Below are positions 1 to 64,000 of a DNA stretch of 64,000 nucleotides, one piece after another (within the stretch, counting starts at the first letter, position 1; each line of letters starts with the position of its first letter). The position numbers and the translations under genes were made by a program. Location of the stretch: NCBI GenBank assembly GCA_030950925.1, contig JAUZQO010000035.1, positions 1 through 64,000 of the forward strand, given 5' to 3'. The stretch comes from Mariprofundaceae bacterium (lineage in GTDB: Bacteria; Pseudomonadota; Zetaproteobacteria; Mariprofundales; Mariprofundaceae). Below the pieces are notes generated by a model. That model searched no databases, was not told the origin of the DNA, and saw nothing but the letters and a program-made list of their open reading frames with translations.

Positions 1-1047
1 TGGTTTCATGAATTAAACTGGAACATGACAAAGCTTTGGAAGCAATCCGAAGAGATGTCATGGTTAAACGATGCACCAAGCCAATCACTACAACAAACCT
101 TAAAACAGTTTGATAGGGCAATGCGTGATTGTTTCGATAAAAACCAAGCCAACAAACGAATACCGCGCTTTAAGAAAAAGGGCGTGAAAGATTCATTTGT
201 ATTTCCGCAAGGGTTTAAGCTGGAAGGCAACCGTATTAAGCTACCCAAGCTTGGATGGGTTAAGTTTCGCAAGTCGCGTGATTTCATAGGCAAAGCCAAA
301 TCAGCTACAGTCTCACGCAATGGCAAGCACTGGTATGTTTCCATACTCTGTGAGTTGGAAGTTGCAGAACCAATACACCCATCTTCATCAGCCGTTGGTA
401 TTGACCGTGGTGTAAGCATCATGGCTGCTTGCAGTGATGGTAAAACATACATTGGTGCTAAGGCATGCAGAAAGCATGAGAAACGCCTTGCCAAGGCGCA
501 GAGGGTGTTAGCCCGAAGGGTTAAATTCTCAAACAACTGGCATAAACAAAAGGATAAGATTCAAAATATCCATTCAAAGATTAGCAACATGCGCAAAGAT
601 GCGCTGCATAAAGCATCCACTGAAATCAGCAAGAACCACGCGATGATATTCATGGAAAAGCTTGGTGTGTCTCGCATGTCAAAATCTGCGAAGGGAAATA
701 GTGAGAAACACGGTGTCAATGTCAAAGCCAAGTCAGGCTTAAACAAGTCCATCCTTGATGCGGGATGGTCAATGTTTGCATCCATGCTTGAGTATAAACA
801 ACGCTGGAAAGGTGGTATGGTTGAATATGTGCCTGCCCCATATACATCGCAACGATGCAGTCAGTGCCAATACACCCATAAAGCCAATCGACTATCTCAA
901 TCGAAATTCGAGTGTCAGGCTTGTGGCTATCAAGCCAATGCAGACTTTAACGCATCATTGAACATACTTGCGGCAGGACATGCCGTGTTAGCTTGTGGAG
1001 TGGATGCAATAGCAACTACTGTGAAGCAAGAACCTCTTGTCGCCTAG
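1..1047 (+). CDS. tnpB: TnpB RNA-guided nuclease (OrfB), 5' end cut by window
   Basis: TnpB is the RNA-guided DNA nuclease of IS200/IS605 elements and the ancestor of Cas12. The frame is open at base 1, and the first ATG at 25 is internal to the family's N-terminal region, so the true start is upstream. Counting from that ATG, the RuvC residues are all present: Asp127 in GIDRGV, Glu211 in FMEKLG and Asp307 in NADFNAS. The zinc ribbon is also complete, with C278xxC281 and C297xxC300. All catalytic parts of the visible protein are intact, so it is probably active if the missing N-terminus is. The element's right end and presumed guide RNA follow directly. Confidence 0.92.
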   Translation, partial: WFHELNWNMTKLWKQSEEMSWLNDAPSQSLQQTLKQFDRAMRDCFDKNQANKRIPRFKKKGVKDSFVFPQGFKLEGNRIKLPKLGWVKFRKSRDFIGKAKSATVSRNGKHWYVSILCELEVAEPIHPSSSAVGIDRGVSIMAACSDGKTYIGAKACRKHEKRLAKAQRVLARRVKFSNNWHKQKDKIQNIHSKISNMRKDALHKASTEISKNHAMIFMEKLGVSRMSKSAKGNSEKHGVNVKAKSGLNKSILDAGWSMFASMLEYKQRWKGGMVEYVPAPYTSQRCSQCQYTHKANRLSQSKFECQACGYQANADFNASLNILAAGHAVLACGVDAIATTVKQEPLVA

Positions 1048-1090
1048 CGGCGCAAGGAATCCTCGTCCTTTAGGGCGGGGAGGATGTCAA
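1048..1090 (+). ncRNA. IS605 right end / presumed omega-RNA 3' scaffold
   Basis: Right after the tnpB stop lies a hairpin in which CCTCGTCC pairs imperfectly with GGCGGGGAGG around a TTTA loop, followed by ATGTCAA. This matches the usual right end of IS200/IS605 elements, which is also the 3' scaffold of the TnpB guide RNA. In characterised systems the RNA also covers the last part of tnpB, and its guide is the roughly 20 bases beyond the right end, here from about 1091. The RNA itself is inferred from family knowledge; only the hairpin and its position are seen. Confidence 0.6.
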
Positions 1091-1285
1091 TGATAGCCTT
1101 AATCAATGCGATTGTGACAGAGGCAGATCAGGTTGTTGAGCTGGAGCTTCGCAACCCTTATAATGTTGCTGATTATTTGGCAGATAAGATGTCAATCTTG
1201 GACATCAAAGCCTGTGATGCCAAGGGTCGTTGGTTCAATGTAGAAATGCAGATTGGGCAGGATTTGGATTTTGACAAACGTGCTA
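1090..1285 (+). pseudogene. Rpn-type PD-(D/E)XK nuclease, middle fragment
   Basis: This is the middle piece of a broken Rpn/transposase-like nuclease gene (PD-(D/E)XK family, the YhgA-like group linked to recombination). It begins where the IS605 right end stops and ends at the IS630 target site. It carries the nuclease core: the Asp of SILDIKACD and the Glu of WFNVEMQ, typical of the family's D...ExQ motif. Joining base 1285 to base 2232 restores an unbroken frame that reads KRAMYYWSKL across the junction. The N-terminal part lies left of the window, beyond the IS605 element. Two insertions mean the gene is almost certainly dead. Confidence 0.85.
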
Positions 1286-1292
1286 TAGTGAA

Positions 1293-1799
1293 TCAAGAAT
1301 AGAAGTAGTTATTTTTTGTTTTCAAAACACTATCAATAGTTTCATCGATATTATTGAAAAAATGTCTCACTTTTCTTATTTGTTTTTTCATAACAGCCCA
1401 ATAATTTTCAATAGGGTTAAAATCTGGAGAGTAAGGTGGAAGATAAAGCAATGTGCATCCAGCATCCTCAATCATTTCTTTAACTTTAATATTTTTATGA
1501 ATGGAAGCATTGTCCATAATGACGACTTGTCCTTTTGAAAGCGTGGGGAGTAGAAGCTTCTTAATCCAGCATAAAAAGAGCTCTGTATTCATGGTGCCAT
1601 GATAAGCCATTGGAGCATTAATATTATCTTGATGAAGTGCTGCAATCACGCTTGTTCTACCTCGAGCTTTACCACTTCGTTCACCAATTAATTCTGTTCC
1701 AGCTTTGATCCAACAGTCTTCATTAATCATATTGTGATCGACACCAGATTCATCAATATAAACATATTTTCTAACAGGAAATTGATCTAATTCTTTCAA
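1293..1799 (-). CDS. IS630 transposase, DDE catalytic part (orfB)
   Basis: This is the C-terminal catalytic half of the IS630 transposase. Counted from the listed start, the DDE residues are Asp16 in YIDESG, Asp96 in IMDNAS and Glu131 in PIENYW. The D-34-E spacing is right for the family. The frame stays open upstream of the listed start as far as the A-run at 1844-1852, so this half is probably made as a fusion with the DNA-binding half by a -1 frameshift rather than from its own start codon. I see no obvious ribosome site at 1799. Confidence 0.9.
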   Translation of the reverse strand: MKELDQFPVRKYVYIDESGVDHNMINEDCWIKAGTELIGERSGKARGRTSVIAALHQDNINAPMAYHGTMNTELFLCWIKKLLLPTLSKGQVVIMDNASIHKNIKVKEMIEDAGCTLLYLPPYSPDFNPIENYWAVMKKQIRKVRHFFNNIDETIDSVLKTKNNYFYS

Positions 1800-1837
1800 G
1801 TAGATTTTTCGTTTAAGCTCATCTCGCTCTTTATATC

Positions 1838-2161
1838 TTAAGCTTTTTTTTTATTCACATAACCATATTTATGAAGATTATAAGCTGCCCAACCATATGT
1901 TAAATTAAAATGCTTTCCGATCTCTTTTAATGTTTGTGAGGGGTTCTCATTAATATAAGATTCAAATACTTCCTGGCTAATCTTTGGCCTTGCGCCACCT
2001 GTATAAGGACGAGGGCAAATAGAGCCTGTTTCTTTTTTTAATTGAAGCCAATTTTGGATCGTCTTTATGCTCACATTGAAGGTAATCGATGCATTCTTTT
2101 TCTTCATCCCTGATTCAACTGAATTAATAACTCTATCTCTCAAATCTAAACTATAAGCCAT
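1838..2161 (-). CDS. IS630 transposase, DNA-binding part (orfA)
   Basis: This is the N-terminal helix-turn-helix half of the IS630 transposase, starting MAYSLDLRDRV, the common start of this family. The ATG at 2161 has AGAGGT about 10 bases upstream, so I prefer it to the longer frame that opens at 2185. The frame stops just after a run of nine A residues on the coding strand (1844-1852). A -1 slip there continues as KKKSLRYKERDELKRK, the expected linker into the DDE half. The gene is therefore probably intact and expressed by frameshifting, not broken. Confidence 0.88.
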   Translation of the reverse strand: MAYSLDLRDRVINSVESGMKKKNASITFNVSIKTIQNWLQLKKETGSICPRPYTGGARPKISQEVFESYINENPSQTLKEIGKHFNLTYGWAAYNLHKYGYVNKKKA

Positions 2162-2231
2162 AATATAAATTACCTCTATTTTCAATATATATCCTACTCT
2201 AAAAAAGTAAATCTATTTTTGATTCACTATA

Positions 2232-2833
2232 TGTATTATTGGTCAAAACTTGTTACCGACCAGCTGAGTGAAGGCATGATGTTTCGTGAGTTGAAAAAGA
2301 CCATCAGCATCAATATTCTTGATTTCAATGTTGTGCCAAAGCGTGAGGAGTTTCATAACCGTTATCGCATCATGAATGTTGCCACAGGTGATGATGATTG
2401 CTTGCATGATATGTTTGAGTTGCACTATGTAGAGCTTCGCAAGTTTCGTAAGAATTATGATGAAATTGCCACTGCTTTGGATCGCTGGAGTATGTTTTTC
2501 ACCCACGCCCATGAAATTAAACGTGATAAAATCCCCAAACAATTCCTGGCAGATCGAGAAATTATCAAAGCTATCAACGCGGTGGATCGCATGTTTGATG
2601 AAGAAGAGCGCAATATTTATGAAGTACGTATGCAATCTTTGGCAGATGTTACCAATAAAATTGCTTCGGCAAAGGCTGAGGGTTTGGAGAAAGGGCGCGA
2701 AGAGGGCTTGGAGCTGGGGCGGTATCAGGAAAAACTGACCATTGCACATTCGCTACTTTCCTTGCTTGATGATAAAGGTATTGCTGATGTCACGGGCTTG
2801 AGTGTGAAGCAGGTGCAAAATTTGCGGAAGTAA
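2232..2833 (+). pseudogene. Rpn-type nuclease, C-terminal fragment
   Basis: This is the C-terminal remainder of the Rpn/PD-(D/E)XK nuclease gene cut by the IS630 element. The reading frame opens a few bases earlier inside the IS630 end, but homologous sequence starts at YYWSKLVTDQL. It contains the conserved helical region (FHNRYRIMN, FELHYVELRKF), a charged coiled-coil-like stretch rich in EG and KGRE around three quarters of the length, and a C-terminal GIADVTGLSVKQV segment that is normal for these proteins. It has no start of its own. Its phase matches the fragment ending at 1285. Confidence 0.88.
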
Positions 2834-2914
2834 AGGCTTATTCAAGCCATGCAGAGCCTTATGTAGCGTTTGGTGCTGAATGTTCTCAGGCAAAGAAACT
2901 GGTCTAGGTTTGAC

Positions 2915-3078
2915 TATACTCCAGCCTACCATCAAGTGATTTTTTTAGTTCGTTCATTTTATTGGCTAGCAAGGCGTAGAAGTTAGAGCATAGCAGGGTC
3001 TAGGGTCTGACTTCTGCAACGCAGATAGCCGAGAAAAGGGACAAATAAAAAGTTTATTTTATGGTGGATTGGAGTATA
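2915..3078. repeat. Imperfect inverted repeat bounding a non-coding 164-bp segment
   Basis: The stretch between the Rpn fragment and the Trm112-like gene has no credible gene. Two 18-base arms, 2915-2932 and 3061-3078, are inverted copies of each other with 15 of 18 matches; the outer arm begins TATACTCCAG. The right arm sits just upstream of the next gene, where a promoter would be expected. It may be a decayed miniature element or a paired regulatory site. No target duplication is evident. Confidence 0.4.
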
Positions 3079-3117
3079 TATGCTAGACTTTCGCCACTTT
3101 AAACTATGGAGAACATC

Positions 3118-3288
3118 ATGATTGATCAAGCTTTACTCGATATTCTTGCTTGCCCGAAATGTAAAAAGAGTGTGCATTACAATGATGATAACAGTGGATT
3201 GGTCTGTGATGCCTGCCAATTGGTTTACCCCATTCGTGATGATATTCCTGTGATGTTGATGGATGAAGCCAAGCTATTGACTGAATAG
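3118..3288 (+). CDS. Trm112-like zinc peptide (YcaR family)
   Basis: A 56-residue peptide of the Trm112/YcaR family. Four cysteines form a zinc ribbon: CPKC near residue 12 and CDAC near residue 31, followed by the signature YPIRDDIPVML. The start at 3118 is preceded by GGAG six bases upstream; the earlier in-frame ATG at 3106 would overlap that site. In eukaryotes Trm112 activates methyltransferases. The bacterial members usually sit beside lipid A genes, as here just before a lipid A acyltransferase. Their exact role is not well established. Confidence 0.88.
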   Translation: MIDQALLDILACPKCKKSVHYNDDNSGLVCDACQLVYPIRDDIPVMLMDEAKLLTE

Positions 3289-3303
3289 AAGCGCTTCCAA
3301 CCT

Positions 3304-4212
3304 ATGAAAAAAGTGCAGCTTTGGCTGCTTCAAACTGTATTTTTTGTGGCACAGGCCTTGCCTGTGCGCTGGATGGGTGCATTGGGGGCAGGTTTGGGGC
3401 GATTGCTTTTTCACCTATTGAAGCGGATGCGTTTGATTGCATTGGCCAATTTAACCCGTGTATATCCTGAAAAAAGTAGAGCGTGGCGTACCCATATCGC
3501 GAAAGCGTCGTTTGCAGAAGCAGCACGTACAGCTTTTGAGCTGCCGCACGTCTTTTTGCGAAGTAAAGAATTTTTATTGTCGCGTATTGAAATTGTTGGC
3601 GAAGATAAACTTAAGCGGGCTTTAGCAGAAAAAAAAGGTGTGTTTGTGGTGGCAGTGCATCATAGTAATTGGGAGTTAGAGGCTTTGGCTTTTTCTATGC
3701 TGGGCTATGCCTCAACAACCATTTACCATCCTATGAAAAATCAGGCTGTGGATGCCTATATGATGCAGTGCCGCACACGTTTTGGTGGAGAGCTGCAATC
3801 ACGGCATGATGGCTTGCGCTGGTTACCCAAAGCTTTGAAACAGAATCAATTGATTGGGGTGATGATTGATCAACATATGAGTACAGGTATTCAAGTTCCT
3901 TTTCTTGGACATATGGCAAATACCACAGCCCTTCCAGCTTCTTATATTCAACGAAAACCCACGCCTGTCATTGCCATTACCTTAGATCGAATGGGTTCGG
4001 ACTTTCGTTTTAAGCTGCATTTGAAAAAAGTGGCTATGCCAGCGTTAGGTGATGATAAAGCGGTAAACACATACCATATGATGCAAACCATTGGCGATGC
4101 TTTTGCCCCCACCATTCATGCGCGCCCAGAACTATGGTTATGGTTGCATCGCCGTTGGTATATTTTAGAGCAAGAAGAAAAGATTGCGAAGGTGGTCTAT
4201 GGCACACCATAA
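3304..4212 (+). CDS. Lipid A biosynthesis acyltransferase, LpxL/HtrB-like
   Basis: This is a 302-residue inner-membrane acyltransferase of the LpxL/LpxM family, which adds secondary acyl chains to lipid A from acyl-ACP. The N-terminus is hydrophobic, with an anchor over residues 5-40. The catalytic H-x4-(D/E) motif is visible as HHSNWE at 119-124, and the later MIDQHMSTGIQVPF block is typical of the family. Length is normal. It starts 15 bases after the Trm112-like gene, with only a weak ribosome site, which suggests co-transcription. The sequence alone does not tell LpxL from LpxM or LpxP. Confidence 0.88.
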   Translation: MKKVQLWLLQTVFFVAQALPVRWMGALGAGLGRLLFHLLKRMRLIALANLTRVYPEKSRAWRTHIAKASFAEAARTAFELPHVFLRSKEFLLSRIEIVGEDKLKRALAEKKGVFVVAVHHSNWELEALAFSMLGYASTTIYHPMKNQAVDAYMMQCRTRFGGELQSRHDGLRWLPKALKQNQLIGVMIDQHMSTGIQVPFLGHMANTTALPASYIQRKPTPVIAITLDRMGSDFRFKLHLKKVAMPALGDDKAVNTYHMMQTIGDAFAPTIHARPELWLWLHRRWYILEQEEKIAKVVYGTP

Positions 4213-4879
4213 GCCTTTTAGTAAACAGCGTTGGAGTATGCTACAAAAGCATGAGATTGATGCTTGGTGTTGCATGCAAAAAAAAGAATCTTGTTTTGCA
4301 AATATATTGGTTCATCGACGTGAGCGTTACCATGACCTGATTTTACGATATGCAGGTGACTTGGATGAACACAGTGAAATATTGGAATTGGGGTGTGGCG
4401 CAGTGTGTGTCGCACAAGTATTGGAACAAGGTAAAAAAACGTATTTGGATCCTTTATTGAATAATTACCGTAGAGCCTGCCCTGGTAGTTTGCCCAAAGG
4501 TCAATTTATATCTGATATGGCAGAAAATATTCATCAAGAAGATGCGGAGTATGACTTGATTTTAGCGCTTCGCTTGCTGAGTTATGTGGAAAACCCTGAA
4601 TTGGTGTTGCATGAGGTGGAACGCCTTTTAAAGCCAACAGGCAGTTTTCTTATCAGTGTGGAAACATGGCCGAAATCATTGGCACGTCTGCATTACCACT
4701 TGGCACAATGGTTTCCACAATGGATGTTGAAAAAACGCTTGTATTGCTATACCTGTGATGGACTTGAAAAAAGTTTAAAACGTCATTTTCATATCAAAAC
4801 TAAATTAAATATGCCTAAAAGTCACCGTTTTTCCCTCAAACAGGAATGTTTTTATGTATGTTGTTTGGTGGAGGTATAA
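4199..4879 (+). CDS. Class I SAM-dependent methyltransferase
   Basis: A 226-residue protein with a class I methyltransferase core: ILELGCG at 61-67 is the SAM-binding loop. DLILALRLLSYVENPELVLHEVERLLKP is the usual strand-4 to strand-5 region. The substrate is not evident. The start at 4199 overlaps the upstream acyltransferase by 14 bases and has AAGGTGG just before it; the longer frame from 4184 adds residues with no support. The position in the lipid A/core gene run suggests an envelope small-molecule or glycolipid substrate, which is inference only. Confidence 0.75.
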   Translation: MAHHKPFSKQRWSMLQKHEIDAWCCMQKKESCFANILVHRRERYHDLILRYAGDLDEHSEILELGCGAVCVAQVLEQGKKTYLDPLLNNYRRACPGSLPKGQFISDMAENIHQEDAEYDLILALRLLSYVENPELVLHEVERLLKPTGSFLISVETWPKSLARLHYHLAQWFPQWMLKKRLYCYTCDGLEKSLKRHFHIKTKLNMPKSHRFSLKQECFYVCCLVEV

Positions 4880-4880
4880 T

Positions 4881-5621
4881 ATGATAAAATTTTTCTTGAT
4901 GGTGGCATTGATGTTATGTTGTACAGGTGGCGTGCAAGCTGCCCCGCCATGTTTTGGTTTTATCGGCGAAAAATTAACGTTTAGCGTGGGCTGGGAGTTT
5001 ATCAACGCGGGTTCTGCTACCATGGTAGTGGGTGAGTCAAAAACAGGTGGCTATAGAATTCAGGTATATGCACGTACCAATAAATTTTTGGATTTATTCA
5101 AAAAAGTACGTGATACCATTCTTTCAGAAGGTGTGTGTTTGGGCAACCAGACGCAAAGCACGCTTTTTCAATTGCAACAACATGAGCGTTCATACCGTGC
5201 CAATAAAAAGACAGTTTTTGATTGGCAGCATGAAAAAGTTTTTTATACAGAACATGATAAAACGGATGTCTACCCTGTGCCAAAAGGACATATGAATGTG
5301 ATGGATGCTTTTTTTAGGGTGCGCAGTATGGCGTTAAGCTTGGGTCAAGAGATTCACCTTCCCGTGTTTGACTCTCGAAAGGTGTATGATGTGGTGATTC
5401 ATATTGGTAAGAAAACCAAAATGATTCGCGCACCTTGGGGTGAGCGCATTGAGTGCATCAGTATTGAACCTCAGCTAAAAACTGAGGGCATCTTTTCGAG
5501 TCCTGGAAAAATGAAAATATGGGTGACTCATGATGCCCATCACATTCCGTTAAAACTCGTCGCCAAAATTAAAATTGGTCATATCATTGGGCGTTTAACC
5601 CAATATCAGGAGCCTATGTGA
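4881..5621 (+). CDS. Exported DUF3108-family protein
   Basis: A 246-residue protein with a clear signal peptide: MIKFFLMVALMLCC, then a likely cut after GGVQA near residue 20. The rest matches the DUF3108 pattern (EKLTFSVGWEFINAGSA near the start, later FFRVRSMALSLG and PGKMKIWVT), predicted to be a periplasmic beta-rich protein of unknown function. The start at 4881 comes one base after the preceding stop and has GGTGGAGGT as ribosome site. The next gene overlaps its stop by four bases, so the three are co-expressed. Confidence 0.8.
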   Translation: MIKFFLMVALMLCCTGGVQAAPPCFGFIGEKLTFSVGWEFINAGSATMVVGESKTGGYRIQVYARTNKFLDLFKKVRDTILSEGVCLGNQTQSTLFQLQQHERSYRANKKTVFDWQHEKVFYTEHDKTDVYPVPKGHMNVMDAFFRVRSMALSLGQEIHLPVFDSRKVYDVVIHIGKKTKMIRAPWGERIECISIEPQLKTEGIFSSPGKMKIWVTHDAHHIPLKLVAKIKIGHIIGRLTQYQEPM

Positions 5622-6175
5622 GTACTTCTTATTCTAAACTTGAAAACTGGTGTCTTGACCATCGAAAACTAGCCACCGCACCTGTTTTTATTCTTTTGCT
5701 TGTGTTGGCACACCCAACGATAGCCTCTTTATATATCGGCGCATTGATTGTTCTTTTGGGAGAACTGGGGCGTACATGGTCATCAGGTTATATTGATAAA
5801 AATGCTAAATTGGCAACGGCAGGTCCTTATCGTTTTACACGCAACCCCCTTTATTTATTCAATACGGTTATTTTTATTGGTTTTTGCGTGATGGCATACA
5901 ACCCTTGGGCTGCGGTGTTAGGCATGATGGCACATGCTGTGATTTATCATCCCACGATGCGTAAAGAAGCGGCCCATGTCTCTGGTATTTTTGGTGATGA
6001 ATACCGTGATTGGGCGAAAGTTGTGCCGATGTTTTTACCCAAGTGGACGAACTACCCTTCTCAAGGAGCCTATTCTTGGGCATTGGTGAAACAACATCGT
6101 GAACATAAAAATGCGGCGGCGATGTTGGCAGGTGTATTGTTGTTTGTGGTGATATATATGGTTCGGCATGGTTGA
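5618..6175 (+). CDS. Isoprenylcysteine/phospholipid methyltransferase-like membrane protein
   Basis: A 185-residue membrane methyltransferase of the ICMT/PEMT type. Several transmembrane segments (about 20-55, 80-110, 160-183) surround the family motif GPYRFTRNPLYL at about 69-80. A second conserved patch, FGDEYRDWAKVVPMFLP, lies near 125-140. The GTG start at 5618 overlaps the DUF3108 stop and has AGGAG upstream. Bacterial members methylate varied lipid or thiol acceptors, so the substrate here cannot be named. The coupling suggests a job in the same envelope pathway. Confidence 0.75.
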   Translation: MSTSYSKLENWCLDHRKLATAPVFILLLVLAHPTIASLYIGALIVLLGELGRTWSSGYIDKNAKLATAGPYRFTRNPLYLFNTVIFIGFCVMAYNPWAAVLGMMAHAVIYHPTMRKEAAHVSGIFGDEYRDWAKVVPMFLPKWTNYPSQGAYSWALVKQHREHKNAAAMLAGVLLFVVIYMVRHG

Positions 6176-6193
6176 TATTGCATCGTTTTTTTT

Positions 6194-7000
6194 ATGAAAA
6201 ATACGATTGCAGTGGTTATTTCAACGTATAATAACCCTGATTATTTAAATCTTGTTTTACAAGCTTATGAACAACAAACAGATAAAAACATGCATATTTA
6301 TATTGCCGATGATGGTTCATCGGAAGAAACGCGATGTTTGATTCAAAATTTCCAGCAACATGGTGAAATAAAATGCACCCATATTTGGCACGAGGATGCA
6401 GGTTTTCGTAAAGCAAGGGTTCATAACTTGGTTTTTCAACAACTGAAAGAAGATTATCTGATTCTCACGGACGGTGATTGTATCCCCATGCCTGAGATGG
6501 TGGTAGCACATCGGCAATTTGCTGAAAAAGGCGTGTTGATGAGTGGTAGCCGTATTTTATTAAGTCAATCATGGACGCAACCGCTATTACAAGGTGGAAA
6601 GTTTCCATCCATCCATCCATGGATGAGCATTTCCCTTCGCTGGCATCAAAAAATAAACCGCTGCTTGCCCTTATGGATACCAACACATACTTCTTCATTG
6701 AGCCAAAAAATATCAGGTATCCATGGCTGTCATATCGCTTTATACCGTGAAGATTTATTGCGGGTGAATGGTTATGATGAAAGTTTTGAAGGTTGGGGGC
6801 GTGAGGATTCTGATTTGATTGCCCGATTATTTCACGCGGGTGTGATGCGTAAAAATTTACGAGGAACGCCTGTGTTGCACCTTTGGCATGAGGAAAATTT
6901 ACGTCACCATCTTGAAGAAAATGACGTGATATTACAACAGTGTTTAAGCGAAAAACGGCAACGAGCAATTCAGGGTATTGAGGAACTCGTTGATGGATGA
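6194..7000 (+). CDS. Family 2 glycosyltransferase (GT-A fold, galactosyltransferase-like C-terminus)
   Basis: A 268-residue GT-A glycosyltransferase. VVISTYNNPDYL at the N-terminus, IADDGSS near 38-43 and the metal-binding DGD at 93-95 (ILTDGDCI) define the nucleotide-sugar site. GYDESFEGWGREDSDLIARL in the C-terminal third is the Glyco_transf_7C-like acceptor region seen in chondroitin-synthase-like and LPS enzymes. It is soluble and probably works at the inner face of the membrane. It overlaps the next glycosyltransferase by eight bases. The sugar is not predictable. Confidence 0.85.
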   Translation: MKNTIAVVISTYNNPDYLNLVLQAYEQQTDKNMHIYIADDGSSEETRCLIQNFQQHGEIKCTHIWHEDAGFRKARVHNLVFQQLKEDYLILTDGDCIPMPEMVVAHRQFAEKGVLMSGSRILLSQSWTQPLLQGGKFPSIHPWMSISLRWHQKINRCLPLWIPTHTSSLSQKISGIHGCHIALYREDLLRVNGYDESFEGWGREDSDLIARLFHAGVMRKNLRGTPVLHLWHEENLRHHLEENDVILQQCLSEKRQRAIQGIEELVDG

Positions 7001-8063
7001 GTGTTTGCATCTGTTGTATATCTGCCGACGTTTTGGTCCTGTTGGTGGCATGGAGCGTTATGTTTGGGAACTGACACAAGCCTTGGTCATGCTGGGGCAT
7101 CGTGTTGAAATATTATGCGAAGTGAATCTGTGTGAATCCTCTCCCAAAGGTGTGCTGATTCATGAACTAGGAGAAGTATATCCTAAACCGCGTTGGTTGG
7201 CACATGTCCGCTTTTCACAGCGGGTTCATGCTTGGCTTATGTGTAAGCCCAATGCTAGGCGCATCATTCATAGCCATGAGCGGACAGAAGACCACCATAT
7301 CACCACCTTTCATGGCCCACCTTATGCAGCCGTTTGGGAGCTTCCTTTTTGGAAGCGTATATCCTTACGGGTTGCTATGAATCTGTGGTTGGAGAAGCGT
7401 GAGTTATGTGGTTTTCAAGTTCGCCAAGTGATTCCCAATTCATCACATATTCGCCAGCAGTTACTGCATTATTATCCTGAAGTTGCTGGGGTGATGAGCA
7501 ATCCCATTGCACCAGGGGTAAGCCCTTGCCAAGCAAGACCTGAAAGAAAAATTGATGAACAAGCTGGGGTTGTGGGATTTATTGGCAAAGAGTGGAAGCG
7601 TAAAGGTTTGGAATATGCCATTGAAATCATGAAAAATATTGTCGATATTCGTCCAAATATAACTTTTTTAGTCGCAGGTTTTGATGTAGCAGAGGCTCAA
7701 CAGCTATTTCAAGGTGTGATGTTTTCTTATCAGCTATTGGGTCAAGTCAATTCGGATACATTTTATGCGCAACTGGATGTCTTGCTGCACCCTGCCTTGA
7801 AAGAGCCTTATGGTATGGTCATTACAGAGGCGTTATCAGCAGGTGTTGCTGTCGTTGTTTCAGATGTTTGTGGTGCGGCCGATGATATTGATGTGGACTT
7901 TGGCAAGGTGCTATCATTGCATGACGATGCTTTTGTATGGTCGCAAGCGATAGATACACAGTTAAAACAGGATTACGCTGTGATTCGTTATCAACGAAGT
8001 TGGCAAGATGTTGCTTTAGAACACACACCCATCTATCAAATGATTCAACAGGACATAGCATGA
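6993..8063 (+). CDS. Family 4 glycosyltransferase (GT-B fold)
   Basis: A 356-residue GT-B enzyme of the GT4/WaaG-like group, probably adding a core-oligosaccharide sugar. The N-terminal domain has RRFGPVGGMERYVWEL, an acceptor-side glycine loop typical of the family. The C-terminal domain has VGFIGKEWKRKGLEYAIE and the donor-binding EPYGMVITEAL with its paired glutamates. The ATG at 6993 has GAGGA eight bases upstream; the in-frame TTG at 6978 is less likely. The gene is coupled to both neighbours by overlaps. Confidence 0.88.
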   Translation: MDECLHLLYICRRFGPVGGMERYVWELTQALVMLGHRVEILCEVNLCESSPKGVLIHELGEVYPKPRWLAHVRFSQRVHAWLMCKPNARRIIHSHERTEDHHITTFHGPPYAAVWELPFWKRISLRVAMNLWLEKRELCGFQVRQVIPNSSHIRQQLLHYYPEVAGVMSNPIAPGVSPCQARPERKIDEQAGVVGFIGKEWKRKGLEYAIEIMKNIVDIRPNITFLVAGFDVAEAQQLFQGVMFSYQLLGQVNSDTFYAQLDVLLHPALKEPYGMVITEALSAGVAVVVSDVCGAADDIDVDFGKVLSLHDDAFVWSQAIDTQLKQDYAVIRYQRSWQDVALEHTPIYQMIQQDIA

Positions 8064-8842
8064 ACGCCAAAGTATCCGTATATATCCTAACTTTTAATGA
8101 AGCCGATAAAATTGCGGATGCCGTGCGAAGTGTTTTGTGGGCCGATGAAATTATTGTAGCCGATTCATTTAGTACCGATGACACGGCAAGCATTGCTGAA
8201 GCATTGGGTGCTACTGTGGTCAACATTCCCTTTCAAACCTTTGGGCAAATACGTAATGATGCCATTGCTGCCTGTTCGCACGGATGGATTTTTAGTTTGG
8301 ATGCAGATGAACGGTGTACTGAAGATTCACATCAAGAAATATTAAAAACCGTTCAGAATCCTCAAGCCGATGCTTATTTTGTGCCACGGCGGAATTGGTT
8401 CTTAGGGCGCTGGATTATGCACTCGGGTTGGTATCCTGATTACCGTCAACCTCAATTATTTCGTCAACATCTGATGACGTTTAATGCCCAAGATGAAGTC
8501 CATGAAACGTATACCATTGATGGAAAAGTAGCCTATTTAAAAGAAGATATTATTCAAATTCCCTACAAGGATATGTCACAACTCATCCATAAAATGCAGC
8601 GTTACTCGTCATTGGGTGCAGAAAAACTGGTAAGAAATGGCAAACAAGGCGGTATTGGCAAGGGCTTATCCCATGGTTTATGGAACTTCTTTAAACATTA
8701 TGTGTTGAAACTTGGTTTTTTAGATGGGCGTGCAGGGTTTATCATTGCTTTGGGTAACTTTGAAGGCACGTTTTATCGTTATACTAAGGCCGATGAAATC
8801 GTGAAAAAGTGGAATGACCATCCACCGACTTCGTTGAAATAA
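8060..8842 (+). CDS. Family 2 glycosyltransferase, WaaE/KdtX-like
   Basis: A 260-residue GT2 enzyme resembling WaaE/KdtX LPS-core glucosyltransferases. The N-terminus VSVYILTFNEADKI, ADSFSTDDT near 34-42 and the metal-binding DADE at 81-84 are all present, as is the family's WFLGRWIMHSGWYPDYRQPQLF block near 130-150. The ATG at 8060 overlaps the upstream TGA (ATGA) and has AGGA upstream; the long N-terminal extension of the open frame is just read-through of the preceding gene in another phase. The exact sugar is unknown. Confidence 0.87.
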   Translation: MNAKVSVYILTFNEADKIADAVRSVLWADEIIVADSFSTDDTASIAEALGATVVNIPFQTFGQIRNDAIAACSHGWIFSLDADERCTEDSHQEILKTVQNPQADAYFVPRRNWFLGRWIMHSGWYPDYRQPQLFRQHLMTFNAQDEVHETYTIDGKVAYLKEDIIQIPYKDMSQLIHKMQRYSSLGAEKLVRNGKQGGIGKGLSHGLWNFFKHYVLKLGFLDGRAGFIIALGNFEGTFYRYTKADEIVKKWNDHPPTSLK

Positions 8843-8849
8843 TGGTACT

Positions 8850-10088
8850 GTGTTGATGATGATTAAAACGACTGCTGTTTTATTTTGTATCGCTTTGATT
8901 GTGTTGCCCTTCTCCATTGCCGCAGGGAACGCTCTGTTTGGTTTTTCTCTTTTACTGGGGCTAATATCCAAACATTGGTGGCATGGTGCTATCCAACTTT
9001 GGCAACAAGCACGTTGGCTCACTATTTTTTTTGGGGCATATATGCTCTTGATGCTGTTGGGGCTCTTATGGAGTCCTGATACTCAGCGTGGTTGGGTGAT
9101 TATCAGCAAACAATGGTCTTGGTTGATGGTTCCCTTAGTGATTGTGATTTGCCAAGATAAACCATGGTTAAAGCGTGTATTGTGGAGCCTCTCCATCGGG
9201 CTTGGCTTACACCTTATCTTATGCGTGGCACAATCCCAAGGCATCCCGCTCCCCGTGGCTGCACCTGGTGGTTCATCCCAAGCCGATCCAGCAGGTTTGA
9301 TTGGTCATATCAGTTTTGGTTTATTGTATGGCATTTGGGCTGCTTGGTTGTTGCATTTGGGTTGGCTCCAAAAAAATAAATGGCGTTATGCTTTGTGGGC
9401 AGTGAGCTTATGGGCAGTGGTGATGGTGTTTATCGGGCAAGGGCGTAGTGGTTATCTTGTTATCTTGGTTTTGACCATGGTGATGGCATGGAAACTATGG
9501 TTGCAGCATCTTAGCTTGCGCATGATATTGGGTGCTATTGTTGTGATGATGGTGGCTTTAGTCACCATCATGATGGGGCCTGCGAAAGAACGCATTCAAT
9601 GGACTGTTGATAGCCTCAAGGCTTTTTCCCATGGTGATTTGCAAGATGCCGAGGCTCGTTTGTCATTATGGTATGTATCTTGGGAAGCATGGAAACAATC
9701 ACCCATATTAGGCATTGGTACAGGCGGCTTTCCCAGTGTAACAAAAACTATCATTGCCCAGCATAAAAATTTGAATATGGAAGGGCATGATTCATTTTCA
9801 GTGCCGCATAATATTTACATCATGGAACTCACACGCTGGGGCCCTTTGGGACTTATCATTCTTTTGTTATGGTTGGGTGTATGGATTCGCATGGGTTGGA
9901 AGGTTGATTGGGAACAACCCCATCAGCTATTGATTGCCTTATCAGGTATAGGTTTGGCAACGCATGGCTTCACATCGCAAGCAGTGGAAGAATACCATGC
10001 CAGTATGTATGCAGGGATATTTTTGGCTATTGGCTTGGCTTCTTTGTCTTCCAAAGCCGTTTCAACGGCGAAAAAAGAGATCCAATAG
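8850..10088 (+). CDS. O-antigen ligase family protein (Wzy_C)
   Basis: A roughly 412-residue polytopic membrane protein with about ten hydrophobic segments. It carries the Wzy_C/O-antigen ligase features: GQGRSGYLVIL near 190, a large polar loop with RLSLWYVSWEAWKQSPILGIGTGGF near 265-295, and PHNIYIMELTRWGPLG near 320. It probably joins polymer or sugar to lipid A-core on the periplasmic side (WaaL-like), though a Wzy polymerase cannot be excluded. GTG at 8850 and ATGs at 8856 and 8859 are all possible starts, none with a strong ribosome site. Its last 62 bases overlap the opposing lptF-like gene. Confidence 0.82.
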   Translation: MLMMIKTTAVLFCIALIVLPFSIAAGNALFGFSLLLGLISKHWWHGAIQLWQQARWLTIFFGAYMLLMLLGLLWSPDTQRGWVIISKQWSWLMVPLVIVICQDKPWLKRVLWSLSIGLGLHLILCVAQSQGIPLPVAAPGGSSQADPAGLIGHISFGLLYGIWAAWLLHLGWLQKNKWRYALWAVSLWAVVMVFIGQGRSGYLVILVLTMVMAWKLWLQHLSLRMILGAIVVMMVALVTIMMGPAKERIQWTVDSLKAFSHGDLQDAEARLSLWYVSWEAWKQSPILGIGTGGFPSVTKTIIAQHKNLNMEGHDSFSVPHNIYIMELTRWGPLGLIILLLWLGVWIRMGWKVDWEQPHQLLIALSGIGLATHGFTSQAVEEYHASMYAGIFLAIGLASLSSKAVSTAKKEIQ

Positions 10089-11154
10089 AATAATAATTTC
10101 CACGACTGCCTTGATAAAATAGCCACGTGGCAAGTGCGAGTAAACCCCCTTGCCCGATCCACATGGACCACCACGGGTAACTTCCGTTGGCGACTTTCTG
10201 ATTGAGGGTGACTTGTAAGTTATAAATACACAGGACTAAGCCAATACCCACCAAATAAGCCCCTGTTTTACCTGATCGTTTGGGGCTATAGGATAAGGGA
10301 ATAGCAAAAATCATGAGAATAAAAACGGTGGTAGGCACAAGCAAACGGCGATTCCACTCTGCCAGCGCGTCCGTGCGATCTGTTTCTCGCACCAGCTTCC
10401 ATAAACCTGCTGTTGTGAACTGCCAATCTTGCATGTTTGGCACTTTTAACATGCCCAAGTCGCCCATATTGATGGATACTTGGTAGCGTTTGAATGCCAA
10501 TGAACGAAGTTCTTCACCCTGCCCTTCCAAACGTGTGCCATCAAACAGGGTGAATTGAAGTTGTTGACCAAGTTTTTCGAGTTTGGCTTTTTCTGCCATA
10601 TAAATAATGGGCGTACTTGTTCGTCTATCTTCGAGTAAAAAACTTTGAAACAAGCCTTCTTTATCTTTTCCCTTCACATAAACATTGAAGCCATCCATAC
10701 CTTGTGTAAATCGAAAGGGCTCAAAATCAGGCGCAGGTTTCATGGTTTGAATCGCTGCCAATAGACCTTGGAATATTTTTTGACCTTTGGGTAGTAAGAC
10801 CATGCTGACAAAGGTTAAACATAGCCATGTGATGATGGATAAAACAAAAAGGGAACGGAAAATACGCAAGTAAGACAGCCCCGATGCCCGAAAAGCATCC
10901 ATTTCGCTGCTTTCATAGAGTTTAAGAATCATCGACTGCATGGCGAAAAAGAATGCCATTGGCACGGTGACCATCAAAAATTCGGGTAAGACTGCCTCAA
11001 GCAGGGTGAGCATAAAGCCCCAGTCAATATCTTTGTCCGCAAAGAGTTCGAGCAATTTCAAGGCGCGTGCTAAAAGCTCCACACCCATGACGATGCTTAA
11101 CATGCCCAAAAATGCGGGTAACCAAAGTTTGATGATGTAACGATCTAAAACCAT
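10027..11154 (-). CDS. LPS-export permease, LptF/LptG (YjgP/YjgQ) family
   Basis: A 375-residue permease of the LptF/LptG family, the transmembrane half of the LptB2FG ABC exporter that extracts LPS from the inner membrane. There are three N-terminal membrane helices (about 12-32, 55-75, 100-120), a periplasmic beta-jellyroll-like middle of about 170 residues and three C-terminal helices. VLDRYIIKLWLPAFLG at the start and the PMAFFFAMQSMILKLYESSEMDAFRASG block are typical. Only one paralogue is here, where many genomes pair lptF and lptG. The start is 8 codons inside a clean intergenic gap, upstream of the neighbouring PHP gene's end. Confidence 0.85.
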   Translation of the reverse strand: MVLDRYIIKLWLPAFLGMLSIVMGVELLARALKLLELFADKDIDWGFMLTLLEAVLPEFLMVTVPMAFFFAMQSMILKLYESSEMDAFRASGLSYLRIFRSLFVLSIITWLCLTFVSMVLLPKGQKIFQGLLAAIQTMKPAPDFEPFRFTQGMDGFNVYVKGKDKEGLFQSFLLEDRRTSTPIIYMAEKAKLEKLGQQLQFTLFDGTRLEGQGEELRSLAFKRYQVSINMGDLGMLKVPNMQDWQFTTAGLWKLVRETDRTDALAEWNRRLLVPTTVFILMIFAIPLSYSPKRSGKTGAYLVGIGLVLCIYNLQVTLNQKVANGSYPWWSMWIGQGGLLALATWLFYQGSRGNYYSIGSLFSPLKRLWKTKKPSQ

Positions 11155-11177
11155 GTGGGCAAGCTAACTCCAAGGGT

Positions 11178-12635
11178 TTATTTGAACACCTGTCGCTTGA
11201 TGCGGTAACTTTCTAACAACAAGCTAAAGGCTCCCAAAGCCATGGCATAAAGGCTGACTTGATACGCCAATGGTGGATGAATAAGAGATAACGTCCACGC
11301 TTGGTATAGGCTGATTCCATGCCATAAAATAGCTGTGGACATGCCAATCAGAAGGCTGTGTTGGGTGGTTTGGGCAAGGGTCATACGCTGGTACTTCCAG
11401 TATTTAGAAAGTATAAGAAATAAGAAAAAGTAAGCCCATAAGGATAGTAGTTGTGGTAAGGAAATCGTTTTGGCATATTGATAGAAGGCAATGAATGGGG
11501 CGAATAGGATTTCTGTATTGCTCATGGTGTGCATAGGATATACGGTCACAGGGATGACCTGATTACCATGCTGCTTGATCGTATCAATCACTTGTTTTTT
11601 CAATGATTGATTGTGCAACGCTGGGTCTACTTGAATGATTGTCCAAGTGTTTAAAATACCTGTCCAACCATGCCAATCATTGGAAGCAATGAGGGCAACG
11701 CCATAGTCTTTTTGTGCTTGCAGCATGGCTTGGCGTACATCGTCTGATAGCGGGTGATGCCCAAAATTAACGATTTCAAAGGCATCCACACCTGCACGGG
11801 CTAAGCCTTGAACTTCTTTAACATCCAAATGCAATGCAACCACGGCAAGCACGCCACCATGCTGATGAATCACGCGAATCAGTTTTTTGACCGACCATAA
11901 ATGATCAGGAAGATTTTTCGGAGAAAGAGGTTTTTTATGGCCTTGAGACCATGCTAAACCATCGGGGAGCTTTATTTGATGGTTGATGCCAAACACACTT
12001 AAATAAAAGTGTCCGCCATAGTAAACAGGTATTTCCATGCCTGAAATGGCTTCGGAAAGATCGTTTGTTTTTTGTTGATAGGTAATTCTGGCTTTGAATG
12101 TGTTGGGATGATTGGTCAAAGCAACAAGATCAAACCCTCGTTGTTGATGAATGGATAAATTATCTTTTAAGGTGACAACACCATCATGAGATAAAAGACT
12201 GTGACTGTGTAAGTCTGTAATGATAAGGTTTTTATCTGTCTTGATAAGCATCCAATTAGGTAGTGGAACCAATAAAAAAAATGTGCTATATAAAAGTGCT
12301 GCATATAGGAGAGTCCCCCACATGCTTATTGTTTCTTGAATGTTATGGTTTTGTTTGAAGTGTTGAAGCATATAAATGATGGCAATCAGTAAGCTCCATA
12401 ACGCGATGGAAAGGGTGCCCATGCGAATATCTGGAAGGGTGGCGAGAATATGTAGTGGTGCAGTCATCGGCTCAATCAATGCACGCCACCATGAGAGTGA
12501 TAAATAGATGTTTTCTATAGCTTGGTTATTGATTGCATTGATAGGGTGAAATGGCGTTGTTGCCACAGTCAAGTATATGATTGATATACAAGAAATAAAA
12601 ATAAAAAATAAAAGTTTGAATGCTATCTTAAACAT
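11178..12635 (-). CDS. Membrane-embedded PHP-domain phosphoesterase
   Basis: A 485-residue protein with an unusual build: four hydrophobic segments before residue 135, a PHP metal-hydrolase domain from about 138 to 360, then three or four more membrane segments. Metal-binding residues are visible in DLHSHS (141-146) and HDG (150-152), in HQHGG near 260, and in SNDWHGW near 325-335. The PHP fold is therefore probably in the periplasm or cytosol between membrane anchors. Members act as phosphatases or nucleases; the substrate here is unknown. It sits 23 bases upstream of lptF-like on the same strand. Confidence 0.72.
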   Translation of the reverse strand: MFKIAFKLLFFIFISCISIIYLTVATTPFHPINAINNQAIENIYLSLSWWRALIEPMTAPLHILATLPDIRMGTLSIALWSLLIAIIYMLQHFKQNHNIQETISMWGTLLYAALLYSTFFLLVPLPNWMLIKTDKNLIITDLHSHSLLSHDGVVTLKDNLSIHQQRGFDLVALTNHPNTFKARITYQQKTNDLSEAISGMEIPVYYGGHFYLSVFGINHQIKLPDGLAWSQGHKKPLSPKNLPDHLWSVKKLIRVIHQHGGVLAVVALHLDVKEVQGLARAGVDAFEIVNFGHHPLSDDVRQAMLQAQKDYGVALIASNDWHGWTGILNTWTIIQVDPALHNQSLKKQVIDTIKQHGNQVIPVTVYPMHTMSNTEILFAPFIAFYQYAKTISLPQLLSLWAYFFLFLILSKYWKYQRMTLAQTTQHSLLIGMSTAILWHGISLYQAWTLSLIHPPLAYQVSLYAMALGAFSLLLESYRIKRQVFK

Positions 12636-12773
12636 ATATTCGCCCGTAGAATGAAGTCATAATAGTTGTTTTCTTATCTCATGCTAGACATAGAGTCGGC
12701 GACTCTATCATTGATTGGAATGATATTTAACATGTTTGAATCTAAATTCGTTAGCATGGGGAGTTTGAATTTA

Positions 12774-13622
12774 ATGCCATTACACGTAGAAAACTGTGTT
12801 TGCCCTCTTTGTGAAAGCACGCACGTTTATGAGAAAAATTATTCTTTCCATCCTTATCGCGTTGTTCAATGTCGTGATTGTCAATTGTGGTACCTTAATC
12901 CACGTTTAAGTGAAAAAGACATGCTTTCTCAATATTCAGATGATGCATATTTCGAAGGCAGCGATGGTATCAATGAAGGTTATAGTGACTATTCTGAGCA
13001 GGAAAAATCTTTAAGACCAACTTTTTCTCGTTTTTTATCACTTTTAAATAGTAAACAGCTTACAGGCGGTGATTTGTTAGAGGTTGGCTGTGGTTATGGT
13101 TATTTATTGGATGAAGCGAAGCCTTATTTTAATCAGAGAGTGGGCACAGATTTTTCATTGGGCGCAGTTAAAAAGTCTTTGCTTTATGCTGATGAAATTT
13201 TTCATGGTGGAGTCAATGAAATTCCCCAAGGGAAAACCTTTGATTGTATTATATCTGTTGAAGTCATTGAACATATTTATGATCCAAAAACATTTGTAGA
13301 AGACTTGTATAAGCGTTTAAAACCTGGGGGGTACCTTATTTTAGCGACACCTGATATGGGTAGTTTTTGGCGTAAAGGTATGCAAAAAAGGTGGCCATCA
13401 TTCAAGCTTCCTGAGCATGTCACCTATTATGATGACGATACATTGAGAAAACTTTATAAAGATTGTGGCTTTGAAGATATACAGAATCTTCCTTTTCCTC
13501 ATGCTTTTCCGTTATCTGTCTTTTTCGAGAAATTAAAATTAGATTTTTTACCATGCCCAAAAATGAATATTTGGTTCCCTCATGTGGTTCTTGGCATGTC
13601 TGCTAGGCGACCCTATGAGTAA
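12774..13622 (+). CDS. Zinc-ribbon class I methyltransferase
   Basis: A 282-residue protein. The N-terminus has paired cysteines, CVCPLC at 8-13 and CRDC at 33-36, forming a zinc ribbon. A Methyltransf_23-type core follows: DLLEVGCGYGYLLDEA near 101-116 is the SAM loop, and FDCIISVEVIEHIYDPKTFVEDLYKRLKPGG lies near 155-185. This architecture is common in polysaccharide and LPS gene clusters, on sugars or polyprenyl-linked intermediates. I chose the ATG at 12774, which has GGGAG about 10 bases upstream and begins right before the first cysteine; the frame is open back to 12666. Confidence 0.82.
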   Translation: MPLHVENCVCPLCESTHVYEKNYSFHPYRVVQCRDCQLWYLNPRLSEKDMLSQYSDDAYFEGSDGINEGYSDYSEQEKSLRPTFSRFLSLLNSKQLTGGDLLEVGCGYGYLLDEAKPYFNQRVGTDFSLGAVKKSLLYADEIFHGGVNEIPQGKTFDCIISVEVIEHIYDPKTFVEDLYKRLKPGGYLILATPDMGSFWRKGMQKRWPSFKLPEHVTYYDDDTLRKLYKDCGFEDIQNLPFPHAFPLSVFFEKLKLDFLPCPKMNIWFPHVVLGMSARRPYE

Positions 13623-14556
13623 AGCCATGATTTCTCTCATTATTCCTGCATACAATGAATTTGAATGTATTGAATCCAGCATTCAACGTGTTCACAAGGT
13701 GATGGAACAAACGAATAATCCGTTTGAAATATTGATGATTGATGATGGTTCACAAGATAAAACTTGGGAGAAAATTGTTAGCTTATCAAACATGCTTAAA
13801 GAGGTGAAAGGATTACGCCTTAGTCGAAATTTTGGTAAAGAGCAGGCTATTTGCGCAGGTTTGGATCAAGCTATCGGTGATGCCGTTATTCTTTTAGATG
13901 CCGATATGCAGCATCCTCCAGAACTTCTCCCTGATATGATTCATCGTTGGGAAGAAGGGAGCGCTGATATTATTGAAGCGGTTAAAGTATCTCGTGGTGA
14001 TGAAAGCTTGAGCTCTAAACTGTTTGCACATATTTTTTATACGCTGATGGGCAAGCTATCAGGTTTTGATTTTTCTGGAGCCAGTGATTACAAACTTTTG
14101 GATCGAAAGGTTGTGTTAGCATGGAAAGAAATGGGGGAGCGCAATGTTTTTTTTCGAGCCATGTCTGCATGGGTAGGTTTTGAACGGGAACACATCACAT
14201 TTGAAGTCGCCGATAGGGAGCATGGTGAGAGTAAATGGTCAACATGGGCTTTACTTGGTTTAGCTATTAAAGGCATCACAGCTTTTTCAACGGCACCATT
14301 GCGTATGATTTCAATATCAGGCTTGTTTTTTCTTGTATTTGCGGGACTTGTGGCAAGCAATACCATGTACCAATACTTTATGGGGGAAGCTGTTACAGGT
14401 TTTAGTACAGTCATTCTTTTGTTGTTGATTATATCGAGCTTGATGATGTTGGCACTTGGAATTATTGGTGAATATATCGCAAAAATTTATGAAGAGGTGA
14501 AGGGTCGCCCTCGTTATATTGTATCTAAAACTACTTCAAATAAAGCAGATAGTTGA
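13615..14556 (+). CDS. DPM1/GtrB-like polyprenyl-phosphate glycosyltransferase
   Basis: A 313-residue membrane GT2 enzyme that likely loads a sugar onto undecaprenyl phosphate. The catalytic N-terminus has SLIIPAYNEFECIE, MIDDGSQDKT at 41-50 and the metal site LDADMQHPPE at 94-103. Two C-terminal transmembrane helices (about 225-250 and 262-285) and GEYIAKIYEEVKGRP are standard for GtrB/ArnC/DPMS proteins. The ATG at 13615 overlaps the methyltransferase stop by 8 bases. Its lipid-linked sugar would suit the opposing ArnT-like enzyme at 14531-15895, giving a plausible donor/transferase pair. Confidence 0.88.
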   Translation: MSKAMISLIIPAYNEFECIESSIQRVHKVMEQTNNPFEILMIDDGSQDKTWEKIVSLSNMLKEVKGLRLSRNFGKEQAICAGLDQAIGDAVILLDADMQHPPELLPDMIHRWEEGSADIIEAVKVSRGDESLSSKLFAHIFYTLMGKLSGFDFSGASDYKLLDRKVVLAWKEMGERNVFFRAMSAWVGFEREHITFEVADREHGESKWSTWALLGLAIKGITAFSTAPLRMISISGLFFLVFAGLVASNTMYQYFMGEAVTGFSTVILLLLIISSLMMLALGIIGEYIAKIYEEVKGRPRYIVSKTTSNKADS

Positions 14557-15895
14557 TGTCACCAAAAAGAGTATACGTTTTAATAATGCTCGCGCCTTTC
14601 AAGGGATCATGGGCAATAATATAGACATGATGATCGTTGCTATTTAAGAAGTGAATATTTTCTTTGGATGATTGGATTTCATTGATATAGGCGGTAAGGG
14701 CAAAGCCTACAAATGAAACAGAGCTTTGACGAATCGTCGCATGATTGCCAACTTGTTTAAGAATATCTATAGCAGCAGGTTTAAAATCTTGGCTTGCATC
14801 TTTTTCTTTGAGAAAAGGAAGCCCCCATAAACTAAATGGAATTTTCAAAAAAAGTACAATGGCAATGGCAATGACAGCTGCTTTTTGAGCTTTAAAGTTA
14901 TATTGTAAAAGAAAGTAGGTGAGTGCTAAGGATGCCCATGCGTAAAGAGGAACAACATGGCGCATATTTGAAAAAGGTGCCAACCAATAGGGTAAATAAT
15001 TGATGATAAAAATCGCCCCAATCATACGAATGATGTTGCTTTCAACGTTCGGTTTTTGTTTCATCATGAAGTAAATAAGAACAATGGATACAGGAGCCAT
15101 ACGTGCTATAAATTCAATAGGGAACATCGTCAGGTGTTTTAAGTAGTGAGCTATATCAATGCTTGTAAAACGCATGGCAATATCATGAATCAAACTTGAC
15201 GATGTTGATGATGCCCCGCTTCCGTGCATGGAAGCCCAAAAAAAAGGTGCGATGATGATTCCTGTCGATAAAAGAATATTGATGGGGCGCAGAAAGAATT
15301 TCCAGCTTTGAAACCCATAAGCAACAATGAGTAAGGTGCTAAAAAAGAAAGCATAGGCAGTGAGTGCTTTGGTGAGAAAAGCGAGATTAATCAGTATGAC
15401 TGCTAGAGCATACCAATGAACTTTCTTAAACTGGGCTGCAAGCCAAATGCATACAGTTGAAGAAAAAATAAAAAATAAAAACATGGCATCGGCATAGCCA
15501 AGCCATCCATACCAAAACTGAATCTCTCCCAATGTTAGAAAGACCAAAGCTCCAATGATGCCCGCATGTTGTTTTTGAAAAACTTTATGGGCAAAAAGCC
15601 CCGTAAAAAATGCAGCACAAAGTGACGATAAAATAGAAGCGATTCTTAGGGGAAGTTCAATAGAATGAAAATTAAAAACTTTTTCTAAACCGATACCGAC
15701 CCATAAAAATAAAGGTGGGCGGTAAAACGTATTGATATAATCATCTGTTTGCAACATGTTTTGAAGATAAACAGCATAAACGCTTTCTTCGCCAATAAAT
15801 TGAATATGTATGGGTAAGAACATGAATACCATCGCGAGTACAATAAGTCCAATGTATAATGAGCGAATATTTGCTTCCGTAATGGATAAGTTCAT
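14531..15895 (-). CDS. ArnT/PMT-like lipid-linked sugar transferase (GT-C)
   Basis: A 454-residue polytopic GT-C glycosyltransferase of the ArnT/RgtA-D type. EESVYAVYLQNML in the first loop supplies the family's acidic catalytic region, and FYRPPLFLWVGIGLEKVF follows. About ten membrane helices precede a C-terminal periplasmic tail with no lipoprotein sign. The start at 15895 has GGGAG five bases upstream; the frame opens at 15907. Such enzymes move a sugar from undecaprenyl phosphate onto lipid A or glycan at the outer face. The 3' end overlaps the opposing GtrB-like gene by 26 bases. Confidence 0.8.
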   Translation of the reverse strand: MNLSITEANIRSLYIGLIVLAMVFMFLPIHIQFIGEESVYAVYLQNMLQTDDYINTFYRPPLFLWVGIGLEKVFNFHSIELPLRIASILSSLCAAFFTGLFAHKVFQKQHAGIIGALVFLTLGEIQFWYGWLGYADAMFLFFIFSSTVCIWLAAQFKKVHWYALAVILINLAFLTKALTAYAFFFSTLLIVAYGFQSWKFFLRPINILLSTGIIIAPFFWASMHGSGASSTSSSLIHDIAMRFTSIDIAHYLKHLTMFPIEFIARMAPVSIVLIYFMMKQKPNVESNIIRMIGAIFIINYLPYWLAPFSNMRHVVPLYAWASLALTYFLLQYNFKAQKAAVIAIAIVLFLKIPFSLWGLPFLKEKDASQDFKPAAIDILKQVGNHATIRQSSVSFVGFALTAYINEIQSSKENIHFLNSNDHHVYIIAHDPLKGASIIKTYTLFGDINYLLYLK

Positions 15896-15962
15896 AAAAT
15901 CTCCCAAGGGGATATGTCAATAAGGTGGTGTATTGCTGATTTTAACAAGCGGGAATCACGCT

Positions 15963-15978
15963 AAAAAAGAGCTGATCG
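15963..15978 (-). terminator. Intrinsic terminator of the SRP RNA
   Basis: On the minus strand the closing helix of the SRP RNA (CGATCAGC) runs straight into CTTTTTT (A-run 15963-15968 on the plus strand). The RNA's own terminal stem followed by the T-run forms a factor-independent terminator. Confidence 0.65.
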
Positions 15979-16081
15979 AGCCAGACGAAACCGCAACGCG
16001 CGTATAACTCGCTGCCGCTGCTTCCTTCCGGACCTGACGGGGTTCACAAGCATCCACCGTGCGGAGCCCAACCCGATCAGC
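15971..16081 (-). ncRNA. ffs: Signal recognition particle RNA, small bacterial type
   Basis: The minus strand reads as the classic 4.5S-type SRP RNA. The apical domain GTCAGGTCCGGAAGGAAGCA with the conserved GGAA tetraloop and asymmetric bulges is present, and the ends GCTGATCG and CGATCAGC pair to close the long hairpin. The length of about 111 nucleotides is normal for proteobacteria. It binds Ffh and targets membrane proteins to the translocon. It lies downstream of three tRNA genes on the same strand and may share their transcript. Confidence 0.96.
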
Positions 16082-16154
16082 AACTGTAAAAAATCAAAGG
16101 TAAACCCACTCTAATTTTTCGAAGATTCATGCGATACACGAATCTTTCAAACTC

Positions 16155-16244
16155 TGGCGGAGAGAGAGGGATTCGAACCCTCGGTACACTTTCGCGTACA
16201 CACGCTTTCCAGGCGTGCTCCTTCAGCCACTCAGACATCTCTCC
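16155..16244 (-). tRNA. tRNA-Ser (anticodon GGA)
   Basis: A 90-nucleotide class II tRNA with acceptor stem GGAGAGA pairing with TCTCTCC, an anticodon loop CTGGAAA giving GGA, a long variable arm with TACGCGAAAGTGTA, a GTTCGAATC T-arm and an encoded CCA. The GGA anticodon reads TCC and TCT. Confidence 0.97.
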
Positions 16245-16345
16245 AGTACATCAATCATAAAGTTTATGTTTCAAGCTTTATGGGTGGCGAAGCATAGGGT
16301 TGCTTCTTCAAACAACAAGCACATCACTTATCTGATATAACAAAA

Positions 16346-16422
<77 letters not shown>

Positions 16423-16457
16423 TGATACGACTATAATATTAAAAAAGGAAAACTGAA

Positions 16458-16534
<77 letters not shown>

Positions 16535-16561
16535 ACTTGTTTCAAACTGCCCTCAGTTGAG

Positions 16562-16600
16562 AGCGCGGCGAAACTTAGGGCTTTGTGATTCACTCGTCAA
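16562..16600 (-). promoter_or_regulatory. Putative stable-RNA promoter for the tRNA-Pro run
   Basis: On the minus strand TTGACG (16595-16600) is followed after 17 bases by TAAGTT (16572-16577) and then by a G+C-rich discriminator, CGCCGCGCT (16562-16570). The same nine-base discriminator follows the predicted tRNA-His promoter at 47477-47505. The -10 is weak, but the shared discriminator supports the call. G+C-rich discriminators are a mark of stringently controlled RNA promoters. Confidence 0.5.
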
Positions 16601-16608
16601 ATATATTT

Positions 16609-16627
16609 TTACACACGAAATGTGTAA
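16609..16627. promoter_or_regulatory. Inverted repeat upstream of msrA
   Basis: A perfect 7-bp inverted repeat, TTACACA and TGTGTAA, is separated by CGAAA in the divergent gap between tRNA-Pro and msrA. It lies 55 bases before the msrA start and just upstream of the predicted tRNA promoter -35 box. It could be an operator or a small hairpin. No regulator is known for it. Confidence 0.35.
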
Positions 16628-16682
16628 GGTCGTTCTTTGTTGGTTTTTGGCTATTATTTTGTGTTGGATATAGGTGGTGAAT

Positions 16683-17264
16683 ATGAAAATAATGATATGG
16701 ATGGTGGTCATGATGATGGTAACGCAGGCGCAAGCGAAAACCTTGGAAAAAGCGACCTTTGCAGCCGGTTGCTTTTGGTGCATGGAACATCCTTTTGATA
16801 AGTTAGATGGCGTGATTTCAACCACATCGGGTTATACAGGTGGGCATCAAAATAATCCGACGTATGCGCAAGTATCATCGGGTCAAACGGGGCATGCCGA
16901 GGCTGTACAGGTGCTTTTTGATGCTGATATTGTGTCTTATCGTGATTTGCTGGCGGTGTATTGGCGAAACAGTGATCCAACCACCCCCAATCGCCAATTT
17001 TGTGATGTGGGTTCGCAATATCGTCCTGCCATTTTTTATCATTCCAAAGCACAACATCAAGCGGCATTGGCTTCCAGAGCCTTCATCATGAAGGAAAAAC
17101 ATTTTTCACAACCGATTGTGACTGAAATTATACCTGCCACACACTTTTGGCCAGCCGAAGATTACCATCAAGATTATTATCATAAAAATCCGATTCGTTA
17201 TAAGTTTTACCGTTACAACTGCGGTCGAGATCAGCGTTTGAAAGAACTTTGGGGTGAACCATGA
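16683..17264 (+). CDS. msrA: Exported peptide-methionine (S)-S-oxide reductase
   Basis: MsrA reduces the S epimer of methionine sulfoxide in proteins. The catalytic motif GCFWCME is at about 29-35 with the nucleophile Cys30, and the family blocks GYTGGHQNNPTY and GHAEAVQV follow. The N-terminus MKIMIWMVVMMMVTQAQA looks like a Sec signal peptide, so the enzyme probably works in the periplasm. The ATG at 16683 has AGGTGGTGA immediately upstream; a GTG at 16674 is possible. Its stop overlaps the msrB start by four bases, so the two are made together. A near-C-terminal Cys in YNCGRDQ may act in thiol relay. Confidence 0.95.
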   Translation: MKIMIWMVVMMMVTQAQAKTLEKATFAAGCFWCMEHPFDKLDGVISTTSGYTGGHQNNPTYAQVSSGQTGHAEAVQVLFDADIVSYRDLLAVYWRNSDPTTPNRQFCDVGSQYRPAIFYHSKAQHQAALASRAFIMKEKHFSQPIVTEIIPATHFWPAEDYHQDYYHKNPIRYKFYRYNCGRDQRLKELWGEP

Positions 17265-17779
17265 AACGGCGTTTGTGTTTGAAATATATTGGCGCTGTGG
17301 TGGCAAGTGCGCCTTTATTGCCACGTTTATCATGGGCTGAACATGTAGGAAAAGGAGAAGCTATGGAAACCATCACCCATTCAGATGCGGAGTGGCAGGC
17401 ATTATTGAGCCCAAAAGCTTATGATGTGTTGCGGCATGCAGGCACAGAGCCTGCGTTCAGTAGCCCATTGAATAAAGAATATGGCGAAGGAGTCTATGTC
17501 TGTGCGGGTTGTGCCTTGCCGTTGTTTGAGTCCTCAGCCAAGTTTGATAGTGGTACAGGTTGGCCCAGTTTCTTTCAGCCGATTGATGGGCATGTGGACA
17601 CCCAATTAGATTTCAAAATCATTATTCCTCGGCATGAATACCATTGCGTGCGTTGCGGTGGTCATCAAGGTCATGTGTTTAAGGATGGTCCAAAACCTAC
17701 AGGGCAGCGTTGGTGCAACAACGGTGTGGCCTTAAGTTTTAAGCCAAGGCTTGAAAACGCTGCAACAACCAAGCCCTAA
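17261..17779 (+). CDS. msrB: Exported peptide-methionine (R)-S-oxide reductase
   Basis: MsrB reduces the R epimer of methionine sulfoxide. Zinc cysteines are CAGC at 81-84 and CVRC at 129-132. SGTGWPSF and the catalytic Cys152 in GQRWCNNGVALSF are in place. The N-terminus KRRLCLKYIGAVVASAPLLP resembles a twin-arginine signal, though the consensus is loose. With the MsrA signal peptide this points to a periplasmic repair pair. The start overlaps msrA by ATGA. The last 41 bases overlap the opposing esterase gene. Confidence 0.95.
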   Translation: MKRRLCLKYIGAVVASAPLLPRLSWAEHVGKGEAMETITHSDAEWQALLSPKAYDVLRHAGTEPAFSSPLNKEYGEGVYVCAGCALPLFESSAKFDSGTGWPSFFQPIDGHVDTQLDFKIIIPRHEYHCVRCGGHQGHVFKDGPKPTGQRWCNNGVALSFKPRLENAATTKP

Positions 17780-18416
17780 TATCCGTGATTTCTTCAGGGC
17801 AGACGCTGTGTTGCATGCGGTAATCGTGCCAAGTCACATCCATATTTTGAGATGTTAGATATTGATAGGCAAGCCTCCCCAAAGCGATATCGACCACAGA
17901 GTCAGCTATGCCATGTCCGATAAACACGGGTGTGTGTTCGGCGCAGGATTCTGTGGCTGTATCCTCTTTGGGTAACAGTCGATAGCCTGATAACACCATG
18001 ATACCGCCCAACGGTTTTGGCTGGCGCAAGCCCACATAAAGTGACATGGCAGCACCTTGAGAAAAACCTGCAAGTATGATGTGGTCGGCAGGGATGCCGC
18101 GCATGATTTCTTGATCAATCAACATTTGAATTTGCTGTGCTGAATGATGAACGCCCTCGCGGTCATGTTCGACACCGAGGTCTTGTTGTTTGATATCATA
18201 CCAAGCTGGCATGATGTATCCCCCATTGAGGCTGACTGGCATCGCAGGTGCATGGGGAAAAATAAAGCGTATACTGACATCTTTCGGCAAGTTTAACGCA
18301 TCGACAATCGGCTCAAAATCATGCCCATCAGCACCCAGACCATGGAGCCAAATGATGCTGAACGTGGGGTTGGGCGAAGTTTCTTTGCTGATATGAGGAA
18401 GTGTATGTAAAGTCAT
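17739..18416 (-). CDS. Carboxylesterase/phospholipase, alpha/beta hydrolase
   Basis: A 225-residue alpha/beta hydrolase of the dienelactone hydrolase-like carboxylesterase group (YpfH/EstB type). IIWLHGLGADGHDF near 21-34 supplies the oxyanion loop, Ser119 sits in GFSQGA, and Asp172 and His203 complete the likely triad. There is no signal peptide, so it is probably cytosolic. The frame is open far upstream to 18635, but similarity begins at MTLHTLPHIS, so I place the start at 18416. That leaves a 50-bp divergent gap to the ATP-grasp gene. Substrate unknown. Confidence 0.88.
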   Translation of the reverse strand: MTLHTLPHISKETSPNPTFSIIWLHGLGADGHDFEPIVDALNLPKDVSIRFIFPHAPAMPVSLNGGYIMPAWYDIKQQDLGVEHDREGVHHSAQQIQMLIDQEIMRGIPADHIILAGFSQGAAMSLYVGLRQPKPLGGIMVLSGYRLLPKEDTATESCAEHTPVFIGHGIADSVVDIALGRLAYQYLTSQNMDVTWHDYRMQHSVCPEEITDIRAWLLQRFQALA

Positions 18417-18466
18417 GGACGTATGATGCTGATGTCCATGAATTTGACTACTTTTAAGGAGATTCT

Positions 18467-19633
18467 TTGTTTCAATACCACTTACCCTTTGTGATTCATG
18501 ATTTACAAGATTCTCAAATGTTTGCTTTGGCACAAGCAGCGGGGCGTGCGGGTTTTGCCGTTCAGGGTTTGGCTTCCTCAATAGAGCCTTGGATTGAAAA
18601 AAGCCGCTATCTGGATCATTATCACGTTGTACCAAGTTTGGGGAATGTGATTGAAAGTGTGTATGCCTTGAATTTGAAAAAGGCAGGTATTTCAGGGGTA
18701 TGGCTACCTTGCGTGGATGATATTGCCATGTTTACGGCTGAGTTTCGGTGTTTTTTGCAAGATAGGGGCTTATTACACTTGGTGGCAAGCACTGAAAGCA
18801 TGGAACAATCTGATTTATCATGTTTGCAAGATTATGATGGTTTTTTACAGATACCTGAAACGCAATGGTTGGCATGGGATAAGTTGATGCAAGTTGCAGA
18901 ACAACTGTCATACCCACTTATATTAAAATCTTCGCGCGGTGATTTTCAAACCTTTGCATCATCCCAAGCATTGTCCTGTTATCTAAATCAGCAAGAAGCT
19001 TCACCTTTATTACAACGGGTTCAATACTATATCGAAGGTGAAACATCGCGTATGGCAACGGTCATGTTGCTCTTTGATAGGCATGGCAAGGTGGTGCGTG
19101 GTTTTACTGGACGACGTTTACAAGTTGCAGAAACATCGCATGGTGATTTTGGTGAAACAACAGCGGCTAAAGCAGAGTGGATCCCCGAACTTTATCAGGG
19201 GGCGGTTGAGTTATTGGAGAATATTGGTTGGCAGGGTTTTGCTGAAGTGGAGTGCAAGCAAGGAGAAGATGGACGCTGGCATGTCTTGGAAATCAACCCG
19301 CGTGTGTCGGGCTGGCTATGTTTGGCAGAGGCGGATGGTGCAGGTTTTTTGCAAGCATATCATGCACTGTGTACTGGTGGCGTCAATTTACAAGCTGCTT
19401 GTTTGCAGCGTTCGAAATGTGAATATGTTCGTTTGCTGGCGGCGGGATTTCATCAGCCTCATTGGGCTGCTGGTTTGAATCAAAGCAAGATAAGTCAAGT
19501 CTTACAGTTATTAAAGGATGCCTATCAAGTATGGAAAAGATCACCTCAAAGGATGGGGGGAGCTTTTGACGCGTTGGATAAAAAAGCATCGCAAGCAATG
19601 CTATTGGCAAATATTCGAAAGTATTTAAGCTGA
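18467..19633 (+). CDS. ATP-grasp domain protein
   Basis: A 388-residue ATP-grasp protein of the carbamoyl-phosphate synthase-like type. The pre-ATP domain has FALAQAAGRAGFAVQG near the start. The grasp core shows YPLILKSSRGDF near 148-160, the lid-region YYIEGETSR near 185 and the metal-binding EVECKQGEDGRWHVLEINPRVSG near 260-280. The ligation partners are unknown. I place the start at a TTG (18467) because AAGGAG lies five bases upstream and no better codon precedes the conserved region. The gene is divergent from the esterase, which may be functionally linked. Confidence 0.8.
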   Translation: MFQYHLPFVIHDLQDSQMFALAQAAGRAGFAVQGLASSIEPWIEKSRYLDHYHVVPSLGNVIESVYALNLKKAGISGVWLPCVDDIAMFTAEFRCFLQDRGLLHLVASTESMEQSDLSCLQDYDGFLQIPETQWLAWDKLMQVAEQLSYPLILKSSRGDFQTFASSQALSCYLNQQEASPLLQRVQYYIEGETSRMATVMLLFDRHGKVVRGFTGRRLQVAETSHGDFGETTAAKAEWIPELYQGAVELLENIGWQGFAEVECKQGEDGRWHVLEINPRVSGWLCLAEADGAGFLQAYHALCTGGVNLQAACLQRSKCEYVRLLAAGFHQPHWAAGLNQSKISQVLQLLKDAYQVWKRSPQRMGGAFDALDKKASQAMLLANIRKYLS

Positions 19634-19700
19634 TAAACCTATAGAATGGCTACTGCCCCAAGTTATTATGTCTGAAGTGCTCCATTTCTGAGGGAGTTCC

Positions 19701-20972
19701 CTAACCACGTTTCTTCTTTGTTTTTTTAATGCGAATGCGTTGGATCCAATGCTGTTCAATGCTTAATACTTCCAAACGTAATTGTTTGACGGGTAAGCTG
19801 ACTTGACTGTCAGGTTGTTGTCCCAAAATCTGAACTATCAAGCCCCCGACCGTAGTTGCACCTGTTTCAGGTAAATCACTGTCCAACATTTGATTGATGT
19901 CATGTACATTGGCAGTGGCCGTGACGACCAAAGAGCCATCGGGTTGTTGCCAAATATCTGAGCATGTCGGAACATCAGATTCATCCTCGATTTCACCCAC
20001 GATTTCCTCCAAAATATCTTCCAAGGTAATCAAGCCTTCAATATCTCCCCGTTCATCCACAACAATGGCAAGATGTTGGTGTTGCTTTTGAAAATCAAAC
20101 AGTTGACTCAAGGCATGGCGATTGGCTGGGGTGTAAAGTGGTGTTTTCCAAATGGTCGCATGCGCTAAACTTTGTTTCGTTTTTTTGAGTTTAATCAGTT
20201 CGCGCAAATGAATAATACCAATGATGTTATCTTGTTGGGATAAAAAGACAGGGTAGCGTGAATGAGGCTGATTTAATGCCAATTGTTGACAGGCTTCCAC
20301 ACTCATGTTTCCGTCCAACATGATGATGCCTTTGCGCGGGGTCATGAGTTGTTTGACAGGGATTTCATGCAAACTCAAGCTACTGGCAAGCATTTGTTCA
20401 CGTGCATCATCCAGTAATCCTGATTCAGCACTCATGTCCACCATGGCAGCGAGTTCTTGATGACTAAAAGCTGTTTCTTGTTGGCTGGGTACGCGTAATA
20501 CATATTTCATAAAGTCGATGGCATACATCAACATGAAAATGATGGGGTGAAAGAGGTAAAGCAACCATTTCAAGGGCAATGAAACCTTGCAAGCAATCGT
20601 TTCAGCATAAGCCACGGCAAGCGTTTTGGGTAACACTTCTGCAAAGACCACCACCACCACAGTCATGGTCAATGTGGCGTACAAAATACCTGCTTCACCA
20701 AAGGCTGCGACAAAGATGGCAGCGGTTAAACTTGATGCCGCGAAATTGACGAAATTATTGCCCAATAAAATGGCTGAAAGCATTCTTTCAGGTTCTTTTA
20801 AAATGATTTCGGCGGATGCTGCACCGCGATTACCTTGTTCGCTCAAGATACGTAAACGAGCGCGTCGAGCGCGGGTTAAGGCTGTCTCAGAACTTGAGAA
20901 AAATGCGGATAATAAGAGCAAAACAAAGAGTAGTGCTAAGGCGATGGGGAGAGATAAAGCAAAATTTTCCAT
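19701..20972 (-). CDS. CNNM/CorC-family membrane protein (DUF21 + CBS pair)
   Basis: A 423-residue protein of the HlyC/CorC (YfjD-type) family linked to magnesium/cobalt resistance or transport. An N-terminal DUF21/CNNM domain with four membrane helices contains SAFFSSSETALTRARRARL and the conserved FAEVLPKTLAVAYAE. Two CBS domains (about 210-320) follow, with TPRKGIIML and VDERGDIEGLITLEDILEEIVGEIEDE, then the CorC_HlyC FAD-like C-terminal domain ending near residue 415. It sits 24 bases after a CcsA-like gene on the same strand, the same pair order as yfjD/ypjD in gammaproteobacteria. Confidence 0.9.
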   Translation of the reverse strand: MENFALSLPIALALLFVLLLLSAFFSSSETALTRARRARLRILSEQGNRGAASAEIILKEPERMLSAILLGNNFVNFAASSLTAAIFVAAFGEAGILYATLTMTVVVVVFAEVLPKTLAVAYAETIACKVSLPLKWLLYLFHPIIFMLMYAIDFMKYVLRVPSQQETAFSHQELAAMVDMSAESGLLDDAREQMLASSLSLHEIPVKQLMTPRKGIIMLDGNMSVEACQQLALNQPHSRYPVFLSQQDNIIGIIHLRELIKLKKTKQSLAHATIWKTPLYTPANRHALSQLFDFQKQHQHLAIVVDERGDIEGLITLEDILEEIVGEIEDESDVPTCSDIWQQPDGSLVVTATANVHDINQMLDSDLPETGATTVGGLIVQILGQQPDSQVSLPVKQLRLEVLSIEQHWIQRIRIKKTKKKRG

Positions 20973-20996
20973 GATTATGAGGTTGTTGTGAAGTGC

Positions 20997-21821
20997 TTAG
21001 CCGACCCAAGCATTGATTAAATGAACGCCAAAGTAAGCCAGTAACATCAACACATATGCGATCAATATAAGTTGGCTGGTGCGACGGGCATGCCAAACAC
21101 CCTTGTGCTGCTGTTGAATCAACCAGGAAAGTAAAGCAAAGGACATCAGTGCTAAAAGTACTTTATGATTTAACAATGCAAAATTTGAAAAATCAACCCA
21201 CTGCCACACAAGCCCTGTCAAAATAGCCAAAAGCAACAACCAAACAGACCAACGAAGCAGGCTCATCATCAATGTTTCAAGTGACATGAGTGCGGGCATG
21301 GCTTGAATGACGGGGTGCATCTTTTTACGCTTCAAGGCTTGATCCAGAAGTAAAAGCATGACGGCATGAAAAGCAGTCATGGTGAGTACTGCATATGCAA
21401 TCATGGACACAAGCAAATGCCCAGTTTCTAAAATAGATGAGGTAAGGATGATGGGTTGAGTGGTTCTATCCACAGGTAAAAAAGGAGCCACTAGCAGTGG
21501 AACAGCAATGACAGGTAATAAAAGTAAGCCTAAGCCCTGAATGCCATGCCGAAATAAACCAAAAAGATACATCAGTTGAACCAATAAAGTTGCGCTGGCG
21601 GTGGCCTCAATTAAACTAAAGTGAATTTTCTGTGCTTCAATGGGGTGGAGCAACACAATACCAAGCGCGGTACAGATTGCTGAAATACTTTGTAATGTCA
21701 TCAATACTGCTTCAGTACGTGACGGACTTATATGGTCTTTTTGATACGTTTTCTGCCAAATTAAGTAGGCACTGATTAACGTAAAAATACCAGCAAGGGG
21801 GAAAAGAAAAGATGCATTCAT
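20997..21821 (-). CDS. CcsA/YpjD-like cytochrome assembly-type membrane protein
   Basis: A 274-residue protein with eight hydrophobic helices belonging to the CcsA/YpjD inner-membrane family. The histidine-containing segments ILETGHLLVSMIAYAVLTMTAFHAV (about 135-160) and LLNHKVLLALMSFALLSW (about 218-235) are typical haem-handling positions. The tryptophan-rich WVWD core of true cytochrome c maturation CcsA is not obvious, so the role in haem export is uncertain. It is followed by the CorC-like gene. The start at 21821 faces the divergent M14 peptidase. Confidence 0.82.
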   Translation of the reverse strand: MNASFLFPLAGIFTLISAYLIWQKTYQKDHISPSRTEAVLMTLQSISAICTALGIVLLHPIEAQKIHFSLIEATASATLLVQLMYLFGLFRHGIQGLGLLLLPVIAVPLLVAPFLPVDRTTQPIILTSSILETGHLLVSMIAYAVLTMTAFHAVMLLLLDQALKRKKMHPVIQAMPALMSLETLMMSLLRWSVWLLLLAILTGLVWQWVDFSNFALLNHKVLLALMSFALLSWLIQQQHKGVWHARRTSQLILIAYVLMLLAYFGVHLINAWVG

Positions 21822-21907
21822 GGCATGGTTCTATCGTATCCAGTATGTTTTTCAATCGCTGGGGTATCGCAGTGGTACATAGCAGGAAAATCCTTACCCT
21901 TCACAGC

Positions 21908-22825
21908 ATGACGTTGAATTTTTTTTTGATTTGTTGCTGTGTTTTTTTATATGCACCTTATTCCCAAGCGAGTAGCACGAAAGCTGTGCATGATGAATGC
22001 CTCCGTATTGGTCATAAACTGGGTAGTGTGAGCGTGCATGCTTGTTTGCAACAAGGGTTAAAGGATAGCACTGGACGTTCAGTCAACGGGCAAAGTATTT
22101 TATTCAAGGAGTATCCACCACTGCTGAAAAGACGAACGCCCCAAGGACGTATTTTATTGATAGGCGGTACGCATGGTGACGAATATGCCGCTGTCAGCAT
22201 CATATTTCGTTGGATGAAAATATTGAATCGTTATCATTCGGGCTTGTTTCATTGGCATGTGGTTCCTTTGTTAAACCCTGATGGCTTGTTGCAGCGTCAC
22301 TCTTCGCGCTTGAATGCGCATGGGGTGGATTTAAACCGCAATATGCCAACACCCTTCTGGCAGCAGCGCACCACGGTTTATTGGGGTAAAACAGGACATG
22401 ATCCGCGCCGTTACCCTGGGGAATCAGCCTTGAGTGAACCCGAAAGTGCTTGGCTTTATCAAGAAATCAGAGATTTTAAACCTGATGTGATTGTATCGGT
22501 GCATGCACCGTATGGGGTGTTGGACTTTGATGGTCCACCGCATGGTCCTAAAACCTTGGGCGCACTTCACCTGCATTTGATCGGGACATACCCAGGTTCT
22601 CTAGGGAATTCCGCAGGCGTACAACATCGTATTCCAGTGGTCACAGTGGAACTTCCTTATGCTGGCATTATGCCCAGCCATGCTCAAACCATGAAAATGT
22701 GGACAGATTTGATTGACTGGCTTCGCAAAAACACACCAAAAGAAGAAACGAGACAAGCTTATCTTGCCTTTGATCGTATTCATGAAGACTTAATGGCGAT
22801 ATCTACAGAAGTTGAAAAACCTTAA
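21908..22825 (+). CDS. Exported M14 zinc carboxypeptidase, MpaA-like
   Basis: A 305-residue protein of the M14 family similar to murein peptide amidase MpaA, which trims cell-wall peptides. Zinc ligands lie in LIGGTHGDEYA (about 83-93) and VSVHAPYG, and the catalytic Glu is in VTVELPYAG. LNPDGLLQRHSSRLNAHGVDLNRNMPTPFW is a family hallmark. I chose the ATG at 21908 because MTLNFFLICCCVFLYAPYSQA makes a good signal peptide; an ATG at 21845 would add 21 residues before it. Its last four bases overlap the opposing rsmE gene. Confidence 0.82.
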   Translation: MTLNFFLICCCVFLYAPYSQASSTKAVHDECLRIGHKLGSVSVHACLQQGLKDSTGRSVNGQSILFKEYPPLLKRRTPQGRILLIGGTHGDEYAAVSIIFRWMKILNRYHSGLFHWHVVPLLNPDGLLQRHSSRLNAHGVDLNRNMPTPFWQQRTTVYWGKTGHDPRRYPGESALSEPESAWLYQEIRDFKPDVIVSVHAPYGVLDFDGPPHGPKTLGALHLHLIGTYPGSLGNSAGVQHRIPVVTVELPYAGIMPSHAQTMKMWTDLIDWLRKNTPKEETRQAYLAFDRIHEDLMAISTEVEKP

Positions 22826-23541
22826 AGTAAGGCTTGTGTGGCCGCCAAAAGCGCGGGAGCTGCTGTTTCAGTGCGCATGATACGTGATCCAAAGGTCATA
22901 CTTTGCCAGCCCTTATGATGTAGTACGTTTAAATCATCGTTGCTCCAGCCGCCTTCAGGGCCAATGGCATAAGCAATGGATTGAGCTTGCTGGATATGTT
23001 CTCGCAGGTTCTTCCAAGGTGTGGATTGATGGGGGTGTAGGGCATAAGCTTGATGAAAAGATGGCATATCAGATAAACGTGCATGCCAATAAAGCGCAGG
23101 TATAGCCGTTCGCTCACTTTGTTCTGCTGCTTCAATGATAATCCGTTGCCACCGCTCCAATCTTTTTTCGAGTTTAACGCCTGATAGCTTGAGCACAGAG
23201 CGTTGACTGTTGGCAATATGGAAGCTGGCGGCTCCCAACTCCGTGCCTTTTTGCAACACAGTTTCAATTTTCTCACTTTTATTGGCACATTGAATAATAT
23301 GAATGGGGATAGGAAGTTCGCGGCTGACATCATCAAAAGAGGTGGTGAAACAGCTCGCATGTTGTTTGGAAAGTTGCTCAATTTGGGCTTGATACTCGCC
23401 GCCATGACCATCGAAAATAGTCAAAAAATCACCTTCGTGCAAACGCATGACGTGACGCAGGTAATGCGCAATATCTTCAGGAATAGATACGCTGCTTTGG
23501 CGTGTTAGAGCTTGTTGAAAAAAAATTCGGCAATGTGGCAT
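22822..23541 (-). CDS. rsmE: 16S rRNA m3U1498 methyltransferase
   Basis: RsmE methylates N3 of U1498 in 16S rRNA using SAM through a knotted SPOUT fold. The protein has about 239 residues. The N-terminal PUA-like domain has HYLRHVMRLHEGDFLTIFDGHGGEY. The SPOUT part shows KSEKIETVLQKGTELGA, EAAEQSERTAIP, AIGPEGGWS and LGSRIMRTETAAPA-like GSRIMRTETA. The open frame reaches 23628, but the conserved MPHCRIFF start lies at 23541. Normal length. Confidence 0.95.
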   Translation of the reverse strand: MPHCRIFFQQALTRQSSVSIPEDIAHYLRHVMRLHEGDFLTIFDGHGGEYQAQIEQLSKQHASCFTTSFDDVSRELPIPIHIIQCANKSEKIETVLQKGTELGAASFHIANSQRSVLKLSGVKLEKRLERWQRIIIEAAEQSERTAIPALYWHARLSDMPSFHQAYALHPHQSTPWKNLREHIQQAQSIAYAIGPEGGWSNDDLNVLHHKGWQSMTFGSRIMRTETAAPALLAATQALL

Positions 23542-23613
23542 GTTGCCCATTGCAGCGAAAAGTATGAAACATCGCAAGCTTGACCGTATGCAGTCAGCAC
23601 ACATGATGCGAGC

Positions 23614-24156
23614 ATGTTTGCAAATCAATGGAAAAATGAAGATTGGCGCTTGGTTCGAGACTGGTTGGCAGAAGGTGGGTGTAAGCAGCAGAAACTTAAA
23701 GCAATACTGACTGTGACCACAGCATTAACAAACTTTTTAAACAGGCAGTTTGGCATGCCTTTAAGTGTGCAGTTACATGATCAATTCATGGATAAAATAT
23801 CGGCTGATGAAGCAGAATTGCTGCATTGCCAAGCGGGAAACTATGCTTTACGTCGACAGGTATCCTTGTGTTATCAAGGTGTTGTGATGTTTGATGCGGA
23901 ATCGGTGTTACCTTTGCATGACTTACCTCAATCATTGGTTGAAGCTTTGGAAGCAGGTATCAAGCCCTTGGCAAGCCTTCTCGCGGAACGAGGTTTATCC
24001 TTGGCAAGGTCTGATTTGAGCATTATTCAGTTGGATGATGGACGATGGGGGAGGCGCTCTGTGTTACGCTCCTCTGTGGGTACACAAGCCTTGGTGGTGG
24101 AGATTTTCAAGCCTGAATTTTGGCAAGAGATACAACGTTTGGAAGGGCAGCGATGA
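23614..24156 (+). CDS. ubiC: Chorismate pyruvate-lyase, UbiC-like
   Basis: A 180-residue protein recognised as UbiC by its features and by the coupled ubiA. It would convert chorismate to 4-hydroxybenzoate plus pyruvate, the first step of ubiquinone ring synthesis. Family-like blocks are LTNFLNRQFGMPLSVQLHDQF, YALRRQVSLCYQGVVMFDAESVLP (which contains the conserved ARRQ/LRRQV substrate-binding Arg) and the C-terminal RRSVLRSSVGTQALVVEIFKPEF. The sequence is divergent, but synteny supports the call. It starts divergent from rsmE, 72 bases away, and overlaps ubiA by ATGA. Confidence 0.88.
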   Translation: MFANQWKNEDWRLVRDWLAEGGCKQQKLKAILTVTTALTNFLNRQFGMPLSVQLHDQFMDKISADEAELLHCQAGNYALRRQVSLCYQGVVMFDAESVLPLHDLPQSLVEALEAGIKPLASLLAERGLSLARSDLSIIQLDDGRWGRRSVLRSSVGTQALVVEIFKPEFWQEIQRLEGQR

Positions 24157-25010
24157 ATTTATCTCCTGTTGGCAATATGAAGGATTGGTTGCAATTGATG
24201 CGTGTTGATAAGCCTGTGGGCTATTGGTTGTTGTTATGGCCAACGTTGTGGGGTCTTTTGGCAGCCTCATCGGGGCATCCCTCATGGTTGAATATGGTCG
24301 TGTTTGTGGGCGGCGTGATACTCATGCGCTCAGCAGGTTGTATCATCAATGATTATGCAGATCGTGATTTTGATCCGCATGTGGAACGCACCAAGCAACG
24401 CCCGATTGCAGCAGGTAGAATTGCGCCCAAAGCCGCACTATTAGGCTTTTTTATGATGCTTATACTGGCTTTTGGCTTGGTGTTGCAATGTTCTATCTTG
24501 GTCATTGAATTGTCCGTAGTTGCGGTCATATTGGCTGCATTTTATCCTTTTATGAAACGCTATACTTCCTTCCCTCAAGCATGGTTGGGGATGGCATTTG
24601 GCTGGGGTGCTGTGATGGCTTGGGCAGCAGAAACGGGAAATATCATGGATTCACCCTTACCTTGGTTGTTGTTTGTCGCCAATATTTGTTGGGCTTTGTC
24701 CTATGATACTGCTTATGCCTTGGGTGACCGCGCAGATGATTTAAAAATCGGTGTGAAATCCACCGCGATTTGGCTTGGGAATAAGGCGGTGTTGGCGATT
24801 ATTGCCTTGGCTTTATGGATGATTGCTTTATTGGGCTTGGTTGCTTCCAGCTTTGCTGAATCCGTGCAACTTGCATGGTTAGTAGCAACATGTTACCAAA
24901 TCTATCTTTGTGCTGTGTTATGGCAGCGTGGTGAAGCATGGGGGTTTGATTTTTTTCTAAAATCACACCGTGTGGGTTTGATCTATTGTCTCGGGTTTAT
25001 TGCGCTTTAA
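24153..25010 (+). CDS. ubiA: 4-hydroxybenzoate octaprenyltransferase
   Basis: UbiA attaches the polyprenyl chain to 4-hydroxybenzoate in the membrane. The 285-residue protein has about eight helices. Both aspartate-rich motifs are present: NDYADRDFDPHVERTKQRP near 63-81 and YDTAYALGDRADDLKIGVKS near 183-205. The ATG at 24153 overlaps the ubiC stop and has AAGGG upstream; the frame opens at 24120. Length and motifs match active enzymes. The tmRNA promoter overlaps its last bases. Confidence 0.96.
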   Translation: MNLSPVGNMKDWLQLMRVDKPVGYWLLLWPTLWGLLAASSGHPSWLNMVVFVGGVILMRSAGCIINDYADRDFDPHVERTKQRPIAAGRIAPKAALLGFFMMLILAFGLVLQCSILVIELSVVAVILAAFYPFMKRYTSFPQAWLGMAFGWGAVMAWAAETGNIMDSPLPWLLFVANICWALSYDTAYALGDRADDLKIGVKSTAIWLGNKAVLAIIALALWMIALLGLVASSFAESVQLAWLVATCYQIYLCAVLWQRGEAWGFDFFLKSHRVGLIYCLGFIAL

Positions 25011-25027
25011 TCCTGAATGGTTATATT
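25000..25027 (+). promoter_or_regulatory. Putative tmRNA promoter
   Basis: TTGCGC at 25000-25005 and TATATT at 25022-25027 are separated by 16 bases and lie just before the tmRNA 5' end. The -35 box falls inside the last codons of ubiA. Confidence 0.45.
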
Positions 25028-25040
25028 TCGTGGTTCCAAT

Positions 25041-25389
25041 GGGGGCGACTGGTTTCGACGAAGATTCTGAACCCTGTGGTGCATGTCGGGTAGGTACGCC
25101 CGTTATCCAGGCCACTTGCAATAATTGCAAACGACGAAGTAGAACTAGCTTACGCTGCGTAAGTTACCCTGATCTTGAGGTGTTCATCCATGAAGAACCC
25201 AGGGCAATTTAGATGGAATCGCCATTCAAAACTGTTGACTCGTGGTTTTGTCGGTTAAAAAGTTACGAATCGACCTGTTGAATGTCTTGTCTGTTCAATG
25301 CTCTTCAGGTGCTATCTGAATAGACTAAACATGTAGTGCCATTGGCTGATGGTTTTCGGACGAGGGTTCGACTCCCTCCGCCTCCACCA
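25041..25389 (+). ncRNA. ssrA: Transfer-messenger RNA, one-piece
   Basis: The 349-nucleotide tmRNA rescues stalled ribosomes. The 5' end GGGGGCGACTGGTTTCGAC pairs with the 3' CGCCTCC acceptor strand, and a T-arm GGTTCGACTCC and encoded CCA close the tRNA-like part. The tag frame runs 25127-25162, resume codon GCA, and reads ANDEVELAYAA before TAA. It is a single-piece tmRNA, not the split form of many alphaproteobacteria. An intrinsic terminator follows directly. Confidence 0.97.
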
Positions 25390-25393
25390 ATTT

Positions 25394-25429
25394 AAAAGCT
25401 TCTGATTTATCAGGAGCTTTTCTGTTTTT
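25394..25429 (+). terminator. Intrinsic terminator after tmRNA
   Basis: AAAAGCTTCTGAT pairs with ATCAGGAGCTTTT around a very short loop, with one G-T pair, and is followed by CTGTTTTT. It ends the tmRNA transcript about 30 bases before purC. Confidence 0.88.
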
Positions 25430-25459
25430 AGATTGAAAGATGTGAACAAGGTAGGTTTG

Positions 25460-26170
25460 ATGATGAAAAAAAACGTAAAATATGAAGGTAAAGGCAAAGC
25501 CTTATACAACACCGATATCGAAGGTGAGTTGATTCAGGTTTTTAAAGATGATGCCACAGCCTTTGATGGTAAGAAACACGATACCATCACGGGTAAAGGT
25601 GTGTTGAACTGTGCTATTTCCACGTTCTTTTTTGCTGCTTTAGAAGATGTAGGTATAAAAACACACTTCATTCGCCGAGAAGCTGATAATGAAATGCGCA
25701 TCCATGCTTTATCCATGATGCCTGTGGAAGTCGTGGTGCGAAACATCGCTGCGGGTTCGATCTGCAAGCGTTTGGGCTTGGAAGAAGGCTTGGTGTTAAA
25801 ACGCCCCTTAACCGAATTGTTTTATAAAGATGATGCCTTGGGCGACCCGATGATTAATACCGAGCATTGTGAGCTGTTTGGCTGGGCAAAAGCGGAACAA
25901 ATCCGCGAGATGCGTGCTTTGGCATTGGATGTGAATGCGGTGATGTCGAATATTTTGGAAGAAGCAGGCATTCGTTTGGTGGACTTCAAACTTGAATTTG
26001 GCTTGTTGAATGGCGATATTGTGCTGGGAGATGAAGTTTCCCCCGATGGTTGTCGTTTGTGGGACATCGAAACCAATCGTAAATTGGATAAGGATGTGTT
26101 TCGCCGTGATTTGGGAGGCTTGTCTGAAGTTTACCATGAAGTTGCAACGCGTTTGGGTATTAAAGTTTAA
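25460..26170 (+). CDS. purC: SAICAR synthetase (phosphoribosylaminoimidazole-succinocarboxamide synthase)
   Basis: PurC joins aspartate to CAIR in purine synthesis. The roughly 236-residue sequence has YEGKGKALYNT near the start (ATP loop), FKDDATAFDGKKH, EVVVRNIAAGS near 90-100, GLVLKRPLTELFYK and VLGDEVSPDGCRLWD near the ATP/Mg site. Length and sequence fit the compact bacterial form most like alphaproteobacterial PurC. ATGs at 25460 and 25463 are both possible after GGTAGG; the frame opens at 25433. It is the last core gene before the unusual cluster. Confidence 0.96.
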   Translation: MMKKNVKYEGKGKALYNTDIEGELIQVFKDDATAFDGKKHDTITGKGVLNCAISTFFFAALEDVGIKTHFIRREADNEMRIHALSMMPVEVVVRNIAAGSICKRLGLEEGLVLKRPLTELFYKDDALGDPMINTEHCELFGWAKAEQIREMRALALDVNAVMSNILEEAGIRLVDFKLEFGLLNGDIVLGDEVSPDGCRLWDIETNRKLDKDVFRRDLGGLSEVYHEVATRLGIKV

Positions 26171-26275
26171 GCGTTTCATTTGTAGGTATTGCTCTTGAGT
26201 GAACAGGGGTATTTTGGTCCATTCGATAAATGCGTTATTTTTTGATAAGATTGGCGAAAAACACGAGGATTTTCG

Positions 26276-26466
26276 ATGTCAACCAGCCTTTTATACCACG
26301 CTTTTGGTCTACCTACGGGTTATCAATATGAGAGTAGTTGCTATGAGAACGGGGCGATCACCTTTGTTATTAAGCGAGAAGCGTCATGCACTTCGCTGTA
26401 GCCACTGTAATAGTCGCAGGCTTAATTACGCGGTAGTCAGATGCGTAACATCAGTTAAATATGACA
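26276..26466 (+). pseudogene. ISL3-family transposase, N-terminal remnant
   Basis: The first 40 codons from the ATG at 26276 (GAGG upstream) read MSTSLLYHAFGLPTGYQYES, the typical start of ISL3-family transposases. The frame then stops near 26400. A one-base shift restores the family's zinc-ribbon part, ALRCSHCNSRRLNYAV. Everything after that, well over 300 residues, is missing. This is a frameshifted and truncated remnant. It fills most of the 327-bp gap between purC and the next gene; the sequence 26171-26275 probably contains the old left end of the element. Confidence 0.78.
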
Positions 26467-26497
26467 AAAATTATCCAATGTCTTAACCTGCAGACTT

Positions 26498-27235
26498 ATG
26501 TCTCAGATCATCCCATGCCATACGCAAGTCTATAAAATTCATGAGCTATCAACAGCATGGCGTAATGGGATGCTGTGTCTGTATCAGAAATATTATGCCG
26601 ATAGCAATGAACGCACATTCTTTGCCGATTTGGATAACAAAGATTATGTTATTCTTATGCAAAATTCAGATGAAAATATCTGTGGTTTTTCAACGCTTCA
26701 GGTATTGGAAACTTCTTTTCAAGGGCATTCCATACGTGTGATATTCTCGGGTGATACCATTGTTCATCATACTTATTGGGGCAAACAAGACTCTGGGATG
26801 TTTTTTCTGCGTCTTTCAGGGCAAATTTGGCAGCAAGCCGACATGCCGCTATATTGGCTTCTTATTAGCAAGGGACACCGTACTTATCGCTATCTCAGTA
26901 TTTTTACGAAAAAATACTTTCCCAACTTTCGTAAAGACGCATCTGTATGGCAGCAGGATCTCACCCATCACCTTGCCAAGCAACAGTTCGGAGATAGCTA
27001 TAATGCTTCGACTGGTGTTTTATCTTTTAATCCGCCGCGTGAGCGATTAAAAGATGTATGGACAAACATTCCAAATCAACACAGCCATTTACCCGATGTT
27101 CGTTTTTTCCTGCAAAAAAACCCAGGGTTTATCCATGGTGATGAACTTGTTTGTCTTGCCGAGCTATCACCTGATAATTTAAAAGCCAGAGCGAAACGTA
27201 TTTTTTTACAAGGTGCTCATGCTTCACAAGCTTAA
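26498..27235 (+). CDS. GNAT-like N-acyltransferase of unknown substrate
   Basis: A 245-residue protein of a widespread GNAT-like group. YVILMQNSDENICGFSTLQVLE near 50-72 and IRVIFSGDTIVHHTYWG near 79-95 form the acyltransferase core. LYWLLISKGHRTYRYL near 119-134 and DVRFFLQKNPGFIHGDELVCL near 208-228 are other conserved patches. No signal peptide. It opens the cluster and its stop overlaps the GH3 gene by 17 bases. The function is not known to me. The start codon lies next to a TTAACC sequence that resembles the ends of small elements elsewhere in the window. Confidence 0.68.
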   Translation: MSQIIPCHTQVYKIHELSTAWRNGMLCLYQKYYADSNERTFFADLDNKDYVILMQNSDENICGFSTLQVLETSFQGHSIRVIFSGDTIVHHTYWGKQDSGMFFLRLSGQIWQQADMPLYWLLISKGHRTYRYLSIFTKKYFPNFRKDASVWQQDLTHHLAKQQFGDSYNASTGVLSFNPPRERLKDVWTNIPNQHSHLPDVRFFLQKNPGFIHGDELVCLAELSPDNLKARAKRIFLQGAHASQA

Positions 27236-28778
27236 AAAAGATTATAAATTATTCCTCAATGCGCTTGAAAATCCGCAGGAAGCTCAGTTAGCCCAATTAC
27301 ATCGTATTTTAAATAAAAATAAGGACTCATCCTTCGGCAAACAATATCATTTCAATCAACTCAAGACGATTGAAGATTATCAGACATCACTTCCTATTCA
27401 ACATTATGAATCCTTTGCTGAATCTATTCAAAAGATGCAACAGGGTCATGCGAGCATTTTATTTTCCGAACCTGCGACTATTTTTGAAAATACAGGGGGA
27501 AGTAGTGGCGGTCAAAAAATCATTCCATGGAATAATTCCGCATTTGAAGCATTAAGGCGTGGTATCAAACCATGGTTGGCTGATTTACTTACCCATCACC
27601 CAGACCTTCTTTCAGGTTCAAGTTATTGGGCTATCAGTCCAGTTGGAAAGAATTCCAGTTCATCACATGATGTGATGTTTTTTGGTGCCGAAATCGCCGA
27701 AGTTCTCATTCCTAGGCTGGCAGTCCCACTTCAAATATCCAGCATCGAAGATATGGATGCTTGGGCATACTGGACACTTCGTTATCTTATTGTTGCCAAA
27801 GACTTGCGTTTTATTTCTGTTTGGAGCCCAACATTCATGCTTCAAGTTATTAGAAAATTGTTGGATCACGCTGAACAGGTGATATATGATATTCGCACAG
27901 GCACTTCCTCATTTTCAATACCAGACTGGCTTCATCAACAGCATCCCATGCTCCAAGCTGACCCGCTGCGAGCCAAAGAACTCTACAACACTATTCAATG
28001 CGGTAATTTTCAGATGTTATGGTCTGAGCTTAAAGTCATCAGTTGTTGGAAAGACGCATCTTCATCTTTTTTTATAGATGAGCTTACAGCCTACTTTCCA
28101 AATGTTTATATTCAGGGCAAAGGTCTGATCGCAACCGAAGGTATTACCAGTTTACCATTGTTTACATTTCCTTATCCTGTCTTAAGCATCCACAGTGCTT
28201 TTTACGAGTTTATTGATCAATATGGGGATATTTATTTGGGGCATGAGTTGCTTGAAAACGAACAGTACCGTATTGTCATCACAAATCATGCAGGGCTATA
28301 CCGTTACGACACAGGCGACATGGTTTGCATACGCGGTTATGCCCAAAACACACCCATGTTACAATTTATGGGAAGAGTACAGTGCAGTGATATATGTGGG
28401 GAGAAAATTAATGAAGGCTTTGCACATCGCTGCCTGAAAAATTTACGGGGCTTTGTCATGCTAACTCCTTCCATACCAGCCTCCTCAAACTTTCATAATA
28501 TTCCCCATTACATTTTATTATTGGATAAAAATAATTATTCCCATATTCAAGCACGTCAGACGGCGGTTTATATCGACCAACAATTAAGCAAAAATCCACA
28601 ATACCTTTATGCAAAAAAAATAGGTCAACTTGCCTGTGTTCAGGTCATTCGTGTTGAAAATTTTTTATCACGTTACATTGCATACCGCATCCAACAAGGT
28701 CATAATCTTGGAGATATTAAACCACCATGTTTATACCTTTCTGGTGACTGGCAACTATGGGCATTGGGTGAGCAATGA
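27219..28778 (+). CDS. GH3-type acyl-acid amido synthetase (ANL superfamily)
   Basis: A 519-residue member of the GH3 family, whose plant relatives adenylate a carboxylate and join it to an amino acid. The ATP/AMP loop ENTGGSSGGQKIIPW lies near 88-102. YIQGKGLIATEGITSLPLF near 290-308 and YRYDTGDMVCIRGY near 363-376 match the A5/A7-like core. FMGRVQCSDICGEKINE near 386-402 gives the hinge. Length is close to the family's usual size. The ATG at 27219 follows AAGGTG; the GTG at 27213 is possible. In this cluster it is the best candidate for the bond-forming step, making an amide or ester from an activated acid. Confidence 0.86.
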   Translation: MLHKLKKDYKLFLNALENPQEAQLAQLHRILNKNKDSSFGKQYHFNQLKTIEDYQTSLPIQHYESFAESIQKMQQGHASILFSEPATIFENTGGSSGGQKIIPWNNSAFEALRRGIKPWLADLLTHHPDLLSGSSYWAISPVGKNSSSSHDVMFFGAEIAEVLIPRLAVPLQISSIEDMDAWAYWTLRYLIVAKDLRFISVWSPTFMLQVIRKLLDHAEQVIYDIRTGTSSFSIPDWLHQQHPMLQADPLRAKELYNTIQCGNFQMLWSELKVISCWKDASSSFFIDELTAYFPNVYIQGKGLIATEGITSLPLFTFPYPVLSIHSAFYEFIDQYGDIYLGHELLENEQYRIVITNHAGLYRYDTGDMVCIRGYAQNTPMLQFMGRVQCSDICGEKINEGFAHRCLKNLRGFVMLTPSIPASSNFHNIPHYILLLDKNNYSHIQARQTAVYIDQQLSKNPQYLYAKKIGQLACVQVIRVENFLSRYIAYRIQQGHNLGDIKPPCLYLSGDWQLWALGEQ

Positions 28779-28798
28779 AAAGCCTAATAGGAGGAGCA

Positions 28799-28825
28799 AT
28801 GTGTGAAAATATGAAAAAAATATGA
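28799..28825 (+). CDS. Eight-codon leader ORF coupled to the radical SAM gene
   Basis: After AGGAGGAG (28789-28796), the strongest ribosome site of this cluster, an ATG at 28799 opens an eight-codon frame reading MCENMKKI. Its TGA overlaps the ATG of the radical SAM gene at 28822 as ATGA. The radical SAM gene has no other good ribosome site, since the strong one lies 25 bases away. The short frame probably feeds ribosomes to it by translational coupling. A functional peptide is possible but not supported. Confidence 0.4.
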   Translation: MCENMKKI

Positions 28826-30141
28826 ATATTATTCTCATCTCTCCCAAAGGTCCTTTATATCGCCACCGTGGAGGCTCATTCAAAAAGTCTCTGAGATATG
28901 CCCCTCTCACCTTAACCACACTGGCTTCATTGGTTCCTGTCAATCTGGGAGCAAACGTATCCATTATTGATGAGGGCATTCGTGAAATCCCTAACTATCT
29001 GGATGCTGACCTCATTGGCATGACGGTCATCACAGGATCTGCCAAACGCGCTTATGCACTGGCTAAACAATTCAGGAAACAAGGTATCACCGTTGTCTTG
29101 GGTGGACCACATGTCACGCTGCTACCTGATGAGGCGGCTGAACACGCCGATGCCATTGTTGTGGGGTATGCTGAGCAAACATGGCCACAGTTATTGCAGG
29201 ACTTTCATAATGGTGAACTTCAACCTCGCTATAATCAAAACAGTGATCTGGATCTTACAAATATGCCGTTTCCGCATCGGCATTTATTACCCAAAGGATC
29301 GTATATTACCCAGCATGTATTTGAAGCTACACGTAGTTGCAAACATGCCTGTGATTTTTGTGTTGCACCAATTGCATGGGGAAGAGGACCCTATCAAAAG
29401 CCGGTTGGAGATGTTGTAGCAGACATCAAACATTGTAAGGCTAAAAAGATCATCTTTATTGATCTAAACCTTATCTCGGATAGAGCTTATGCCATGACAC
29501 TTTTTGAAGCACTCATTGCCTTGAAAATACGTTGGTTTGGTCTAAGTACTATGCTGATTAGTCAAGATGATGAACTTTTGGATATGGCGTGTAGAAGCGG
29601 TTGTGCAGGTTTATTGATTGGTTTTGAATCCATTTCAAGCAATATCCTAAGAGCCAGTAAAAAAGGCTTTAATAAACCAGCCCAATACCAAGAGGCTGTG
29701 CGCAAGCTGCATGAATGTAATATTTCAGTTATGGGGTGTTTTGTTTTCGGGCTGGATGGTGATACATCAGAAATATTCAAAGAAACTGCCGACTTTATTA
29801 TGGATGCCCATATTGATTTGCCTCGCTTTGCTATTGCCACACCTTTTCCTGCCACACCTTTATATCACCGTCTTAAAAAAGAAAAGCGCATTCTAAGTGA
29901 TGATTGGGAGCTATATGATGGTCAGCATGTCGTTTTTCAACCCAATGCGATGAGTGTCAAAGATTTACAAGAAGGTCATGAATGGGCTTGGCGATATACT
30001 TATCGTTTTAAGTCTATTGCCAAACGCCTGGCAGGCTCGCGTGTTCAACCCTTATTGGGCTTAACATCAAATCTTGGCTATCGTTATTATGCCAGAAATT
30101 TACACAAGTATTATACCTGTGATTGGTTTGTAGGCCGATGA
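28822..30141 (+). CDS. B12-binding-domain radical SAM enzyme, copy 1
   Basis: A 439-residue enzyme of the BchE/HpnP-like class. The N-terminal Rossmann domain (about 1-130; VVLGGPHVTLLPDEAA) is of the cobalamin-binding type, but no DxHxxG motif is seen, which is common in this class. The radical SAM cluster motif is C173xxxC177xxC180 in RSCKHACDFC. FIDLNLISDRAY, GLLIGFESI and FVFGLDGDT are typical barrel motifs. Such enzymes methylate or rearrange unreactive carbons. It is paralogous to the next gene, which starts by ATGA overlap. Confidence 0.88.
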   Translation: MNIILISPKGPLYRHRGGSFKKSLRYAPLTLTTLASLVPVNLGANVSIIDEGIREIPNYLDADLIGMTVITGSAKRAYALAKQFRKQGITVVLGGPHVTLLPDEAAEHADAIVVGYAEQTWPQLLQDFHNGELQPRYNQNSDLDLTNMPFPHRHLLPKGSYITQHVFEATRSCKHACDFCVAPIAWGRGPYQKPVGDVVADIKHCKAKKIIFIDLNLISDRAYAMTLFEALIALKIRWFGLSTMLISQDDELLDMACRSGCAGLLIGFESISSNILRASKKGFNKPAQYQEAVRKLHECNISVMGCFVFGLDGDTSEIFKETADFIMDAHIDLPRFAIATPFPATPLYHRLKKEKRILSDDWELYDGQHVVFQPNAMSVKDLQEGHEWAWRYTYRFKSIAKRLAGSRVQPLLGLTSNLGYRYYARNLHKYYTCDWFVGR

Positions 30142-31493
30142 AACTCACGATTATTCACCCATCCATTGGTCGGCGAAAAAATGAAAAATATTTGCGTTCA
30201 TGGCAGATGGAGCCTCTTCCCGCTGCTATCATTGCAGGTTTAACGCCCTCTGATATTGATATTCGCTTCTATGATGACCGCAATGAAAGTATTCCCTTTG
30301 ATGATCCGACCGATCTTGTTGCCATCAGTGTTGAGACTTATACCGCCAAACGTGCTTACCAGATTGCCAGTGATTACAGACGAAGAAATATCCCAGTTGT
30401 TATGGGAGGGTTTCACGCATCGCTATGTCCTGAAGAAGTGGCTCAATATGCTGAAAGTGTCTTGATTGGAGAAGCCGAAGAATGTTGGTCTCGACTGCTT
30501 GATGACTTCAGACACGGTAGTTTACAAAAGTATTACCGTAGCGACTCCAGACCCTCTCTGAAGCATTTAAATTATGATCGAAGTATTTATCAGGGCAAAC
30601 GTTATCTACCTATTGGTTTGATTGAAGCTGGTAGGGGCTGCCATTTTAAATGTGAATTTTGTGCTATTCAAAGTGTTTTTAACGCCTCGCACAATCGGCG
30701 ACCTGTGGATGATATTATCGCTGAAATCAAAATTCTTCGAGGGAAAAAGAACTTCTTTTTCTTTATTGATGATAATGTCACATCCAATATGGAGGAAGGT
30801 AAAGAATTATTGCACGCCTTGATTCCACTCAATATAAAATGGGTAGCACAATCTAGTATTAATGCAGCCCACGATAAAGAATTTCTAGCTCTATTGGTGA
30901 AAAGCGGTTGTAAGGGTCTTCTTATTGGCTTTGAAAGCCTGAATAAGCAAACCCTACAACAAATGGGCAAAGGATTTAATCAAATGGGTGGTGGTTATGA
31001 AGTCGCCCTTGCCAATTTGCGACACTTTGGCATTCGAATTTATGCAACTTTTGTATTTGGTTATGAACAAGATACAGCTGAAAGTTTTGAAGCCACACTT
31101 GCCTTTGCGATGAAACATAAATTTTACCTTACTGCCTTTAACCACCTCACCCCTTTTCCAGGAACACCGCTTTATCAACGCCTGAAAAAGGAGAATCGTC
31201 TCAGTTATGAAAGCTGGTGGCTGGATTCCGAGTATAGCTATAATATCGTACCCTTTAAACCTGTAAAAATGACGGCTGTAGAGCTACAAGCAGCTTGTAT
31301 CAAAGCCAGGGGAGAGTTTTATAGTATATCTAGTATGCTACGCAGAGGTTTTAGTAAACCCAATCGGAGTGATGCTTTTATGTTTAGAAATTTCTTTCTT
31401 ATCAATCAAATGCACCGTGCAGAAGTCAAGCAGCGTAATTTTTTTCCGCTGGGTGATCAAAATTGGCAAGGTGAGTTAATTAAGGCATCATGA
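30138..31493 (+). CDS. B12-binding-domain radical SAM enzyme, copy 2
   Basis: A 451-residue paralogue of the preceding gene. The N-terminal cobalamin-type domain has VVMGGFHASLCPEEVA near 87-102, the [4Fe-4S] motif is C168xxxC172xxC175 in GCHFKCEFC, and FFFIDDNVTSN, GLLIGFESLNKQTL and TFVFGYEQDT follow. There is again no DxHxxG. The ATG at 30138 overlaps the upstream stop. Two tandem enzymes of one class suggest two successive radical steps on one scaffold, or a heteromeric pair. Confidence 0.88.
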   Translation: MKLTIIHPSIGRRKNEKYLRSWQMEPLPAAIIAGLTPSDIDIRFYDDRNESIPFDDPTDLVAISVETYTAKRAYQIASDYRRRNIPVVMGGFHASLCPEEVAQYAESVLIGEAEECWSRLLDDFRHGSLQKYYRSDSRPSLKHLNYDRSIYQGKRYLPIGLIEAGRGCHFKCEFCAIQSVFNASHNRRPVDDIIAEIKILRGKKNFFFFIDDNVTSNMEEGKELLHALIPLNIKWVAQSSINAAHDKEFLALLVKSGCKGLLIGFESLNKQTLQQMGKGFNQMGGGYEVALANLRHFGIRIYATFVFGYEQDTAESFEATLAFAMKHKFYLTAFNHLTPFPGTPLYQRLKKENRLSYESWWLDSEYSYNIVPFKPVKMTAVELQAACIKARGEFYSISSMLRRGFSKPNRSDAFMFRNFFLINQMHRAEVKQRNFFPLGDQNWQGELIKAS

Positions 31494-32584
31494 AACATCG
31501 CGTTTATTTCAGTCAAGCCACGCCAGATGATGAGCAGGGTTTAAACGATTTATTAAAAAATAGTCCAATGCGTGGTGATATCACACTATCTTATGAACGA
31601 AAACCTGATTTTTTTGCAGCACATGCAATCGAGGGTGATATATGTCAAAGCATGGTTGCTAGGTCGAAAAAAAAGGTTGTCGGCTGCTTTTCCCATGCTC
31701 AATATAAAGCTTTTGTGGATGGTATACCTCGTTCATTGGCATACCTTGGACAGTTGCGCTCTCTGCCTGCTTACAGAAATAAAATTCGCTATATCAAACA
31801 AGGCTTTGAAGCCTGTCGGCTTATTCAGAAGGCATCCCCAACCATCCTTACAGTTACCAGTATCATTTCCAATAATCATGTCGCCAAACGCTTGTTCAAT
31901 GCGGGCGTGGATGGGTTGCCACAATATAAGCAACTTGCGGATATAAGCACATTGGCGATAGCAATAAAAACGATCAAAGTCTCCAGTAAAGTGCGCCAAG
32001 CTACACTTGCAGATATTCCAGATATCATCACATTTTTAAACCGTGAATACACCTATTTTCAGCTTGCTCCAGTGTGGACTAAGCAAGATCTTTTATCTGA
32101 TCGAACACGCGGGCTTGATATAAGTGATTTTTTACTACTTCATCAGGATAATCAGCTCATTGGCTGTCTTTCCGTGTGGGATCAGTCATCTTTTAAACAA
32201 TATATCATACGTGGCTACAGCAAAAAAATAAAATCATGGCGATGGATTTTGAATATAAAAGCAAGGGTATTGGGGGGAATGCGATTTCCTAATATTGATG
32301 AAGAAATTAGCTATGCTTTTTTATCTCATATCGCAATTCAAGAAGATCATATTCAAAATATGAAGCTATTAATCCAAGCTGCTATGTCATTGGCAAAAGA
32401 AAAAGGCATCGATTTACTTTTGCTTGGTATGGATCGCAAACGACCACTTTTCTCAAATATTAAAAAATTATTTTCTCATGTTGAATATACAAGTACACTG
32501 TACAGTGTTTGTTGGGATCAGCCACAGGCTTCGCTTACTATACAAAAAAAATACTTTTTTCACCCCGAAATAGCGATGATGTAA
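31490..32584 (+). CDS. Two-domain GNAT acyltransferase-like protein
   Basis: A 364-residue protein that looks like two GNAT folds in tandem. The first domain (1-165) contains VVGCFSHAQYKAFVDG, AYLGQLRSLPAYRN and TVTSIISNNHVAKRLFNAG. The second (about 168-360) has QATLADIPDIITFLNREY, DNQLIGCLSVWDQ and IAIQEDHIQNMKLLIQAA. The start overlaps the radical SAM stop by ATGA. Such double GNAT proteins often use lipid or tRNA donors, but the substrate cannot be read from sequence. It sits in the middle of the coupled gene run. Confidence 0.72.
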   Translation: MKHRVYFSQATPDDEQGLNDLLKNSPMRGDITLSYERKPDFFAAHAIEGDICQSMVARSKKKVVGCFSHAQYKAFVDGIPRSLAYLGQLRSLPAYRNKIRYIKQGFEACRLIQKASPTILTVTSIISNNHVAKRLFNAGVDGLPQYKQLADISTLAIAIKTIKVSSKVRQATLADIPDIITFLNREYTYFQLAPVWTKQDLLSDRTRGLDISDFLLLHQDNQLIGCLSVWDQSSFKQYIIRGYSKKIKSWRWILNIKARVLGGMRFPNIDEEISYAFLSHIAIQEDHIQNMKLLIQAAMSLAKEKGIDLLLLGMDRKRPLFSNIKKLFSHVEYTSTLYSVCWDQPQASLTIQKKYFFHPEIAMM

Positions 32585-32665
32585 AAAATGAAAGAAAAAA
32601 TACAATATTGCTACTTTAGAGTATAAAAAGCAATGTAAAGGTGTTTTTGGAAGGGAGAGAATATA

Positions 32666-33283
32666 ATGAAATTTCAACATATCTTACTGGCATTGATCTT
32701 CAGCCCCATCATGATTCTTCATGCTAATGCGGCAGATTTACCGAGCCTGAATCCAAATGATTCACATTATCAAGATCGTGTTGATCTTGGAAAAGTCCTG
32801 ACAAAATTGGAAGCAGCTATTAATGCTAAAGATTTGGATGGCATGACAGAATATATGCACCCCACCATTACTATAGCATGGTATGATGCTGAAATATCGC
32901 ATGGTATTACAGAAGTAAGAGCCTATTATAATCGTATGTTAACGGGGAAAGATGCTCTAGTTTCTAATTTTAAGACCCAAGCAAGCGTAAGTCATCCTGC
33001 AATTTTTTATGGCGACACCGCCATTGCAAGCGGTGCGACGAGCGATCAGATGATTGTGGGCGGTCAAACATTCAATCTTCATGGTATATGGACTGCAAGC
33101 CTGATCAAGGAACAACAACAATGGCTGATTACATCCATTCATTTTTCAGTGAGCCTGTTTGATAACCCCATGCTTGATACAAGCAAGAAAATGACCGTAT
33201 GGATGACCGGTGCAGCATTTTTAGTAGGAATATTGATCACATGGCTTCTATTCCGACAAAAAAGAAAAATTGTATCACTTTGA
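32666..33283 (+). CDS. Exported, C-terminally anchored NTF2/SnoaL-like protein
   Basis: A 205-residue protein with a signal peptide (MKFQHILLALIFSPIMILHANA), an NTF2/SnoaL-like cone domain from about 35 to 160 (LTKLEAAINAKDLDGMTEYMHPTITI and LHGIWTASLIKEQQQWLITSIHFS) and one C-terminal transmembrane helix (about 178-197) with a basic tail. The pocket domain is thus likely held in the periplasm. Members bind or cyclise small hydrophobic molecules; here the role is unknown. GGAAGGGAGA upstream is a good ribosome site. An 81-bp gap precedes it, the only sizeable one in the forward run. Confidence 0.75.
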   Translation: MKFQHILLALIFSPIMILHANAADLPSLNPNDSHYQDRVDLGKVLTKLEAAINAKDLDGMTEYMHPTITIAWYDAEISHGITEVRAYYNRMLTGKDALVSNFKTQASVSHPAIFYGDTAIASGATSDQMIVGGQTFNLHGIWTASLIKEQQQWLITSIHFSVSLFDNPMLDTSKKMTVWMTGAAFLVGILITWLLFRQKRKIVSL

Positions 33284-33292
33284 TTGTTTGAG

Positions 33293-34222
33293 ATGCAGAA
33301 AAATTCTAGCATTCCATCGAATCTGAATATATTTCTGGTTATCACAGTAGCTACAACTATGCTCTTTTTATTGTGGTTGGCATCCAATCTCGCTTACTTA
33401 TGGTCAATTCCTATCGGTATATGTTTTGCATTTTTAGCTCAAACAAACTATGCCCTACTGCACGAAGCAATACACGGCATATTATACCCGAAAGCACACA
33501 TCAATCGTTTACTGGGGCGTATCAGTGCGGCTATGTTTCCAACCTCATATACACTGATGCGGCATACCCATATTGTGCATCATTGTTGTAACCGCAGCGA
33601 TCATGAAATGTTTGATTATTACTATTCTCAAGATAAAATATTTTATAAACACATTCAGTGGTATGGCATTGTAACAGGTATATATTGGCCTCTTATTCCC
33701 ATCGGCTGCACTTTACTTGCACTCTCACCAAGCTTGTTGCGTAATCATTTTTGGCAAAAATTTCGCTCAACCAATGTATTGTTTGAAGATTTAACAGATA
33801 AAGATTTTATGATTATGCGTTATGAAATTTTGATAGCAATGGTATCTTTTGTCAGTTTGTTTATGCTACTTGATCTGCACTGGCAACAATGCCTAAGCCT
33901 CTATTTGATGGCAGGTTTTTTATGGTCTACTCGGCAGTATGTTACCCATGCCTTTACCAAACGAGATATTATTCATGGGGCTTTAAACCTCCAAACAAGC
34001 TGGCTAATGGATAAGTTTATTTTACATGGTGGTTGGGATTTGGTGCATCACCAGAATCCACATTTATCTTGGATTCATTTGCCCGATATGGCGAATCAAA
34101 GCGCTGACAGGGTTGCTTTTTGGTCACAGTATATGCGTTTATGGTGTGGACCTTTACCTTGCAAAGAGCAAGCTCCGAAAGTTTTAGCGCGTAAAAACTA
34201 TACTCTTTTGGGTAAGAAATAA
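33293..34222 (+). CDS. Membrane fatty acid desaturase/hydroxylase-like protein
   Basis: A 309-residue membrane di-iron enzyme. Four to six hydrophobic helices carry the three histidine boxes: HEAIH at 57-61, HTHIVHH at 91-97 and HHQNPH near 252-257. Such enzymes use oxygen to desaturate or hydroxylate acyl chains and related lipids. The frame opens with TTG at 33284 directly after the preceding stop; I prefer the ATG at 33293. The last 39 bases overlap the opposing PAP2 gene. It is the first of two oxygen-dependent enzymes in the cluster. Confidence 0.85.
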   Translation: MQKNSSIPSNLNIFLVITVATTMLFLLWLASNLAYLWSIPIGICFAFLAQTNYALLHEAIHGILYPKAHINRLLGRISAAMFPTSYTLMRHTHIVHHCCNRSDHEMFDYYYSQDKIFYKHIQWYGIVTGIYWPLIPIGCTLLALSPSLLRNHFWQKFRSTNVLFEDLTDKDFMIMRYEILIAMVSFVSLFMLLDLHWQQCLSLYLMAGFLWSTRQYVTHAFTKRDIIHGALNLQTSWLMDKFILHGGWDLVHHQNPHLSWIHLPDMANQSADRVAFWSQYMRLWCGPLPCKEQAPKVLARKNYTLLGKK

Positions 34223-34789
34223 GCAACCATGAACCAGTAGTATCGCTGTAAGTATATCCAATACTTGATGTTGATGCGTGAATAATACAGCCATAGCAAT
34301 ACATACAAACCAGCTATATAAAAAAACTATGTGTTTTTTTGAAGCGGCAAGAGTACAATAAGAAACAACAGCATAGCTATAGGATATATGCAGTGAAGGA
34401 AGCGCATTATATGGCTGATCAAGTTGATAAAGCATTTGGTATAGCGGATAAAATAATGAGTTTTCATGCCCTGTTCGCACAAAACCTATATGAGAGGGAA
34501 ACAACCAAAAAAACAAGCCGCTGATTAGCGTGATGGCAACCATGAGTTTTGCTAATTCTTTTAATCTATTGATATCCATATACCATAATGGCATCCAGAG
34601 AAGTAATGTGATAGAAAGGTAAGGCAGAATCATCCAGTCAATAAAAGGAATACTTTTTTCCCATACAAAATAAAAATGCCAGACAGTATGATGATTGGCT
34701 GCCGCATCATTACTGGGAAAATAAACCAACAAAAAAAGAGTACTTATAAGGAGGTATTGTTTGATAAAAATAGGAAAAGTTTTTGGCAT
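34184..34789 (-). CDS. PAP2-family membrane phosphatase
   Basis: A 201-residue protein with about six membrane helices and the PAP2 signatures NALPSLHISYS near 126-136 and FTHQHQVLDI near 172-181. The first, lysine-rich motif is weak, as in the inositolphosphotransferase-like branch (DUF5933/PAP2_3). It would cleave or transfer a phosphate headgroup of a lipid at the membrane. It is the only minus-strand gene of the cluster, overlapping the desaturase at its end and lying 36 bases from the divergent Rieske gene. Confidence 0.82.
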   Translation of the reverse strand: MPKTFPIFIKQYLLISTLFLLVYFPSNDAAANHHTVWHFYFVWEKSIPFIDWMILPYLSITLLLWMPLWYMDINRLKELAKLMVAITLISGLFFWLFPSHIGFVRTGHENSLFYPLYQMLYQLDQPYNALPSLHISYSYAVVSYCTLAASKKHIVFLYSWFVCIAMAVLFTHQHQVLDILTAILLVHGCLFLTQKSIVFTR

Positions 34790-34825
34790 TGAGCTGACAA
34801 TAATACATGATCTTAACCTTTTGCA

Positions 34826-35827
34826 ATGAACATCTCTGAAAATGCTTTCCCAAACTCATGGTATCCTCTTTGCCGATCCATAGATTTAAGGTCAGGAAAG
34901 GTACGAACATGTTTTGCTTTGGGTGAACGTTTTGCTGTATTCCGAACGGTGAGTGGAAAAGTTGGTGCATTACAGGCCGTTTGTTGCCATATGGGGGCAA
35001 ATTTGGATTTTGGGCATGTTCGAGGAGAAGCACTTTGCTGTCCCATGCACCATTGGGAATATAGCCATACTGGGCAATGTACACATATCCCGATTGATTC
35101 CAATATACCTCGTTGTACCAAACAACAATCTCTTCTCTGCGTGGAGCACTATGGGCTTGTCTTTGCTTGGCTAGGTGAAGAAGACCCCAGTTTTCAGCCA
35201 CCAGTTTTTCCGCTGGGCGAAAAATTTCATATCGCTTCACCACGCCATTTTTATTTTGATGCGCCCTATCAGACGGGTGCTGCCAATGCTTATGACCAGC
35301 ATCATCTGCATAGTGTTCACCGTCGGGAAGTCATTGACTCACCAAAGTTTTACCAACGGATAGATCAACATTTCGGCATTGAATTTCAAGCCAATATTAT
35401 AGGTCGTTCAATATATGATCACTTACTGATTAGCATGGGAAAAAAACAAGTTCATATTAGCATTGATTGCTGGGGAGGCAACTTGCTCTTGATGAATCAT
35501 CTGGGAACACCGAATCATATGATGATAGCTTTATTGCCCATTACACACAAGCGCACGCGGATGTTTGCCGTTACATTGACTCCTCGCCTAACTTCCCCTG
35601 TAGCCAATTTTATTTTTGGTAAGCTTATGGTCAACATTATGCATCATTTAACCATGATGTTTGTAAAGCAAGATTTTCGTGTATTGCGAGGCATGCATCT
35701 TAAACCGAATATTTTACTGCCAAAGGCCGATGATTCTTTTATTCGCTGGTTTCACTACTGGGAAGCATTGCCTCGCACAAGCCTTGCGCAACAAGTGATG
35801 AAAAACAGAAAATCAAAAGAGAGCTGA
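34826..35827 (+). CDS. Rieske-type non-haem iron oxygenase
   Basis: A 333-residue oxygenase alpha subunit. The Rieske [2Fe-2S] ligands are in AVCCHMGANLDFG (Cys-x-His) and CCPMHHW (Cys-x2-His), around residues 52-78. The catalytic iron site is NAYDQHHLHSVH (D-x2-H-x4-H) near 153-164. The form resembles single-component-like sterol and aromatic oxygenases (KshA/VanA group). No reductase gene is nearby, so electrons must come from elsewhere. The start at 34826 lacks a clear ribosome site. The next gene follows after five bases. Confidence 0.9.
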   Translation: MNISENAFPNSWYPLCRSIDLRSGKVRTCFALGERFAVFRTVSGKVGALQAVCCHMGANLDFGHVRGEALCCPMHHWEYSHTGQCTHIPIDSNIPRCTKQQSLLCVEHYGLVFAWLGEEDPSFQPPVFPLGEKFHIASPRHFYFDAPYQTGAANAYDQHHLHSVHRREVIDSPKFYQRIDQHFGIEFQANIIGRSIYDHLLISMGKKQVHISIDCWGGNLLLMNHLGTPNHMMIALLPITHKRTRMFAVTLTPRLTSPVANFIFGKLMVNIMHHLTMMFVKQDFRVLRGMHLKPNILLPKADDSFIRWFHYWEALPRTSLAQQVMKNRKSKES

Positions 35828-35832
35828 AAGAA

Positions 35833-36786
35833 TTGGCATATATATTTCCTTCAGCCCCTATGGATGAATTCAACTTGTGGGAACAAGCCCAGCCATGGGT
35901 GAAAAAAATGCATGGGCAAATCCCCAGCCGCATTGAAATACAACAACTTACTAAAACACTAGGCATTGATCTCACCACTTCAATATTATACCAAGCTATT
36001 CTTGCATCAAAGAGGGATGGTAGTTTTATTCAAACATTGAAGCAAATACCATTGATAGTAAGCAAGCAACAAACAACAAAATCACAAACCGTTAAAGTTT
36101 TAATCATTCCAGCCATGTACTTTCAACAGCATCCAGAATTGGGAAGTGATGGTAAAATCATGCACCATGTTGCCAGTCAACTTGGCATATCCACTGAAAT
36201 AATTCCAACCTTAAGTCTTGGGTCTGTACAACAAAATGCTGAAATTATTGCGCATGTCATCCGCCAAAAAACCTGTGACCACCTTATCATTTGCACTTTG
36301 AGCAAGGGGGCATCTGATTTTCGATTGGCCATGGAACGCTTCATCCCTGAACATGCTCATCGCATTCAAGCATGGATAAATATTTCAGGTACTCTTCATG
36401 GAAGTGCTTGCGTTGATGCGATGCTAGATAGCACAGTAAAGCGCTTATGGTTTAAATTACTTTGTCGTGGGATAGGTGCTGATTATGGCTGCTTAGATGA
36501 ACTTAGAACAGCCCACCCATTTTGGCAATCCAAATGGGAATTACCCCACAGTACAAATGTGATTAACATCCTGCCACTCCCTCTCATTCCACATGTACAT
36601 AAACAACTTTCAAAAAGGTACCATGTATTATCTTACCAAGGGCCCAATGATGGTGTGATGCTTCCCCATGATGCTATTTACCAAGCAGGTTTTATTTACC
36701 CTGTCTGGGGCTGCGATCATTTTATGCGCACACCCTTCATTGGAACATTATTACGAAGAGTTTTCCTATACTTGCTGCAATATTGA
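35833..36786 (+). CDS. Alpha/beta hydrolase-like protein
   Basis: A roughly 317-residue protein with a probable alpha/beta hydrolase fold from about 85. VLIIPAMYFQQHPELGSDG lies before the nucleophile region LIICTLSKGASD, where Ser in LSKGA takes the usual GxSxG place. YQGPNDGVML supplies a likely Asp and WGCDHFM the His. The nucleophile elbow is atypical (Leu in place of the first Gly), so activity is not certain. Start is unclear: TTG at 35833 or ATG at 35860. It closes the cluster; a lipase, esterase or acyltransferase role would fit. Confidence 0.65.
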   Translation: MAYIFPSAPMDEFNLWEQAQPWVKKMHGQIPSRIEIQQLTKTLGIDLTTSILYQAILASKRDGSFIQTLKQIPLIVSKQQTTKSQTVKVLIIPAMYFQQHPELGSDGKIMHHVASQLGISTEIIPTLSLGSVQQNAEIIAHVIRQKTCDHLIICTLSKGASDFRLAMERFIPEHAHRIQAWINISGTLHGSACVDAMLDSTVKRLWFKLLCRGIGADYGCLDELRTAHPFWQSKWELPHSTNVINILPLPLIPHVHKQLSKRYHVLSYQGPNDGVMLPHDAIYQAGFIYPVWGCDHFMRTPFIGTLLRRVFLYLLQY

Positions 36787-36881
36787 TAATTCTTTCCTTA
36801 ATATGATAGGGGAATAAATTTTACTTACCTAAATGAATTTTAAAATAGCCTAAAAAATCATCGCGGTGAATAGGCTTGGTG

Positions 36882-37496
36882 TCATATCAGCTCCTTGTTA
36901 AAGGTTTCTGACCAAGCCTGAAAAATACCTTCAAGTGTTGGGTATTGGGGTTGAATATCACATATATTCACAGCTTTTAACCCCAAACCACACGGGTTGA
37001 TGGCATTAAAATAACGCATATCTACATCCACATTCAATGCCATGCCATGATAAGCCACACCTCGGCTAATACGAATGCCAATGGCAGCGATTTTCCCTTG
37101 ATTTGTCCAAATACCCGGTTTGCCACAGCGCCGCGTTGCATAGATGTTGTAGATTTTCAAGAGTTTAATGGTTGATACCTCCAATATTTCAATATATTGT
37201 CGAATATTGACACCGCGTTGTCGCAAGTGAATGATGGGGTACAACATCACTTGCCCTGTACCGTGATAGGTAGTTTCACCACCACGATCTGTTTTAATCC
37301 AAGGGGCTGGAAGTGTTTTTGTATATCGGTTGTCGATGCCGCGTTTTCCTGTAGTGTAAATGGGGTTGTGTTCGCACCCATAAATAATTTCATGGGATTG
37401 CTGGTTGGCAAGTTGTTTGGCATGGTGTTGTAAAGCTTGCCATTGTTGAGGGTAATCCTGCCTGCCAAGCCATTGAGCAGTTATTGGATTGAGCAT
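36882..37496 (-). CDS. lipB: Lipoyl(octanoyl) transferase
   Basis: LipB moves the octanoyl group from ACP to lipoyl domains. The 204-residue protein has HNPIYTTGKRG, TDRGGETTYHGTGQVMLYPI near 70-88, RRCGKPGIWTNQGKIAAIGIRISRGVAYHGMALN and the catalytic Cys in NPCGL, paired with the conserved Lys in GKIAAIG. Start at 37496 is well set by CAAGGAGATCCC before ATG; the open frame to 37589 is extra. It marks the right edge of the unusual cluster. Confidence 0.95.
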   Translation of the reverse strand: MLNPITAQWLGRQDYPQQWQALQHHAKQLANQQSHEIIYGCEHNPIYTTGKRGIDNRYTKTLPAPWIKTDRGGETTYHGTGQVMLYPIIHLRQRGVNIRQYIEILEVSTIKLLKIYNIYATRRCGKPGIWTNQGKIAAIGIRISRGVAYHGMALNVDVDMRYFNAINPCGLGLKAVNICDIQPQYPTLEGIFQAWSETFNKELI

Positions 37497-37541
37497 GGGA
37501 TCTCCTTGTTGATGATGGAATGTCAATGCATAGTGTGGGGG

Positions 37542-37674
37542 TACTTCCACGCTATAGTCGTTTAAGTATTGATTGATCCTTATGGTCATTCCCGAAATCT
37601 TGTATCGGGAATCTATGGCTTAAAGAGATCCTCGACAAAAGCACGCGAGGATGACGAGCTACTTCCACGCTATA
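37542..37674. repeat. REP-like double hairpin between 15-bp direct repeats
   Basis: The 15-base sequence TACTTCCACGCTATA occurs at 37542-37556 and again at 37660-37674. Between them lie two hairpins: ATTCCCGA with TCGGGAAT, and ATCCTCG with CGAGGAT. Paired hairpins of this kind resemble the common intergenic palindromic repeats of proteobacteria. The direct repeats could be a target duplication made when the element inserted between lipB and the sensor kinase gene, and the right copy lies just before that gene's ribosome site. Confidence 0.65.
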
Positions 37675-37692
37675 AAATATGAAGGGTGGGTT

Positions 37693-40197
37693 ATGATTTT
37701 AGTTTCCAAAAAATACATGTGGCCTGTGTTGGTGCTGATACTGGGTGTATTGGGCAGTGTGTCTCTATATCAATATGAGTATGGTATGGAGACATCACGG
37801 ATTCAATCCGAATTTGATATTCGTTCCGAAGGTCATAGAGGCGGCATGGTTGAATCACTGCAAGATTTGCATAGTCAAACTGTTATTTTGTCTGACTTAA
37901 GTTTGCATGATGCCAATGAAAGTTTCAATGATATAAATCAAGATGGTGAGACTTATGTGTCATGGTTGAAGGATAGTTTAAAAAATTCAGGGATCATTCA
38001 TGACTTGATTTGGGTGGATGCACTTCAACATGACAGCTCTCCCACACAAAGAGTATGGATGCAAGATGGCAAGGTGCAGTCGTTGCTGGCATACAGCATG
38101 GCTTCAAAAGATGAGGGCTTTGAGACTTATCATGCAGATTCAGGTGCATACTGGATGATTCAAGCCATACCTAGCTTGTACCAGCAAGATATTCAGGGCG
38201 TTTGGCTGATAGCTTGGGATATTGGGGCTGTGATGGAAAACGGTTTGAAATATCAGCCAATATCGGGCATTGATATTCAATGTTGGATTGTGAGAGGCAG
38301 TCAAAAGACACAGGTGTATACACATCTTTCTCGTACCCGAACATCTGGGGTGCAAACACAGGCCGACGATTTTATTTTTGAAGATATGGCTGAAGTCAAT
38401 GGGCAGCATTGGCTATTTACCTATGCAAGTGCACCCGCGTTTATGCAGGTACACCCAAGAGATGATGCCATCATGTTATTGTTCTCAGGTTTGTTGATGA
38501 CGCTGCTGTTGGTTTGGCTTTCACTGCTTCTATACAAGCGTGGGCGTATTGTGAAGGAAAAAGTTAAGCAAAAGACACGTGAGCTAAAAGCAAGTAAAAA
38601 GCGGGTTACATTACTGGTGAATTCCATTGCGGAAGGGCTTTATGAGATAGATTTGGATGGATGTTGCACCTTTATCAATCAGCGTGCTTTGCAGTTGTTT
38701 GGTTATCAGCATAAGGCGGATGTTCTGGGCAAGGATGTGCATGATATTTTCCATCACAGCTATGCAGACGGCTCAAACATGCTACATAGGGATTGCAAAA
38801 TTATGGGGCTTTTGGAGGCTGTCGAGGCTGTCGAGGCTGTCGAGGCGAGTGACGAGTTCTTTTGGCGCGTCGATGGTACAAGCTTCCCCGTTTCCTATCG
38901 TGCAACACCCGTGCTGAATCAATCAAGAGAAGTGGTGGGTGCTGTGGTAACATTCTTGGATATTTCTGAACAAATCCAAGCCCATGAAGAGGCGGAAGCC
39001 ATGCGTTTACAGGTCGAACACACCCAACGTCTGGAGTCTTTGGGCGTATTGGCAGGTGGTATTGCCCATGATTTCAATAATTTGTTAAGTGTGATTATGG
39101 GTAATGTCGGCATTGCTCGTATGCATGTTTGCCACCCATGTAATATTGAAAAACCTTTGGATCGTGTTGAAAAAGCCAGTCAACGTGCGGCAGATTTATG
39201 CAAACAGATGTTGGCGTATGCAGGTGAAGGACGTTTTGTTGTGCAACCCCTGAATTTATCCGAGGTGCTTCAAGATATTGGGCAGCTTATGGATGTTTCG
39301 ATGAATAAAAAAGTACGGTTGCATTATCAATTGGCAGATCCTATTTTTTTGGTGGCGGCGGATAAATCCCAGTTGCAACAAATTGCTATGAATCTATTGA
39401 CCAATGCCAATGAAGCGATGGATGAATCCTTGGGTGGCGATGTTTTTGTGGAAACAGGGGTGAAAACCTTAACACAAGGCGATATTCAACATGCCTATGG
39501 TGAGTGGCAGGCTCTGAATGAAGGTGATTTTGTGTACCTAGAAGTCAAAGATTATGGCTGTGGCATGTCAAAAGAAACCCAAAGAAAGGTTTTTGATCCG
39601 TTTTTTACCACCAAGTTTACAGGTCGAGGTTTGGGCATGAGTGCAATTCTCGGCATAGTACGGGGACATCATGGTTTTTTGACGCTGAAAAGTGCTTTGC
39701 AACAAGGGACAACCATCACCATTTATTTTCCAGCCTTAATTACCTTATCATCAGATGTTTTGAAACATGATAAAGTGCGACCTGAAGCAACGGGGACATT
39801 GGAAAAAATTGCAGCGCCCTCTCCAACGGTGCTATCCGAACGTCGGGGAGAAGCCTTGATTTTGGTGGTGGATGATGAAAATGCCTTGCGTGAAATGACA
39901 GGTCTGATGTTGCAAGATACTGGTTATGATGTGCTTTATGCAGCGGATGGTGAGGAGGCGTTGGCAATCTATACTGAGGAGTCGGATGTGATTGATTTGG
40001 TGGTGTTGGATATGACCATGCCACGTATGAATGGTGAGACTTGTTTAGAGAAGCTACGTGAAATACGTGATGATGTACGGGTGCTTTTGGTATCAGGATA
40101 TCATGAAACTGAATTTCAGCATTTGGGCGATTTTTTGGGTAAACCATTCAGTGTGGGAGCTTTGAAACAAAAAATATCCAAGCTTCTACAGTCTTAG
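37693..40197 (+). CDS. Hybrid sensor histidine kinase with PAS and receiver domains
   Basis: An 834-residue membrane kinase. One helix near 8-28, a periplasmic sensor region to about 250, a second helix near 258-280, a PAS domain (about 305-435), a HisKA domain with His459 in GGIAHDFNNLL, an HATPase domain (NEAMD N-box, DYGCGM, FTGRGLGMSAILGIV) and a C-terminal receiver with Asp773 in VVLDMTMPRMNG. The DFNNLL form is typical of kinases that pass phosphate to their own receiver. The start at 37693 has AAGGGTGGG. A nine-base tandem repeat lies in the PAS coding part. No partner regulator is next to it; the signal is unknown. Confidence 0.92.
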   Translation: MILVSKKYMWPVLVLILGVLGSVSLYQYEYGMETSRIQSEFDIRSEGHRGGMVESLQDLHSQTVILSDLSLHDANESFNDINQDGETYVSWLKDSLKNSGIIHDLIWVDALQHDSSPTQRVWMQDGKVQSLLAYSMASKDEGFETYHADSGAYWMIQAIPSLYQQDIQGVWLIAWDIGAVMENGLKYQPISGIDIQCWIVRGSQKTQVYTHLSRTRTSGVQTQADDFIFEDMAEVNGQHWLFTYASAPAFMQVHPRDDAIMLLFSGLLMTLLLVWLSLLLYKRGRIVKEKVKQKTRELKASKKRVTLLVNSIAEGLYEIDLDGCCTFINQRALQLFGYQHKADVLGKDVHDIFHHSYADGSNMLHRDCKIMGLLEAVEAVEAVEASDEFFWRVDGTSFPVSYRATPVLNQSREVVGAVVTFLDISEQIQAHEEAEAMRLQVEHTQRLESLGVLAGGIAHDFNNLLSVIMGNVGIARMHVCHPCNIEKPLDRVEKASQRAADLCKQMLAYAGEGRFVVQPLNLSEVLQDIGQLMDVSMNKKVRLHYQLADPIFLVAADKSQLQQIAMNLLTNANEAMDESLGGDVFVETGVKTLTQGDIQHAYGEWQALNEGDFVYLEVKDYGCGMSKETQRKVFDPFFTTKFTGRGLGMSAILGIVRGHHGFLTLKSALQQGTTITIYFPALITLSSDVLKHDKVRPEATGTLEKIAAPSPTVLSERRGEALILVVDDENALREMTGLMLQDTGYDVLYAADGEEALAIYTEESDVIDLVVLDMTMPRMNGETCLEKLREIRDDVRVLLVSGYHETEFQHLGDFLGKPFSVGALKQKISKLLQS
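38815..38846 (+). repeat. Nine-base tandem repeat inside the kinase gene
   Basis: GAGGCTGTC occurs three times in a row (38815-38841), followed by a partial GAGGC. It encodes repeated EAV residues in the PAS domain. The unit is a multiple of three, so copy number can change without breaking the frame. Confidence 0.9.
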
Positions 40198-40327
40198 GCT
40201 GGGATTAAGCGCATCGAACTTTTTGGCAGCTTCTTTGCTTAACTTGGTGGTATTCAGCAAATTTCATTGTTGCACTGCCATCGCATATTTTAAGCCATAG
40301 CTATTCATATGAAAGGAGTCGCAAGCT

Positions 40328-41446
40328 GTGAGTTCCCCAATATTCAAAAAACCCATTTTATATCAGAAAATTTTACGAGCTTTACAAGATGCTTTGATCT
40401 GTGATTACCCCAGTGAATTACAATGTCTGGCAGCGCATGTATGCAATGAAAAGGTTGATCGACCTTTGAATGGTATTTTAACAACCCTTTATCACCATGG
40501 CTTTACAGTACCACAGCTGCTATCGGTTTTGCTGAATTGTGAAAGTATTCGGATGAGCCGTTTGTTTTCAGGCTATTCATCACAACCCGTGGCAGCTCAA
40601 TACAAAGAGTTACAGCAGGTGATTCAACATTTCAATGATATTCAAGAAGAAGTGCTTGAAGTGGGTAGGGGTTATTTGTTGCAAGCAGAAGCCACGCTCT
40701 TTTCGGAAGATGACGTTGATCACACAGAACGTATGGTGATGGATGCTGTGGATGATGGTGAACGAGAAGAAGTGTTGGAAGTGAGCTTGAAAGATTGGTC
40801 GCGCACCAAAAAACTGAAGGTGTATAATTTTTTTCAAGGCGTGCCTGTTTATGCGACGGTGGATGTTATCAGCGTGCAGGAACATGATGTGTTGATTCGA
40901 CCAAATTCGGATTTTCTCAAAGTGTTTTCAAGCCACACCGAAGGTAACAGTGCTTATGCTATTTGTGCGGATGAAAAGGAACAGGTGAAAATTTCCATTG
41001 GTGAGGTGACCGCTGAATTTGTGCAAATCATACTCCAAGAGGTGGCGCAGTCATTGTTAAATTGCCGTAAAAATTTGGGTGTGCGCATGAATATGGATGT
41101 TTTTTCAGACATTAAAGTACGTGGAAAGTCGATTAAAAAAGTAATGTTGCGTGATATTTCTTTGGCAGGTCTGGGGTTAACAGTCCCCAACTTGGACAAA
41201 GAGCCTTGCCGAACGGGTGAAGTCATTGAATGTCGCTTTGAGTTAAGTGGGAGGCGTATTGTGGCGCATGGTTGGGTGCGTTGGGTGGTGGTGATGAATG
41301 GCGAAGTTCGTTTGGGTATGGAACTTCGCCCTCATATTGGTGTGCAGCAAGCCTTACAAAAAGAAGTGTTTAACATTCAACGTAAAATCATTGTGCAATT
41401 GAATGATTTGGATGTTCCTGAAGCTTTAAAGGCTGTTGTTTTGTAA
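40328..41446 (+). CDS. PilZ-domain protein
   Basis: A 372-residue cytosolic protein. The C-terminal 100 residues look like a c-di-GMP-binding PilZ domain: RKNLGVRMNM may be the Arg-rich site, DISLAGLGL carries the D-x-S-x-x-G motif, and GWVRWVVVMNGEVRLGMELRP closes the barrel. The first 230 residues are acidic and partly helical with no domain I recognise. A GTG start at 40328 has AAAGGAG about nine bases upstream. It lies 130 bases after the sensor kinase and may be separately transcribed. Its stop region overlaps the opposing hemY by 21 bases. Confidence 0.78.
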   Translation: MSSPIFKKPILYQKILRALQDALICDYPSELQCLAAHVCNEKVDRPLNGILTTLYHHGFTVPQLLSVLLNCESIRMSRLFSGYSSQPVAAQYKELQQVIQHFNDIQEEVLEVGRGYLLQAEATLFSEDDVDHTERMVMDAVDDGEREEVLEVSLKDWSRTKKLKVYNFFQGVPVYATVDVISVQEHDVLIRPNSDFLKVFSSHTEGNSAYAICADEKEQVKISIGEVTAEFVQIILQEVAQSLLNCRKNLGVRMNMDVFSDIKVRGKSIKKVMLRDISLAGLGLTVPNLDKEPCRTGEVIECRFELSGRRIVAHGWVRWVVVMNGEVRLGMELRPHIGVQQALQKEVFNIQRKIIVQLNDLDVPEALKAVVL

Positions 41447-42565
41447 TTGAATGGCTTGTTCATAAGCTTCAAACGCGCGTTGATGCTCACCTTTTTGTGC
41501 TGACCATTGTGCCCATGTTTGCCAAAATAACGGGCAAGCATTGTTTTCCAACAAGGGTTTAAGCGTTTCTTCTGCCAAACCTTCCAATTTTCCAGCATGG
41601 GCTAAACAAGCATGCAACCAAAGCAGTGCTTGTGTGCCTTTGATTTTTTCCATGCGACGAAATGCCGCCAAACCCTCACCTTGCATCAAACTTAGTGTTG
41701 CTTGTGCAATGGATAAATCATCATGTTTTTTCAGGTAATTTAACCAAAGTTTTTCTGCCGCTTGTGGGTTATTGGTTTGAATATGAGCATGCCCTCGTGC
41801 CAACACAATGTCTTGATGCTGTGGAGATATTTTCTCGGCTTGTTGTAAACAAGCGAGTGCATCGCTGCCTTCTTCTTGGCTTAATGCCAACAATGCCTCG
41901 ATCTTTTTATCAATGATCCAAGCTTGTGAGCGCAATGGCTGACTTTTAATCGCATAAAGCATATCCAATACTTCTTGCCAAGATTTTTTCTCAAGATATA
42001 TATCCAACAAACGAATTTGTGCTAAAGGCGCATCAGGGTGAACCTTGAGCCATGCTTCAAGATGTGCCTGACGTTTTGAAACATCAACCTTATCTTTCCA
42101 TTCAGGATCACTGGCAATGCGTGCTGTGAATGCCACATGCAATGGCTCTTGTTGTAAGTCCGCATCAGCCTGCTGGTTGGGTAAAAGACTCAAGCTATCT
42201 AGCAAGGGTTTCGCCCAGTCAGGGACTAATTTCTGGGCTTTTTTGAATGTCCGCTGACCATTTTTGGGGCGCATATCAATATAGTCATGCAAGGCAGTTT
42301 GCAGATGTTGTTCACGGCGTTGCTGACCACCTGTACGCAGGGTTTGCCAAATTTTCCCAGGCCCAGCCATCACTGCTGCAATAAGACGTTGAACAAACCA
42401 AATCAAAAAGAAAACAATCAACATAAACACCACAAACACACCTTGTTTGGTCTCAAGCTGCCAGCCAAAGGCTTCAATCCGAAAAATTTCTTGGGAAACA
42501 TGAGGAAAAAGTGTGAAGGCAATGGTGAGTACGAATGCCAACAAAAGTAATAATTTTAATTTCAT
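41426..42565 (-). CDS. hemY: HemY-type inner-membrane TPR protein
   Basis: A 379-residue HemY-family protein found at the end of hem operons. Two N-terminal membrane helices (3-22, 42-62) carry FGWQLETKQGVFVVFMLIVFFLIWF, and TPR-like helical repeats fill the rest to LENNACPLFWQTWAQWSAQKGEHQRAFEAYEQAI. The family helps haem biosynthesis in an undefined way, possibly as a scaffold. It overlaps hemX by four bases. This proteobacterial HemY is not the oxidase of the same name in Bacillus. Confidence 0.88.
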   Translation of the reverse strand: MKLKLLLLLAFVLTIAFTLFPHVSQEIFRIEAFGWQLETKQGVFVVFMLIVFFLIWFVQRLIAAVMAGPGKIWQTLRTGGQQRREQHLQTALHDYIDMRPKNGQRTFKKAQKLVPDWAKPLLDSLSLLPNQQADADLQQEPLHVAFTARIASDPEWKDKVDVSKRQAHLEAWLKVHPDAPLAQIRLLDIYLEKKSWQEVLDMLYAIKSQPLRSQAWIIDKKIEALLALSQEEGSDALACLQQAEKISPQHQDIVLARGHAHIQTNNPQAAEKLWLNYLKKHDDLSIAQATLSLMQGEGLAAFRRMEKIKGTQALLWLHACLAHAGKLEGLAEETLKPLLENNACPLFWQTWAQWSAQKGEHQRAFEAYEQAIQLQNNSL

Positions 42566-43578
42566 TTGGATGACTCCTGCAACCAGTCGCGCGCAGTTTT
42601 TCGAAGCCGTTGAATATCAGATTGAATCGGAGAAAAGTCTTCAGGAAGGGTCAAGATTTGATGACTTGGATCATCATGCAATAGGTGTAATTGCAAACGG
42701 CTGCGCAATGTCATCCAAAGCTTGGCATCAGGCCAATGTTCGCGGCTCATGTTTTGTTGAATGCTGCGCAATTGCTGCCGAAGTTTGACGATAGCTTGAT
42801 CTTTATGCTGCGCTTTTTGTAAGTGAAGCTGCTGAATGAGCCATGCACTGACAGGTGCAAAACGTCCTTCACTGGGTAACCAATCACTCAATTGATTGTG
42901 GGATGAAATGGGATGATAATAATAGCTGGCAATGACACGCCCCAACGCTTGCTGCCAATGATAGACATCATTTTGACGTTTTTCTGCCAATGCCAACATG
43001 ACCTTTGCTTGTTGATGTTGCGTGTCATCAAGAAATGGTAATAAAACAATTTCTTCCCATGCCAAACGCATTTGAGGCAAATGACTGGAAGGGTTTGTAA
43101 CCCAGCTTAAACGCGAGTGCAATTGCATGGTTTCGATGCTGATTTGAGCCGCATGAACACGGGTTTGGTTTTGGTGCAGTATTTCCAAGTCCTTGGATAA
43201 GACTTGCATCCCCTGTTTTAAGGGTGGAAAACTATTCAAGCGTTGTTCTAAGCTATCCAGGCTTGTTTGAATATTTTGAAGGGCTTGCATATCAACAGCA
43301 GGTGTTGCAGCGGCTTGTTTCTTGACCATTGGTATTGCAGGCACTTCTTTGATAACAGTATGTGTGGGTAAACGAAGCTGATCCACCATGATTTTAGGCA
43401 CATAAGGAAGAGCTGCAAGGGTTGCAACAGAGCCAAATAGCAAGCCAAGCACCCACCAAAGTGAACGGTGTGTTTTTTGTGGTTCAGCCACGGGTTGACT
43501 GATGTCGGGTTGCGGTATTTTTTCCTGTTGCTCATCCAAAGGAAAATGATCTTGATTCTTGGGGTTTGGCTCTGTCAT
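42562..43578 (-). CDS. hemX: HemX-type membrane protein
   Basis: A 338-residue protein of the HemX family. A proline-rich cytosolic N-terminus of about 38 residues, one membrane helix (41-60) and a periplasmic part with a coiled-coil-like stretch (about 90-145) are followed by the family's RLSWVTNPSSHLPQMRLAWEEIVLL region. It is often annotated as a uroporphyrinogen-III methyltransferase, but it lacks a SAM site and is probably not an enzyme. It lies four bases from hemB and overlaps hemY, so it shares their operon. Confidence 0.85.
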   Translation of the reverse strand: MTEPNPKNQDHFPLDEQQEKIPQPDISQPVAEPQKTHRSLWWVLGLLFGSVATLAALPYVPKIMVDQLRLPTHTVIKEVPAIPMVKKQAAATPAVDMQALQNIQTSLDSLEQRLNSFPPLKQGMQVLSKDLEILHQNQTRVHAAQISIETMQLHSRLSWVTNPSSHLPQMRLAWEEIVLLPFLDDTQHQQAKVMLALAEKRQNDVYHWQQALGRVIASYYYHPISSHNQLSDWLPSEGRFAPVSAWLIQQLHLQKAQHKDQAIVKLRQQLRSIQQNMSREHWPDAKLWMTLRSRLQLHLLHDDPSHQILTLPEDFSPIQSDIQRLRKTARDWLQESSK

Positions 43579-43582
43579 GGGC

Positions 43583-44566
43583 TTAGTCCTCGCTTAACCA
43601 GCGGGCAACATCCAAAGCATGGTAGGATAAAATCAAATCAGCACCCGCACGTTTAAATCCTATCATGGTTTCAAGTACCACGCGTTTTTCATCAATCCAG
43701 CCATTGGCAGCCGCAGCTTTCACCATCGCATATTCGCCTGAGACATTATAAACGGCCATCGGTAATTGCGTGGCATCTTTGACTTCACGCACAATATCCA
43801 TGTATGCCAAGGCAGGCTTGACCATCAACATATCCGCGCCTTCATCAACATCCAAAAGTGCTTCGCGAATGGCTTCACGTCGATTAGCTGGATCCATTTG
43901 ATAACTGGCACGATCACCAAAGGTCGGAGAGCAATCTGCCGCATCACGAAAAGGTCCAAAATAACCCGATGCGTATTTCACAGCATAGGACATAATCACC
44001 GTATCTTGAAATTCTGCTTCATCCAAGCCTGAACGAATCGCTGCAATCATACCATCCATCATGCCTGAAGGGGCGACAATATCGACACCAGCCATGGCAT
44101 AGGATACAGCTTCTTTTTTGAGGTTTTCTAAGGTCGCATCGTTATCAACCGTGTCACCATGTAATACACCGCAATGCCCATGATCGGTATATTCACAAAA
44201 ACATGTATCGGCAATCACGCACAAATCAGGACAGGCTTTTTTGGCAGCACGAATCGCTTGCTGAACAATGCCATTGTCATGCCAACCTTCACTTCCTATG
44301 GCATCCTTTTTACTCGGTAGCCCAAAGAAAATAACGCCTGAAATCCCAGCATCTTCCACTTTTTTCACCATCGCACCCACATCACTCACAGGTATACGAA
44401 ATACCCCTGGCATACTGCTCACTTCAACCGCTTCACCGATGCTTTCATCGACAAACAATGGATAAATAAAATCAGCAGTTGAAAGCGATGTTTCACTGAC
44501 CATGCGGCGAATGGCAGGGCTTTGGCGCAAGCGGCGTGGGCGAACAGTTAAAGAAGGTAAGGACAT
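43583..44566 (-). CDS. hemB: Delta-aminolevulinic acid dehydratase (porphobilinogen synthase)
   Basis: HemB condenses two aminolevulinate molecules to porphobilinogen. The 327-residue protein has the family's N-terminal RPRRLRQSPAIRRMV, a metal-binding DTCFCEYTDHGHCG region with three cysteines (the zinc-type site), and the two Schiff-base lysine regions MSYAVKYASGYFGPFRDA and MLMVKPALAYMDI. It sits between hemD and hemX, where many gammaproteobacteria have hemD followed directly by hemX. Confidence 0.97.
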   Translation of the reverse strand: MSLPSLTVRPRRLRQSPAIRRMVSETSLSTADFIYPLFVDESIGEAVEVSSMPGVFRIPVSDVGAMVKKVEDAGISGVIFFGLPSKKDAIGSEGWHDNGIVQQAIRAAKKACPDLCVIADTCFCEYTDHGHCGVLHGDTVDNDATLENLKKEAVSYAMAGVDIVAPSGMMDGMIAAIRSGLDEAEFQDTVIMSYAVKYASGYFGPFRDAADCSPTFGDRASYQMDPANRREAIREALLDVDEGADMLMVKPALAYMDIVREVKDATQLPMAVYNVSGEYAMVKAAAANGWIDEKRVVLETMIGFKRAGADLILSYHALDVARWLSED

Positions 44567-44584
44567 AGTATTTCACAACTCCCA

Positions 44585-45340
44585 TTAAGAAAAATAAGTT
44601 TCCAAATCATCCAGCATGGATGAAAAGCTGGTTTGCTTGGCGATAAGCTGCACGTTCAAGCCCAACTTGTCAGCCGCATTGGCGACTTGCTGACTGATGA
44701 CAACCAAAACTGGGGTGTTTGCCAGTGCAACATCTTGAATACGTTGAAGGTAGTGCTTGGCTGTTTTGGCACTGCCCAAAAGAACGGCATCTATTTTTTT
44801 TTGCTCGAATAATTGAATCATACCAAAACAATCATCGTTGGGGCATATGGCACGATACATTAAAGCGGTGTGAACCTTTATCGCTTGTTCATGCAAACGA
44901 TGCACTAAAAAATCACTGCCTTCTTCGGCTCTAAAAAACAATAAGGACTGGGGAAGACCATGGTTTTGATAGGCATTCCATAAACCACGTTGAGATTGCA
45001 TATCTGGAATGATGTTGGGTTGAATGCCATAAGCCTGTAAAGCTTGGGCAGTCTTTTCACCGACAGTTGCAATCCGATGGTGTTGTAATAAAGCCTGCAA
45101 AGGCACATTGCTGTACTGTGCTAAGGCTTCAACACCATTGCGACTGGTCAATAAAACATCAGTGTATTGTTTCATCTGGTTTAAAGCATCTTGAATATTT
45201 TGCTGTAGATATTCGATTTCCAAGCAAGGTAATGCTATGGCGATGCCACCGCGTACTTCAATCAAATCGGCAGTGCCTTGATATTGTTGCTTGGATCGTG
45301 TGACCAAAATGCGACAGCCCTCCAAGCCTTTGGCTGGCAT
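44585..45340 (-). CDS. hemD: Uroporphyrinogen-III synthase
   Basis: HemD closes and inverts the last ring to make uroporphyrinogen III. The 251-residue protein has the two-lobed fold pattern: GCRILVTRSKQQYQGTADLIEVRGG at the start, DVLLTSRNGVEAL, TVGEKTAQALQAYG and DAVLLGSAKTAKHYL. The family is poorly conserved, but these blocks and the hem neighbours support it. hemC is not nearby. The start lies ten bases from a small TTAA-flanked element that has entered the gap to aroC, so hemD may now depend on a promoter in or beyond that element. Confidence 0.92.
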   Translation of the reverse strand: MPAKGLEGCRILVTRSKQQYQGTADLIEVRGGIAIALPCLEIEYLQQNIQDALNQMKQYTDVLLTSRNGVEALAQYSNVPLQALLQHHRIATVGEKTAQALQAYGIQPNIIPDMQSQRGLWNAYQNHGLPQSLLFFRAEEGSDFLVHRLHEQAIKVHTALMYRAICPNDDCFGMIQLFEQKKIDAVLLGSAKTAKHYLQRIQDVALANTPVLVVISQQVANAADKLGLNVQLIAKQTSFSSMLDDLETYFS

Positions 45341-45345
45341 GATGC

Positions 45346-45514
45346 TTAACCTAGATTATTCATAAATATTGTCGCGCCCTCGCTTGCCCCTTTGCCCGCA
45401 ACAAATCTTTCTTGAATCGCCCGTAAGCAGTGGCTACGGTCTCTTTCAGAAAAATTCATTGCAAACAAAGGTTCTACGCGATAATCACAACGATTCATGA
45501 ATAATCTAGGTTAA
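45346..45514. mobile_element. MITE-like element with TTAA duplication, copy 1
   Basis: A 161-bp non-coding element (45350-45510) has terminal inverted repeats starting CCTAGATTATTCAT, matching over 17 of 18 bases, and is flanked on both sides by TTAA. The right TTAA contains the aroC stop codon, so aroC is intact. There is no coding capacity. TTAA duplications and CCT-type ends point to mobilisation by an IS1380- or piggyBac-like DDE transposase, which is inference. A diverged relative lies at 53786-53952. Confidence 0.82.
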
Positions 45515-46572
45515 ATTTGGCTTGAACGATGGCGTAACAAATGATCCGCTAAAACCATCGCCAACATGGCTTCGGCAATCGGAACGGCACGAATACCAAC
45601 GCAAGGATCATGGCGACCTTTGGTGATAATATCGGTTTCATTGCCTGCAATATCAATGGTCGGCCGTGGTGTTAAAATAGATGAGGTTGGTTTGAGTGCC
45701 AAGCGTGCGTGAATCGTGTCGCCATTGGAAATGCCGCCCAAAATACCACCCGCATGATTGCTTTGAAATCCATCTTTGCGAATAGGATCACCAAATTCAC
45801 TACCGTAAGCTTCCACGCAAGCAAAACCATCTCCCATTTCAATGCCTTTGACGGCAGGAATGGACATCATCGCCTTGGCAATATCAGCATCCAAGCGATC
45901 AAACACGGGTTCACCCAAACCAGTCACCATACCATAAGCTTCAACCACCACCGCTGCACCAATGGAATCATGTTGTTTGCGTAATGATTCCATAAATTCA
46001 GCCATGTTCACCGCAGTTTCTGCATCAGGGCAGAAAAATGGGTTGTTGCGAATCTCATCGACTTGAAAGGATTCGGGGTTCACACGATGCGGTCCAATTT
46101 GATCCACCCAGCCTAAAATACTGATGCCTGATTGTGCCAAAATTTGTTTGGCAATGGCACCTGCTGCCACACGCACAGCGGTTTCACGGGCGGAAGAGCG
46201 TCCGCCACCCCGATAGTCACGGCGACCATATTTATGGAAATAGGTGAAATCGGCATGGCCTGGGCGGAATTTATCTTTTATGTCTGAATAATCTTTGCTG
46301 CGTTGGTCGGTATTGCGAATCAGTAAGGCAATCGGGCAACCTGTGGTGATGCCTTCAAAGACACCCGATAAAATTTCCACCTCATCGGCTTCACGGCGTT
46401 GTGTGGTATATTTGGATTGCCCTGGTTTGCGGCGGTCTAAATCGGGCTGAATATCCGCCTCGGAAAGCGTGATGCCCGCAGGACATCCTTCCACAATCGC
46501 GACCAAAGCCGCACCATGGGATTCACCCGCTGTTGAAACACGAAAAATATCACCAAAACTTGAACCCGACAT
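45511..46572 (-). CDS. aroC: Chorismate synthase
   Basis: AroC makes chorismate from EPSP with reduced FMN, supplying UbiC and aromatic amino acids. The 353-residue protein has [46 protein letters not shown], the phosphate-binding [20 protein letters not shown] and [15 protein letters not shown] near 265-280. Length is normal. It is 12 bases downstream of fabI on the same strand. Its stop codon lies in the duplicated TTAA of the small element. Confidence 0.98.
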
Positions 46573-46584
46573 CGCAAAAACTCC

Positions 46585-47367
46585 TTATTTCACCCCAGGG
46601 TCGCCAGCACCCACATGAAAACCTGCATCCACATAATGGACTTCACCCGATACGCCGGAGGCTAAATCAGACAGTAAATAAGCGGTGGTATTACCAACTT
46701 CTTGCTGGCTGACATTGCGCCCCAACATTGAACCACGCGCACTTTTTTCCATGAGCTTGCGAAAATCACCCACTGCCGAAGCAGCCAGTGTGCGAATCGG
46801 GCCCGCTGAAACAGCATTCACACGAATATTGCGTTGCCCCAAATCACCTGCGAGATAACGGGTTGATGCTTCCAAAGCTGCCTTGGCAACACCCATCACA
46901 TTGTAACCTGGAATGACACGTTCCGCGCCTAAATATGTCATGGTGACCATGCTACCGCCATCTTTCATCAAGGGGGCAGCACGTTGCGCACAGGCAATAA
47001 AGGAATAGGCTGAAATATCCAATGCCAAACGAAAATCTTCGCGGCTGGTGGTGGAGAATGGCGCTCGTAAGGCATCTTTATTGGCAAAGGCAATGGAATG
47101 TACCATAAAGTCTAACTCGCCCCATTGTTCTTGAACCTTATCAAAAAAGGCATCCAACTGAGCATCATCACTCACATCCAAAGATTCAACGAATGTCGCA
47201 TCAACTTTAGCCGCCAACGGACGCACTCTCTTTTCTAATTGTTCACCCAAATAGTTGAATCCAAGTTCCGAACCTTCACGCTGACATGCTTGAGCAATGC
47301 CCCAAGCAATGGATTTATCATTGGCCAATCCTAAAATCAACCCTTTTTTTCCGCTTAATAAGCCCAT
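46585..47367 (-). CDS. fabI: Enoyl-ACP reductase, FabI type
   Basis: FabI reduces the enoyl-ACP double bond in each cycle of fatty acid synthesis using NADH. The 260-residue SDR protein begins GLLSGKKGLILGLANDKSIAWGIA. The catalytic Tyr145, Tyr155 and Lys162 are visible in MTYLGAERVIPGYNVMGVAK. SVGDFRKLMEKSARGSMLGRNVS is the normal C-terminal part. It is first in the run fabI-aroC-hemD-hemB-hemX-hemY on this strand. Confidence 0.97.
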   Translation of the reverse strand: MGLLSGKKGLILGLANDKSIAWGIAQACQREGSELGFNYLGEQLEKRVRPLAAKVDATFVESLDVSDDAQLDAFFDKVQEQWGELDFMVHSIAFANKDALRAPFSTTSREDFRLALDISAYSFIACAQRAAPLMKDGGSMVTMTYLGAERVIPGYNVMGVAKAALEASTRYLAGDLGQRNIRVNAVSAGPIRTLAASAVGDFRKLMEKSARGSMLGRNVSQQEVGNTTAYLLSDLASGVSGEVHYVDAGFHVGAGDPGVK

Positions 47368-47476
47368 GACTTTCCCCTTTTTTTTGATTGTTTCATTGTG
47401 AAATTTTGATGGAGCTTATCAGGCAAAAAAATAAATCGTAGTAAATGCCGAATAGCAAACCTATACAAGAAAAAAA

Positions 47477-47515
47477 TTGACGCATACCATGTTGCATACT
47501 ATGGTGCGCCGCGCT
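47477..47515 (+). promoter_or_regulatory. Promoter of the tRNA-His/tRNA-Lys pair
   Basis: TTGACG (47477-47482) and TATGGT (47500-47505) are 17 bases apart. The G+C-rich discriminator CGCCGCGCT (47507-47515) follows and is identical to the one at the tRNA-Pro promoter. The tRNA starts at 47526, a normal distance downstream. Confidence 0.68.
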
Positions 47516-47525
47516 GAAAGCTTAT

Positions 47526-47602
47526 GGTGGACGTAGCTCAATTGGTAGAGCCTCGGCTTGTGATGCCGGTGGTTGAGGGTTCAAGTCCCTTCGTCCACCC
47601 CA
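47526..47602 (+). tRNA. tRNA-His (anticodon GTG)
   Basis: The acceptor GTGGACG pairs with CGTCCAC. The extra G at 47526 faces the discriminator C, the special G-1:C73 pair of histidine tRNA. The anticodon loop TTGTGAT gives GTG, the T-arm is GGGTTCAAGTCCC, and CCA is encoded. Confidence 0.97.
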
Positions 47603-47607
47603 TTTTC

Positions 47608-47683
47608 GGGATGTTAGCTCAGTCGGTAGAGCAGCTGACTCTTAATCAGCGGGCCCGGGGTTCGGATCCCCGACATCCCACCA
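47608..47683 (+). tRNA. tRNA-Lys (anticodon CTT)
   Basis: A 76-nucleotide tRNA with acceptor GGGATGT pairing with ACATCCC, D-arm AGCTCAGTCGGTAGAGC, anticodon loop CTCTTAA (CTT), a GGGTTCGGATCCC T-arm and encoded CCA. It follows tRNA-His by five bases and shares its promoter and terminator. Confidence 0.97.
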
Positions 47684-47712
47684 CTTATACCTTCATTAAG
47701 GTTGATTTATTT

Positions 47713-47746
47713 AAAAAAAAAGGCTGCCTTCGGGTGGCTTTTTTTT
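47713..47746 (+). terminator. Intrinsic terminator of the tRNA-His/Lys transcript
   Basis: An A-run and GGCTGCC pair with GGTGGC and a T-run around a TTCG tetraloop, with some G-T pairs. The terminal TTTTTTTT makes it a factor-independent terminator. Confidence 0.85.
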
Positions 47747-47795
47747 GCTTGTTTGAATGTGCTTGAAAAGATTGATGTATAGATAGGAGATGGTC

Positions 47796-48278
47796 ATGAC
47801 CATTACCCAAGATAAAGTGGTGTTGATTGATTACACCCTAAAAAATTCACAAGGCGAGATGATTGATAGTTCGGAAGGCGCTGAGCCTTTGGTCTACTTA
47901 CATGGTGCTGAAAACATTGTCTCTGGTTTGGAACGCGAATTAGAAGGTAAAAAAGTGGGTGATAGCTTGAATGTTGTGGTTAAACCTGAAGATGGTTATG
48001 GCATCCATAACGAAGCCTTAATTGGCGCTGTTCCGCGTGAGATGTTTGAATCAGACATGGACATTGAAGTCGGCATGAGTTTTCAAGCGGAAACCGATCA
48101 AGGCGTTCAGATGGTGAGTATTGTCGGTTTAAATGATGAAGAAGTCACCGTGGATGGCAACCACCCTTTGGCAGGCGAAACATTGCACTTTGATGTGACG
48201 GTTTGTGAAGTGCGTGATGCCACAGAAGAAGAACTAGAACATGGTCATGTACACAGTGAAGGTTGCGATCATCATTGA
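47796..48278 (+). CDS. FKBP-type peptidyl-prolyl isomerase, SlyD-like
   Basis: A 160-residue FKBP isomerase of the SlyD/FkpB-like group. DKVVLIDYTLKNSQGEMIDSS starts the FKBP half-barrel, the insert-in-flap domain spans about 70-125, and GNHPLAGETLHFDVTVCEVRDATEEE is the family signature. The tail HGHVHSEGCDHH is histidine-rich and could bind nickel or other metals. The ATG at 47796 fits AGGAG six bases upstream; the ATG at 47790 is too close to that site. The tatD-like gene starts at its stop. Confidence 0.93.
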   Translation: MTITQDKVVLIDYTLKNSQGEMIDSSEGAEPLVYLHGAENIVSGLERELEGKKVGDSLNVVVKPEDGYGIHNEALIGAVPREMFESDMDIEVGMSFQAETDQGVQMVSIVGLNDEEVTVDGNHPLAGETLHFDVTVCEVRDATEEELEHGHVHSEGCDHH

Positions 48279-49015
48279 TCGATAGTCATTGTCATTTGGA
48301 TGATGCTCGCTTTGCAGATGACCTGGATTGCGTGTTGGCAAGGGCGCAAGCGCAAGGCATCGAACGCTTTATTATTGCAGGCGTGCATCATCGGCAATGG
48401 GCTTATCAACAACAGATTCAACAACAATATAAAGGTATATACAATGCTTTTGGTATTCATCCGTGGTTTTGCCATGAACATCAAAGCGAACATTTCAATA
48501 GGCTAGAGTCGCTACTTTCTCATGCCGTTGCCATTGGTGAATGTGGTTTGGATTTTTGCGCTCACCGCCCTGACAAAGCATGGCAAAAGCGCTGTTTTCA
48601 ACGGCATATTACTTTGTCGAATCAAACGGGGCTACCCCTCATTATTCATAGTGTGCATGCCGATGATGCGACACTGATGATGCTTAAACCCTATCCATCC
48701 TTGCGAGGTGTCGTTCATGGTTTTTCTGGCAGCCTAGAACAAGCAAAAAACTTTCTACATTTGGGTTTTTTAATAGGCATGGGTACACGGGTGTTAAATC
48801 CGCACGCAAAAAAGCTACACAAACTTGCCTATGAGCTACCATTAGAAGCTATACTGCTTGAAAGCGATGCGCCCAATGGCTTGCCCCAAGGTGAGCGCAA
48901 TGAGCCTGCCAATATCCGCAAGGTATCAAAATATATGGCAAGCCTTCGCAATCAAGATGAAAACATTATAGTGGCGGCTTGTAGCAAAAATGCTGAGGAG
49001 TTATTTCAATTATGA
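48275..49015 (+). CDS. TatD-family metal-dependent hydrolase
   Basis: A TatD-type TIM-barrel nuclease/hydrolase of about 246 residues. Metal ligands are in IDSHCHLD, the central GECGLDF, IIHSVHADD, VHGFSG and LESDAPNG. TatD proteins trim DNA or RNA 3' ends; this subfamily's substrate is uncertain. The start is not an ATG: TTG at 48275 would overlap the FKBP stop as TTGA and begin right at the conserved IDSHCH; TTG at 48263 is the alternative. It overlaps the next gene by ATGA. Confidence 0.88.
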   Translation: MIDSHCHLDDARFADDLDCVLARAQAQGIERFIIAGVHHRQWAYQQQIQQQYKGIYNAFGIHPWFCHEHQSEHFNRLESLLSHAVAIGECGLDFCAHRPDKAWQKRCFQRHITLSNQTGLPLIIHSVHADDATLMMLKPYPSLRGVVHGFSGSLEQAKNFLHLGFLIGMGTRVLNPHAKKLHKLAYELPLEAILLESDAPNGLPQGERNEPANIRKVSKYMASLRNQDENIIVAACSKNAEELFQL

Positions 49016-49755
49016 GCCCAACATCCAATATTCTTCATGAACGCACCCATATTCTTTTGGGTGAATCAGGTTTGCTCAGGCTTATGAATAAACATGTACT
49101 TATTGTTGGACTTGGTGGTGTCGGTGGAGCGGCAACCGAAGCCATTGCCCGCATTGGTGTGGGTAAAATCACCTTATTGGATCATGATGTGGTGGGGCTT
49201 TCCAACCTCAATCGCCAGCTTATTGCCTTGCAATCGAATATTGGCGAGAAAAAAACCACCGTTGCGGCTGAACGTATTGCCAATATCAATCCCGATGCAA
49301 CGGTCAATATTCATGATGATTTTATTCATCCTGATAATGTGAATGAGCTACTGGATTTTTATAAGCCTGATTATGTATTGGACTGTATTGATTCGGTGGT
49401 GTGCAAGGCAGCCTTGGTGTTTGCATGCCAACAAGCCCATATTCCTGTGGTCACCAGCTTGGGTGCTGGCGGTCGTTTGGATGTGAGTAAAGCCGAAGTC
49501 ACGACCTTGAACAAAACCCACACCTGTGGACTGGCGCGTGCTTTGCGTGGACGTTTGCGGAAACTTGGCGCGTCCTTGGATTATCCTGTCATTTTTTCAT
49601 CCGAACCTGCGATCAATGCCTTGCCACACGAACCCATTCCTGGTGACCCCGATGCCAGACCGCGTGCGACCAATGGTACGATTTCTTATTTGCCCAATAT
49701 TTTTGGTTTTATGACCGCAGGTTATGCGATTCAGCAAATGCTGAACGACGACTAA
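49012..49755 (+). CDS. tcdA: tRNA threonylcarbamoyladenosine dehydratase (TcdA/CsdL)
   Basis: TcdA cyclises the t6A base at tRNA position 37 to ct6A. The 247-residue E1-like protein has the ATP loop HVLIVGLGGVGGAATEAIARIG near 27-48 and LLDHDVVGLSNLNRQ near 56-70. VLDCIDSVVCKAALVFACQ and TSLGAGGRLD follow, then a C-terminal helix with GFMTAGYAIQQ. Start overlaps tatD by ATGA. The usual partner genes csdA/csdE are not seen here. Confidence 0.92.
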   Translation: MSPTSNILHERTHILLGESGLLRLMNKHVLIVGLGGVGGAATEAIARIGVGKITLLDHDVVGLSNLNRQLIALQSNIGEKKTTVAAERIANINPDATVNIHDDFIHPDNVNELLDFYKPDYVLDCIDSVVCKAALVFACQQAHIPVVTSLGAGGRLDVSKAEVTTLNKTHTCGLARALRGRLRKLGASLDYPVIFSSEPAINALPHEPIPGDPDARPRATNGTISYLPNIFGFMTAGYAIQQMLNDD

Positions 49756-49794
49756 CCGCCTCTTTTATTCCACACCATTCATCAAGGATTATAT

Positions 49795-52700
49795 ATGCCT
49801 TCTCGCTCATTTCGTCAAACTTTGAAATCTTTAAAAAAATCCATGCAACAACGCATTCTCCTGCTTGATGGTGCGATGGGAACCATGATTCAAGCTTATA
49901 AGCTTGAAGAAGACGATTATCGCGGCGAACGTTTTGCTGATTGGGCATCTGATTTAAAGGGTAATAATGATTTATTGAGCCTCACTCAGCCTCATATTAT
50001 CAAGGAAATTCACAGCCAATATTTAGAGGCGGGTTCAGATATTCTTGAAACGAACACATTCAATGCCAATGCCGCTTCCATGGCAGATTATGGCATGGAA
50101 GCACTGGTTTATGAGTTGAATGTAGCAGGTGCAAAACTCGCACGTGAAGCGTGTGATAGCATCGCAACGGATGATAAGCCTCGCTTTGTCGCGGGTGTGG
50201 TCGGGCCCACATCCAAAACGGCTTCGATTTCTCCTGATGTCAATGATCCAGGCTTTCGCAATGTCACTTATCAGGAACTGGTCGAAACCTATAAAGTTGC
50301 CACCAAAGGTCTCATGGATGGTGGCGCAGATATTATTTTGATTGAAACTGTATTTGATGTACTCAACGCCAAGGCTGCGATTTATGCGGTCAAAGAGACA
50401 TTTGAAGAAGTCGGTGCTGAACTGCCGATAATGATTTCAGGTACGATTACCGATGCTTCGGGGCGCACGCTTTCAGGACAAACAGCGACAGCATTTTATA
50501 ACTCCATGGCGCATGCAAGACCCCTTTCAATCGGTTTGAACTGTGCGCTGGGTGCGGGTGAATTACGCCAATATATTGAGGAGTTATCCAAATCATCCGA
50601 CTGTTACATCAATGCCCACCCCAATGCGGGCTTGCCCAATGCGATGGGTGGTTATGATGAAACGCCTGAAGAAATGGCAGCGGAAATTGGTGAGTGGGCG
50701 AGATCAGGATTTTTGAATATTATTGGTGGTTGTTGCGGTACAGGCCCCGAACACATCAAGGCAATGGCGGAAGCTGTGGATGGTGTTGCGCCGCGTGCCA
50801 TTCCTGATGTTAAAGTGCAATGTCGTTTATCAGGCTTAGAACCGCTTCACATTGATGAAAACTCATTGTTTGTGAATGTGGGTGAGCGTGCGAATGTGAC
50901 TGGATCTGCCAAGTTTAAACGTTTAATCATGGAAGGTGATTACGACACTGCCCTAGATATTTGCCGTGAACAGGTGGAAAACGGCGCGCAGATTATTGAT
51001 GTCAACATGGATGAAGCCATGCTTGATGGTGTGGTGGCGATGCGGACTTTTCTCAATCTCATCGCATCCGAACCTGATATTTCCAAAGTTCCTGTGATGA
51101 TTGATAGCTCGAAATGGGAGATTATCGAAGCAGGTTTGCAATGTGTACAAGGTAAAGGCGTGGTCAATTCCATTTCACTGAAAGAGGGTGAAGAGGCTTT
51201 TATTGAACGCGCCAAGTTGATTCGTAAATATGGTGCGGCAGCGATTATTATGGCCTTTGATGAAGATGGGCAGGCGGATACCTATCAGCGTAAAACCGAA
51301 ATTTGCGCACGTTCATACAAAGTTTTAACTGAAAAATGTGATTTTCCGCCCGAAGATATTATTTTTGACCCCAATATCTTCGCCATTGCGACAGGTATTG
51401 AAGCGCACAATAACTATGCCGTGGATTTTATTGAAGCCACTGGCTGGATTAAGAAGAACCTTCCACATGCCATGATTTCGGGGGGTGTGTCCAATGTATC
51501 GTTCTCATTTCGCGGCAATAACCCTGTGCGTGAAGCGATTCACTCGGTATTTTTATACCATGCGATTAAACAGGGCATGGATATGGGTATTGTGAATGCT
51601 GGACAATTGGCGGTATATGATGATTTGCCGACTGAATTGCGTGATGCCGTTGAAAATGTGGTGCAAAATCGACAAGGTGAAAGCAATGCCGATGCAACGG
51701 ACTTCTTACTTGAAATTGCCGATAAATATCGTGGTGATGGCGTTCTCGCCAAAAAAGCTGATGATGAATGGCGCAAACTACCTGTTGCCAAGCGTTTGGA
51801 ACATGCACTGGTCAAAGGCATTGATGCGTTTGTCACCGAAGATACCGAAGAAGCACGGCAAACCTTTGATGCACCGATTCAAGTGATTGAAGGCCCGCTC
51901 ATGGATGGTATGAATGTGGTGGGTGATTTGTTCGGTGAGGGTAAAATGTTCTTGCCGCAAGTGGTGAAATCTGCGCGGGTGATGAAAAAGGCCGTGGCGT
52001 ATTTGATGCCGTACATTGAGGCTGCAAAAGAGGAGGGCGCGAACTTATCCAACGGTAAGATATTGATGGCGACTGTGAAAGGCGATGTGCATGATATTGG
52101 TAAAAATATTGTGGGCGTGGTGCTTCAGTGTAATAATTTTGAAGTGATTGATTTGGGTGTGATGGTATCAGCCAATACGATCTTGGAAGAAGCCAAAAAA
52201 CATGATGTGGATATCATAGGTTTGTCAGGTTTGATTACCCCATCCTTGGATGAAATGGTACATATTGCCAAAGAAATGAAGCGTTTGGATTTCACATTGC
52301 CGATTATGCTGGGTGGTGCGACGACCTCCAAAGCGCATACTGCGGTGAAAATTTTCCCTGAGTATGATGAACCGATTATTTGGGTGAAAGATGCCTCTCG
52401 CGCCGTTGGCGTGGCTCAAAATCTTATTTCAGTGTTGAATCGTGCGGACTTTGTGAAAAAAACCCGAGAAGAATATATTGGCGTGCGCGAGCGTTATTTG
52501 GGTCGTCAAAAACAAATCAATTGGTTGAGGCTAAAAGCCGCCAGAGCCAACCCAACCAAGCTTGATGAAAGTATGATTGCATCAGCCCCCAAGCAGCTTG
52601 GTGTGACAGTGTTGGATAACCTATCCATTGCGGATATTCGTGACTATATTGATTGGTCGCCATTCTTTGGTGCATGGGAACTCAATGGTGCATACCCGCG

Positions 52701-53490
52701 TATTTTGAATGATCCACACAAAGGCAAGGAAGCGCAGAAGTTGTTTGATGAAGCCAATGAATGGCTGGATAAAATCATTGCCGAAGATTGGTTTTCACCC
52801 AAAGCAGTTTTTGGGCTGTTCCCAGCACAAGCCACCGATGATGACAGTGTGATTGTCTATGCCGATGAAAATAAAACCGAAGAAAAAACACGGTTTCATT
52901 TCTTACGCCAGCAAACGAATAAGAAGGATAAACGTGCGAATTTGTGTTTAAGTGATTTTATTTCAAAATCTGGGCAAGCCAATGACCATATCGGCGCATT
53001 TGCAGTGTCTATTTTTGGTGCGGAAGAAAAAGCCAAAGCTTATGAAGCTGATAACGATGATTATGCCGCGATTATGATTAAGGTGTTGGCAGATAGATTG
53101 GCAGAAGCCTTGGCAGAAATGTTGCACCAACAAGTGCGCGCTGAGCATTGGGGTTATGCTGCTGCTGAGTCACTTTCCAGCGAGGAAGTCATCAAAGAAA
53201 AATACCAAGGCATTCGTCCAGCAGCAGGATATCCAGCTTGCCCAGACCACACCGAAAAAGGCACGCTTTGGCAACTTTTAGATGTAAAAAACAACATCGG
53301 TATGCAAATCACTGAATCTTTTGCTATGCTACCCACAGCCGCTGTTTCGGGCTTGTACTTTGCCAATCCTGAATCGCATTATTTTATGGTGGGAAAAATT
53401 AATAAAGATCAAGTGAAAGATTATGCCAAGCGTAAAGGCATGAGTTTGGATAAAGCCGAGCGTTGGTTAGCACCGAATTTGGGCTATTAA
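49795..53490 (+). CDS. metH: Cobalamin-dependent methionine synthase
   Basis: A full-length 1231-residue MetH (Escherichia coli is 1227). Domains in order: homocysteine domain (about 10-330) with zinc ligands Cys250, Cys313 and Cys314; pterin domain (about 350-620); cap and cobalamin domain with His766 in DVHDIGKN; and the SAM-binding reactivation domain with [12 protein letters not shown] near 1140. All catalytic residues are present. AAGGA precedes the start. I see no cobalamin riboswitch in the 39-bp gap upstream. It would share B12 supply with the radical SAM enzymes of the cluster at 26498-36786. Confidence 0.98.
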
Positions 53491-53789
53491 TTGATGATGA
53501 GTTAGATGAAATAAATAAATTCAGTGTTGGGAAACATGGTGGGAATGAGGTAACTAAGACATTCAAAAGAATTGGAGTGGACGCTAAGGATGTAATTTCA
53601 GACTTTGAAGATATTAATAACTTTTTTAATTTACGCAATGGGATTGTCCATCCAGAAAATATAGCAATGACTAAAACACTGCCGCCATCGCCCAATGAAA
53701 TCAGAAAGTATATTTTATTATTATATTTATACATCAAAAAAATCAATACACATCTATCAAAAAATATTTTATCTAACAGGGAAAGGTAG
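53491..53789 (+). pseudogene. HEPN-domain protein, C-terminal remnant
   Basis: The frame after the metH stop encodes about 98 residues ending in a HEPN-like segment: FEDINNFFNLRNGIVHPEN contains the R-x4-H (RNGIVH) RNase motif, followed by a Leu/Ile/Lys-rich helix. The frame continues upstream only into metH in another phase, so there is no proper start and the 5' part is lost. HEPN domains of this sort are common in abortive-infection and toxin genes. This looks like a truncated remnant beside a small mobile element. By eye it is more A+T-rich than metH. Confidence 0.5.
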
Positions 53790-53952
53790 GTTATTCACAT
53801 ACAAGGAATATAGCGTTTCGCCTTCAACAGATGAACCTTGCTTACAGAAAATTCTTTCTCAAATGTTCGTAAGCATGGTTACGCGTAAAAAAATCGTTGC
53901 AAACAAAGCCATGTGGCAATCATCACGAGGAGTCATAAATCCTGCGGGTTAA
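53786..53952. mobile_element. MITE-like element, diverged copy 2
   Basis: Non-coding sequence related to the element at 45346-45514. Shared blocks include TTCTTTCT, CGTAAGCA, then TTGCAAACAAAG in the same order and spacing, and a right end of similar form (CATAAATCCTGCGGG) against TTAA at 53949-53952. As in copy 1, that TTAA holds the stop codon of the opposing gene, here accA. The left end is degraded: TAGGTTATTCAC is recognisable but no left TTAA is seen. Confidence 0.6.
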
Positions 53953-54911
53953 GACTTTTCTGAAAAAACACCAATATTACGCAAGCGATCTTCACGTTGC
54001 TTCAACAACAGGTGAACAGGAATCGCAGAGACTTCACGCAAGCCTTTTTCCAATACTTTTTTCATCATTTTCGCGGCATCTTTCAAGTTGCGATGCGCTC
54101 CTTCGCTGGGTTCGGGTATGACCTCATCAATCAACCCCAGTTCTTGCAAATCACTGACGGTGGGTTTCAATGATTCCGCAGCTTTGTCGGCAAATGCACG
54201 ATCACGCCATAAAATAGCCGCGCAGCCTTCGGGTGAAATCACAGAGTAGGTGGTGAGTTGTTGCATATAAAGTCGATCACCCACACCGATTGCCAAGGCA
54301 CCTCCCGAACCACCTTCACCAATCACGGTGCATAATACAGGCACTTTCAAGACAGCTAATTCCATGAGATTGCGTGCAATGGCTTCACTTTGCCCGCGCT
54401 CTTCCGCATCAATGCCCGGCCATGCTCCTGCTGTATCAATAAATGTCATCACAGGAATGTTGAAGCGTTCAGCAAGGTGAAAAAGACGCAAGGCTTTGCG
54501 ATAACCTTCTGGCCTTGCCATGCCAAAGTTACGTTTGATTTTTTCTTTGGTATCACGTCCTTTTTGATGCCCCACAAGCATGACGGTTTGTGAACCCAAA
54601 TGGGCAAGTCCACCGACAATGGCAGCATCATCAGCAAAAGCACGGTCACCATGTAACTCCTGAAAATCATCAAAAATTAAGGGTATATAATCCAAGAAAT
54701 TCGGGCGATCAGGATGGCGGGAAAGTTGCGCCATTTGCCCGCGTGAGGCTTCGCCATAGGTTTTTGCAATCAAATCATCACGTTTGCTGTTCAGATGTTC
54801 GACTTCTTCAGAAATATCCACATTTGCATCGCTGCTCATGCGTGACAATTCATTGATTTTGTCTGTCAACTCAGCAATAGGGCGTTCAAACTCAAGATAA
54901 CTGTAAGCCAT
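53949..54911 (-). CDS. accA: Acetyl-CoA carboxylase carboxyltransferase alpha subunit
   Basis: AccA with AccD transfers carboxyl from biotin to acetyl-CoA, the first step of fatty acid synthesis. The 320-residue protein has the N-terminal YLEFERPIAELTDKINEL helix and LIFDDFQELHGDRAFADDAAIVGGLA. MARPEGYRKALRLF, FIDTAGAWPGIDAEERGQSEAIARNL and GEGGSGGALAIGVGDRL form the crotonase core. It lies 11 bases after dnaE on the same strand, the gene order also seen in Escherichia coli. The stop is inside the TTAA of the small element. Confidence 0.97.
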   Translation of the reverse strand: MAYSYLEFERPIAELTDKINELSRMSSDANVDISEEVEHLNSKRDDLIAKTYGEASRGQMAQLSRHPDRPNFLDYIPLIFDDFQELHGDRAFADDAAIVGGLAHLGSQTVMLVGHQKGRDTKEKIKRNFGMARPEGYRKALRLFHLAERFNIPVMTFIDTAGAWPGIDAEERGQSEAIARNLMELAVLKVPVLCTVIGEGGSGGALAIGVGDRLYMQQLTTYSVISPEGCAAILWRDRAFADKAAESLKPTVSDLQELGLIDEVIPEPSEGAHRNLKDAAKMMKKVLEKGLREVSAIPVHLLLKQREDRLRNIGVFSEKS

Positions 54912-54922
54912 GGTTTCCTCAC

Positions 54923-57900
54923 TTAATCCGATTTCTTTCGAAAGGTTCTTGTTTCTTCAATCTTTGGTTTCCATGTTGCACATTGAACATGAATGTTATC
55001 TTTATCCCACAGTGCGAGCAGCTTATGTCGTGTCTCGGGAGTCCATGCGGGGGCAGGTTGATTGGATTCAAGAACCGCAATACTGCCATTGCCCAAGCGG
55101 ACTTGGAACTTCCATTGTACGGCGATGTCTTTATCGACGGCTAAATCACGCAATGTTTGGCACTGTTGAGGACTCCAAGATCCAGCATCGGAGTTGATGG
55201 TGATGCGTCGAACCAGTTGTGGTAAGATTTCATCCAACAGGGTGATGGCTTCAGCAATCAAAATGGGTTCATCTTTGGATGTATCAACTTTGGCAGCCAA
55301 TAATAAGGGTTCGCCCGCGTGAATAGCATCACGACATGTACCATAAAGTTTTGAAAATACGACCATTTCAGCACGCCCATGCAAATCTTCCAGTTGTATA
55401 AATGCCATGACCCCACGGGCAGTACGGTGTTCTTTTACACTGGAGATAAACACGGGTAAAATGACCTTGGCATCATCCAAACAATCATCCAGATCACCCA
55501 AATGAATGTCGCCTAACCCTGAAATATGATGCAAATAACTGTGCAAAGGATGCCCCGTTAAATAAAAACCAAGGCATTCACGTTCGAGTTCAAGGCATTC
55601 ACGCTCATCCCATGGTGCAAGATCTGCAAACAACTCATGCCCATCGGCACTGGCTTTTTCAATGGCAAATAGCCCCACTTGGCGGGCGACGCGATCATGA
55701 CGGCGGCGTGCTGCCTCTTGCAAAGCTGTGCTCATCCCTTCCAAACCCGAACGCAGGTGTGGCACCATGCTATCTAAAGCTCCAGCCTTGACCAAAGCTT
55801 CACAGACACGTTTGTTCAATGTTTTTTCAGGTAATTGAAACACCATATCTTCAAAGGATGTAAAAGGCTGTTTGGATTTTCGTGTTTTGACCAAGGTGCG
55901 AATGATGGCCTCACCCACCCCTTTGATTGCACCCAAACCAAAACGAATCGCATCACCTTCAGGTATAAACTCCCAATCGGATGCATTCACATCAGGTGGC
56001 AACATGGTTAATCCCATTTCAGCACAATCGGCGACTAAAATAGCGATTTTGTCGGTATTGCCCATATCACAAGATAGCGTGGCAGCCATGAAAGCTTGAG
56101 GGTAATGGGCTTTTAAATAGGCGGTTTGATAGCAAATGAGCGCATACGCCGCCGAATGTGACTTGTTGAAACCATAACCCGCAAACTTTTCCATCAAATC
56201 GAAGACATGTTCGGCTTTATCTGCGGGGATACTTAATCCCCCTGAACCTTCCATGAAAATTTTACGTTGCTCTTCCATTTCTTCGGGCTTTTTCTTACCC
56301 ATGGCACGCCGCAACATATCGGCTTGCCCCAAGCTATATCCCGCCAAAACTTGTGCGATTTGCATCACTTGTTCTTGATACAAAATCACCCCATTGGTTT
56401 CTTTTAAGATGGGTTCAAGTTGGGGTAATGGATATTCAATGGCTTGCCGACCATGTTTGCACGCCACATATGTGCCGACCATGCCCGATTCCATAGGACC
56501 TGGGCGATACAGTGCCACCAGTGCAATAATATCTTCAAAACAATCGGGCTTGAGTTCGGTTAAAAGCTCACGCATACCTTGTGATTCCACTTGAAATACG
56601 GCTTTGGTTTGTCCGCGTTGCATGAGTTTGAAACTTGCAAGATCATGCATTGGAATGCGTGAAATATCAAAATCTTGGCAGCCTTGTTGTTGATGTACCA
56701 AACGACACGCCAAATCAATAACTGTGAGGGTTTTAAGACCCAAAAAGTCGAACTTAATCAAGCCCATCTTTTCAGAACTACCCATATCCCACTGCACAAC
56801 TTTGGATTCTGCTCCCGTGATTTTGAATAACGGTGCATTTTCAACAAGGGCATCTTTACCAATGACCACGCCCGCAGCATGCGTGCCAGCATTGCGATGT
56901 TTGCCTTCCAGCTTGCGCGCCAAATCAAACAAACGTGCCACTTCATCATCGTCTTGAATAAGTTTGGCAAGCCGCTCCTCTTGCTCTTCGGCTTTGGCAA
57001 GCGTCATTTTAAGCTCATCGGGAATCAGCTTGGCAACCATATTGACCTTGCTTAGTTCAAGCCCCAAGGCACGCCCGACATCACGAATCACCGCTTTGGC
57101 TTTCATTGCGCCAAAGGTGATAATTTGAGAGACTTTTTCTTCACCATATTTATCTGTGACATAACGAATGGCTTCTTCACGGCGAGACATACAGAAATCA
57201 ATATCAAAATCAGGCATGGAAATGCGTTCAGGGTTTAAAAAACGTTCAAATAATAAACCATATTTGATGGGATCGAGATCGGTAATCAACATGGCATAAG
57301 CCACCAAAGAACCAGCACCTGAACCACGCCCTGGCCCAACAGGGATGCCTTGCTCTTTTGACCACTTGATAAAATCAGCAACAATCAAAAAGTAACCTGG
57401 GAAGCCCATTTGATTGATAATGCCCAATTCAAAGCGAAGCCTTGCATCATATTCGCCACGGTCTGCATCAGCTTTGCCTGCAAGAATAGCTGGCCAACGA
57501 ATATCCAGCCCCTTTTGTGCCACTTGGCACATATAATCGGCTAAATCCATGTTATCGGGCGTTTGAAAATCGGGCAGTTTGTATTGTCCAAACTGCAAAT
57601 CAATGTTGCAGCGTTGCGCGATATTCAGGGTGTTTTCTAATGCTTGCGGTAGATCTTTAAACAAAGTTTGCATGGCTGCTGAGGATTTAAGATGAAACTC
57701 TGGGTTAAAGCCTTCGGCGACATTATCATCCAAAGTTCGGTTGTCTCGAATCGCCAGTAATGCTTCAAAGGCATTGAAATCGTCACTTTGTTCAAAATGG
57801 GTGTTGTTGGAAGCAACCAATGGAATATCGAGGCTGTCTGCGAGTTGGATGATTTTATCGTTGATAATATTTTGCGCAGGAATGCCATGACGTTGAAGTT

Positions 57901-58444
57901 CAATGAAAAAACAGGGTGCTTCACCTTGCTCTTGATTAAAAATATCTTGATATTCAAGTGCCAGTTCGCGTGCCACATCATCATTACCTTTTTGTAAGGC
58001 TTGCTCAATTTCGCCGTTGATGCCACTGGATAGGGCAATCAAACCTTGTCCATATTGACGCAACAAAGCCTTGTCGATGCGTGGTTTGTAGTAAAAACCT
58101 TCCAAATAACCGATAGAAGCCAGTTTTAAAAGGTTCTTCCAACCTGTTTCATTGCGTGCCAACAATACAATTTGACCATAACGTGGTGAACGTGGGCCTG
58201 TAGATACACGTTGTTGGTAATCATCACAGACAAACAATTCACAGCCCATGATGGGTTTTACACCGGCCTTGAGTGCTTGAGAATAAAATGCAATCGCACC
58301 AAATAAATTACCATAATCGGTCAGGGCAATGGCAGGTTGTTGCATCTCAACCGTTTTACTCAATAAACCATTGATACTGCTCATGGCAGAAAGCAGTGAG
58401 TAATCGGAGTGGTTGTGGAGATGGACAAAAGGTGAGAAAGACAT
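54923..58444 (-). CDS. dnaE: DNA polymerase III alpha subunit
   Basis: The 1173-residue replicative polymerase. N-terminal PHP domain begins FVHLHNHSDYSLLSAMSSING. The palm has GPGRGSGAGSLVAYAM and PDFDIDFCMSRREE with catalytic aspartates near 400-405. AGTHAAGVVIGKD, GFNKSHSAAYALICYQTAYLKAHYP, a helix-hairpin region (GLGAIKGVGEAIIRTL) and an OB fold (ARGVMAFIQLEDLHGRAEMVVF) follow. Slightly longer than the Escherichia coli protein. The gene starts divergent from fadE across 137 bases with two palindromes. Confidence 0.98.
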   Translation of the reverse strand: MSFSPFVHLHNHSDYSLLSAMSSINGLLSKTVEMQQPAIALTDYGNLFGAIAFYSQALKAGVKPIMGCELFVCDDYQQRVSTGPRSPRYGQIVLLARNETGWKNLLKLASIGYLEGFYYKPRIDKALLRQYGQGLIALSSGINGEIEQALQKGNDDVARELALEYQDIFNQEQGEAPCFFIELQRHGIPAQNIINDKIIQLADSLDIPLVASNNTHFEQSDDFNAFEALLAIRDNRTLDDNVAEGFNPEFHLKSSAAMQTLFKDLPQALENTLNIAQRCNIDLQFGQYKLPDFQTPDNMDLADYMCQVAQKGLDIRWPAILAGKADADRGEYDARLRFELGIINQMGFPGYFLIVADFIKWSKEQGIPVGPGRGSGAGSLVAYAMLITDLDPIKYGLLFERFLNPERISMPDFDIDFCMSRREEAIRYVTDKYGEEKVSQIITFGAMKAKAVIRDVGRALGLELSKVNMVAKLIPDELKMTLAKAEEQEERLAKLIQDDDEVARLFDLARKLEGKHRNAGTHAAGVVIGKDALVENAPLFKITGAESKVVQWDMGSSEKMGLIKFDFLGLKTLTVIDLACRLVHQQQGCQDFDISRIPMHDLASFKLMQRGQTKAVFQVESQGMRELLTELKPDCFEDIIALVALYRPGPMESGMVGTYVACKHGRQAIEYPLPQLEPILKETNGVILYQEQVMQIAQVLAGYSLGQADMLRRAMGKKKPEEMEEQRKIFMEGSGGLSIPADKAEHVFDLMEKFAGYGFNKSHSAAYALICYQTAYLKAHYPQAFMAATLSCDMGNTDKIAILVADCAEMGLTMLPPDVNASDWEFIPEGDAIRFGLGAIKGVGEAIIRTLVKTRKSKQPFTSFEDMVFQLPEKTLNKRVCEALVKAGALDSMVPHLRSGLEGMSTALQEAARRRHDRVARQVGLFAIEKASADGHELFADLAPWDERECLELERECLGFYLTGHPLHSYLHHISGLGDIHLGDLDDCLDDAKVILPVFISSVKEHRTARGVMAFIQLEDLHGRAEMVVFSKLYGTCRDAIHAGEPLLLAAKVDTSKDEPILIAEAITLLDEILPQLVRRITINSDAGSWSPQQCQTLRDLAVDKDIAVQWKFQVRLGNGSIAVLESNQPAPAWTPETRHKLLALWDKDNIHVQCATWKPKIEETRTFRKKSD

Positions 58445-58459
58445 CGGCGAAGCTTAACT

Positions 58460-58487
58460 AAGCTTGATAAATAGGGCTATCAAGCTT
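58460..58487. promoter_or_regulatory. Perfect 10-bp hairpin in the dnaE-fadE gap
   Basis: AAGCTTGATA and TATCAAGCTT form a perfect inverted repeat around an eight-base loop, 15 bases upstream of the dnaE start. With no T-run on either side, a regulatory or structural role is more likely than termination. Confidence 0.45.
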
Positions 58488-58530
58488 GTATATGCTTTAA
58501 GTCCGACAGGCGTTTAGAGATGGCGGTCAC

Positions 58531-58542
58531 TTCATGCATGAA
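58531..58542. promoter_or_regulatory. 12-bp palindrome upstream of fadE
   Basis: TTCATGCATGAA is a perfect palindrome 39 bases before the fadE start, where a repressor operator would lie. Fatty acid degradation genes are often controlled by TetR- or GntR-type repressors at such sites; which one acts here is unknown. Confidence 0.4.
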
Positions 58543-58581
58543 TAAACGCGTGAGCGCGATTCAAAATAAGGAGGTTTCACC

Positions 58582-60975
58582 ATGTGGCAATGGATTTTTC
58601 TATGTCTTTATGTGTTGGTTATTGGGGTTGCGGTTGTGCGTATGCATGATGCATCGTTAAAGCAGTGGACAGTGGGGTTGCTGGGCAGTGCAGTGCTGTT
58701 GGTTTGGACAGGTATTATTCCGAGTGTTCTAGGGTGGTTTTTGATGCTTGTGTTGGCTATGTTGTTGCTTTCTTTACATGCACATGCATGGCGACAGAAG
58801 TATCTTAGTACACCATTGTTTCATCGTTTGAAAAAGATGTTGCCGCCGATTTCCCAAACAGAAAAAGAAGCCATGGCTTCAGGAACCACGCATTGGGATG
58901 CTGAATTATTTTCTGGTCATCCCGATTGGCAGATGTTGTTGAAGGTTCCGAAGAACCAGCTCAGCGAAGCCGAACAATCTTTTCTTGATGGTGAAGTCAC
59001 GACATTGTGTTCGATGTTGGATGATTGGCATATCATCCATGAACGTCACGATTTAACACCTGAGTGTTGGCAGTACCTCAAAGAAAATCGATTTTTTGGT
59101 ATGATTATCCCTTGTGAATATGGTGGGCTAGGTTTTTCAGCCTATGCGCACTCGCAAGTGATTCAGAAAATTTCCAGTCGCTCACTTTCGGCTGCGGTGA
59201 CAGTGATGGTACCCAACTCACTGGGACCTGCCGAGTTGCTTTTGGCGTATGGTACCGATGCGCAACAAGCCCATTATTTACCCCGTTTGGCTACGGGAGC
59301 AGAGATGCCTTGTTTTGCGTTGACCAGCCCCGTTGCAGGCTCTGATGCCACAGCCATGACCGATACAGGCGTGGTATGTCGTCAAATGTTTGAAGGCGAA
59401 GAAGTCTTGGGGTTTTGTTTGAATTGGGAAAAACGTTATATCACCTTAGGGCCAATAGCGACGTTGTTGGGCTTGGCATTTCATGCCTATGACCCCGATG
59501 GTTTGTTGGGTGAGGATGAAGATTTGGGCATGACTTGCGCCTTGATTCCCACCGATACCCAAGGCATCAATATTGGCAGGCGACACAACCCCATGGGTGC
59601 AGCGTTTATGAATGGCCCCAATTCTGGTGAGAATGTGTTTATTCCCATGCACTGGTTGATTGGGGGCGCGGCTTATATTGGTAAGGGTTGGCAAATGTTG
59701 GTGGAACGTCTGGCTGTGGGGCGTGGCATTTCGTTGCCAGCATTGAGCGTGGGCGCTGCCAAGCGGGTGGCACAAACTACGGGTGCTTATGCGTACATTC
59801 GCGAGCAATTTCACTGTTCGATTGGTGATTTTGAAGGTGTTCAAACGGTGTTAGCAGAGATTGCAGGTCGAAGTTATGCCATGGATGCCACACGTTTGTT
59901 GATGGTATCGATTCTGGATCAAGGTGAACGACCATCTGTGTTGACGGCAATTTCCAAATATTATCTGACTGAATCCATGCGCACGGTGATCAATCATGGC
60001 ATGGATGTGCATGGTGGTCGTGGTATTTGCATGGGATCATCCAATTATTTGGCAGCCATGTACCAAACTATCCCCATTGGTATCACAGTTGAAGGTGCGA
60101 ATATTTTGACCCGAAGCTTGATGATTTTTGGGCAAGGAATTGTGCGATGTCATCCGTTTTTGCAATCAGAAATGGAAGCGATGGAACATGATGATATCGA
60201 ACTTTTTGATGTGTTGTTGCAAGAGCATGCTTGGCACTTTGCCCAAAATATTTTGCGTTCATTTAGCTTGGGTATCACAAGCCGTTGGCTGCAAGTTCCC
60301 ATTCAGGGCGCGCTCAAACCGTATGCCCAACAATTGGCTCGTTTTTCTGCATCATTTGCAGTGTTATCTGATGTGGCATTGATGCGCTTGGGCGGAACAT
60401 TGAAACGTAAAGAGATGTTGTCAGGACGTTTTGCTGATGCTTTGGGTTATATGTATATGGCTTCTGCAACCATCAAGCACTTTGAAGATGATGGTTGCCC
60501 TAAACATGATGAAACAGTGGCGACTTGGGCATGTCAGTGGAGTTTGTATCAGGTGCAAGAGGCATTGTATGATGTGATCCATACACTTTCACTGCCTTGT
60601 TGGATGCGCCTGAAACTCAAGCTTTGGGTGTTCCCATTGGGGCGAGGTTTGCATAAGCCCAGTGATCAACTTGCAACAAGTCTTGCTTTACAATTGCAAA
60701 CATCGAGTCAAGCACGGGAGGCTTGGTTGTCTGGTTTGGATGAAAATACAGAGGCAGAGCATATCACAGGATGTTTGGAATATGCCTTGCGTTTGAGCTT
60801 AAAGGCAGCGCCTGTGGAACAGCGATTACGCCAGCAAGGCATTCATTTTACAGAAGAAAATCAGCAAGATTTGTGTGAACAAGGTGTGTTGAGCAAGAAA
60901 GAAGTGAGCTTACTGGTGAGCAAAGCCAAGGCGGTTCGCTATGCCATTGATGTGGATGATTTTGTGGGTATTTAA
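58582..60975 (+). CDS. fadE: FadE-type acyl-CoA dehydrogenase
   Basis: A 797-residue FAD enzyme of the FadE class, the first oxidation step of fatty acid beta-oxidation (Escherichia coli FadE is 814). Two or three membrane helices at 3-65 anchor it. The dehydrogenase core has YLKENRFFGMIIPCEYGGLGFSAYAHS, CFALTSPVAGSDATAMTDTG, and HGMDVHGGRGICMG with the catalytic-loop GITVEGANILTRSLMIFGQG near 495-515. A long helical C-terminal domain (DUF1974) completes it. The start has a near-perfect AAGGAGG. A 12-bp palindrome upstream may be its operator. Confidence 0.94.
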   Translation: MWQWIFLCLYVLVIGVAVVRMHDASLKQWTVGLLGSAVLLVWTGIIPSVLGWFLMLVLAMLLLSLHAHAWRQKYLSTPLFHRLKKMLPPISQTEKEAMASGTTHWDAELFSGHPDWQMLLKVPKNQLSEAEQSFLDGEVTTLCSMLDDWHIIHERHDLTPECWQYLKENRFFGMIIPCEYGGLGFSAYAHSQVIQKISSRSLSAAVTVMVPNSLGPAELLLAYGTDAQQAHYLPRLATGAEMPCFALTSPVAGSDATAMTDTGVVCRQMFEGEEVLGFCLNWEKRYITLGPIATLLGLAFHAYDPDGLLGEDEDLGMTCALIPTDTQGINIGRRHNPMGAAFMNGPNSGENVFIPMHWLIGGAAYIGKGWQMLVERLAVGRGISLPALSVGAAKRVAQTTGAYAYIREQFHCSIGDFEGVQTVLAEIAGRSYAMDATRLLMVSILDQGERPSVLTAISKYYLTESMRTVINHGMDVHGGRGICMGSSNYLAAMYQTIPIGITVEGANILTRSLMIFGQGIVRCHPFLQSEMEAMEHDDIELFDVLLQEHAWHFAQNILRSFSLGITSRWLQVPIQGALKPYAQQLARFSASFAVLSDVALMRLGGTLKRKEMLSGRFADALGYMYMASATIKHFEDDGCPKHDETVATWACQWSLYQVQEALYDVIHTLSLPCWMRLKLKLWVFPLGRGLHKPSDQLATSLALQLQTSSQAREAWLSGLDENTEAEHITGCLEYALRLSLKAAPVEQRLRQQGIHFTEENQQDLCEQGVLSKKEVSLLVSKAKAVRYAIDVDDFVGI

Positions 60976-61043
60976 GTTTTTTTCATGCGTTTTCAGTAGA
61001 CTGCGCCTTTTTTGAAAGACCATGCTTGCTTTTGGAGTAATTT

Positions 61044-64000
61044 GTGCCTGAAAACATTCGTGAAATACCTTATAACTATACCTCTTATTCAGACCGTGAA
61101 ATCGTCAAACGTTTCTTGGGTGATGAAATTTGGGATGATCTCAATGTCTTGAGAAAACAGCGGCGTACAGGCAGTTCAGCCCGTATGTTGTTTGATATTC
61201 TGGGCGATGTTTGGGTGATTGAACGCAATGTGTTCCTCAAAAATGACCTATTGGAGCATGGCAAGCGCCTGAAAAAAATGCGTAAACGGCATCAAGCCCG
61301 CTTGCAACGTATTTTGGATGGTGCGCAAGATAATCAACGCGCAACCAAGGTGGCTGCATGCACTGAGCGCATGTTGGAATCTTTTTATGCGTGGTTTGAT
61401 GATGAACCCAAGAAACGTCGCCAAGCCAAGCGCGCGCTTGCCAAGCACACGCACCGTAACAACATTCATTTTGATGCGTTTACCTTAACCCATCATGCCA
61501 CCGATGCGACGGACTGGCGTTCGCACCACCCCTTTTGTGTGGTCACCCCTGATAATCCTGATGAATTACCTGGATTGATTCGAACCGTTCAAGCCTTGGA
61601 TTTGATTGTGATACCGCGTGGTGGTGGCACAGGTTTGTGCGGTGGATCTGTACCATTATCGAACAATGCAGTGATGATCAATATCGAAAAATTTGACCGT
61701 ATTGATACTGTGAAAAAACAAAATATTGGTCAACAAGGTGAGGTGGAAACCATTACAGCCTTGGCAGGCGCAGTCACGGGCAAGGTGATGGAAGCTGCCA
61801 AACCGCATGTGTTCGCTACCGATCCGACCAGCCTTTGGGCGTGCACCATTGGAGGAAACGTGGCTTCCAATGCAGGTGGTAAGCATGCCGTTATTTGGGG
61901 TACATGCCTTGATAACCTGTTAAGTTGGAAAATGGTCACACCTGATGGTAACTGGCTTGAAGTGACGCGCTTGAACCATAATATGGGTAAAATTCATGAT
62001 GAGGCATCGGTTAGCTTTCAATTACTTCGTACGTCCAGTGATGATAGTAGTGTGATTTCAGATGAAGTGTTAACCCTCGAAGGATCAATTTTTCGCCGCG
62101 AAGGTTTGGGGAAAGATGTCACACGAAAAGCCATGGGTGGTCTGCCAGGGATTCAAAAAGAAGGCACGGATGGTTTTATCACGGAAGCGACGTTTATTTT
62201 GCATCGCGCTTATGATGTCACACGTACCGTATGTTGTGAGTTTTTTGGGCAATTGCTTGATGATGCGACCCAAGCCTTAGTTGGCATCAAAAAACATGTG
62301 GACGCGATGGATGGCACCTTTTTAGAAGGTTTTGAACATTTTGATGAAAAATATGTGAAAGCCATTGATTATGTGAGTAAATCCACGCGCCGTGAGCGTC
62401 CGCGTGTGGTGTTGTTGATTGATGTATCGGGTGATGATGAATCACAGGTAGCACAAGCATGCTCTGATATTTGTCGCCTGACTTCACAAGGCAATGGTGA
62501 AGGTTTTGTTGCCATATCCAAATCAGATCGCGGGCGTTTTTGGGGTGATCGTGGACGTATGGCAGCGATTGCCAAGCACACACGTGCCTTCAAAATGAAT
62601 GAAGATGTGGTGATTCCTTTACCCCGTTTATCTGAATACAACGATTATATCGAATTGTTGAATATTGAAAATTCCATTGCCAATAAAATCGATATTGTCA
62701 ATGCATTGCATGATTATTTGGTGCAAACTAAGCAACGTTTGCGTGTGGATGATTTATTGGTACGTCAAGAATTATCATTGGAAGATGATCTGTTTTTGGA
62801 AGATAAAATATCGGAATGTTTGCAGGTGGTGGTCGCTGCCCAAAGCAATTGGCGGCGTATGCTGAAAGCGTTGAATGAGCCTGCTGCTGATGTGGCTGAT
62901 TTAATCGAGGGTGTGGCATATAAGAAAACGGAATCCTTGTTTCGTGTGATTCAACGTGGTGATGTGCGTATTTCCTATAAACATGAGGTGCAACGGCCCA
63001 TTTTGGATCGTTTGCGTGGTAACACAACATTGATTGAGGGTATTAAAAGCATTCATCAGAAAGTGTTGTCGGGGCGTGTTGTGGTGGCAACCCATATGCA
63101 TGCGGGTGATGGTAATGTTCACACCAATATCCCCGTCAATTCCAATGACTATATGATGATGCGTAAGGCACATCATGTGGTGGAAAAGGTGATGGCGAAA
63201 GCGGAAGCCTTGGGTGGTGTGATTTCAGGTGAGCATGGCATTGGTATCACCAAGTTGGCTTATATGAATGCTGATGTACTCAAAGAGAGTGCTGCCTATC
63301 TTGATCGGGTTGATCCGCATGACTTATTTAACCGTGGTAAACTTAAGCCTGATTTGGATTTAAGTTTAACCTATACGCCAAGCTTTAACCTGTTGGAACA
63401 TGAAGCCGTGATTATGGAAGCGGCGGATTTAACGGAGTTATCAGAAGAAATTTCTCCTTGTTTGCGTTGTGGTAAATGTAAGCCTGTGTGTAATACACAT
63501 TTTCCGCGCGCCAATATGCTGTATTCACCACGCAATAAAATTCAGGCATCAGGCTCTATTATTGAAGCTTTTTTGTATGAATCACAAACGGGATCTGGCA
63601 TTTCATTTGAATTTTTTGATGAACTGCATGATGTGGCAGATCACTGTACGATTTGTCATAAATGTGAAGCACCATGCCCTGTGAATATTGATTTTGGTGA
63701 AGTGACTGAAAAAATGCGTGCTTTATTGAAAGATAAAGGACAGGCGCGTTTTAATATCGGTGCGAAATTATCCATGGCATTTTTGCTCATTCAGCAACCT
63801 GACGCTGTGCGCTTGATGCGCGAAGTGGTGATTCGCTGGGGTTATGCAGGGCATCGTTTGTTGCACAGTATGGCAAAAAAAGTGGGCTTGATTCAAAAAA
63901 TACCTGCTGCCAAAAGGAACTTGGATGGTATTCAGGCACAGATTATTAATTTTGTGGAACGCCCTTTGCCCAGTTTACCTTTGGGTACAACACGTCAACG
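61044..64000 (+). CDS. Large FAD-linked oxidoreductase with Fe-S domain, 3' end cut by window
   Basis: An open frame of at least 985 codons that runs off the right edge. It starts at GTG 61044 with GGAG six bases upstream. A short N-terminal domain (YTSYSDREIVKRFLGDEIW, about 1-150) precedes a GlcD/D-lactate dehydrogenase-like FAD_binding_4 domain (VIPRGGGTGLCGGSVPLS, TIGGNVASNAGGKHAVIWGTCLDNL) and FAD-oxidase C domain (VVATHMHAGDGNVHTNIPV, GGVISGEHGIGITKLAYM). Two [4Fe-4S] motifs follow, CLRCGKCKPVC and CTICHKCEAPC. This matches the very large Dld-like respiratory D-2-hydroxyacid dehydrogenases. Its substrate is probably D-lactate or a relative. Confidence 0.88.
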   Translation, partial: MPENIREIPYNYTSYSDREIVKRFLGDEIWDDLNVLRKQRRTGSSARMLFDILGDVWVIERNVFLKNDLLEHGKRLKKMRKRHQARLQRILDGAQDNQRATKVAACTERMLESFYAWFDDEPKKRRQAKRALAKHTHRNNIHFDAFTLTHHATDATDWRSHHPFCVVTPDNPDELPGLIRTVQALDLIVIPRGGGTGLCGGSVPLSNNAVMINIEKFDRIDTVKKQNIGQQGEVETITALAGAVTGKVMEAAKPHVFATDPTSLWACTIGGNVASNAGGKHAVIWGTCLDNLLSWKMVTPDGNWLEVTRLNHNMGKIHDEASVSFQLLRTSSDDSSVISDEVLTLEGSIFRREGLGKDVTRKAMGGLPGIQKEGTDGFITEATFILHRAYDVTRTVCCEFFGQLLDDATQALVGIKKHVDAMDGTFLEGFEHFDEKYVKAIDYVSKSTRRERPRVVLLIDVSGDDESQVAQACSDICRLTSQGNGEGFVAISKSDRGRFWGDRGRMAAIAKHTRAFKMNEDVVIPLPRLSEYNDYIELLNIENSIANKIDIVNALHDYLVQTKQRLRVDDLLVRQELSLEDDLFLEDKISECLQVVVAAQSNWRRMLKALNEPAADVADLIEGVAYKKTESLFRVIQRGDVRISYKHEVQRPILDRLRGNTTLIEGIKSIHQKVLSGRVVVATHMHAGDGNVHTNIPVNSNDYMMMRKAHHVVEKVMAKAEALGGVISGEHGIGITKLAYMNADVLKESAAYLDRVDPHDLFNRGKLKPDLDLSLTYTPSFNLLEHEAVIMEAADLTELSEEISPCLRCGKCKPVCNTHFPRANMLYSPRNKIQASGSIIEAFLYESQTGSGISFEFFDELHDVADHCTICHKCEAPCPVNIDFGEVTEKMRALLKDKGQARFNIGAKLSMAFLLIQQPDAVRLMREVVIRWGYAGHRLLHSMAKKVGLIQKIPAAKRNLDGIQAQIINFVERPLPSLPLGTTRQ

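Follow-up and report, generated by a model that had tools for sequence, protein, structure and literature searches.

A horizontally transferred ten-gene unit in a Mariprofundaceae bacterium with a predicted role in acyl-amide synthesis

Ten genes lie between purC and lipB at positions 26498 to 36786 of the window, the 64,000-nucleotide stretch of Mariprofundaceae DNA that we analyzed. These genes form one unit that has been transferred horizontally, and we favor, on balance, the reading that the unit makes a hydrophobic acyl-amide, or "lipo-amide."

The sequence-only reading of this DNA had placed ten genes between the two core genes, one of them opposed, and all ten open reading frames were found at the coordinates that it gave. 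Nine of the ten share one strand, PAP2 being the opposed gene, and the genes fall into four modules: g1-GH3, rSAM1-rSAM2-dGNAT, SnoaL-desaturase-PAP2, and Rieske-hydrolase. The features, with the evidence for each in parentheses, are as follows.

25433..26170, + strand: purC, left flank (next to lipB in G017, a relative whose site is empty)
26276..26460, + strand: decayed, frame-broken mobile-element remnant, possible transposase N terminus (six-frame translation; repeat and weak transposase match)
26498..27235, + strand: g1, one-domain protein resembling GNATs, family unnamed, module 1 (25-row alignment A4)
27219..28778, + strand: GH3, an adenylating amide ligase of the acyl acid amido synthetases, module 1; position 27213 is an alternative start (PF03321)
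28822..30141, + strand: rSAM1, B12-class radical SAM enzyme (CxxxCxxC), module 2 (Radical_SAM; orthologues)
30138..31493, + strand: rSAM2, radical SAM paralogue of rSAM1, module 2 (Radical_SAM; orthologues adjoining rSAM1)
31490..32584, + strand: dGNAT, probable double-GNAT acyltransferase with an NMT-like layout, module 2 (weak GNAT and NMT_C matches; 18-row alignment A5)
32666..33283, + strand: SnoaL/NTF2-like protein with a signal-peptide-like N terminus and a C-terminal membrane anchor, module 4 (PF13474)
33284..34222, + strand: membrane fatty-acid desaturase/hydroxylase, TTG start, module 4 (PF00487)
34184..34789, - strand: PAP2_3 membrane phosphatase/phosphotransferase, module 4, the sole opposed gene (PF14378)
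34826..35827, + strand: Rieske non-haem iron oxygenase, module 3 (PF00355)
35833..36786, + strand: alpha/beta-hydrolase-like protein, TTG start, module 3 (triad pattern in alignments)
36882..37589, - strand: lipB, right flank

The proposed coupling of these genes by overlaps holds for g1 and GH3 (~17 to 23 nt), rSAM1 and rSAM2 (4 nt), and rSAM2 and dGNAT (4 nt); SnoaL abuts the desaturase, the Rieske gene is spaced 5 nt from the hydrolase, and gaps of 43 nt and 81 nt separate GH3 from rSAM1 and dGNAT from SnoaL, respectively. PAP2 and the desaturase meet tail to tail. The G+C content of the cluster (~37 to 41%) is below that of the flanks and its GC skew is flatter. Promoter and terminator scans gave background levels only. 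The stated absence of polyketide synthase (PKS), nonribosomal peptide synthetase (NRPS), and carrier protein was likewise confirmed: Pfam and NCBIfam recognized no ketosynthase, adenylation-carrier module, acyl carrier protein, or fatty-acid synthase among the ten genes, and the cluster in the window also lacks an exporter, any carrier protein, and a fatty-acid synthase of its own. The ten genes would share with ladderane, PKS/NRPS, and polyyne clusters a chemistry on a modified hydrocarbon chain, but carry no ketosynthase, carrier protein, adenylation-carrier module, or fatty-acid synthase. Membership in the ladderane, hopanoid, BchE, or PKS/NRPS classes was rejected, as scores fell below cutoff or parts were missing.

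Conservation and transfer of the ten genes

Homologues of these genes are not scattered singly, for all ten families stand as one contiguous block, on one strand, in two distant genomes, G976 (locus L127) and G1191 (locus L141). The modules are shuffled among the three ten-gene clusters, yet content and internal module order are kept, and the six neighbor pairs common to the three gene orders were equaled in none of 200,000 random orders. Because the ten families recur as a block in two genomes and random ordering never reproduced the shared pairs, chance is excluded. An IncF plasmid of Citrobacter carries 8 of the 10 families and has five radical SAM enzymes; the hydrolase is absent from it. 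Partial versions occur in G1117 and G832. A scan of genome contigs gave matches in the sister metagenome-assembled genome only; viral contigs yielded no g1 relatives, and nothing matched in E. coli genomes, whether searched in near or in distant mode. The view that the genes constitute one unrecognized biosynthetic unit is strongly supported by content conserved in distant genomes, by an empty site in G017, and by the literature searched, in which an equivalent was not found.

That the unit was transferred horizontally follows from its distribution (2 of 78 Zetaproteobacteria), from close relative G017, in which purC directly adjoins lipB and the site is empty, from the patchiness of g1 in the family of G976 (3/41), and from mosaic near-identity between two host species. 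The "transposase wreck" claimed at the left edge is weakly supported: a 96-bp piece recurs at 85% in two further spots of the genome and the remnant weakly matches an annotated transposase (51% over 33 amino acids; E = 0.03), but Pfam gave no match to it. A repeat search revealed no clear flanking repeats bounding a mobile unit.

Core proteins and their partners

The g1, GH3, and dGNAT genes are the core of a more widely conserved operon; each of the 22 g1-positive genomes tested also has GH3, and g1 adjoins GH3 in nearly all loci. Elsewhere the core adjoins RND/HlyD, MMPL, or EmrAB-TolC-like exporters together with a PapA-like acyltransferase, and in other loci Rieske, AurF-like, and FA_hydroxylase genes; an Mpo1-like domain is also found beside it. 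In GH3 trees, the radical-SAM-type and exporter-type GH3s form separate groups (support 99/96 and 100/100).

GH3 is a member of the acyl acid amido synthetases, and ATP-dependent amide formation is its predicted activity. It matches PF03321 over its full length (158 bits against a cutoff of 23.6; E = 4e-46), with the middle domain also above cutoff, and the key residues of its nucleotide-binding motifs (TGGSSG, TEG, and YRYxxGD) are invariant in alignment A3 and largely so in a second alignment. A profile search gave plant GH3s as the nearest solved structures, among them JAR1, GH3.12, and GH3.5, which share these motifs and match over near full length (E ~1e-29 to 1e-25) but are stand-alone hormone-conjugating enzymes without a cluster.

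The domain calls of the sequence-only reading were mostly right (GH3, Radical_SAM, SnoaL_3, FA_desaturase, PAP2_3, and Rieske); its GNAT label for g1 and dGNAT has marginal family support. The g1 protein itself has no match in Pfam, NCBIfam, or PDB, and its family shows the motif GFST...FSGDT...YWG and is conserved in the 25-row alignment A4. Among homologues, the best Pfam GNAT E values were 6e-4 (g1) and 4e-4 (dGNAT), which miss the family cutoff. The two profiles align to each other with 78% probability; in PDB profile searches with either, the matches to GNATs and NMT were weak (E ~0.4 to 1) and nothing was significant. Single-sequence structure models reached pLDDT values of only 32 (g1) and 35 (dGNAT).

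Both radical SAM proteins carry the Radical_SAM domain (57 and 52 bits), as had been claimed, and they are 35% identical to each other; the B12-class assignment stands for rSAM1, whose B12-binding domain scores 46.9 against a cutoff of 32.1, but the rSAM2 domain (28.2) falls below it. Orthologues of rSAM1 in four other loci are 58 to 60% identical, the next best being ~37%, and those of rSAM2, which adjoin rSAM1, are 55 to 61% identical; CxxxCxxC is invariant across all aligned orthologues of both. A B12-binding-like N terminus, a radical SAM core, and CxxxCxxC are shared with HpnJ, HpnR, BchE, and rSAM_ladder_B12, from which rSAM1 and rSAM2 differ as a separate orthologue pair (55 to 61% identical internally and ~37% or less to others). 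The BchE, HpnJ, HpnR, PhpK, and ladderane radical SAM equivalogs were rejected at no more than 91 bits against NCBIfam cutoffs of 360 to 650. Plasmid-borne radical SAM proteins that are ~35% identical (Paraclostridium, Treponema, Vibrio, Synechocystis, and Aureibacter) stand alone, with no core genes, and offered no clue to function.

Of the remaining proteins, the SnoaL-like one (SnoaL_3, 38 bits) has a hydrophobic segment at its C terminus, seen in 7 of 7 homologues; the desaturase (FA_desaturase, 60 bits) keeps its histidine boxes HE..HG, H..HH, and HH..P; and PAP2 (PAP2_3, 28.9 against a cutoff of 27) keeps PSLH and H.H...D. The Rieske protein (73 bits) retains CxH/CPxH and NxxDxxHxxxxH, and its nearest solved relatives are KshA and SxtT/SxtDIOX; since these act on steroids and saxitoxin-type compounds, its substrate could be something other than a fatty compound. 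For the hydrolase, Pfam and NCBIfam gave no match; a Ser/Asp/His triad pattern (SKG, PNDG, and DHFMRTP), common to this protein and those of L127 and L141, is visible in alignments only.

A proposed route to an acyl-amide

From these families we infer every substrate, the order of steps, and the product of the following route. The route would start from a hydrophobic acid with a long chain, most probably a fatty acid, which the desaturase, the Rieske oxygenase, and the two radical SAM enzymes may remodel at unactivated carbons, the radical SAM enzymes contributing methylation or the formation of rings or C-C bonds. PAP2 would remove a phosphate and the hydrolase an ester or thioester (or would transfer an acyl group), freeing groups for coupling; GH3 would adenylate the acid with ATP and couple an amine to it, while further acyl groups might be attached by the two GNAT-like proteins. 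Late steps would take place at the inner membrane or periplasmic face, given that PAP2 and the desaturase are membrane enzymes and the SnoaL-like protein is anchored.

The amide is suggested by a GH3 that scores far above cutoff with its nucleotide-binding residues kept and by a bacterial GH3 shown experimentally to be an ATP-dependent N-acyl amino acid synthetase, one of thousands of bacterial homologues (PMC12493201). The lipid is suggested by the desaturase, PAP2, and anchored SnoaL here and by the exporters, PapA-like, FA_hydroxylase, and Mpo1-like partners of the core elsewhere. The earlier proposal of a hydrophobic acid joined to an amine, with a GH3 amide, GNAT steps, and radical and oxygen tailoring, agrees with all of our findings, among them the lipid-type exporters and fatty-acid hydroxylases that adjoin the same core elsewhere.

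That characterized GH3, OlsH of Singulisphaera acidiphila, uses ATP to activate a free fatty acid, yielding an N-acyl amide, and, with the alpha/beta hydrolase OlsI, makes ornithine lipid (PMC12493201). Our cluster might by analogy make an amino-acid membrane lipid of that kind, GH3 N-acylating an amino acid, the hydrolase or a GNAT adding the second chain, and the other enzymes decorating the chains. We consider this unlikely. A hydrolase is present in all three ten-gene clusters, and GH3 does match the OlsH model (NF052613) over residues 18 to 129, but at 37.9 bits against an equivalog cutoff of 620, and OlsH identity was rejected. The hydrolase matched no NCBIfam model and is missing from the Citrobacter version; exporters beside the core elsewhere suggest a secreted product; and the described pathway has neither a role for radical SAM or Rieske enzymes nor the two GNAT-like proteins, desaturase, PAP2, and SnoaL found here.

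Less likely still is an isoprenoid or sterol/hopanoid-type acid, in which PAP2 would dephosphorylate a prenyl diphosphate, a CrtW-like enzyme and the Rieske protein oxidize the skeleton, the radical SAM enzymes, resembling BchE/HpnJ, add methyl groups or close rings, and GH3 conjugate it. The best weak family matches point this way (HpnJ/BchE for the radical SAM proteins, 4beta-methylsterol monooxygenase SdmA for the Rieske protein, and CrtW for the desaturase), as does the steroid hydroxylase KshA, which ranks first among the solved Rieske relatives, but all of those family matches lie far under curated cutoffs, the cluster versions annotated here contained neither a recognizable prenyltransferase or terpene cyclase nor a squalene/hopanoid gene, and FA_hydroxylase, PapA-like, and NMT-like partners suggest straight-chain acyl substrates. 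The idea of unrelated passengers gathered at an insertion hot spot, consistent with the possible mobile-element remnant, low G+C, flatter skew, and patchy distribution, is in practice refuted by the identical block in two distant genomes, the neighbor pairs unmatched in random orders, and the presence of GH3 in all 22 g1-positive genomes.

Significance of the GH3-centered core

OlsHI (2025) is the only worked-out bacterial GH3 pathway that we found in the literature searched, which contained no description of a GH3-GNAT-radical-SAM cluster, weak evidence given that most subscription journals and bioRxiv lay outside the search. Here a GH3 core goes together with two unnamed protein families and three tailoring styles, conserved across Zetaproteobacteria, other Pseudomonadota, and a Citrobacter plasmid. 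More tentatively, we propose that g1-GH3-dGNAT may define an undescribed class of bacterial gene clusters with two unnamed acyltransferase-like families and at least three architectures (radical-SAM, oxygenase, and exporter) across Pseudomonadota, plasmids included, making structurally new acyl-amide lipids in which one chain is remodeled by radical SAM and O2-dependent enzymes. Because the gene set is defined, variants exist in nature, and the empty site offers a control, the product can be sought by heterologous expression and lipid mass spectrometry. The cluster would also add two new orthologous groups of radical SAM enzymes that probably act on hydrocarbon chains.

A ten-gene cluster built from four blocks

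Between purC and lipB, at 26498 to 36786, the ten open reading frames described from the sequence alone all lie where they were predicted, nine on the + strand with the PAP2 gene opposed. Three junctions overlap (g1/GH3, rSAM1/rSAM2 and rSAM2/dGNAT), while the SnoaL/desaturase and Rieske/hydrolase pairs abut or nearly do so. The region has a lower G+C content and a flatter GC skew than its flanks. Pfam bore out the domain calls for GH3, the two radical SAM proteins, SnoaL, FA_desaturase, PAP2_3 and Rieske; g1 and the hydrolase had no Pfam family match, and gene 5 gave a marginal NMT/GNAT signal only. Because GNAT signals among homologues are marginal (E ~6e-4 for g1 and ~4e-4 for gene 5, with the two profiles aligning to each other at 78% probability), we term both proteins GNAT-like rather than GNAT.

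Cluster genes in window order, with identity to the equivalent cluster of genome G976
26498, + strand, g1, GNAT-like (module 1): 39%
27219, + strand, GH3 (module 1): 36%
28822, + strand, radical SAM protein rSAM1 (module 2): 60%
30138, + strand, radical SAM protein rSAM2 (module 2): 61%
Gene 5, + strand, dGNAT, probable double GNAT-like (module 2): 30%
Gene 6, + strand, SnoaL/NTF2-like (module 4): 29%
Gene 7, + strand, desaturase (module 4): 42%
Gene 8, opposed strand, PAP2 phosphatase (module 4): 22%
Gene 9, + strand, Rieske oxygenase (module 3): 30%
Gene 10, + strand, alpha/beta-hydrolase-like protein (module 3): 34%

The suggested co-occurrence of the 26498, 27219, 28822 and 30138 families was recovered on a Citrobacter plasmid and in G976 and G1191. 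G976 carries all ten families on one strand within 10.2 kb (g1, GH3, rSAM1, rSAM2, dGNAT, Rieske, hydrolase, SnoaL, desaturase, PAP2), and its relative G1191 also has all ten, ordered Rieske, hydrolase, SnoaL, desaturase, PAP2, rSAM1, rSAM2, dGNAT, g1, GH3. The Citrobacter portucalensis IncFIB/IncFII plasmid holds 8 of the 10 families; it keeps the window order from g1 through dGNAT, followed by two more radical SAM genes, PAP2, SnoaL, an opposed radical SAM gene and the desaturase. Partial sets occur in G1117 and in G832, the latter broken by a contig end. Internal order of the four blocks is constant across all three complete clusters, and none of 200,000 random triples of orders reached their six shared neighbor pairs, in a test that disregards the strand of PAP2 (opposed only in the window). 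Since G976 and G1191 belong to one family, the complete set is known from two lineages (their family and the genus of the zetaproteobacterial host), supplemented by the plasmid with its 8 of 10; many of the compared genomes are drafts. Within the class of G222, 3 of 369 genomes searched yielded an rSAM1 orthologue at 59 to 60% identity, the next best match being 37%. A widespread stand-alone radical SAM family ~35% identical to rSAM1 (L055 to L059) occurs on plasmids of Clostridia, spirochaetes, Vibrio, cyanobacteria and Bacteroidota, with inconsistent neighbors.

The wider g1-GH3-dGNAT core

Among 399 genomes drawn evenly from the phylum, GH3 of the cluster kind was present in 8, g1 in 6 and both in 5 (Fisher 4e-9; 8e-6 once the window genome and its sister are excluded). 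Of 245 genomes in the order of G222, 21 contained g1, and all 22 g1-positive genomes tested had GH3. The g1-GH3-dGNAT order, sometimes with other genes intervening, was found in L041, L043, L045, L046 and L083 to L095. Neighbors of core loci include HlyD/RND-type exporter genes (11 loci), a PapA_C-like acyltransferase family (9), AraC-type regulators (7) and an MMPL exporter; HlyD-MFS(-TolC) systems, called by sequence, adjoin the core in Acinetobacter and G220. Oxygenase-type loci carry Rieske and AurF-like diiron proteins, FA_hydroxylase and hexapeptide transferases, and one of them (G1199) also has SnoaL and PAP2. The Burkholderia arboris version has no radical SAM gene; alongside g1, dGNAT and GH3 it carries a Rieske enzyme, a desaturase, a fusion of PAP2 with a desaturase, and a protein of the PF10118 metal-dependent hydrolase family. 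In the GH3 tree, five rSAM-type proteins group with G119 at 99/96 and twelve exporter-type proteins group at 100/100, with the finer branching left uncertain by long branches.

Several related loci carry further features. An AdeT1/2-family solute-binding protein lies near the core operon in several Pseudomonadales-type genomes, and in Acinetobacter a similar-looking protein ~7 to 8 kb downstream adjoins adeS (loci L083:7173-8153, L084, L085 and L043:23496-24491). The G1199 locus (L140) has a g1 match with one in-frame stop and one reading frame combining an amidohydrolase domain with one resembling Mpo1, a 2-hydroxy fatty acid dioxygenase. On an Azospirillum plasmid (L060:9977-10861), a distant g1 homologue (~22%) without GH3 adjoins ABC-transporter-like and thioester-reductase-like genes. 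A separate group of bacterial GH3 proteins, seen in G315 (L047) and G154 (L048), has as neighbors an epimerase-like gene of the enolase superfamily and membrane-protein sequence; this seems to be a further GH3 setting not yet described.

Insertion history in the host

The 1.97-Mb host genome is a zetaproteobacterium, as placed via its sister MAG NORP31. GH3 and the cluster occur in 2 of 78 genomes of its class, and lipB in 75 of 78. The congeneric G017 has an empty site: its purC and lipB are convergent neighbors ~11 bp apart, and the histidine-kinase gene on the far side of lipB is shared with the window genome. The left edge, where a transposase wreck was proposed, holds a decayed fragment, perhaps left over from a transposase. 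Between the two host species the left flank differs by ~1 to 4% and most of the cluster by ~0.5%, a pattern that suggests recent between-species exchange of the cluster with one older patch. SnoaL and desaturase (32666-34222, compared with L002) form this mosaic patch, differing by 2 to 3%, as if both had escaped a recent exchange. Where computed and changed, cluster genes have dN/dS below 1, weak evidence given very few changes.

Proposed chemistry

GH3 enzymes adenylate an acid and then hand it to an amine. The cluster GH3, with its nucleotide-binding motif residues present in alignment, is by sequence a true GH3. Both radical SAM proteins have CxxxCxxC; the Rieske protein has CxH/CPxH plus an NxxDxxHxxxxH iron site, the desaturase three His boxes, PAP2 the PSLH and HxHxxxD motifs, and the hydrolase an SKG/PNDG/DH pattern, while all seven SnoaL homologues have a C-terminal anchor. 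Pfam and NCBIfam searches agreed with the earlier reading that the ten genes include no PKS, NRPS or carrier parts. In the ornithine-lipid pathway of Singulisphaera, the bacterial GH3 enzyme OlsH adenylates free fatty acids and couples them to ornithine, requiring neither CoA nor a carrier protein (PMC12493201). Identity with OlsHI was rejected (38 bits for the cluster GH3 versus 620 required), as were the named radical SAM equivalogs (at most 91 bits versus cut-offs of 360 to 650), and no description of such a cluster was found in the literature searched.

We infer a hydrophobic, probably fatty, acid as the substrate, which would undergo desaturation, oxygenation and radical modification. PAP2 and the hydrolase may free up groups, GH3 would form the amide and the GNAT-like proteins would add acyl groups, with late steps probably sited at the inner membrane. 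Such a mix of O2-dependent and O2-sensitive enzymes would suit micro-oxic hosts.
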